Source of the DNA: a virus | Virus record (IMG/VR): IMGVR_UViG_3300005530_000085 | Location: 1 to 20,834 of that record | Direction: 5' to 3' (one strand) | DNA length: 20,834 nt | Shown here: in pieces, positions 1-20,834 of the stretch | How positions within the stretch are numbered: the stretch's first letter is position 1 | Layout of the letters: each line of letters begins with the position of its first letter | Made by a program: the position numbers and the translations under genes | The notes under the pieces: generated by a model | Seen by the model: the letters and a program-made list of their open reading frames with translations, nothing else | Database searches by the model: none | Told to the model about the DNA's origin: nothing

Positions 1-61
1 GGCCTGCATCGGGTGTGCATTGCGCTGCGCCGGGTGCGCAAGGGATTGACAGGCGCCGGGA

Positions 62-190
62 ATGGAGAGGAGCGACGTGCGGAGGATTGGTAAGGCTCAG
101 CAATGGAACAGATGCGCTGAGCAGAGGAACCGCTCAGTTTTGGGTGGCGTAGGAATCGCACGGCCTTGCAAGCAGACGCGGTGGGACTGA
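62..190 (+). CDS. Possible 42-aa leader ORF
   Basis: An ATG at 62 opens a 42-codon frame ending in TGA at 188-190. It is Arg- and Cys-containing and I do not recognise it. It spans the two competing hairpins at 95-141, so it could be a leader peptide whose translation affects them; this is inference. Its upstream GGGA is a weak ribosome site placed too close to the ATG. Other frames are also partly open here (frame 1 is open from the window edge to a TAA at 91-93), so coding is not secure. Confidence 0.2.
   Translation: MERSDVRRIGKAQQWNRCAEQRNRSVLGGVGIARPCKQTRWD
95..141 (+). promoter_or_regulatory. Attenuator-like pair of alternative hairpins
   Basis: Segment A GCTCAGC (95-101) pairs perfectly with segment B GCTGAGC (116-122) around a 14-nt loop. 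Segment B, as CTGAGC (117-122), also pairs perfectly with segment C GCTCAG (132-137) around a 9-nt loop and is followed directly by TTTT (138-141). The two stems exclude each other, as in antiterminator/terminator switches. It lies just before the first gene of the early operon. The T-run is short, so termination may be weak. No ligand or leader logic can be read from the sequence. Confidence 0.4.
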
Positions 191-208
191 CTGGAAATGG
201 AGAGAGAT

Positions 209-934
209 ATGGCACATCCATTGATCGACAATCGCTATATGGTTCGACTCGACTTCACCGAGACGCTACTCGGCTCGCAGCCGACTGACAACATCGCCAT
301 CAACTACCTGCGGGACAAGCAGACCGAGGCGCTGATGCTCGAACTCAAAGCCGAGGGCATGGCCCACAAGGCGGCGCAAGCGGCGGCTGCGGAGCGCGTC
401 AACGAATCGCTCGAACTGGTCGATGAGGACAACCCGCTGCACGTGACCGGCTTCGCCTCGGACAGTCGCGGCCTGCATCTCTGGGATAACCAGATCAAAG
501 GCGCCATCAAGGGCATCAATAAGGTGCTCGGACTGAAGGTCGCAGGCAAACGATCCGGCGGCACGGCCTGGGCCAGCCCCGATATCCAGACGAAACTCTG
601 GATCTTCTCACCCGATGGCAAGCGGCGTATCCCTCTCATGCGCGACGGCCAGCGCATCACCGAGCCGGACCGCCTGCTGGTGCGACCACTCCGCGCCCAG
701 ACTCCGCAGGGCATGCGCACGTCGATCGCCACCAGCGAAGCGATCGACCCGCCCTGTAGCATCTCGTTTCGCATCGACCTCTTGCGCGGCCATCGCATCA
801 CGCGCGACCTGCTCGAAACGATCCTCAGCTTCGGCGCATTCGAGGGGCTGGGCCAATGGCGCTCCAGCGGCCTCGGACGCTACGAATTGGCCATGCTGGA
901 CGAGGTGCCGCTGAAGGATGAGGTAGCAGTATGA
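209..934 (+). CDS. Conserved phage early protein with RAMP-like glycine loop
   Basis: A 241-aa protein of unknown function. Start 209 is preferred over the in-frame ATG at 197, because GGAGAG (199-204) sits at a proper distance before 209 and would lie inside the gene if 197 were used. The N-terminal part reads as a beta strand (YMVRLDFTETLLGSQP), the middle has GLHLWDNQIKGAIKG, and the C-terminal end has a helix followed by GLGQWRSSGLGRYEL (about residues 217-231). This layout matches, from memory, a family recurring next to replication genes of many phages. The Gly-rich C-terminal loop resembles that of RAMP proteins (Cas5/6/7 fold), which would suggest RNA or single-stranded DNA binding. 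That fold link is inference. It overlaps the next gene by 4 bp (ATGA), so the two are probably translationally coupled. Confidence 0.75.
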   Translation: MAHPLIDNRYMVRLDFTETLLGSQPTDNIAINYLRDKQTEALMLELKAEGMAHKAAQAAAAERVNESLELVDEDNPLHVTGFASDSRGLHLWDNQIKGAIKGINKVLGLKVAGKRSGGTAWASPDIQTKLWIFSPDGKRRIPLMRDGQRITEPDRLLVRPLRAQTPQGMRTSIATSEAIDPPCSISFRIDLLRGHRITRDLLETILSFGAFEGLGQWRSSGLGRYELAMLDEVPLKDEVAV

Positions 935-1314
935 GACGACTCACCACCGTGGCCGCCGTCAATGCCCGCATCAATGAACTCTCGAACGAGATCCGCGCGC
1001 TGCGGGCGGGCCTGCCGCTCGACTCGCAGGGCGTGTTCATCCCGGCACGCGAACGTGCGATCGCCGATATCGAAGGCAACCAGGCCGAAATCGACCGGCT
1101 CTATACGCTCAAACGACGCATGCTCAACGAGCAATACTGGCAACTCGCCGAACGCTATGAGACGACCGCCTCGGTGCATGAGATCGCTGAGATGCTGGTC
1201 CTCTGGAAGCGCAACAACGCGCGTACCGCCGATGCGAAGGCGACTCTGACGAGCACGATCAAGCGCTTGCAAGGCCGCACCACGGAACCGGCGCCAACTC
1301 TTGGCCCGAAATGA
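931..1314 (+). CDS. Coiled-coil protein of unknown function
   Basis: A 127-aa protein, not recognised. It is almost entirely predicted helix: a first heptad-like stretch (VNARINELSNEIRALRAGL), a short break with Pro and Gly around residues 30-40, then two more charged helices ending in a basic, proline-containing tail (RTTEPAPTLGPK). There are no cysteines and no catalytic motif. It starts at the ATGA overlap with the upstream RAMP-like gene and is probably co-expressed with it, so it may be a partner of that protein (inference). Its stop codon TGA (1312-1314) forms part of the extended -10 element of the promoter proposed for the next gene. Confidence 0.7.
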   Translation: MRRLTTVAAVNARINELSNEIRALRAGLPLDSQGVFIPARERAIADIEGNQAEIDRLYTLKRRMLNEQYWQLAERYETTASVHEIAEMLVLWKRNNARTADAKATLTSTIKRLQGRTTEPAPTLGPK

Positions 1315-1331
1315 TAGAATCTCCGGATTGA
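1312..1331 (+). promoter_or_regulatory. Extended -10 promoter overlapped by palindromic operator (site 1)
   Basis: TGATAGAAT (1312-1320) is an extended -10 element (TGn-TAGAAT). No convincing -35 exists at 16-18 bp. The sequence AGAATCTCCGGATTGA (1316-1331) overlaps it and the predicted start point near 1327. It matches the palindromes at 6236-6251 and 11191-11206 in its core GAATCNNCGGATT. A protein bound here would block the promoter. The next gene, at 1352, encodes a small HTH protein, so autoregulation is a reasonable inference. Confidence 0.45.
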
Positions 1332-1351
1332 TGAGCGAGAAAGGCACGAAT

Positions 1352-1579
1352 ATGGCACAGACGACTTCCGCGCCGCCTCGGCTGGCGGTAACGGCCGATG
1401 AAGCGGCGGCGATGCTGGCGGTCCATGTCTCGACGGTCTGGCGCTGGCTCAAAGAGGGCCAGCTCCCATCCTCGCTGATCGGTGGCTGCCGGCGGATTCG
1501 CATTAGCGACATCGAGGCGCTTCTCGCCGCCAACTCAACCGGCCAGTTTCTGTCTGACGAGAGCGAGCCGGAGGGATGA
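1352..1579 (+). CDS. Excisionase/MerR-type helix-turn-helix DNA-binding protein
   Basis: A 75-aa protein. Start 1352 is chosen because GAGAAAGG lies about 8 nt upstream; a TTG at 1301 and an ATG at 1331 in the same frame lack such a site, and the frame from 1301 would run through the promoter. The sequence LAVTADEAAAMLAVHVSTVWRWLKEGQLPSS followed by CRRIRISDIEALL is the classic helix_turn_helix_17/excisionase winged-HTH pattern: recognition helix STVWRWLKEG and wing residues around RRIRI. Proteins of this type act as excisionases or small transcription regulators. No integrase or att site is visible, so a regulator role is more likely here. The operator-like palindrome 20 bp upstream fits autoregulation. 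Ends in a 4-bp overlap with the sigma factor gene. Confidence 0.85.
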   Translation: MAQTTSAPPRLAVTADEAAAMLAVHVSTVWRWLKEGQLPSSLIGGCRRIRISDIEALLAANSTGQFLSDESEPEG

Positions 1580-2073
1580 CCGGCGAGGATCGCTTAGCGC
1601 TCGCCCTCAGTGTCTATCCGGCCGTGCTGCGACGGGCAGCGTATCTTATGCTGAATCGGGCCGATGCTGAGGATCTAACTCAAGACACGTACGTACGCTT
1701 GCTGGCCATGCTGCCCCGGCTCGATGAGCGCGCTGATACGAATCGCGGCATGCTGGCGGTGCTCTATCGCATCGCCGACCACCTGGCCATCGATCGGCGC
1801 CGGCGCGCGCATCTGCAAATCGTGCCGCTCATGGACACGCACCGGACGATGCATTCGACCAGCGATCCCCTAACCGATGCCGTGGATGCGATCGACTGCA
1901 TGCAGCGGCTTCGCGCGCTCGATGACGAGCAACGTCTGGCCGCGGCCTGCGTCTATGTGCTCGGCATGTCGCAATCCGATCTGGCCAGCGTATCAGGCAT
2001 GTCATTGGGGACCATCAAGCGGCGCTGTGTCGAAGCTAAGCGCGCCATCTCTGCTGCATGGGGGCCACGATGA
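1576..2073 (+). CDS. ECF-like RNA polymerase sigma factor
   Basis: A 165-aa protein with the two-domain plan of extracytoplasmic-function sigma factors. Sigma region 2 covers about residues 10-80: ADAEDLTQDTYVRLLAML is region 2.2, which contacts the core polymerase, and YRIADHLAIDRRRR is region 2.4, which reads the -10. Region 4 covers about residues 108-160: LDDEQRLAAACVYVLGMS, then an HTH with the recognition helix SLGTIKRRCVEAKRAI. The linker around 85-105 is acidic. The gene sits in an ATGA-coupled chain between the HTH regulator and the methyltransferase. No anti-sigma gene is adjacent. It could redirect host polymerase to phage promoters, but which ones cannot be read from the window: the two recognisable promoters downstream look sigma70-like. 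Confidence 0.85.
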   Translation: MTGEDRLALALSVYPAVLRRAAYLMLNRADAEDLTQDTYVRLLAMLPRLDERADTNRGMLAVLYRIADHLAIDRRRRAHLQIVPLMDTHRTMHSTSDPLTDAVDAIDCMQRLRALDDEQRLAAACVYVLGMSQSDLASVSGMSLGTIKRRCVEAKRAISAAWGPR

Positions 2074-3041
2074 CGGCATTGACGATGGGCAGCCTCTTTA
2101 GCGGTATCGGCGGCTTTGATCTGGCATTCGAGCGGGCGGGCTGCGAGGTGCGCTGGCAAGTCGAGATTATGCCGTCCTGCCATGTCGTTCTGGCCCATCA
2201 CTGGCCGGATGTGCCGCTTTATCATGACGTGCGCGAAGTGGGCGCGCACAACCTCGAACCCGTTGACATCATCACGTTCGGCTCGCCCTGCCAGGATCTG
2301 AGTGTCGCGGGCAAGCGGGCTGGGTTACAGGGGGAACGCAGTGGACTCTTCCACGAAGCCATCCGGATCATCCGCGAACTACGCCCAAGATTCGCTGTTT
2401 GGGAAAACGTCCCCGGCGCCCTCAGCAGCCATCACGGGCGGGACTTCGCCGTTGCACTGGATGCATTGGCCGAATGCGGGGCGCTGGACCTTGCATGGCG
2501 GATTCTTGATGCGCAGCACTTCGGAGTGCCCCAGCGCCGCCGTCGCGTGTTCGTTGTCGCAGATTTTAGAGGACAATCCGCCGGCCAAATACTCTTTGAG
2601 TCCGAAGGCGTGCGCGGGGATTCTGCGTCGAGCGACGCGCCGCGGGAAGACGTTGCCGGCACCCTTGGCGGCGGCGCTGGCCAGCGTGGCTGGGCGCCTG
2701 ATACCGACCGAATGACGTTTATCGCTGGAACCGTGAGCGCCAAATGGGCGAAGGGGACCGGCGGTCCATCGGGTGACGAAGCACAGAATCTCATTGCCCA
2801 TACCCTTCAGTCCAGCGGTGGCAGCGAGGACGGGACGGGGCGCGGTACGCGGCTCGTAGCGGAATCAGCCGCCGTCCGACGATTGACGCCACTTGAATGC
2901 TCGCGCCTGCAAGGCTTCCCGGATGACTGGCTGGATATCGCCGACCTTTCGGACAGCGCGAAATACCGCATGCTGGGCAACGCCGTGGCAGTGCCGGTGG
3001 TCGAATGGATCGCACGCCGGATGATGGCGGTGGCGCCATGA
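2070..3041 (+). CDS. DNA (cytosine-5-)-methyltransferase, orphan
   Basis: A 323-aa C5-cytosine methyltransferase that transfers methyl from S-adenosylmethionine to cytosine. Motifs in order: I (LFSGIGGFDLAFERAG, residues 9-24, AdoMet site), IV (GSPCQDLSVAG, catalytic Cys74), VI (ENVPG, 112-116), VIII (QRRRRVFVV, about 155-163), IX (RRLTPLECSRLQGFP) and X (MLGNAVAVPVVEWIA near the C-terminus). The region between VIII and IX, where the target recognition domain lies, is short and Gly/Ser-rich. Start 2070 gives a 4-bp ATGA overlap with the sigma gene; an ATG at 2058 is also in frame. No restriction enzyme gene is beside it, so it is probably an orphan that protects phage DNA from host restriction or modifies its own regulation. 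Confidence 0.93.
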   Translation: MTALTMGSLFSGIGGFDLAFERAGCEVRWQVEIMPSCHVVLAHHWPDVPLYHDVREVGAHNLEPVDIITFGSPCQDLSVAGKRAGLQGERSGLFHEAIRIIRELRPRFAVWENVPGALSSHHGRDFAVALDALAECGALDLAWRILDAQHFGVPQRRRRVFVVADFRGQSAGQILFESEGVRGDSASSDAPREDVAGTLGGGAGQRGWAPDTDRMTFIAGTVSAKWAKGTGGPSGDEAQNLIAHTLQSSGGSEDGTGRGTRLVAESAAVRRLTPLECSRLQGFPDDWLDIADLSDSAKYRMLGNAVAVPVVEWIARRMMAVAP

Positions 3042-4378
3042 TGGCTGACACTCTCGATCGGCTGCCTCCGCACAACCTCGAAGCCGAACAATCCGTGCTG
3101 GGCGCCTGCCTGATCGATCCGAACGTGATCCCGGCGGTGCGGCCGTATCTGACCGATAAGGACTTCTACGCAGCGAACAACGGCGTCATGTGGCGCGCCA
3201 TCATGCATCTCGCGGATAAGCGCATTGTGCCGGACATGGTGACGCTGACTGACTTTCTGCGCAAGGCTGACCCGACCGGACGGCGTGACTGGCTGGAGGA
3301 TATTGGCGGCATTGACTATATCATCGCGCTCATCAACGCCGTACCGACCGCGGTCTATGTCAAGAACTATGCGGAGATCGTGCGCGACTGCGCTATCCGC
3401 CGGCGCTATATCGACGCTGGCGCCGCCATCATCAACCTCGGGTATAACGAGGCGCAGCCGCTGCCTGAACTAACCACGGCGGCCCATCACGCCCTCGATA
3501 AGGCCGGGGCCATCAGCGCGACCGAAGGCTATGGCGACATGGCCGGCGCCGTCGATCGGGCCTTCGAGCGCATCGGCAAGGATCAAGGCAAGTCTACTCA
3601 TACCGGCATTCGTGACTTAGACCGTATCACGCGCGGCTTTCGGGCCGGTCAACTCGTGGTCGTGGCGGCGCGTCCGTCGGTGGGCAAATCGGCACTGGCT
3701 GTGCAAGCCGCCTACTACAACGCGGCGCGCGACGGACGGCCGGTCGGATTCATCTCGCTTGAGATGAGTGAAGAGGAGTTGACTGACCGGTTGCTGGCGC
3801 TCTCCAGCCAGATCAACGCCCACGAACTGCGTGATACGGACATCGACGAATATCGCATGGAGCACATCAGTAACGCGCTGGGACGACTCTCGAATCTGCC
3901 GCTCTATGTCGATGAGCACAGCAATTCGACCTTGCCGGACGTGGTGGCACGAGCGCGCGCCTTACGCGCCGGCGCGGGAGTCGAACTTCTCATCATCGAT
4001 TATCTCCAGCTCATGTACGACGGCGACAGCGGGAACAATCGGGTGCAGGAACTGACTCGCATCACCCGCGCCCTCAAGCAACTCGCCCGTGAACTCCATA
4101 TCCCCGTGGTGATCCTCTCGCAACTGAGCCGCGCCATCGAAACCCGCACCGAGCACACGCCGATGCTCTCGGACCTGCGCGATTCGGGCTCGATCGAACA
4201 AGACGCCGATATCGTGATCTTCGTGCATCGGCCGGATTACTACGACGATAAGGCGCCGGCCAACCAGGCGGAATTGATCGTGGCCAAGCAGCGCAACGGC
4301 CCAACCGGCAAGGCCCGCGCCTGGTGGTTGGCGGAACGCACTGAGTTTCGCGCGCTCGCGAAGGAAGAGGCGTCATGA
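3038..4378 (+). CDS. dnaB-like: Replicative DNA helicase, DnaB-like
   Basis: A 446-aa helicase of normal DnaB length. The N-terminal domain begins with the signature RLPPHNLEAEQSVLGACL. The RecA-like C-terminal domain has Walker A ARPSVGKSA (around residues 210-218; the usual form is ARPGMGKT), Walker B LLIIDYLQLM (about 317-326), the LSQLSRAIETR segment and SDLRDSGSIEQDADIVIF. It unwinds the replication fork as a hexamer. Start 3038 gives the ATGA overlap with the methyltransferase and lets the protein start right at the conserved N-terminus; an ATG at 3005 would add 11 residues with no family match. It overlaps the downstream initiator-like gene by 4 bp, a usual loader/helicase pairing. Confidence 0.95.
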   Translation: MMADTLDRLPPHNLEAEQSVLGACLIDPNVIPAVRPYLTDKDFYAANNGVMWRAIMHLADKRIVPDMVTLTDFLRKADPTGRRDWLEDIGGIDYIIALINAVPTAVYVKNYAEIVRDCAIRRRYIDAGAAIINLGYNEAQPLPELTTAAHHALDKAGAISATEGYGDMAGAVDRAFERIGKDQGKSTHTGIRDLDRITRGFRAGQLVVVAARPSVGKSALAVQAAYYNAARDGRPVGFISLEMSEEELTDRLLALSSQINAHELRDTDIDEYRMEHISNALGRLSNLPLYVDEHSNSTLPDVVARARALRAGAGVELLIIDYLQLMYDGDSGNNRVQELTRITRALKQLARELHIPVVILSQLSRAIETRTEHTPMLSDLRDSGSIEQDADIVIFVHRPDYYDDKAPANQAELIVAKQRNGPTGKARAWWLAERTEFRALAKEEAS

Positions 4379-5193
4379 CCTATATCCCCTCGCATATCTC
4401 GCTGCCTCAGCATCCGAAGACGCGCCGTCTCTGCCGGATGCTCAATGCGTCCTTACCGGCCGTGATTGGGCACCTTCATCTGCTCTGGTATTGGGCCATG
4501 AACTACGCGCCGGACGGCGATCTCACGCCCTTCGACGCGGCCGACATCGCCGATGCCGCCGGCTGGGAGGGCGACGCCGATACCTTCATGCAGGCGCTCA
4601 TCGCATGCGGCCCTGGCCAGACGGCCGGCTTCATCGAACAGGTCGAGAGTGCATTGCACATCCACGACTGGGAGCAGTACGGCGGCAAGCTTCAGCAGCG
4701 CAAAACGGCGAACGCAGACCGCATGCGCAGCGCTCGTGCGGAACATGTGCAACGCACGTGCAACGCACAAGACGAGCACGTGCAAGCCGATGGGGGCGCA
4801 CGTGCGGCACATGTGTTGAGCCAGAGGAGAGGAGAGGAGAGAAGAGAAGAAAAAGAAGAGGAGAGTACGGCGCGTGCGCGCGCCCGTGCCAGCCTCGAAG
4901 GATTCGGAATTGAGCCGGTCAAGGTTGATGCGTTGTTCGATCTTTTTCCGGATATCAGCGATATGCAATTCGCGGTAGAGGCTGATGCATGCGCATCCTA
5001 TTGGCTTACCGAGCGCAAGGCGCCGCCAAAGAATCGCTATCGCGCCGCGCTCAGTTGGTTTCGGAAAGCACGGGAGTTTCAGGAAGAGCGCATGAAACCC
5101 AACAACCCTGAAGACCGCCCGCCCGGACGCTTGCCAGTGGTCTATCAGCTTTATGACGAGAATGGACCCGTACGCCACGAAGGAGACGATTAA
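4375..5193 (+). CDS. Replication initiator/replisome organizer-like protein
   Basis: A 272-aa protein with the architecture of phage replication initiators. The N-terminal domain (about 1-110) reads as a winged helix of the replisome-organizer type (YIPSHISLPQHPKTRRLCRML, then HLHLLWYWAMNYAPDGDLT and DWEQYGG). A highly charged disordered linker follows (about 120-165, rich in Arg and Glu), then a helical C-terminal domain (about 170-245, ending in RYRAALSWFRKAREFQEERM) likely to contact the helicase. It follows the DnaB-like helicase with a 4-bp overlap. The linker-coding DNA carries the iteron and purine tract described separately, just as the lambda O gene contains its origin. The function is inferred from architecture and place, not from catalytic motifs. 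Confidence 0.75.
   Translation: MTYIPSHISLPQHPKTRRLCRMLNASLPAVIGHLHLLWYWAMNYAPDGDLTPFDAADIADAAGWEGDADTFMQALIACGPGQTAGFIEQVESALHIHDWEQYGGKLQQRKTANADRMRSARAEHVQRTCNAQDEHVQADGGARAAHVLSQRRGEERREEKEEESTARARARASLEGFGIEPVKVDALFDLFPDISDMQFAVEADACASYWLTERKAPPKNRYRAALSWFRKAREFQEERMKPNNPEDRPPGRLPVVYQLYDENGPVRHEGDD
4735..4865 (+). other. Candidate replication origin: iterons plus polypurine tract
   Basis: Inside the initiator-like gene, GCACGTGC palindromes occur at 4754-4761, 4776-4783 and 4798-4805, spaced exactly 22 bp, about two helical turns. GTGCAACGCAC is repeated perfectly in tandem at 4747-4757 and 4758-4768. CGTGCGG(A/C)ACATGTG flanks the set at 4735-4749 and 4801-4815. Directly downstream, 4823-4865 is 43 nt of unbroken purines, turning A-rich in its second half. 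Iterons followed by a strand-asymmetric purine tract within the initiator gene is the layout of lambdoid origins. Function is inferred; part of the repetition could come from the low-complexity linker being encoded. Confidence 0.55.
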
Positions 5194-5837
5194 TGCTCTT
5201 GTATGTTGCCGGTCCCTATCGCGCCGCGACGCCTGCTCTGATCGACGCCAATATCAAGGCCGCCCGACAGGTTGCCGTGGAACTCTGGCGCGCCGGCCAT
5301 TACGTGATCTGCCCGCACCTGAACACGGCTCGCATGGAGGCCGAACTGCCGGACTCGGATGATCTCTTCCTCGATGGCACTCTGGCCATGCTCGCTCGCT
5401 GTGACGGCATCGTGCTCTTGCCGACGTGGGATGAATCGCAGGGTGCAATCGGAGAGGTTGAATACGCCAAGCTGAATAGCATGCCGTGCTGGACCTATCC
5501 TGAGATTCCCGCCCTGCATCCAACCGAGCAGAAACGCCCAATTCAATGCAACGCGATGATGGCCACGCTGATGCGCTTCTACCGCGTGCATCTCGACAAG
5601 AACGCCGATTACAGCCCTGCCAATATCCTCGGCACTGGCGAGCTCGGTGTCGTTGTCCGTCTCTGGGACAAAATCGCTCGCCTCATGAATCTTTCCGGCT
5701 TTGAAGTAGAGATACTCCGGAGTCACTATAGAGGAGCCGTAGAGGCGAAAAATGAGGCCGTAGAGGACACGCTGATGGACGCGGCGGTATACGCCATCAT
5801 CGGTCTGCTCGTGCGGGCCGGGAAATGGGGCAAGTAA
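5193..5837 (+). CDS. Deoxyribosyltransferase-like (DUF4406) / Nmad1 (DUF1599) fusion
   Basis: A 214-aa two-domain protein. Residues 1-100 look like the nucleoside 2-deoxyribosyltransferase-like/DUF4406 fold: YVAGPYR at the N-terminus, CDGIVLLPTWDESQGAIGEVEYA (split: CDGIVLLPTWD then ESQGAIGEVEYA) with a Glu in the place of the catalytic Glu. Residues 120-214 match DUF1599, nucleotide modification associated domain 1: RVHLDKNADYSPAN, LWDKIARLMNL and EAVEDTLMDAAVYAIIG. These domains occur in phages that alter nucleotide pools or DNA bases. The combined role here is inference: it may handle a modified or salvaged deoxynucleotide. Start by TAATG overlap with the initiator gene. Confidence 0.75.
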   Translation: MLLYVAGPYRAATPALIDANIKAARQVAVELWRAGHYVICPHLNTARMEAELPDSDDLFLDGTLAMLARCDGIVLLPTWDESQGAIGEVEYAKLNSMPCWTYPEIPALHPTEQKRPIQCNAMMATLMRFYRVHLDKNADYSPANILGTGELGVVVRLWDKIARLMNLSGFEVEILRSHYRGAVEAKNEAVEDTLMDAAVYAIIGLLVRAGKWGK

Positions 5838-6208
5838 TGGCTGATCTCACGGCGGCGCAGATCCGTCATGCGCAGAACAAAGCGATCGAGGACGAGAGTA
5901 AGCAGTTCATCCTGACGCGCTGCCGGCAGCTCGGATTGCCCGAGCCGGTGGAAGAGCACCGTTTCACGCCCGAACGCCGCTGGCGCTTCGATCTAGCCTG
6001 GCCGGATGTCATGCTCGCCTTGGAGTTCGAGGGCGGCATTCACAGCGGCGGCCGGCATACGCGCGGGAAAGGCTATGAGGCGGACCTCGCGAAATACAAC
6101 GTGGCCGCGTTGCTCGGCTGGCGCGTGTTGCGGGTGACGCATCGAGACGTGGTGAACGATGTCGCCACCGCCTTGCTCGAACGCGCCTTCGCCAGTCAGC
6201 CCTCATGA
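5837..6208 (+). CDS. PD-(D/E)XK family phage nuclease
   Basis: A 123-aa protein. Start 5837 gives a TAATG overlap with the upstream stop; an ATG at 5825 in frame would add 4 residues. The pattern FDLAWPDVMLALEFEGG (residues 51-67: Asp52, Glu63, Glu65), followed by GRHTRGKGYEADLAKYN and GWRVLRVTHRDV, is the signature of a common phage PD-(D/E)XK nuclease family found in replication modules, often annotated as endonuclease or VRR-NUC/resolvase-like. It may cut branched DNA during replication or recombination; its substrate is not shown by the sequence. It is the last gene before the 147-bp promoter region at 6209-6354, so it probably ends the early operon. Confidence 0.75.
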   Translation: MADLTAAQIRHAQNKAIEDESKQFILTRCRQLGLPEPVEEHRFTPERRWRFDLAWPDVMLALEFEGGIHSGGRHTRGKGYEADLAKYNVAALLGWRVLRVTHRDVVNDVATALLERAFASQPS

Positions 6209-6235
6209 ATCGGTCGCTTTTGCGCTCGTGAATCG

Positions 6236-6292
6236 TGAATCTCCGGATTCATACTCTAGACTCTTGACATTCTCTCGTTTTGTGCTTATGGT
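6236..6292 (+). promoter_or_regulatory. Promoter with upstream palindromic operator (site 2)
   Basis: TTGACA at 6264-6269 (perfect -35), 17-bp spacer, TATGGT at 6287-6292 (-10, 4 of 6). A 16-nt element TGAATCTCCGGATTCA at 6236-6251 has inverted 6-nt arms TGAATC/GATTCA. Its centre is about 56 bp upstream of the predicted start near 6299, a position typical of an activator rather than a repressor. Two further TGAATC-type half sites lie upstream (6205-6210 and around 6228-6234). It shares its core with sites at 1316 and 11191. It would drive the accessory operon that starts at 6355. Confidence 0.65.
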
Positions 6293-6312
6293 GAGCGCAT
6301 TGAGATATGGCG

Positions 6313-6333
6313 CGGGGCCGGCGGCAACCGGCC
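6313..6333 (+). promoter_or_regulatory. 5'-UTR hairpin before the accessory operon
   Basis: GGGGCCGG, six loop bases CGGCAA, then CCGGCCC give a 7-bp all-GC stem. It lies about 15 nt downstream of the predicted transcript start and about 10 nt upstream of the ribosome site AAAGGA (6342-6347) of the first gene. It is not followed by a T-run, so it is not a terminator. It may stabilise the mRNA or modulate its translation; this is inference. Confidence 0.4.
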
Positions 6334-6354
6334 CGCGAGCGAAAGGAACCGCAC

Positions 6355-6465
6355 ATGGCAGCACTCTTCGGATTCTCAGGCCAGTACGACGTTGCGTCGC
6401 TGGTCATCTTCTCGGCGATCGTCTTGTGGGCCGTCATGATGTTTCGCATGGCTTGGAGCGCGTAA
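6355..6465 (+). CDS. 36-aa single-segment membrane microprotein
   Basis: A 36-aa ORF with a good ribosome site (AAAGGA at 6342-6347) about 8 nt before the ATG. After a short polar N-terminus (MAALFGFSGQYD) it has one hydrophobic segment, VASLVIFSAIVLWAVMMF, and a short tail RMAWSA. It is the first gene downstream of the promoter at 6264-6292, and its stop TAA (6463-6465) overlaps the next ATG by 1 bp. Function unknown. Its small size and place in a non-lysis region make a holin unlikely but not excluded. Confidence 0.65.
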   Translation: MAALFGFSGQYDVASLVIFSAIVLWAVMMFRMAWSA

Positions 6466-6683
6466 TGGCTGTGATAGTGCTGGGAGTAGTCAGCGTCATT
6501 CTGTTCTTGCTCGTGCTCTTGTTCATGGTCGGCGGGGCCGGCATCAATCGCGAGCTGGTCAAGCTGCGTGAAGACGCCAGCGATGTACTGGAAGCGCTCG
6601 ATGCCGGCTATGCCCCGACTGATGCGCGGCTGGCGTTCGCCGTGCGACGGTTGCAGCGATCGGTGAAGGCGGGCAAGCGATGA
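6465..6683 (+). CDS. 72-aa N-terminally anchored membrane protein
   Basis: Start 6465 is the TAATG overlap with the upstream microprotein; the frame is open further upstream but without a ribosome site. One long hydrophobic segment covers residues 2-24 (VIVLGVVSVILFLLVLLFMV), followed by a charged, helical cytoplasmic domain (INRELVKLREDASDVLEALD) and a basic end (RRLQRSVKAGKR). This is a small anchor-plus-helix protein of unknown role. It overlaps the next gene by 4 bp. Possible roles such as superinfection exclusion or membrane tethering cannot be told from sequence. Confidence 0.65.
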   Translation: MAVIVLGVVSVILFLLVLLFMVGGAGINRELVKLREDASDVLEALDAGYAPTDARLAFAVRRLQRSVKAGKR

Positions 6684-6946
6684 GCGGCACGCAAGCGTAT
6701 CTTGAAGCGTTCACAGAGAGCGTCCTGACTGACGAGCAGCGCCAGAACGTCATCCTCAACTTTCTCGCGGTGCGCGACCAGCGCGACCACATGGGCGCCA
6801 CCATCGATGAGATCAAGCAGGTGCTGGATTGGGTGCTTCAGGCCAGCATGGAAGGGCTCTGTGCCGAGCTGGTCATCGATGGACGGATCGGCATTGACAT
6901 CCGCGACGGCGATATCTGCTTTACGCCGCTGGAGAGTGGGTTATGA
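6680..6946 (+). CDS. Small hypothetical protein, paralogue A of a tandem pair
   Basis: An 88-aa acidic protein starting at an ATGA overlap. Its layout is TDEQRQNVILNFLAVRDQRD, a helix ending in DEIKQVLDWVLQ, then a short strand pair GLCAELVIDGRIGIDIRDGD. The next gene has the same order of elements (TDREQSVILLNLAYSRG, IDWARQ, LLHSILTGRLFVDVDTDGE), so the two look like diverged tandem copies. The helix-helix-strand-strand pattern could be a small winged helix, which is inference. No catalytic residues are evident. Confidence 0.7.
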   Translation: MSGTQAYLEAFTESVLTDEQRQNVILNFLAVRDQRDHMGATIDEIKQVLDWVLQASMEGLCAELVIDGRIGIDIRDGDICFTPLESGL

Positions 6947-7221
6947 GCAAAGAGCCGCAGGAATTTCTAACCGACCGCGAGCAATCGGTCATCTTGTTGA
7001 ACCTCGCGTATTCGCGTGGACCCTATGGGTATTCGGCCGAAGAGGGACAGACCGTCATCGACTGGGCACGGCAGTCCCGCGTGGATCTTGGCTTATTGCA
7101 CAGCATCTTGACTGGCCGCCTGTTCGTGGATGTGGATACAGATGGGGAAATCTTATTCCGAACATCGCGAGGCGGGCAAGATTTTAGACGCGAGACAGTC
7201 TGTAAGGCGGCGGAGCGATGA
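6943..7221 (+). CDS. Small hypothetical protein, paralogue B of a tandem pair
   Basis: A 92-aa protein starting at a 4-bp overlap with paralogue A. The shared core is (T)D(R/E)(E/Q)-x-x-VIL-x-N, a middle helix, and a C-terminal (I/L)-x-(T/D)GR(I/L)-x-(I/V)D-(I/V)-x-(D/T)-DG(D/E)I strand pair. It has a longer basic tail (RTSRGGQDFRRETVCKAAER) than its sister. Function unknown. Its own end overlaps the next microprotein by 4 bp, so it belongs to one coupled chain. Confidence 0.7.
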   Translation: MSKEPQEFLTDREQSVILLNLAYSRGPYGYSAEEGQTVIDWARQSRVDLGLLHSILTGRLFVDVDTDGEILFRTSRGGQDFRRETVCKAAER

Positions 7222-7343
7222 ACGAACCGGCTGCTGCGTCCTGCCTTGGTTGCCTACTCTCACTGATTCTGTCATCGCTTTCGCTGGCCTTCACGGTCTT
7301 TATCGTCGTGCTGGTGCTGCGACTGATGGGAGTCGTGCAATGA
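7218..7343 (+). CDS. 41-aa membrane microprotein
   Basis: Starts at ATGA overlapping the stop of paralogue B and ends in TGA overlapping the next ATG, so both ends fit the coupled chain. It has a short polar start MNEPAAASC, two cysteines (Cys9, Cys12), then a long hydrophobic stretch from about residue 10 to 34 and a final RLMGVVQ. One membrane segment is likely; the N-terminal cysteine is too near the start to make a convincing lipoprotein signal. Function unknown. Confidence 0.6.
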   Translation: MNEPAAASCLGCLLSLILSSLSLAFTVFIVVLVLRLMGVVQ

Positions 7344-7558
7344 GCGATGAGACCGGCGCCATGCCCTACATAGAGGCGCGGCGCATTGCGGATGAATACG
7401 TGTCCATCCTTCGGCCCTACACCGCGCGCTGTGTCGCTGATCTGGTCCCGCAATTGGATATCTTCGGACGCGTCACCGGTTGGACGGTCGAGATGACCTG
7501 TCAGCTTCCGCAACAAGCGGCGGCCGGCCAGGTGCGCCAGAGCATCAAGGGGAGATGA
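7340..7558 (+). CDS. Hypothetical protein, 72 aa
   Basis: Start 7340 gives the 4-bp ATGA overlap with the microprotein before it; the open frame further upstream is a shadow. The protein reads as one amphipathic helix (IEARRIADEYVSILRPYTARCV) followed by an extended, probably beta part (DIFGRVTGWTVEMTCQL) and a polar basic tail. I do not recognise it. The next gene follows after 3 bp with its own ribosome site. Confidence 0.6.
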   Translation: MSDETGAMPYIEARRIADEYVSILRPYTARCVADLVPQLDIFGRVTGWTVEMTCQLPQQAAAGQVRQSIKGR

Positions 7559-7561
7559 GCC

Positions 7562-7798
7562 ATGGATGAGGAGTCAGAACCGATCATCGATAACCATTGG
7601 CGGCTCACGGTGCGCACGATGGCGACGCCCGGCGACGTGTTGATTAGCACGGATGTCACCGGCGCGGTTGATATCGAGGAGTCGGATGTGCCGGGTGTGG
7701 TCCTGCTCTCGTACGTCGATTACAGCACCGGCCGGCGTTCGCTCGTGTTCATGCCGGTGCGGAATCTCGAAGCGATCACGTTGGAGCATCTGGACTAG
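7562..7798 (+). CDS. Hypothetical protein, 78 aa, beta-rich
   Basis: A 78-aa acidic protein with a good ribosome site (GGGGAGA) a few bases before the ATG. Alternating hydrophobic residues (WRLTVRTM, GDVLISTDV, VVLLSYVDYS, RSLVFMPV) suggest a small beta barrel or sandwich. Not recognised. No cysteines and no conserved catalytic motif are visible. It lies between two coupled chains in the accessory operon; the following gene starts 10 bp after its stop behind an AGGAGG site. Confidence 0.6.
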   Translation: MDEESEPIIDNHWRLTVRTMATPGDVLISTDVTGAVDIEESDVPGVVLLSYVDYSTGRRSLVFMPVRNLEAITLEHLD

Positions 7799-7808
7799 GA
7801 GGCAGGCC

Positions 7809-8087
7809 ATGACTATCACCATCGACCCGCGACGCATCCCGCGCGACACGCTGCAAACCCTCGTCAACACCTACATCGACCAGCTCTATGCGGAGCTTGA
7901 CGAGGCGCATGCGACGATCGCCCGTCTGAGCGAAGAGAACGAGGGGCTGAAGGGCGACAAGGAGGATTTAGAGGGCGATCTGGTCAAGGTCATGCAGTGG
8001 CGCAAGGAGCTGATTGACGAGAATGACAGGCTGAAGGCGGAGCTTGCTGAGCGCGGGTCGGTGCTGGGTGTGGAAGGGGTCTTTTGA
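7809..8087 (+). CDS. Coiled-coil protein, 92 aa
   Basis: Start 7809 lies behind a strong ribosome site TAGGAGGCAGGCC. After a short N-terminal part (TITIDPRRIPRD) the rest is a long acidic coiled coil with heptad pattern (YAELDEAHATIARLSEEN, GLKGDKEDLEGDLVK, ELIDENDRLKAELAE). It may be a scaffold or oligomeriser. It abuts a second, larger coiled-coil gene with a 1-bp TGATG overlap, so the two could form a complex (inference). Confidence 0.65.
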   Translation: MTITIDPRRIPRDTLQTLVNTYIDQLYAELDEAHATIARLSEENEGLKGDKEDLEGDLVKVMQWRKELIDENDRLKAELAERGSVLGVEGVF

Positions 8088-8791
8088 TGGCACGCTTAGG
8101 AGATTCCGTTACGTTTAGCGCGCGGGTTGTCATGGATCGCGTCGAGACTGATGCACCACCGACTGACTGGAAAGCGGTCTGCACCGCACAGGCGCTCGCG
8201 CTCTCCGAGGAGATGATCGGGTACATCAAACAGCGTGACGAGGCCGTACTCGCTCGTCAATGCGCACAGGACGACGGCAAGCGCTGGCGCAAGGTGAACG
8301 CAGAACTGCGCGATGAGCTGACCGAGGCGCGTGAGACGGTCAAGTGGCTCGGGCAACGTATAGCGAATCAGCGGCGCGCTATCCGTCAGAAGCATGGCGA
8401 GGTCGAGACGGTGCTGCATCTGAATGATCGTCAACGCAAGATCATCGAGGGCTTGCGCGAACAACTCGATACCGTGAATGGACTCTATCACCAGGCGTGC
8501 GAGAACAAGACGACACTATCTGAGGTCGAACTGATGGATCAGATCAGGTCTATGAAGGCAGAGCGCGAAGAGCTATCGGCACTTGCAAAGCGCCAGGGCC
8601 ACAGAATCGATGCGCTGAAGCAGGAACTGGAAGAGGCAAGCCGCAAGCTGGTGGAACGCGATCACCCACTGATCGAACATGCCGAGCCACAGATCGTGAT
8701 CCCCATTCACATGGACGATAAATGGGTGCAGGACGTCGTGCTACGGCTCAGCCACTACACCAAGCCGTACGGATCGGATGGCGCGAAATGA
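8087..8791 (+). CDS. Large coiled-coil protein, 234 aa
   Basis: Start 8087 is the TGATG overlap with the previous gene (a TTG at 8084 is also in frame). Residues about 35-200 form long charged helices with heptad periodicity, including ELRDELTEARETVKWLGQRI, IIEGLREQLDTVNGLY and RIDALKQELEEASRKLVE. The ends are non-helical: an N-terminal MARLGDSVTFSARV and a C-terminal IVIPIHMDDKWVQDVVLRL. No enzymatic motif. Function unknown; it overlaps the next gene by 4 bp. Confidence 0.65.
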   Translation: MARLGDSVTFSARVVMDRVETDAPPTDWKAVCTAQALALSEEMIGYIKQRDEAVLARQCAQDDGKRWRKVNAELRDELTEARETVKWLGQRIANQRRAIRQKHGEVETVLHLNDRQRKIIEGLREQLDTVNGLYHQACENKTTLSEVELMDQIRSMKAEREELSALAKRQGHRIDALKQELEEASRKLVERDHPLIEHAEPQIVIPIHMDDKWVQDVVLRLSHYTKPYGSDGAK

Positions 8792-9252
8792 CCGCTGACG
8801 AGACGACGGCCCTTGATGATGCGGATACTGTACCGTCGATCACTGAACTGATTGACGAGCTTCGCGAGCACGTGTCGGGACGCGTAGCGTTCTGCCAGAT
8901 CTGCGACGGCGCGCTGACCGTGCATCGCGAGTTCACGCCCGATAGCGATTACAGCATTGAACGAGATGATGTCTACGTGACCGGCCCCTGCGTCGATCAG
9001 CCAGATCACCGGCATGAGCAACGCGAAGACGAAATCATCGCCTATGCCGACGGGCAGATGTTGGAGCGCTCCGTTCTCGAATATGGCGTGTTGAGGCTCT
9101 GCGCCGAAGTCGAACGCCTGCGTGCCTGGCTCGAAAGTATCGAAGCCGTCACTGAAGCTCAGAATGGCCCTCGATGCCCGGGATTGTGGCTATTGGACGC
9201 CGCATGGGAATCAGCGCGCAAGGCATTGGCCGGAGAGGCGGTGCCCGAATGA
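8788..9252 (+). CDS. Putative zinc-binding accessory protein, 154 aa
   Basis: Starts at ATGA and contains CQIC (about residues 38-41) followed at a distance by GPCVDQPDHRH, a plausible Cys/His set for one metal site. The C-terminal half is helical (LRLCAEVERLRAWLESIE, LDAAWESARKALAGEAVPE). The opening MTADETTA and the ending ALAGEAVPE recur in the next gene (MSADETPA, ALVGEAVPDE), and the DNA at these borders is repeated. Function unknown. Confidence 0.6.
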   Translation: MTADETTALDDADTVPSITELIDELREHVSGRVAFCQICDGALTVHREFTPDSDYSIERDDVYVTGPCVDQPDHRHEQREDEIIAYADGQMLERSVLEYGVLRLCAEVERLRAWLESIEAVTEAQNGPRCPGLWLLDAAWESARKALAGEAVPE

Positions 9253-9262
9253 GCGCTGACGA
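9220..9262 (+). repeat. Gene-border repeat, copy 1
   Basis: About 43 nt covering the end of one gene and the start of the next. It is similar to 9573-9613 and includes the identical 14-mer GAGGCGGTGCCCGA (9235-9248 and 9588-9601), followed by (A)TGAG(C/T)GCTGA. The start side also resembles the border at 8788, where 22 of 24 bases match. The repeat encodes the shared ALxGEAVPE ending and MSADE beginning. Confidence 0.7.
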
Positions 9263-9611
9263 GACGCCGGCCGCCCGCGTGGAGCCGATGAGCGAGGAGC
9301 GGATCCTGGACCTGTATGAATTGGCCTATGACCCATTGGATTGGGATACGGATGGCAACGTCAAGCTGCCTCATGGTCTGGTCGCTGAATATTACGAGGA
9401 ACTAATCCGCCTCCGCGCGGTCATCGCCGAGCGGGACGCGGAGATTCGAGAGCTGCTGCCAATGGCGGAAGCCTGGTACGACCACAATTGCGAGTCTGGC
9501 GGATATGACCCGATCAACGGCGACTGGGCGACGGAGCAATTTCGGCACGATGAACAGGTGATCAGTCAGGCGAAGGCGTTGGTAGGCGAGGCGGTGCCCG
9601 ATGAGTGCTGA
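9249..9611 (+). CDS. Hypothetical accessory protein, 120 aa
   Basis: Start 9249 is the 4-bp ATGA overlap with the gene before; the open frame upstream is a shadow. Acidic and helical, with EYYEELIRLRAVIAERDAEI as a short coiled coil and a C-terminal helix QVISQAKALVGEAVPDE. Its first and last residues copy those of its neighbours (see the repeat features at 9220-9262 and 9573-9613). Not recognised. Ends in an 11-bp overlap with the next gene. Confidence 0.6.
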   Translation: MSADETPAARVEPMSEERILDLYELAYDPLDWDTDGNVKLPHGLVAEYYEELIRLRAVIAERDAEIRELLPMAEAWYDHNCESGGYDPINGDWATEQFRHDEQVISQAKALVGEAVPDEC

Positions 9612-9613
9612 GC
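9573..9613 (+). repeat. Gene-border repeat, copy 2
   Basis: Second copy of the border repeat at 9220-9262, again covering a stop/start junction. One base is lost relative to copy 1, which changes the junction from a 4-bp to an 11-bp overlap. Repeated seams like this suggest gene duplication or recombination at gene borders. Confidence 0.7.
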
Positions 9614-9816
9614 AGCCGAGCGGACCGACAACGGTGGTCAATACGGCGTCGGTCAATGATAAGCCAGTACCCCTGGCGGGCGGAGTTATCCAGCAGATCA
9701 TCGAGCAACTCTACCCCTTTGTCGCGCTTGATATGGGGCATTGGCAAGAGCCGCCTGCCGTGCAGGAATCGACGGCGATTCGGGCCATGGTGGCGGAACG
9801 GAGCGAGGGAGAATGA
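9601..9816 (+). CDS. Hypothetical accessory protein, 71 aa
   Basis: Begins MSAEQPSG, continuing the shared start of its two upstream neighbours, and ends AERSEGE, shared with the next gene (AERSEE). It has a low-complexity N-terminal third, one helix (IIQQIIEQLYPFV is in reality GGVIQQIIEQLYPFV) and a polar end. The GTGCCCG just upstream gives no clear ribosome site, so coupling to the gene before is likely. Not recognised. Confidence 0.5.
   Translation: MSAEQPSGPTTVVNTASVNDKPVPLAGGVIQQIIEQLYPFVALDMGHWQEPPAVQESTAIRAMVAERSEGE
9792..9808 (+). repeat. 17-bp gene-end repeat, copy 1
   Basis: GGCGGAACGGAGCGAGG occurs here and again, identical, at 10088-10104. Both copies encode the C-terminal AERSE end of neighbouring genes. 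Confidence 0.75.
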
Positions 9817-10109
9817 ATAACCTCCATGCGATTGAACAGACGAAACCGATGGATATTTTGCGTTGTCTCCGACAGCCGCCCGAAGTCTGGCGCGATGTCG
9901 AACAGGAGATCACGCGACACTGGTTCGGAAAAGCGAAACGCGCTGCCCTCGGTGAGGCGGCTGATGATCCGAGTGCTCGATTCCCGTATGACGGCTGGTT
10001 GCGCGTCGAGATTTTTGAGGTGCTTCTGGCAGTTGATGTCCCGGTGACCCGCCTATTCACGCTGATGGCTCTGCGGCATCGGGCGCGGGCGGAACGGAGC
10101 GAGGAGTGA
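9813..10109 (+). CDS. Hypothetical accessory protein, 98 aa
   Basis: Start 9813 is the ATGA overlap with the previous gene; upstream in-frame sequence belongs to another frame of that gene. Predicted mostly helical, with MDILRCLRQPPEVWRDVEQE, a basic patch WFGKAKRAALG and a hydrophobic helix VEIFEVLLAVDVPVTRLFTL. Ends in RARAERSEE, encoded by the second copy of the 17-bp repeat. Function not recognised. Confidence 0.6.
   Translation: MNNLHAIEQTKPMDILRCLRQPPEVWRDVEQEITRHWFGKAKRAALGEAADDPSARFPYDGWLRVEIFEVLLAVDVPVTRLFTLMALRHRARAERSEE
10088..10104 (+). repeat. 17-bp gene-end repeat, copy 2
   Basis: Identical to 9792-9808, at the 3' end of the gene that stops at 10109. Confidence 0.75.
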
Positions 10110-10119
10110 GGAGGGGTCT

Positions 10120-10434
10120 ATGTCCTACCCATGCTTCCTGACCACAGGCGACAGTGCAGACGCTGAGCGCCCCGGCGCGATGTGGTTTGGTGTCGGCTTC
10201 GACGGCGCGACGGTCTGGATGGTAACGCTGCCCGGTGGCGCCATCTTTAGTCAGGACAACATCGCAATCGACGGCACGCACTGGCAGATAAGCGGCTCGC
10301 CACCGAATGTCACGGTGCACCCGTCGATCAACGTCATGGCGCCCGAACACATGCGCTATCACGGCTGGCTGCGTGACGGCGTGCTCTCGGACGATCTTGA
10401 GGGACGGACCTATGAGAGCGAGCAGCCATCATGA
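10120..10434 (+). CDS. DUF6527-like protein
   Basis: A 104-aa protein with a ribosome site GAGGAGTGAGGAGG about 8 nt before the ATG. Its layout PGAMWFGVGF, VTLPGGAIF, THWQISGSPPNVTVHPSI, then YHGWLRDGVL matches, from memory, the DUF6527 family common in phages: a Trp after a strand, PSI, and a terminal xHGxLRxG(V/I)L. The molecular role of the family in phages is not known to me. It overlaps the next gene by 4 bp. Confidence 0.55.
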   Translation: MSYPCFLTTGDSADAERPGAMWFGVGFDGATVWMVTLPGGAIFSQDNIAIDGTHWQISGSPPNVTVHPSINVMAPEHMRYHGWLRDGVLSDDLEGRTYESEQPS

Positions 10435-10823
10435 TCGACAAGGTGCGGGTGGAGCGGATACTTGCCGATGTTCGGGAGGCCGAACGATTGCGCGAACGAC
10501 GCGACTGGAATCCCGCGATGATTACCGGTGGCGAGTTGTCCGCACGCAGCGCGGCGTTCAATGCGCAAGCCAAGAAGCTTCAGCGATCGTTCCCGCTCGA
10601 TGTTCAGGCGCAACTCCTGACCGATTACCTCGCGCTGCGCGCCATCGTCGAGGCACTGGCCAAGAGACAACCGATTACGGTGAGCACGCCGGGCGTCTAT
10701 TACTGCACCCTCTGTGGGGCGGAATGGTCATCTGCTGAGATGCCCACGCTTGAGACGCACGATGAGAACTGCCCGTACCGGATGGCTGTCGAGGCCATAG
10801 GATCGGACGACGATGACCACTGA
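10431..10823 (+). CDS. C2HC zinc-finger accessory protein
   Basis: A 130-aa protein. The first 80 residues are helical and basic (IDKVRVERILADVREAERLR, FNAQAKKLQRSF). At about residues 86-112 it carries YYCTLCGAEW, then LETHDENCPYR: a CxxC plus HxxxxC set spaced as in a C2HC zinc finger, a type frequent in small phage proteins of unknown role. The acidic tail SDDDDH overlaps the start of the next gene by 11 bp. It may bind nucleic acid or a protein; undecided. Confidence 0.65.
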   Translation: MIDKVRVERILADVREAERLRERRDWNPAMITGGELSARSAAFNAQAKKLQRSFPLDVQAQLLTDYLALRAIVEALAKRQPITVSTPGVYYCTLCGAEWSSAEMPTLETHDENCPYRMAVEAIGSDDDDH

Positions 10824-11184
10824 GAACGACTATACGCCACGCCGCGTGCTTCATGGGCTTTCGTTGCTGCCCTATCTGCGTCTGCCGCTCAGCACGCCGG
10901 AACACCTCGGACAGCAACATCAGAAGCGCACCGTTTCAGGTGTCGCGCTAGAGGATCAAATTGACGAGCTGGCCGATCTTGAGCGCGCCTTACGGATGCT
11001 GCCCGATCGGCCCTTTGTGGCTGTCTGCCTGTTCGCGATTTATGGCGTACCGATCGATCAGATTGCCGATGCGCTGGCCATGCCGCAACGCGACGCCGGC
11101 TGGCTCTGCGAACAGGCCGCACGCGAGATGGCGCGGTCACTCGGCTGGCGCGGCCCGCGCTCCTGGCATGCTGAGCGGTGCTAG
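10813..11184 (+). CDS. Sigma-region-4-like putative late-gene regulator
   Basis: A 123-aa protein. Residues about 48-115 (QIDELADLERALRMLPDRPF, FAIYGVPIDQIADALAM, then WLCEQAAREMARSLGW) fit a sigma70 region 4-type HTH: a helix before the LP motif, then a two-helix HTH with the second helix following PQRDAG. No region 2 is present. Such HTH proteins (ArpU, RinA-like and sigma-like regulators) typically sit just before the terminase block and switch on late genes. Here it is the last gene before the strong promoter at 11217 and the head module. The DNA-binding helix is less canonical than in true sigma factors, so the call is moderate. Confidence 0.55.
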   Translation: MTTENDYTPRRVLHGLSLLPYLRLPLSTPEHLGQQHQKRTVSGVALEDQIDELADLERALRMLPDRPFVAVCLFAIYGVPIDQIADALAMPQRDAGWLCEQAAREMARSLGWRGPRSWHAERC

Positions 11185-11190
11185 AATTAC

Positions 11191-11244
11191 AGAATCAACG
11201 GATTCTACAGAGAGACTTGACAGATGCAAAAGTCATGCTATACT
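11191..11244 (+). promoter_or_regulatory. Strong promoter with upstream palindrome (site 3) for the tRNA block
   Basis: TTGACA (11217-11222), 16-bp spacer, TATACT (11239-11244) preceded by TGC, giving an extended -10. The 16-nt palindrome AGAATCAACGGATTCT (11191-11206; arms AGAATC/GATTCT) is centred about 52 bp upstream of the predicted start near 11251. It shares GAATCNNCGGATT with sites at 1316 and 6236. The first tRNA begins 20 nt after the predicted start, so this promoter very probably transcribes the tRNA block. Confidence 0.75.
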
Positions 11245-11270
11245 GAGAGTGTGAGGAACGCACGATGCCT

Positions 11271-11343
11271 GCTTTCGTAGCTCAATTGGCAGAGCGGCTG
11301 TTTTGTAAACAGCGGGTTGTGGGTTCGAAGCCTACCGGAAGCT
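11271..11343 (+). tRNA. tRNA-Thr(UGU)
   Basis: Full cloverleaf. Acceptor GCTTTCG/CGGAAGC, D stem GCTC/GAGC with GG in the loop, anticodon stem GCTGT/ACAGC with loop TTTGTAA (anticodon TGT, U33 present), variable GGGTT, T arm GTGGG-TTCGAAG-CCTAC. CCA is not encoded. It would read ACA codons. First element of the noncoding block. Confidence 0.95.
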
Positions 11344-11398
11344 CTAGGGTGGCGGCGTGGCTATATGACACGCGAATCGCGCATCAGGGAGTTGTCAA

Positions 11399-11468
11399 CG
11401 GGAGGTGGTGCAGTGGTAGCACGCGCCATGTGGTTGGCAAGGGGGCTGTTCGATTCAGTCCCTCCCGA
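11399..11468 (+). tRNA. tRNA-like, possibly His(GUG), with abnormal anticodon loop
   Basis: Perfect acceptor CGGGAGG/CCTCCCG, D arm GTGC-AGTGGTA-GCAC, T arm GGCTG-TTCGATT-CAGTC. The anticodon arm is short: GCCA/TGGC closes a 6-nt loop TGTGGT (or GCC/GGC an 8-nt loop), one base off the usual seven. If U33 is 11429 or 11431 the anticodon cannot be fixed; TGTGG with U33 then GTG would be His. A C-A mismatch sits at the outer pair. Isotype is uncertain. Confidence 0.55.
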
Positions 11469-11534
11469 TTAAAACGAGGCGTCACTTCACGCCTACCTGA
11501 TGCTTAGCCGGGGCAGGACCGGCCCACCCTACAC
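11469..11534 (+). other. Spacer between tRNAs with two small hairpins
   Basis: AGGCGT-CACTTC-ACGCCT is a 6-bp hairpin and GCCGG-GGCAGGA-CCGGC a 5-bp hairpin. No coding frame with a ribosome site. They may be processing signals or tRNA remnants. Confidence 0.3.
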
Positions 11535-11607
11535 GGGCCTATAGCTCTAACGGCAGAGCGGCGCCCTTGCAAGGCGATGGTTCGGGGTTCGAATCCTCGT
11601 GGGTCCA
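11535..11607 (+). tRNA. tRNA-Ala(UGC)
   Basis: Acceptor GGGCCTA/TGGGTCC carries the G3-U70 wobble that identifies alanine tRNAs. D stem GCTC/GAGC, anticodon stem GCGCC/GGCGA (outer G-A mismatch) with loop CTTGCAA (anticodon TGC), variable TGGTT, T arm CGGGG-TTCGAAT-CCTCG. CCA not encoded. Reads GCA codons. Confidence 0.93.
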
Positions 11608-11711
11608 CGGACGGTGTCCAAATACACCCAACCCCGACCGGGTTGTAAAGCCTTGGCATGACGTTGCCGGTAAAGATCGGTGCGAAGAAATCTCGCGGGA
11701 AACCGGCGGTC
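11608..11711 (+). ncRNA. Structured spacer, no gene seen
   Basis: A run of hairpins: GGTGT/ACACC with a 6-nt loop, CAACCC/GGGTTG with a 5-nt loop, GGCA/TGCC, and an outer GCCGGT/ACCGGC enclosing GCGA-AGAAATC-TCGC. No T-run follows any of them and no complete tRNA can be folded. It may be an RNA in its own right or the remains of one or two tRNAs. Confidence 0.3.
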
Positions 11712-11790
11712 GTCTCTGTAGTTCAAATAGAAAGAACACCGGGGCCTTGAACAAGCACCGGCGACATCGGGGCGGTACCGATCAGGGACA
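11712..11790 (+). tRNA. tRNA-like with lengthened anticodon arm, possibly Phe(GAA)
   Basis: Acceptor GTCTCTG/CAGGGAC (7 bp) and D stem GTTC/GAAC fit a tRNA. The D loop lacks the GG pair, and the T arm ATCGG/CCGAT has the non-standard loop GGCGGTA instead of TTCRANY. The anticodon arm is 23 nt, not 17: CCGGGGC/GCACCGG (one G-A mismatch) around CTTGAACAA, whose centre is GAA (Phe). Either a decayed tRNA or a tRNA-shaped RNA; its 3' part overlaps a terminator-like hairpin. Confidence 0.4.
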
Positions 11791-11801
11791 CCGACCTTTT
11801 T
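11770..11801 (+). terminator. Terminator-like hairpin overlapping the tRNA-like element
   Basis: GGGCGGT (11770-11776) pairs with ACCGACC (11790-11796) with one mismatch across a 13-nt loop and is followed by TTTTTATT. Its stem uses T-arm and 3' bases of the tRNA-like element, so only one of the two structures can form at a time. Confidence 0.45.
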
Positions 11802-11834
11802 ATTGACTGGGCATGGCCCTGATGCCGGGCCACA

Positions 11835-11906
11835 GCGCATGTAGCTCAGTGGTAGAGCGGACGGTCTCAACAGCCACGGTCGCAGGTTCGAGTCCTGCCA
11901 TGCGCA
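11835..11906 (+). tRNA. tRNA-like with defective anticodon stem
   Basis: Acceptor GCGCATG/CATGCGC (perfect), D arm GCTC-AGTGGTA-GAGC, T arm GCAGG-TTCGAGT-CCTGC are all canonical and the total length is right (72 nt). The 23 nt between D and T arms do not give a 5-bp anticodon stem. The best fold is GGT/GCC next to loop CTCAACA (anticodon CAA, Leu), with two outer mismatches; a register giving CTC (Glu) has 3 of 5 pairs. No long variable arm, which argues against Leu. Isotype open. Confidence 0.6.
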
Positions 11907-11972
11907 CACCGAGTGTTAGCCGAGCTTGGAAGGCGCCATAAAGTCGGCTCGTGGCCATGACGAAGCGTGGCA

Positions 11973-12043
11973 GTGCATGTCGTCTAAAGGCAGGACGCCG
12001 GCCGATGTGGCCGGGGGTGGCCGTTCGATTCGACCCATGCGCA
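11973..12043 (+). tRNA. tRNA-like lacking U33 in anticodon loop
   Basis: Acceptor GTGCATG/CATGCGC (one wobble), D stem GTCT/GGAC with AAAGGCA loop, perfect anticodon stem CCGGC/GCCGG, T arm GGCCG-TTCGATT-CGACC (one C-A mismatch). The 7-nt anticodon loop is CGATGTG: G instead of the near-universal U33, and ATG in the anticodon place. One base shift would give U33 plus GTG (His) but a poorer stem. Its 3' end CCATGCGCACA is the same as that of the element before. Confidence 0.55.
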
Positions 12044-12046
12044 CAA

Positions 12047-12178
12047 GGTCCGAGGATCGCGACTGATTTTATTCACATTCTCGCGCTGATCCCTCGGGCC
12101 GAACGTGAGGGCGCGTCTGGCCTTGTAAACCAGACGCGCTCGACCACAATCATCCCCCTGGTCGCTTCGGTGGCCAGG
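12047..12178 (+). ncRNA. Three consecutive stable hairpins downstream of the tRNAs
   Basis: H1: GGTCCGAGGATC (12047-12058) pairs with GATCCCTCGGGCC (12088-12100), continued by GCGA/TCGC, around an AT-rich 18-nt loop. H2: GCGCGTCTGG (12111-12120) pairs perfectly with CCAGACGCGC (12130-12139); its 9-nt loop contains CTTGTAA, an anticodon loop with TGT as in the Thr tRNA. H3: CCTGGTC (12157-12163) with GGCCAGG (12172-12178). None has a T-run. No ORF with a ribosome site lies here. It is probably a structured RNA at the end of the tRNA transcript. Confidence 0.5.
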
Positions 12179-12215
12179 TAAAGGCGTCGAGTGATCGGCG
12201 CCAATATCGCGTATT

Positions 12216-12264
12216 CCCCCGAGTTTCCATCACGGCGCTCTGCCGTTGACGACTCGGGGGTTTT
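12216..12264 (+). terminator. Strong Rho-independent terminator ending the tRNA block
   Basis: CCCCCGAGT (12216-12224) pairs perfectly with ACTCGGGGG (12252-12260), 9 bp, followed by TTTT. A small inner hairpin ACGGC-GCTCT-GCCGT (12232-12246) sits in the loop. It closes the unit begun by the promoter at 11217 and separates it from the head module. Confidence 0.8.
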
Positions 12265-12287
12265 GCTTGCTCACGGATTGGATACGC

Positions 12288-13361
12288 ATGCCGCAACCAC
12301 GTTGGGCACCGACCGATGCTGAACTGCGTATCCTGCGTGAGCACACTACCACTGAGGCCGCGCGCCTCATTGGTCGCTCGAAAGACACCATCCTTCGCGT
12401 GCGCCGCGAGCGCAACATCCCCGGCCCTGGCCGCCGGTCGGCGCCGCTGCCCGAAGAGGACGAGACCCCGGCCGAACTGCCTGAACTGAAACAACCCATC
12501 TGGAATATCCCGGCCGATGCGCCGCTCGATTCCGGCATGTGGAACGCGCTTGAGGGCGTGCAGCGGCAGATGGATGCGCTCAATACCGAGCGTGACGAGG
12601 TGACGATCGATCTGCCCGACGATCTGCCGGTGCTGGTGGTCTTTAGCTCCGACTGGCACCTCGGACACACGTCCTGCCTCATGTCGAAGCTGCGTACCGA
12701 CCTGGAAACCATCCGCAACACGCCGGGCGTCTATACCGTGCTCGGTGGCGATCTGATGGATAACGTGGTGACGAGCGTCACGTCGCGCGGCATGAGCCAC
12801 GAGCAGCTAACGCCGGTTCGGGTGCAAAAGGAGCTGATCCACGACGCCACGGCCTACCTCGGTGCTGAGAAGGTGCTGGCCATGATTATCGGCAACCATG
12901 AGCACTGGTCATTGAACTCGGACGACTTTGATCCCATGGCCTATTTTGCCAAGCGGCTTCGCGTTCCCTATATGGGCGCGTTTGGCTTCATCAACGTGGT
13001 GCTGGGTGGCATCACCTACCGGATTCTGGCCGCCCATCAGTTCCGCATGCGCTCATCCTTCAACAAGACGCACCAGGGCAAACGGCTCAATGATTTCCAC
13101 GGCGATGCGGACGTGGTTTTTACGGGCCATACCCACGATTCCGCCATGGAGACCACGCACATTCGCCAGAAGTCCACGTTCATCGGCCAGGCCGGGACCT
13201 ATTTGCGCAGTTCTCGCTACTCCAAGCAGCTCGGCTTTACGCCAGCCACACCGGAGATGCCGGGCGTGATCCTCTTCCCGAGGCGCAAGAAGGCGATCGG
13301 TGTCTATGACGCGCTGGTCGATGGGCCGCGCATGCTGGCTGCGTTTCGCACAGGAACCTAA
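12288..13361 (+). CDS. Calcineurin-like metallophosphoesterase with N-terminal HTH
   Basis: A 357-aa protein. Start 12288 is chosen because an in-frame TTG at 12246 lies inside the terminator stem. Residues 5-45 form a small HTH (AELRILREHTTTEAARLIGR, SKDTILRVRR), 46-110 a Pro/Glu-rich linker. Residues 112-350 are a metallophosphoesterase with all metal-binding motifs: SDWHLG (Asp122, His124), GGDLMDN (Asp155), GNHE (Asn203, His204), AAHQ (His250) and GHTH (His281, His283). Such enzymes hydrolyse phosphoesters with two metal ions. Proteins like this occur beside phage terminase genes; whether the target is DNA, RNA or a nucleotide is not known. The HTH suggests it acts on DNA or is placed there. 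Confidence 0.85.
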   Translation: MPQPRWAPTDAELRILREHTTTEAARLIGRSKDTILRVRRERNIPGPGRRSAPLPEEDETPAELPELKQPIWNIPADAPLDSGMWNALEGVQRQMDALNTERDEVTIDLPDDLPVLVVFSSDWHLGHTSCLMSKLRTDLETIRNTPGVYTVLGGDLMDNVVTSVTSRGMSHEQLTPVRVQKELIHDATAYLGAEKVLAMIIGNHEHWSLNSDDFDPMAYFAKRLRVPYMGAFGFINVVLGGITYRILAAHQFRMRSSFNKTHQGKRLNDFHGDADVVFTGHTHDSAMETTHIRQKSTFIGQAGTYLRSSRYSKQLGFTPATPEMPGVILFPRRKKAIGVYDALVDGPRMLAAFRTGT

Positions 13362-13367
13362 TCCATT

Positions 13368-13979
13368 ATGGCCACTGAGAAGCGCGAGCGCTGCAAAGCG
13401 AAATCCAAGCGGAGTGGCGAGCGCTGCAAGCTCCCCGCCGTGCCGGGTTATACCGTCTGCCGTCTGCATGGCGCCAACCCCACCAATCCCGGCAAACCCG
13501 CACCGAAGGGCAATAAACGGGCGCTGGTGACCGGCGCACGCGAGCATATCGCCTATGACACCCTGACCGATGAAGAGCGCGCCCTGTGGCATGAAATCGA
13601 CACCGAGGGTATCGCGCCGCTGGTCAACGAACTCAAGTTGCTGGAGATTCGCGAGCGTCGCATGATGCAGCGCATCGCCAAGCTGGCCAAGATCGATTTC
13701 ATCCAGGTGCGCAAGACGCATCACGCAGGCATGGAAGCGGTCGGCGCATCCGACTGGCGCGAGACGCACAGCGAAGCGACCACGCTGATGATTCAGCGCA
13801 TTGAACTGGCACTGACGCGCGTACAGGCCACCAAGCAGGGCGTGATCGCGAAGCTCATGGCATCGGCCACGGATGGCACCGATAGCTCGTTTGATGCGCT
13901 GGTTGCGATCTTTAGCCAGGTGCGGGATATGCGCCGGGCCGGGAAGGAACGGGATGATGAAGATCAAAATCCTGAGTGA
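13368..13979 (+). CDS. terS: Terminase small subunit-like, zinc-binding N-terminus
   Basis: A 203-aa protein just upstream of the large terminase block. Residues 8-40 contain RCKAKSKRSGERCKLPAV and YTVCRLHGAN, with three Cys and a His arranged for one zinc. Then GKPAPKGNKRALVTGAREHI is the GAPKGNKNAxxTG-type signature of one family of small terminases, followed by a long helical region (LTDEERALWHEI to SQVRDMRRAG). Small terminase recognises the packaging site and recruits the large subunit. The family assignment rests on this signature and the location; I am fairly but not fully sure. Confidence 0.7.
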   Translation: MATEKRERCKAKSKRSGERCKLPAVPGYTVCRLHGANPTNPGKPAPKGNKRALVTGAREHIAYDTLTDEERALWHEIDTEGIAPLVNELKLLEIRERRMMQRIAKLAKIDFIQVRKTHHAGMEAVGASDWRETHSEATTLMIQRIELALTRVQATKQGVIAKLMASATDGTDSSFDALVAIFSQVRDMRRAGKERDDEDQNPE

Positions 13980-14223
13980 TGGCACACCGATCGGCACGCG
14001 CGTCGTTCACGCCGAAACTGGCGAGCCGGTTGAAGGCGTCTACTCGGTCGAATGGTCGCACACCGCTCCCGGTGATGTCGTATGCGCCACGCTCAAGTTC
14101 TTCCATCTTCCGGCTGAAGTGGTCGCTGATATGGGCGATGAGGTCGAGATTACGGCGCATGGCGATCAATATCGCGTCTACCAACGCGCGACGCGGAAGG
14201 AACAGGATGAACCTGCCGAGTGA
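13957..14223 (+). CDS. Hypothetical protein, 88 aa, beta-rich
   Basis: Two ATGs are adjacent (13954 and 13957). The second is preferred because AAGGAA (13944-13949) is then 7 nt away; it overlaps the end of the small terminase gene by 23 bp. It reads as a beta protein with an Asp-Gly turn near the start (KIKILSDGTPIG), GEPVEGVYSVEW and HLPAEVVADMGDEVEIT. A small protein of this pattern is common between terminase genes in phages, but its function is unknown to me. It overlaps the following zincin gene by 17 bp. Confidence 0.6.
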   Translation: MKIKILSDGTPIGTRVVHAETGEPVEGVYSVEWSHTAPGDVVCATLKFFHLPAEVVADMGDEVEITAHGDQYRVYQRATRKEQDEPAE

Positions 14224-14533
14224 GGTACGCGTCGGGCCGTATATCTACCCGGTTGAAGAGGATCAACGCATCAGCGAAGCGACCGGAACCTATGGTCGCA
14301 TCACCTATCAGCCGCACCGGATTACGCTCGACCCGAACACCACCGAGAGCCGGATGATTACCGTGCTCATGCACGAGGTGCTGCACGCCATCTTCGACTA
14401 TATCGACCTCGATAGCCGCTTAGCGGATGGCCTCGACGAGACCACCATCACGGCGCTTACGCCGGCTCTGGTCGATACACTCCAGCGCAATCCTGAACTG
14501 GTGAAGGCGATCATGGACAGTGGCGCGGTTTGA
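14207..14533 (+). CDS. Phage zincin-like metallopeptidase
   Basis: A 108-aa protein with HEVLH (residues 56-60), the zinc-binding HExxH motif of zincins, in the helix MHEVLHAIFDY. Upstream strands RVGPYIYPV, GRITYQPHRITLD fit the SprT/ImmA-like small phage peptidase family. A ribosome site GGAAGG lies upstream. The third zinc ligand is not certain. Location next to terminase is typical for these proteins, whose targets (repressor, capsid or host protein) are mostly unknown. Start overlaps the gene before by 17 bp. Confidence 0.7.
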   Translation: MNLPSEVRVGPYIYPVEEDQRISEATGTYGRITYQPHRITLDPNTTESRMITVLMHEVLHAIFDYIDLDSRLADGLDETTITALTPALVDTLQRNPELVKAIMDSGAV

Positions 14534-15737
14534 GTTTGGGGACTTTTCGGACGCGCAGATCAATTCGATAGCCGATAGCACGGCTCGCATCAACCTCTGG
14601 GAAGGCGCGGTACGTTCCGGCAAAACCATCTCGTCAATTCTGCGCTGGCTCGAATATGTCCGAACAGCCCCGCAAAACGGCGAACTGCTCATGCTCGGCA
14701 AGACCGAGAGGACGCTCGAACGCAACATCCTGAACCCGATCGCCGATATCGTCGGGCCGCGTGGCTGGAAGTACACCCGAGGCACCGGCCAGGCCAGCCT
14801 CTATGGCCGGCGCATTTTGATATCGGGCGCCAATGATGCCAAGGCTGAGGGCAAGATTCGCGGTCTCACGCTCGCCGGCGCCTATGGTGACGAGGTGACG
14901 CTCTGGCCGGCTGAAGTTTTCCGGCAGGTGATGATTCGCCTCTCGGTACGCGGTGCATCGGCGTTTTTTACGACCAACCCGGACAGCCCGTACCACTGGC
15001 TGAAGAAAGAGTATGTCGATCGTGCCGACGAGTTAGAGATCGCCGTCTTTCACTTCACGCTTGACGATAACCTGACGCTCGATCCGGCCTACGTCGCCGC
15101 GCTCAAACGCGAATATACGGGCCTCTGGTTCAAGCGCTTCATCTTGGGCCTGTGGGTTGCAGCTGAAGGCGCCATCTTCGACATGTTCGATGCCGAGCGC
15201 CACGTCGTCAATACGCTCCCCGATCCGAAGCTCTGGACGACGGCCGTTGTGGGCACGGACTACGGCACGGGCAACGCGACGGCGGCCGAACTCAACATCG
15301 TGAGCGGCGGCCTCGTCACGGCAGCCCGCGAATACTACTACGACTCGCGCAAGTCCGGGCGCCAGAAGACCGACGCCGAATACGTGGCTGACCTGACCGA
15401 TTGGGCGTCGGATCTCTACCCGCAATCGTGGGAGATCGACCCGTCGGCCGCATCGTTCCGGCTGGCCATGCGCAAGGCCGGTGTGGCCCGGGTGCATGAT
15501 GCTGATAACAGCGTGGTGGATGGCATTCGGGTCATGGCGGCGGCGCTCGCCAACGACCGGCTCAAGATCCATGAGTCATGTACCAACCTGATTGAACAGA
15601 TCTACGGCTATGCATGGGATCCCAAGGCGCAAGAGCGTGGTGAGGATCGACCGATCAAACGCGATGACCACGCGGTTGACGCGGAACGCTATGCGGTGAT
15701 GAGGCTATTAGGCCGGCGTACCAGCCGGGCGGCATAA
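14520..15737 (+). CDS. terL: Terminase large subunit
   Basis: A 405-aa packaging motor and nuclease, PBSX/SPP1-type length. It begins at GTG (14520), since no in-frame ATG exists nearby; it overlaps the zincin gene by 14 bp. ATPase: Walker A WEGAVRSGKT (residues 27-36), Walker B-like LAGAYGDEV (Asp124, Glu125), coupling motif FFTTNP (149-154). RNase H-like nuclease: VGTDYGTGNATA (Asp247), WEIDPSAASF and DDHAVDAERYAVM near the C-terminus. It cuts and packages DNA through the portal encoded next. Confidence 0.95.
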   Translation: MARFEFGDFSDAQINSIADSTARINLWEGAVRSGKTISSILRWLEYVRTAPQNGELLMLGKTERTLERNILNPIADIVGPRGWKYTRGTGQASLYGRRILISGANDAKAEGKIRGLTLAGAYGDEVTLWPAEVFRQVMIRLSVRGASAFFTTNPDSPYHWLKKEYVDRADELEIAVFHFTLDDNLTLDPAYVAALKREYTGLWFKRFILGLWVAAEGAIFDMFDAERHVVNTLPDPKLWTTAVVGTDYGTGNATAAELNIVSGGLVTAAREYYYDSRKSGRQKTDAEYVADLTDWASDLYPQSWEIDPSAASFRLAMRKAGVARVHDADNSVVDGIRVMAAALANDRLKIHESCTNLIEQIYGYAWDPKAQERGEDRPIKRDDHAVDAERYAVMRLLGRRTSRAA

Positions 15738-15746
15738 AGAGGCGCA

Positions 15747-17309
15747 ATGTCCGACATGCTCACGGATCTCTCCTTTCTGGATATCGGGCAGCCCTGGCCA
15801 CCCGCTTGCGAGCGCGAACGGCTCGATACCTATCGCAAGAACAAGGATCTCTGGAGCGGCGAGCATCAGCGCGTGTTCAACGACTGGGTGCGCCTGCTCC
15901 GTCAGGACAATCTCGCGGCGCTGGAGATGATCTTCAACGCCTTCAAGCGGTTATCGACGGTTTGGGCCGATCTCTTGCTCGGTGAGCCGCCGGCCTTTAT
16001 CGCGGGCGAAGAGGACTCGGACATTCAAAAGCGCGTCGAGCGCCTGATCCTCGAAACCATGTTTGTCATGACCGCCTATGAGGTGGTGCTCGATATCAGT
16101 CGCTATGGTGACGGACTGTTCAAGGTCACGCTAGAGAACGGCAAGGCGCGCATCGACGGCCAGCCGCCGTCGATGTGGTTCCCGGTCGTCAGTCTCAACA
16201 ACCTGAAGCAGGTGCAATACCACGTCCTGGCCTGGACATTCGACGTTGAGACACAAGGCGTCATCGGCAAGAAAATCACGACCTACCTGCGAACGGAAAT
16301 CCACTCCAAAGGCTCGATCGAGAATCGTCTCTATCGCCTCGAAGACGGCAAGATCAAGGCCGCCGTGCCGCTGGCTGAGTTCTTTCCGGATGTGCAAGAG
16401 GTCGAAGAGACCCGCATCGATGGTTTTCTGGTCATCCCGGTTGTCGGGCTGCGCACGACGGACTCCTACTATGGCATGGATGATTATAGCGACCTGATTA
16501 CGATCATTCAGGAGATTGAGGTACGGGTCGCTCAGATCAGCCGCATCCTTGATAAGCATGCCGATCCGAGCATGTACGGCCCGGCCGATGCTGTCCGCAT
16601 CAACCCAACCACGGGCGATGCCGAGTTCGTGGGCGGCGGCAGTTACTACCCGACCGAAGACGGTGAGAACATCCCCGGTTACATCACCTGGGATGGCCAG
16701 ATCGACGCGGCGTTTCAAGAGATCGACGCGCTGATGAAGCAGTTTTACATCGTCTCGGAAACCTCCCCGGCCGCCTTCGGCCAGATGGACGCCGGACTGG
16801 TGACGAGCGGCTCAGCACTGCGACGGCTCATGATGGCGCCGCTGGCCAAGGTCAATCGCGTCCGGCTCCGACTCGAACCGGCCTTGCGCGAAGTGATCGA
16901 GACGGCGCTCGAACTCGAAGGCGCGGCCAGTGGGACGCAAGTCGCGCTGGAAGACATCACCATTCGCTGGCGTGATGGCCTGCCCGAAGACCCACAGGAG
17001 ATGACCACGATCGAGGTGGCGCGCAAGGGCGCCGGGCTCACCTCCACCTATTCGGCCCTGCGTCGGCTGGACAACAGCACCGAGGCTGAAACCCAAGAGG
17101 AAATCGACCGCATTGACGAGGAAGAGGCAAGCAGCGCCGGCGCGATGGGTGGCCTGCCCAATCTCCGGCTGCGCTTTGGAGGACCGAACGATGGCACGCA
17201 AGGCGACCAAGGACAAGCCAGTCAAACTGGACTTCCGGATAACGCCGGGGGCAATGCAGGCAATCCAGGCCAAACGGCTGGAGCTGGAGCGCAAGGTCCG
17301 GCGCGGTGA
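15747..17309 (+). CDS. Portal protein, SPP1 gp6-like
   Basis: A 520-aa protein directly after the terminase, with an AAAGAGG ribosome site. Conserved stretches: DRxxVFNDWVRLLRQDNLA type N-terminal region (residues 35-55), LLLGEPPAF, the long GMDDYSDLITIIQEIEVRVAQISRILDKHADP helix (residues about 230-265), and TSPAAFGQMDAGLVTSGSAL, then LAKVNRVRL. These fit the SPP1_Gp6/phage portal family. It forms the dodecameric DNA gate of the capsid. The C-terminal tail from about residue 475 is Gly/Gln/Asn-rich and disordered, and its coding DNA is shared with the next gene in another frame. Confidence 0.9.
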   Translation: MSDMLTDLSFLDIGQPWPPACERERLDTYRKNKDLWSGEHQRVFNDWVRLLRQDNLAALEMIFNAFKRLSTVWADLLLGEPPAFIAGEEDSDIQKRVERLILETMFVMTAYEVVLDISRYGDGLFKVTLENGKARIDGQPPSMWFPVVSLNNLKQVQYHVLAWTFDVETQGVIGKKITTYLRTEIHSKGSIENRLYRLEDGKIKAAVPLAEFFPDVQEVEETRIDGFLVIPVVGLRTTDSYYGMDDYSDLITIIQEIEVRVAQISRILDKHADPSMYGPADAVRINPTTGDAEFVGGGSYYPTEDGENIPGYITWDGQIDAAFQEIDALMKQFYIVSETSPAAFGQMDAGLVTSGSALRRLMMAPLAKVNRVRLRLEPALREVIETALELEGAASGTQVALEDITIRWRDGLPEDPQEMTTIEVARKGAGLTSTYSALRRLDNSTEAETQEEIDRIDEEEASSAGAMGGLPNLRLRFGGPNDGTQGDQGQASQTGLPDNAGGNAGNPGQTAGAGAQGPAR

Positions 17310-17475
17310 GATAACCGATCGTCAGGCGTTCGCCGAGATGGGTATCGCGAATCTGACGCATGCGCAGTTCCGGCTTGATGATGGCGATTGGCGGCCACTG
17401 AGTGAGTACGTATCGCAGCCCGCAGGATCTGCTAATTCAAACATACCAGCGGGCCTATCTGCGGATTCTCGATGA
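17191..17475 (+). CDS. Small hypothetical protein overlapping the portal and minor head genes
   Basis: A 94-aa frame with a strong ribosome site GGAGG (17178-17182) 8 nt before the ATG. It begins basic (MARKATKDKPVKLDFRITPGAM), has a charged helix AKRLELERKVRRGEITDR and ends in a low-complexity Ser/Ala part. It overlaps the portal gene by 119 bp and the minor head gene by 74 bp, so about two thirds of it is overprinted. Both portal tail and this frame look plausible. Function unknown. Confidence 0.55.
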   Translation: MARKATKDKPVKLDFRITPGAMQAIQAKRLELERKVRRGEITDRQAFAEMGIANLTHAQFRLDDGDWRPLSEYVSQPAGSANSNIPAGLSADSR

Positions 17476-18472
17476 CCTGATCGCCGCCGCTCAGGCCGAT
17501 CGCTCCACCGCCTATTATCAGGCACTCCAAGCCGACATCGAAGACATTCTACGCGGCTTGGATAGTCAGGCGCAGAGCTGGATCGAACAGCAAGTGCCGG
17601 CCATCTATCAGGCAGGCATGCAGGCCGCGATTTCGGGTCTGAGCGCGGCGGGCGTCGAGGGCGTGGCCGTTTCATCGATGACCGGCATACACCGTACAGC
17701 GGTCGAGATTCTGGCCCAAAACATGTACGGCGATCTGACCGGCGCCACGGCCACCATGGGCCGCTCGGTGAACGATCTCTTCCGGCAAGTCTCGCTCGAT
17801 ACCGTGGCGCAAAAGGTCGCGACCGGACGCACGATCCCACAGTCAGCCAAGGCGCTGCAAACGGCACTCGCAGACAAGGGCGTAACGGCCTTCACTGATC
17901 GTGCCGGCCGGGACTGGCGACTTGACAGCTATTCTGAGATGGTGGTCCGCTCATCGACGCGCGAAGCCACCAATCACGGCACAATGAACCAGTTGACGAG
18001 CCTCGGCTATGACTTGGTGCAGGTCAGTTCGCACTTCCCGACCTGCAATATCTGCGCACCCTATCAGGGCCGGGTCTATTCAATCAGCGGTCAGGATCGG
18101 CGCTTTCCGCCGCTCTGGACCACCGTCTTCAGCGCGGGCTATGCCAATATCCACCCGCGCTGCTCGCATGTGGTCATGCCCTACGTCGAAGTCTTCGCCG
18201 ATGATCTCGACGGTGATATCGCGCGCTCGAATCAGTCCTTCGATGTTGACCCACGGCTCGAAGCCGAGCGGCAAGCCTTCGCGAACGGACAGGCGCGGAA
18301 ACGGGCCGCCAATCAGGACTTCAACCAGTGGCAGCGTTACCGTGAACGGCTGCCCAATGACGCGCCGACGCTGGCCGGATTCCGGCGCATGAAGGCGGCC
18401 AATAGCCAGCGCTATCAAGAGCTGCAAAGCCTCTATCGTGATGCAGGACAGGCGCTCAATGCCGCGTCCTGA
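17402..18472 (+). CDS. Minor head protein, Phage_min_cap2-like
   Basis: A 356-aa protein following the portal. The GTG start at 17402 gives STYRSPQDLLIQTYQRAY, matching the family N-terminus; no strong ribosome site is seen and the start is not certain. The key region at about residues 180-260, with SSTREATNHGTMNQLT, SHFPTCNICAPYQGRVYSISG (two Cys and a His in the middle) and IHPRCSHVVMPY, is characteristic of phage minor capsid protein 2/head morphogenesis proteins. It is thought to be a component of the head near the portal. The C-terminal 90 residues are basic and helical. Confidence 0.85.
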   Translation: MSTYRSPQDLLIQTYQRAYLRILDDLIAAAQADRSTAYYQALQADIEDILRGLDSQAQSWIEQQVPAIYQAGMQAAISGLSAAGVEGVAVSSMTGIHRTAVEILAQNMYGDLTGATATMGRSVNDLFRQVSLDTVAQKVATGRTIPQSAKALQTALADKGVTAFTDRAGRDWRLDSYSEMVVRSSTREATNHGTMNQLTSLGYDLVQVSSHFPTCNICAPYQGRVYSISGQDRRFPPLWTTVFSAGYANIHPRCSHVVMPYVEVFADDLDGDIARSNQSFDVDPRLEAERQAFANGQARKRAANQDFNQWQRYRERLPNDAPTLAGFRRMKAANSQRYQELQSLYRDAGQALNAAS

Positions 18473-18473
18473 T

Positions 18474-18545
18474 GGGGATGCCAGGAACGCCCGACCGGTG
18501 CCAGTGCGCTGATCGGATACGGCGGTTCGATTCCGCCCATCTCCA
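18474..18545 (+). ncRNA. tRNA-like element with canonical ends but no cloverleaf middle
   Basis: Begins one base after the minor head stop codon. GGGGATG (18474-18480) pairs with CATCTCC (18538-18544), 7 bp with one wobble. T arm GGCGG-TTCGATT-CCGCC (18521-18537) is perfect and directly next to the acceptor strand. The 40 nt between them, the right length for D plus anticodon arms, fold instead as one hairpin CCGGT, GC bulge, CAG-TGCG-CTG, ATCGG. No D arm and no 7-nt anticodon loop. ACC follows the 3' strand. Confidence 0.5.
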
Positions 18546-18549
18546 CCGT

Positions 18550-18573
18550 AACCGGCCCACGGCGGCCGGTTTT
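18550..18573 (+). terminator. Rho-independent terminator after the tRNA-like element
   Basis: AACCGGCC (18550-18557) pairs perfectly with GGCCGGTT (18564-18571) around CACGGC, with the stem running into TTTT. It would end transcription of the packaging genes before the scaffold and capsid genes. Confidence 0.75.
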
Positions 18574-18635
18574 GTCATATGCCACGGCGGCTAGCCGGTC
18601 ATGGGCGACGGCCCGAAAACGGAAGGACAGCACAC

Positions 18636-19238
18636 ATGGCCGAAGAGACGACGGCTGAGACGAACGATCAAACGACCGAGGATAACCAGACCCAGGACGG
18701 CGCTGGGACCAATGCAGCCGGTGAACGCACGTTATCGCAGGCCGAAGTCGATCGCATCGTTCAAAAGGCCAAGCGCCAGGCCGCTGAGGCCGCGCGCAAG
18801 GAGTTCGAAGACAAGGCGGCACAGGCGGCCATGTCCGAGACCGAACGTCTCAAGGCCGAAAAGGACAGCGCGACCAAAGCCGCGCAAGCCGCCACCGAGG
18901 CCGCCAACCAGCGCATCATCCGCGCCGAAGCCAAGGTCAAGGCGCTCGAACTCGGCTTCAAACCCGAGCGCGTCAATGCCGCGATGCGCCTGGCTGATCT
19001 GTCCGAGGTGACGATCACCGACGCCGGCGAACCAGAGGCCGACGCCCTCGAAGCGGCGCTCAAGGCTGTGCTGGCCGAATATCCCGAGTTCAAGGCGAAT
19101 GCGACCGGCGCCAATATCGGCAGCGGGAGCAACCCGGCGAGTAGCGGGGCGACGCGCCTCGATACCGCCAACCTCTCGAAAGACGAATTCGACAAGCTCA
19201 CCCAGCGCATCATGCGCGGTGAGGTTGTGCGCCCATAG
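18636..19238 (+). CDS. Capsid scaffold-like protein
   Basis: A 200-aa acidic, helical protein. Start 18636 has GGAAGGA (18621-18627) 8 nt upstream; the open frame from 18579 is not preceded by a site. Residues 1-35 are polar and disordered (Thr/Asn/Gln/Glu-rich), 40-110 are a long coiled coil (RIVQKAKRQAAEAARKEFED then KAAQAAMSETERLKAEKD), followed by LGFKPERVNAAMRLADLSEV and LKAVLAEYPEFK. This matches phage scaffold proteins such as the GP20/DUF4355-type, which are made just before the major capsid protein. Confidence 0.85.
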   Translation: MAEETTAETNDQTTEDNQTQDGAGTNAAGERTLSQAEVDRIVQKAKRQAAEAARKEFEDKAAQAAMSETERLKAEKDSATKAAQAATEAANQRIIRAEAKVKALELGFKPERVNAAMRLADLSEVTITDAGEPEADALEAALKAVLAEYPEFKANATGANIGSGSNPASSGATRLDTANLSKDEFDKLTQRIMRGEVVRP

Positions 19239-19251
19239 GAGATAAACCCAC

Positions 19252-20184
19252 ATGCCAACCACGCAGACGACGGGAACCTCTGCCATCTCTGAGGAGATGA
19301 AGACCTTTTACTCGCGCCAGCTCTTGGAGCGCGCGCTGCCGGTGCTGGTGCATGGCCAGTTCGGCCAGCCGCGACCGCTGCCGCGCAACGGCGGCAAGTC
19401 GATCGAGTTCCGCCGCTTCAACGTCCTGACGGCCAACACCACGGCCCTGACGGAAGGCGTCACGCCGGGCGGCAACAGCCTCGATACCAGCGCCGTGACG
19501 GCCACCATCGCTCAGTATGGCGACTTCATCCAGGGCTCGGATCTGCTTGATCTGACGGCGTTCGATCCGGTCCTGACCGAAACGGCGCAACTGCTCGGTG
19601 AGCAGGCCGGCCTCTCGATGGACCACATTGTTCGCGACATTCTGGCGGCTGGGACCAGCGTGCAGTACGCGGCTGGTCGCGCGAGTCGCATCACCGTGGC
19701 GGCCGGCGATAACCTGACCGTGGCGGAAATCCGCAAGGCCGTGCGCACGCTCAAGCGCAACAAGGCCCGCTCGCTGGCGTCCGGCGATTATGTCGCCATC
19801 GTCGAGCCGGGCGTGACCTATGATCTTCAGGGTGATTCCGATTGGAAGACGCCTTCGCAGTACAGCGCTGTACAGCAGATCTTCAGCGGCGAGATCGGCC
19901 GGCTCTATGGTGTGCGCTTCGTGGAGACGACTGAAGCTGTGGTCTTCAGTGGCGCCGGCGCTTCGGGCATCGATGTCTACGGCACGATCGTGCTGGGCGC
20001 CAATGCCTACGGCATGATCCCGCTGGAAGGCGCGGGCCTCGAATTCCTGTTCAAGCCAGCCGGCTCGGCCGGTACGGCCGATCCGCTCGATCAGCGTTGG
20101 ACCTCCGGCTGGAAGGTCGCGTTCACCGCGAAGATTCTTCAGGACCTGTACATGCTGCGCATCGAGCACGCCGTTAGCGGCTAG
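19252..20184 (+). CDS. Major capsid protein, N4-gp56 family
   Basis: A 310-aa protein behind a TAGGAGAT ribosome site. The N-terminal region FYSRQLLERALPVLVHGQFG, then GGKSIEFRRFNVL, TALTEGVTPGGNSL, ATIAQYGDFIQGSDLLDL and LLGEQAGLSMDHIVRDIL fits the N4-gp56-type HK97-fold capsid family closely. The middle (AEIRKAVRTLKRNKARS) and the C-terminal GWKVAFTAKILQDLYMLRIE also fit. It forms the head shell. It has no obvious N-terminal delta domain of its own, since a separate scaffold gene is next to it. It is followed by its own terminator-like hairpin. Confidence 0.93.
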   Translation: MPTTQTTGTSAISEEMKTFYSRQLLERALPVLVHGQFGQPRPLPRNGGKSIEFRRFNVLTANTTALTEGVTPGGNSLDTSAVTATIAQYGDFIQGSDLLDLTAFDPVLTETAQLLGEQAGLSMDHIVRDILAAGTSVQYAAGRASRITVAAGDNLTVAEIRKAVRTLKRNKARSLASGDYVAIVEPGVTYDLQGDSDWKTPSQYSAVQQIFSGEIGRLYGVRFVETTEAVVFSGAGASGIDVYGTIVLGANAYGMIPLEGAGLEFLFKPAGSAGTADPLDQRWTSGWKVAFTAKILQDLYMLRIEHAVSG

Positions 20185-20207
20185 ACGCACGCGACACGAA
20201 TCATCGG

Positions 20208-20230
20208 GGGCCGGCCTTTGGGGCCGGCCT
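20208..20230 (+). terminator. GC-rich hairpin after the capsid gene
   Basis: GGCCGGCC (20209-20216) and a second GGCCGGCC (20222-20229) form an 8-bp stem with loop TTTGG, extended by a G-T pair. What follows (TCTTCGCTT) is T-rich but not a clean T-run, so it may be a weak terminator or an mRNA 3' stabiliser rather than a full stop. Confidence 0.55.
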
Positions 20231-20248
20231 CTTCGCTTGGAGGGCGAC

Positions 20249-20530
20249 ATGGCAAACAAGGCCGAAGAACCACAGGACCCCATCGTCAACGACCCCGAAC
20301 CCATGAGCGACCGCCAGTTCGACCGCATCACCAATGAGACGGCGAAGGCCCTGGCTGCCCAGCCGAAGGTCAAGGTCCGGCTGTATCAGGTGCCACCCGG
20401 TTCAACCGAGAAGCCGCTGCCGGATGAGACGGTGCAAGTCAATGGCTTCATCTACCAGATTCAGCGCGGCGTGGAGGTCAAAGTACCGCAGACCGTGGCT
20501 GAAATCCTCGAACAGGCCGGCCGGCGCTAG
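20249..20530 (+). CDS. Small head-associated hypothetical protein
   Basis: A 93-aa protein starting at the ATG behind GGAGGG (20239-20244); a TTG at 20237 is in frame. The first 50 residues are acidic and disordered; the rest (KVKVRLYQVPPGSTEKPLPD, TVQVNGFIYQIQRG, EVKVPQTVAEILEQAG) is a pattern that often follows N4-gp56-type capsid genes: an extended strand region ending in VPxxVAEILxxAG. Function is not known. Coupled by strong ribosome site to the next gene 9 bp on. Confidence 0.7.
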   Translation: MANKAEEPQDPIVNDPEPMSDRQFDRITNETAKALAAQPKVKVRLYQVPPGSTEKPLPDETVQVNGFIYQIQRGVEVKVPQTVAEILEQAGRR

Positions 20531-20539
20531 GAGGCATCG

Positions 20540-20834
20540 ATGGCGGTAACGGTGACAGTCGGCACGAATAGCTATGTCTCCGTTGCCGACGCTGAGACCT
20601 ATTTCGACAATCAGCTCTATACCGATGCCTGGACGAGTGCCAGCGAGGACGACAAGGCGCGCGCGCTCATCATGGCGACGCGGGCCATCGATCGTCAGAT
20701 CATCAAGGGCAAGCGCAAGAGCACCACGCAGGTGCTGCAATGGCCGCGCTGCTACACCCCGACCATCATGCAGGCCATCATGCTCTACCACTCGCCCAAC
20801 GTGCCGGCGCAATCCCAAGTCTACGATGGTCCGC
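20540..20834 (+). CDS. DnaT-like/head-tail connector protein, 3' end cut by window
   Basis: Starts behind TAGGAGG; the frame is open to the window edge with about 98 residues seen. TVGTNSYVSVADAETYFDNQLYTDAW (split here as TVGTNSYVSVADAETYF then DNQLYTDAW), then DDKARALIMATRAIDRQIIKG, followed by LQWPR, is the pattern of the phage family labelled putative DnaT-like ssDNA-binding protein. In this gene order it is more likely a head-completion/connector protein. Its C-terminal half is not visible. Confidence 0.75.
   Translation, partial: MAVTVTVGTNSYVSVADAETYFDNQLYTDAWTSASEDDKARALIMATRAIDRQIIKGKRKSTTQVLQWPRCYTPTIMQAIMLYHSPNVPAQSQVYDGP

What the first reader, a model, noticed from the sequence alone, without database searches (positions are those of the whole stretch)
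11271..12043. tRNA array in which most members have abnormal anticodon arms
Two of six elements are normal (Thr-UGU, Ala-UGC, the latter with G3-U70). The other four keep perfect or near-perfect acceptor, D and mostly T arms but differ in the anticodon domain: a 6- or 8-nt loop (11399-11468), a 23-nt arm (11712-11790), a stem with three pairs (11835-11906), and loss of U33 (11973-12043). Decay would be expected to hit all arms, not one. Phage tRNAs with altered anticodon loops that escape host anticodon nucleases have been reported, so evasion or decoy functions are conceivable. Simple decay or a non-translational role remain alternatives.
Basis: partly seen in the sequence, partly recalled or inferred. 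Interest (0 to 1): 0.72.

Follow-up and report, generated by a model that had tools for sequence, protein, structure and literature searches.

The report
Phage tRNA-like RNAs that cannot decode
A phage carries a strongly promoted row of tRNA-like genes, four of which keep the amino-acid-bearing body of a tRNA but have lost a usable codon-reading arm, and a seventh element elsewhere in its genome looks like a tmRNA stripped of its message part, a shape found here in about two dozen other phage sequences.

Summary
Six tRNA-like elements lie at 11271-12043 behind the best sigma-70 promoter match in the window. Thr-UGU and Ala-UGC are normal; the other four have 7/7 acceptor and 4/4 D-stem pairs (T stem 5/5, 4/5 in one) but no canonical anticodon arm. 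Other contigs of this phage are identical, so assembly error is unlikely; no diverged relative with the array was found, so decay cannot be excluded here.

Two precedents favour maintained, non-decoding tRNA-like RNAs: T4 RNAC, and a Gordonia-phage element called tRNA-Leu, -Ala, -Val or -OTHER. In the latter, acceptor and T stems covary while no canonical anticodon arm exists. Published nuclease-evading phage tRNAs have point changes in otherwise normal loops, a different thing.

Outside the given coordinates I found E7 (18474-18548): alanine identity pair G3-U70, no D stem, one hairpin in place of the anticodon arm, perfect T arm. It resembles tmRNA without its mRNA-like domain. A pattern search returned about two dozen distinct viral sequences of this shape; 20 of 33 contigs pass Rfam's tmRNA cut-off with matches only ~67-82 nt long. 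I found no description of such RNAs. Function is inferred, not shown.

The parts
11217..11244 (+). sigma-70-type promoter TTGACA-16-TATACT with TG before the -10
   Evidence: 11 of 12 consensus matches, best in the whole window on both strands; its -10 ends 26 bp before the first element
11271..11343 (+). E1, normal tRNA-Thr (UGU)
   Evidence: ARAGORN, Rfam tRNA 60.9 bits
11399..11468 (+). E2, tRNA-like: C1-G72, acceptor 7/7, D 4/4, T 5/5; anticodon arm with C27.A43 and a 6- or 8-nt loop
   Evidence: ARAGORN tRNA-???
11535..11607 (+). E3, normal tRNA-Ala (UGC) with G3-U70; 27-43 is G.A
11712..11790 (+). E4, tRNA-like: acceptor 7/7, D 4/4, T stem 5/5 but non-canonical D and T loops; 23-nt anticodon arm
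   Evidence: weakest member, found only by relaxed scan
11835..11906 (+). E5, tRNA-like: acceptor 7/7, D 4/4, T 5/5; at most 3 pairs in the anticodon stem
   Evidence: Rfam tRNA 53.3 bits
11973..12043 (+). E6, tRNA-like: acceptor 7/7, D 4/4, T 4/5; 5-bp anticodon stem, 7-nt loop CGATGTG without U33
   Evidence: Rfam tRNA 36.1 bits
12045..12284 (+). multi-hairpin stretch after the array, including a long hairpin whose loop holds TTGTAAA and a CCCCCGAGT...ACTCGGGGG-TTTT terminator-like end
   Evidence: z = -5.25 against dinucleotide shuffles
18474..18548 (+). E7, tmRNA-like element without mRNA-like domain: G3-U70 acceptor, no D stem, one hairpin, perfect T arm, A-CCG 3' end
   Evidence: Rfam tmRNA 36.9 bits, below cut-off 47; fold; leave-one-out model 55.3 bits
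18550..18573 (+). 8-bp hairpin AACCGGCC/GGCCGGTT running into TTTT, terminator-like
   Evidence: read from the sequence; not listed by the terminator scan

Best explanation
The array is one tRNA operon of a probably temperate phage. Two members decode (Thr-UGU, Ala-UGC). Four are non-decoding tRNA-like RNAs: their acceptor/T/D body should still be a substrate for enzymes that read that body (RNase P, CCA-adding enzyme, perhaps a synthetase), but they cannot serve a normal codon. E7 is a separate member of a set of phage RNAs shaped like the tRNA-like domain of tmRNA with the mRNA-like domain replaced by a hairpin. Most likely they act through the body: as decoys or competitors for host proteins that bind tRNA or tmRNA bodies, and for E7 as an alanine-charged competitor of host tmRNA on SmpB, EF-Tu or stalled ribosomes. 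Shown: structures, promoter match, identity of copies in other contigs, existence of similar RNAs in other phages, covariation of body helices in those. Inferred: transcription, processing, charging, any binding partner, and the competitor role.
For: Acceptor 7/7 and D 4/4 in all array members. Strong dedicated promoter. No difference from the overlapping contig 3300025921_000067. T4 RNAC has an intact acceptor and T arm and no canonical anticodon arm, the RNAC/RNAD region matches in 770 phage records, 650 over at least 80% of the query, RNAC shows compensatory T-stem changes, and it is a Northern-validated RNA of unknown function (PMC9697503, PMC3014915). Gordonia-phage odd element: 6 of 16 body pairs changed on both sides, 0 of 500 shuffles reach it, no canonical anticodon arm. 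E7: 37 pattern hits in viral contigs, most with no D stem and a hairpin; Rfam tmRNA over cut-off in 20 of 33; freely varying acceptor and T-stem positions paired in all 22 aligned; hairpin covariation in one subgroup.
Against: No diverged copy of this array, so its own odd arms cannot be tested for conservation. E6 has a T-stem mismatch and E4 lacks canonical D and T loops, as decay would give. The mismatches in E2 (C.A), E5 (A.C and C.A in the shifted register) and E6 (C.A) are what single transitions would leave. The Gordonia and T4 RNAs are not sequence homologues. E7's own Rfam tmRNA score is below the cut-off, the E7-like set was collected with a pattern derived from E7, and no SmpB gene was found on those contigs.
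Confidence: 0.42

Rival explanations
1. Decay: a tRNA array in which Thr and Ala are still used and the other four are recently inactivated pseudogenes, caught while the anticodon domain is hit first or because only elements with an intact body are recognisable.
For: Mismatches in E2, E5 and E6 are A.C or C.A, as single transitions give; E6 also has a T-stem mismatch and E4 lacks canonical loops. Detection favours intact bodies. No conservation data for this array.
Against: E2 and E5 have no broken pair outside the anticodon domain and a normal TTC loop. Similar elements elsewhere are kept with covariation.
Confidence: 0.36
2. Transcript punctuation: the tRNA-like bodies are RNase P/RNase Z cleavage sites that separate and protect phage transcripts; E7 sits between the minor-head and scaffold genes followed by a terminator-like hairpin.
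For: E7 begins just after the minor-head stop codon and is followed by a hairpin; the array lies in about 1 kb with no evident gene before the exonuclease-like gene.
Against: Related phages showed no tRNA-like element at the E7 position; several E7-like RNAs lie among tRNA genes.
Confidence: 0.12
3. Non-standard decoding: E2's 8-nt loop (AUGUGGUU) with a proline-type C1-G72 acceptor is a +1 frameshift tRNA reading a four-base codon.
For: Loop size and the C1-G72, A73 end, which in bacteria is typical of proline tRNAs (own knowledge; sequence).
Against: The A31-U39 pair makes a 6-nt loop equally likely; no purine 37; no frameshifted phage gene was looked for; cannot explain E4-E6.
Confidence: 0.04
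4. E7 is only a relic of integration into a host tmRNA or tRNA-Ala gene (attP remnant).
For: The phage has a gene that looks like a tyrosine integrase, and tRNA/tmRNA genes are common attachment sites (PMC9004378).
Against: E7 has both acceptor strands and lies in the head-gene module; the attP candidate is the tRNA-Sec match near the integrase-like gene. The same two-stranded shape occurs in about two dozen other sequences.
Confidence: 0.06

Closest known systems
T4 RNAC (species 1 RNA), with RNAD, small RNAs of the T4 tRNA region
   Same: Phage tRNA-array element with a 7-bp acceptor helix and perfect T arm but no canonical anticodon arm; conserved; function unknown (PMC3014915, PMC9697503)
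   Different: Longer (139 nt) with its own hairpin; no sequence homology seen; proven to be expressed
Gordonia-phage odd tRNA (BrutonGaster tRNA-Leu, Miskis tRNA-Ala, CherryTomatoes tRNA-Val, Smoothievirus tRNA-OTHER/undetermined)
   Same: Intact acceptor, D and T arms with compensatory changes, no canonical anticodon arm, in or near a tRNA array
   Different: Different sequence; anticodon region about 30 nt; fewer such elements per phage
Nuclease-insensitive phage tRNAs (van den Berg 2023)
   Same: Phage tRNAs with changed anticodon loops
   Different: Point substitutions in otherwise normal loops that are proposed still to decode (PMC10264068)
tmRNA (ssrA), one-piece and permuted, including phage-encoded
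   Same: E7: alanine identity G3-U70, no D stem, T arm and acceptor alike; Rfam tmRNA 36.9 bits
   Different: No mRNA-like domain or tag frame; about 75 nt instead of several hundred; real phage tmRNAs were seen as controls
Natural tRNAs with non-canonical structures (tRNA-Sec, tRNA-Pyl, mitochondrial tRNAs)
   Same: Departures from the cloverleaf
   Different: Those reviewed keep a decoding anticodon arm (PMC7609411)

Membership tests
Decoding tRNA (E2, E4, E5, E6) | 7-bp acceptor, D stem and T stem | tested here: met
   E6 T stem 4/5, E4 loops non-canonical
Decoding tRNA (E2, E4, E5, E6) | 5-bp anticodon stem, 7-nt loop, U33 | tested here: not met
   E6 fails only on U33
Nuclease-insensitive phage tRNAs | substitutions in an otherwise canonical 7-nt loop of a tRNA meant to decode | tested here: not met
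   against PMC10264068
Nuclease-insensitive phage tRNAs | resistance to a host anticodon nuclease | not testable with these tools
   host unknown; needs experiment
Non-decoding phage tRNA-like RNAs (T4 RNAC / Gordonia type) | phage tRNA array, intact acceptor and T helices, no canonical anticodon arm | tested here: met
   E4 weakest because of its T loop
Non-decoding phage tRNA-like RNAs (T4 RNAC / Gordonia type) | body kept by selection (covariation in relatives) | tested here: inconclusive
   met in the Gordonia case; only identical copies of this array exist
tmRNA (E7) | Rfam RF00023 gathering score 47 | tested here: not met
   36.9 bits
tmRNA (E7) | mRNA-like domain with tag frame and pseudoknots | tested here: not met
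   only 40 nt lie between acceptor and T arm
tmRNA (E7) | tRNA-like domain: G3-U70, no D stem, T arm | tested here: met
E7-like phage RNAs collected here | match to a model built without E7 | tested here: met
   55.3 bits; real tmRNA halves 34-38, ordinary tRNAs at most 33, one tRNA-Ala with the same acceptor 47.7; partly circular because the set came from an E7-derived pattern
tRNA-dependent lysogeny (PMC10865867) | tyrosine integrase, attP core matching a host tRNA gene, phage tRNA of the same isotype | tested here: inconclusive
   integrase-like gene and a tRNA-Sec match nearby; host and attB unknown

The most novel reading that the evidence does not exclude
Diverse phages encode a minimal tmRNA: an alanine-chargeable tRNA-like domain without any message part. 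It enters or blocks the trans-translation pathway (SmpB, EF-Tu, stalled ribosomes), so that the phage switches off or replaces tagging of stalled peptides, and the non-decoding tRNA-like RNAs of this phage's array are further body-only mimics of the same strategy.
Probability: 0.25. Interest if true: 0.88.

Novelty: new variant of a known kind. Interest (0 to 1): 0.6.

Why it matters
The roles of T4 RNAC and RNAD are still listed as unknown, decades after phage tRNA arrays were first studied. If body-only tRNA mimics are a recurrent phage device, that old question becomes testable in several systems. A phage tmRNA without a message domain would be a new way of interfering with ribosome rescue, and annotation programs miss it or call it a wrong tRNA.

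Tried and rejected
Close relatives were sought with five proteins near the array or E7, singly, and with two alignments; only identical copies, or relatives at 26-56% identity without this array, came back. Megablast and blastn of the array against cultured phages gave nothing or only generic tRNA hits. Codon compensation: ACA is 4% of Thr and GCA 12% of Ala codons, so the two normal tRNAs match rare codons; this says nothing about the odd ones. UGA recoding because of the tRNA-Sec match: rejected, since phage genes such as the minor-head gene end in TGA. A cis-regulatory GP20 motif at the E7 site: the Terrisporobacter phage has GP20-b upstream of its scaffold gene, but E7 does not match that family. 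Mini-tmRNA in cultured Pseudomonas phages: rejected, they carry a real permuted tmRNA. Kin of the host could not be drawn, because the tool offers no relatives for a virus record.

Full report
What the window is. The window is an IMG/VR virus record of 20,834 bases. PHROGs names a sigma factor, DNA methyltransferase, DnaB-like helicase, terminase, portal, minor head protein and major head protein. A second contig, 3300025921_000067, shows no difference over the stretch compared and extends 6.4 kb to the left, where the translations look like a tyrosine integrase, an ImmA/IrrE-type protein and a helix-turn-helix protein (by inspection, not by profile search), so the phage is probably temperate. 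A third contig is 100% identical over 2,904 bases at the right end. The array is therefore not an assembly error of a single contig, but there is no sequence divergence to exploit.

The array. Pair counts show 7/7 acceptor pairs and 4/4 D-stem pairs in all six and 5/5 T-stem pairs in five. Only Thr-UGU and Ala-UGC have a canonical anticodon arm. The strict scan expects 0.02 hits of tRNA length per strand by chance and finds five on the + strand. The array begins 26 bp after the -10 hexamer of a TTGACA-16-TATACT promoter, the best match in the window. After it come 240 bases of hairpins with z = -5.25.

Is the defect pattern unusual? With detection blind to the anticodon region, other phage stretches gave 117 canonical and 16 non-canonical hits, and this window 2 and 3 (Fisher p 0.02). 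The comparison set includes records picked as precedents and a few false hits, so it understates the difference; with annotated tRNAs of five phage stretches only, p is 0.0001-0.001. So the phage is enriched in odd elements, but the kind occurs elsewhere.

Precedents. T4 RNAC ('species 1 RNA') scans as a 7-bp acceptor and perfect T arm with no canonical anticodon arm. The RNAC/RNAD region matches in 770 phage records, and T-stem changes in distant relatives are compensatory. Two papers state that RNAC and RNAD are transcribed and of unknown function, one with Northern blots (PMC3014915, PMC9697503). In Gordonia phages an element annotated as tRNA-Leu, -Ala, -Val or -OTHER keeps D and T arms and an acceptor stem with compensatory changes (6 of 16 pairs changed on both sides; 0 of 500 shuffles reach this), again with no canonical anticodon arm. 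These show that body-only tRNA-like RNAs can be maintained. They are analogues, not homologues, of the array here. A relative of this phage's portal family (L049) also has an element with a 4-bp/4-nt anticodon arm.

Published nuclease evasion is different. The mycobacteriophage cases are substitutions in anticodon loops of tRNAs proposed still to decode (PMC10264068). The four elements here could at most be decoys or have a non-translational role.

E7. At 18474-18548, just after the stop codon of the minor head gene, Rfam's tmRNA model aligns end to end with its middle deleted (36.9 bits, cut-off 47). The fold has a 7-bp acceptor with G3-U70, no D stem, one interrupted hairpin and a perfect T arm. 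A pattern built from E7's acceptor and T arm was run over IMG/VR: 37 contigs matched, two of them ordinary tRNA-Ala. After removing these and duplicates 25 distinct sequences remained, one of them E7 itself; most fold with no D stem and one hairpin, and several carry the tmRNA D-loop string UUCGAC. Of 33 contigs searched whole, 20 pass Rfam's tmRNA cut-off with matches only about 67-82 nt long, while a tRNA-sized secondary match in one of the same contigs scores about 18 bits. Positions that the pattern left free in the acceptor and T stems are paired in all 22 sequences aligned, with up to five pair types, and the inner hairpin shows covariation in one subgroup. A model built without E7 scores E7 at 55.3 bits, against 34-38 for halves of real phage tmRNAs and mostly below 34 for tRNAs; this test is partly circular because the set was collected with an E7-derived pattern. 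No SmpB gene was found on these contigs. Full-text searches found phage tmRNAs, including permuted ones, but no tmRNA without a message domain; the library is partial, so this is weak evidence of novelty.

Mechanism. From established knowledge, alanyl-tRNA synthetase reads G3-U70 in the acceptor helix and charges minihelices, and tmRNA depends on this; SmpB and EF-Tu bind the tRNA-like domain. An alanine-charged body without a message could occupy these partners or a stalled ribosome without adding a tag. For the array elements the same logic gives decoys for body-reading enzymes or tRNA-cleaving defences. None of this is shown. Decay of the array elements remains almost as likely as function.

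Verdict. Observation confirmed; interpretation partly supported. The array is a strong example of a kind already present, unexplained, in T4 and Gordonia phages; E7 and its look-alikes appear to be an undescribed variant of tmRNA.

Noticed in passing
L139:2351-2438 (contig 3300025921_000067, left of the window's start): tRNA-Sec match above Rfam's cut-off (50.6 bits), UCA anticodon loop CTTCAAA, about 330 bp from an integrase-like gene: a likely attP in selC or a phage tRNA-Sec.
   Followed up: partly
window 11303, 11643, 12123: TTGTAAA, the core of the Thr-UGU anticodon loop, occurs three times in the window, all within the array region on the + strand (expected 0.31 in the whole window, both strands); the third copy is in the loop of a long hairpin.
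   Followed up: no
L008:4720-4788: GP20-b RNA upstream of the scaffold gene of Terrisporobacter phage TVCOM_ph1, the place where this phage has E7.
   Followed up: partly
L192:1425-1816 and L193:532-916: Unannotated permuted (two-piece) tmRNA in cultured Pseudomonas aeruginosa Samunavirus phages SM1 and UF_RH6.
   Followed up: no
L118:9149-9241: A Tyr-like element in a terminase relative whose anticodon stem CGGAG/CTCCG encloses 24 nt with an inner hairpin.
   Followed up: no
window 11835-11907 and 18474-18546, minus strand: Weak Rfam Plastid-ycf2 5UTR matches antisense to tRNA-like elements, far below cut-off.
   Followed up: no

Follow-up and report, generated by a model that had tools for sequence, protein, structure and literature searches.

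Nearly all bacteria possess trans-translation, in which tmRNA rescues ribosomes, and to our knowledge very few phage countermeasures against it have been described. The closest described relative of the element analyzed here is the 'TLD only' tmRNA (tmID 11587) of mycobacteriophage DS6A, TLD being the tRNA-like domain. Two papers report inhibition of E. coli tmRNA by DS6A-like TLD RNA, an effect that may come from SmpB titration and that occurs 'whether or not chargeable'. Tag-less forms have also been described from organelles: the mitochondrial tmRNA RF02544, which co-occurs with SmpB, and the ∼65-bp tmRNAs without a CDS in Mallomonadaceae plastids. Within the accessible parts of the literature searched, we found no phage TLD-only tmRNA other than that of DS6A.

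Here we compare these systems with a tRNA-ended RNA at positions 18474–18545 (+ strand) of a 20.8-kb virus record, the whole of which we refer to as the window. Judged from its sequence, the element is very probably a phage-borne TLD-only tmRNA gene, or 'mini-tmRNA', of the DS6A type; it is neither a full tmRNA, since it has no message domain and scores below the Rfam gathering score, nor a tRNA. It resembles tmRNA (RF00023) in an acceptor with G3·U70 and A73, a T arm and a stemless D stretch, but lacks the message domain together with its tag frame and the pseudoknots, and measures 71 nt plus ACCG rather than several hundred nucleotides. With tRNA-Ala it has G3·U70, A73 and the T arm in common, whereas the D arm and anticodon arm of that tRNA are missing. 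A tmRNA end without a tag frame is common to the element, the plastid RNAs and RF02544, although the latter two are organellar genes, likened to it through their published descriptions rather than by aligned letters. The element is likewise placed with DS6A by testable features and description, not by sequence alignment; it comes from a different phage, and the window copy lies beside a minor head gene, carries CCG and has a D loop other than UUCGAC.

A tRNA-ended RNA among the head genes

The gene order in the window is TerS-TerL-portal-minor head-scaffold-major head, and the element occupies the gap between the minor head stop codon (TGA, 18470–18472) and the scaffold start at 18636 (Table 1). 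A single spacer base separates the stop codon from the start of the RNA, just as the preliminary description of this DNA had reported. The 7-bp acceptor stem and perfect T arm on which that description was built were also recovered intact (7/7 and 5/5 pairs), and its view that D and anticodon arms are lacking agrees both with the computed fold and with the absence of any call at 18474–18545 by ARAGORN or the Rfam tRNA model RF00005. The 40 nt between the acceptor 5′ strand and the T arm, described as a single bulged hairpin, do fold as one hairpin, but its flaw is a 1×1 mismatch and not a bulge. The energy of the whole fold is modest (z −1.6), with 13 of 200 shuffles equally good, and the hairpin at 18491–18516 has a predicted energy of −14.4 kcal/mol (z −1.6). 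The combination of T arm and acceptor in 18474–18545 is far from chance: 300 first-order Markov random windows, read on both strands, contained 20 T arms and no such combination, while a scan of the window for a T arm with a 7-bp acceptor matched the element and three of the five tRNAs called by ARAGORN. Downstream, where a terminator had been claimed, the 8-bp hairpin at 18550–18571 is real in the fold; however, its U tract is short, the terminator scanner did not list it, and it would be a weak terminator at best.

Elsewhere in the window, positions 11271–12044 hold the five clustered tRNA-like genes, only three of which pass the Rfam tRNA score. The anticodon of the gene at 11399–11468 is unreadable, and the gene at 11973–12044 is read as tRNA-His(ATG).

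Table 1. Features of the element and its flanking genes, in window coordinates.
Feature	Position	Strand	Basis
Minor head protein gene	17402..18472	+	phrog_4611, phrog_581
Acceptor stem 5′ strand GGGGATG; G3 = 18476	18474..18480	+	7/7 pairs with 18538–18544; RF00023 positions 1–7
Stemless D-loop-like stretch CCAGGAACGC, 10 nt	18481..18490	+	Unpaired in minimum-energy fold
Hairpin in place of message domain and pseudoknots	18491..18516	+	Fold; covarying helix 2 of class
Linker ATAC, conserved AC ahead of T stem	18517..18520	+	Alignments of minis
T arm GGCGG-TTCGATT-CCGCC, 5/5 pairs	18521..18537	+	Fold; RF00023 and mini-model alignments
Acceptor stem 3′ strand CATCTCC; U70 = 18542	18538..18544	+	Fold; RF00023 alignment
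Discriminator A73 (18545), then CCG, not CCA	18545..18548	+	Sequence
8-bp GC-rich hairpin AACCGGCC/GGCCGGTT, T tract short; may be a weak terminator	18550..18571	+	Fold
Head scaffolding protein gene	18636..19238	+	phrog_2303
Major head protein gene	19252..20184	+	phrog_1357

With matches admitted by E-value, the best Rfam match to the element is tmRNA (RF00023), at 28.3 bits (E 9e-10) in one search and 36.9 bits in a second, against a gathering score of 47 bits, and this family outscores the others of its clan at 18474–18545. Because the alignment spans the whole model, both outermost positions included, apart from a 300-nt deletion in its middle, the element resembles a tRNA-like domain in which a hairpin closes off the place where a message domain would begin. 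Letters are shared in the acceptor (GGGG..G / C..CTCC), in the T arm and at the GG of the D stretch. The 'tRNA-like structure' that had been suggested as one explanation stands, except that its ends are those of a tmRNA, which the earlier reading had missed, and not those of a tRNA with lost arms. No message domain with a tag frame and pseudoknots is present, there being only the 40 nt for it, and the window holds neither a second RF00023 match nor a tmRNA called by ARAGORN. Sub-threshold RF00023 matches are not specific, occurring in 14 of 14 control genomes, archaea included. A covariance model built from 44 of the related phage elements ('minis') described below, with the window excluded, scored the element at 49.7 bits (E 3e-8) and the best tRNA of the window at 24.9 bits.

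From RF00023 and the minis we read the D-loop motif UGGnUUCGAC. The unpaired stretch of the element matches the D-loop stretch of other minis in place and has GG in common with it; in the window D region as a whole, CCAGG-AACGCC-CGAC, the GG and CGAC are there, the UU and the motif spacing are missing, and the CGA is paired in the minimum-energy fold.

A covarying class of mini-TLDs in phages

Two patterns were used to search IMG/VR. The first, a tmRNA-like acceptor with a T arm, returned 97 stretches, among them some real tRNAs and many minis of 63–89 nt, and the second, which fixes only the UUCGAC D stretch, GGACG and the T arm, returned 61. Pooled, they yielded 69 distinct mini-TLDs in 49 clusters at 80% identity, a count reached after 22 loci had been dropped by eye (17 tRNA-like; L012, L017, L021, L080 and L089 doubtful), with the L089 sequence retained through L099. 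The window element has two other copies, from other samples (L002 and L003), both 100% identical. Of the IMG/VR loci obtained with the first pattern, 63 fit a slightly stricter form of it, a figure that includes repeat copies of the virus in the window; among 85 thousand genomes of bacteria and archaea, this form matched nine stretches. By inspection, most of these nine are the 3′ ends of full tmRNAs and only L155 is a mini. The contig that carries this mini-TLD (L155:1450–1526, 65.3 bits) was assigned to an archaeal Nitrosotalea MAG; its first ORF resembles a phage muramidase, and since the contig looks like phage it is probably mis-binned.

The class shows strong covariation. We analyzed 44 minis, obtained from a 52-row alignment by removing the window, a row that is a tRNA by inspection (L146:3430, among the rows of the structure-fitted version) and six others that were poorly aligned or hard to place (L052, L090, L114, L130, L138 and L142). 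In a MAFFT alignment of these sequences, which is not structure-fitted, pairing is kept in 95.4% of cells, double-sided changes occur in 13 of 18 pairs, and the covariation score is 0.583 versus 0.123 for shuffled and at most 0.167 for slid controls. All six pairs of the hairpin, which every search pattern leaves unconstrained, are among the 13. The structure-fitted alignment agrees with this result, and the middle segment folds better than the shuffle mean in 44 of the 49 clusters (mean z −1.17). A failure of base pairing among relatives had been named in advance as grounds for rejecting the fold; pairing is instead kept across the minis, with the caveat that the named relatives examined simply lack the element (8/8 loci).

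Several of the longer minis (L006, L016, L057, L069, L129 and L139) have in common a two-tier hairpin, made of an outer stem, an A-rich internal loop and a short CC..GG inner stem, which is possibly a protein-binding motif.

The RF00023 cut-off is passed on 41 of 51 sampled carrier records, so minis can be logged as tmRNA genes even though they are unable to encode a tag. None of the 51 carrier records holds an SmpB gene (10 of 14 genomes match in the control) or a further RF00023 match above the cut-off beside the mini; both absences are weak, because many carrier records are fragments.

Alanine identity and a proposed decoy mechanism

G3·U70 together with A73 is the known alanine identity set, and the window copy carries it at 18476·18542 and 18545. 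In the minis of the first pattern, and in most rows of the structure-fitted alignment, G3·U70 is forced by the search pattern and was therefore not used as evidence of alanine identity. An acceptor-free scan for UUCGAC gave 43 unique matches, of which 35 have at least six acceptor pairs. G3·U70 and A73 are present in all 35 and likewise in the acceptor of one further mini of this class (L063), the remaining seven having no matching acceptor. Acceptor positions 4–7 change freely with compensation, and CCA is encoded in only 15 of the 35. A second class, defined by a UGGUAAG D stretch, comprises at least 94 unique matches; among the matches listed, 59 are tRNAs, 20 have no matching acceptor and 15 are mini-like. 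Again among those listed, G3·U70 and A73 occur in 12 of the 12 matches with seven acceptor pairs, and the other three mini-like matches, with 6/7 pairs and none of them G·U at 3–70, were judged false.

On this sequence evidence, we conclude that the alanine identity of the minis is under selection. That a charging identity is kept without an encoded CCA suggests that maturation of the RNA involves processing, CCA tailing and charging. If DS6A-like RNA inhibits without charging, so strict an identity would argue for a job beyond passive titration of SmpB. An invariant alanine identity amid a drifting acceptor lets a charged, message-less tRNA-like domain on the stalled ribosome be probed directly. 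Within the literature searched, the breadth of the mini-TLD class in phages and its strict alanine identity are new.

In the mechanism that we propose, the element would be transcribed together with the packaging/minor-head mRNA, RNase P would cut at 18474, and 3′ enzymes would trim the other end. The host CCA-adding enzyme would then supply CCA, and the host alanyl-tRNA synthetase would charge the mini with alanine. The charged TLD would be expected to bind EF-Tu, and SmpB through the D stretch. Acting with these two host factors, it would rival the host tmRNA in access to SmpB and to stalled ribosomes; as it offers no message to switch to, trans-translation would be blocked or short-cut late in infection. 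We give such an alanine-charged decoy in host trans-translation an even chance, and we favor it because DS6A-like TLD RNA is reported to inhibit tmRNA. Possibly, the element would at the same time be an RNase P cut site that ends the packaging mRNA. More tentatively, with the balance leaning slightly the other way, many phages may carry diverse alanine-charged mini-tmRNAs that attack or hijack host ribosome rescue and that in some cases are cut from the 3′ end of a head mRNA, timed with capsids.

Genomic setting and alternative readings

The position of the element, 1 nt past the minor head stop and upstream of the scaffold and MCP genes, raises the alternative of processing punctuation. On this view the tRNA-like fold would serve as a target for RNase P and for a 3′ enzyme, and the released RNA would be jobless; the cut itself would end the packaging/minor-head mRNA, separating it from the strongly expressed scaffold and capsid genes. 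Taken as a whole, we regard this reading as unlikely. A comparable arrangement does exist with another head type, where 19 of 80 HK97-type protease loci, fetched only by homology of the neighboring protease gene, have a full mini 5–9 nt past the protease stop and ahead of the capsid gene (eight of the 80 end at most 60 bases past the protease match and are uninformative). These 19 minis represent 11 distinct sequences, 10 of them with G3·U70. In a further locus (L038) the mini directly follows a stop codon and precedes a strong hairpin and T run. However, minis have varied neighbors, including HK97-type protease and capsid, minor head and scaffold, DnaB helicase, small and large terminase subunit, exonuclease, methyltransferase and unknown genes, and many lie outside head operons. 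Nor is a position just past a stop codon special to minis: 15 of 47 are near one, as are 19 of 77 first-in-cluster phage tRNAs (p = 0.41). An apparent excess over all phage tRNAs (13/44 versus 21/355) is gone against the first-in-cluster tRNAs, and as it persists only in an uncorrected subset with ORFs of at least 150 aa (8/44 minis versus 3/71 tRNAs, p 0.02), we do not rely on it. Punctuation would also leave unexplained why G3·U70 and A73 are invariant while neighboring pairs change.

Most of the remaining protease loci have no mini, and a few have shortened forms lacking G3·U70. Directly 3′ of the protease stop, still smaller forms occur at L199:1215–1259, L204/L205:4198–4242 and L195:1215–1264, in which only a short stretch with no hairpin connects the acceptor to the T arm; the 3–70 pair of the altered forms is A-U in L199, L204 and L205 and G-C in L195 and L189. 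Short hairpins of the GCGGAGCCGC type repeat in the HK97-type protease-capsid gaps of many of the loci L163–L241, with or without a mini. In L120, L125, L142 and L145 the UAG stop of the upstream ORF, which in L125 encodes the small terminase subunit, ends on G1 of the mini, so that an RNase P cut there would give a non-stop mRNA.

Conservation of alanine identity would also fit a tag-less form of ribosome rescue, in which the charged TLD with SmpB takes the stalled chain and the ribosome disassembles untagged. Phage proteins from cut mRNAs would then escape degradation, and the RNA would help rather than inhibit, as has been proposed for tag-less mitochondrial tmRNA, whose reported co-occurrence with SmpB fits this idea. 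The one experiment cited for DS6A-like RNA is reported to have found inhibition instead, and we consider tag-less rescue improbable. We know of no release step for rescue by a charged TLD without a tag, which also counts against it.

Distribution bears on two further possibilities. The element is missing from all eight named/GenBank phage loci whose minor head protein is related, from a TerL relative (L107) and from the MCP relatives L102–L104, although L102 and L103 say little on conservation because the minor head-scaffold order is missing there as well. Absence from nine head/terminase-related loci rules out a conserved part of the head module; the element is thus not head machinery and is gained and lost in the manner of phage tRNA genes. 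Such patchiness would also suit a relic, that is, a fragment of a host tmRNA or tRNA-Ala that entered through recombination or attachment-site use and has been drifting since, as would the altered forms at protease loci (L195, L199 and L189) and, in the window copy, the CCG in place of CCA, the atypical D loop and a score under the Rfam cut-off. Compensatory changes across the class and the invariant alanine identity speak against this origin, which the preliminary description had offered, and make it very unlikely for the minis as a whole, as do the perfect acceptor and T arm of the window copy; that copy alone, given its CCG and D loop, may be a weaker or decaying member. Of an attachment site one would moreover expect the 3′ part alone to persist, as in a BLAST match to phiNP that lies at the very end of the record. 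An attP at a tRNA or tmRNA is dismissed, as both acceptor strands are there and the neighbors are head genes, not integrase.

BLAST of four minis against named phages gave matches to 3′ ends only. Of the matches examined, L108–L112 and L162 proved by ARAGORN to be full permuted tmRNAs, and PegLeg (L113) has an annotated full-length tmRNA. The tmRNA of Acinetobacter phage BUCT628 (Obolenskvirus; L162:1944–2277) is unannotated, encodes the tag ANDNVFGAKTLAA and lies in the head-gene region.
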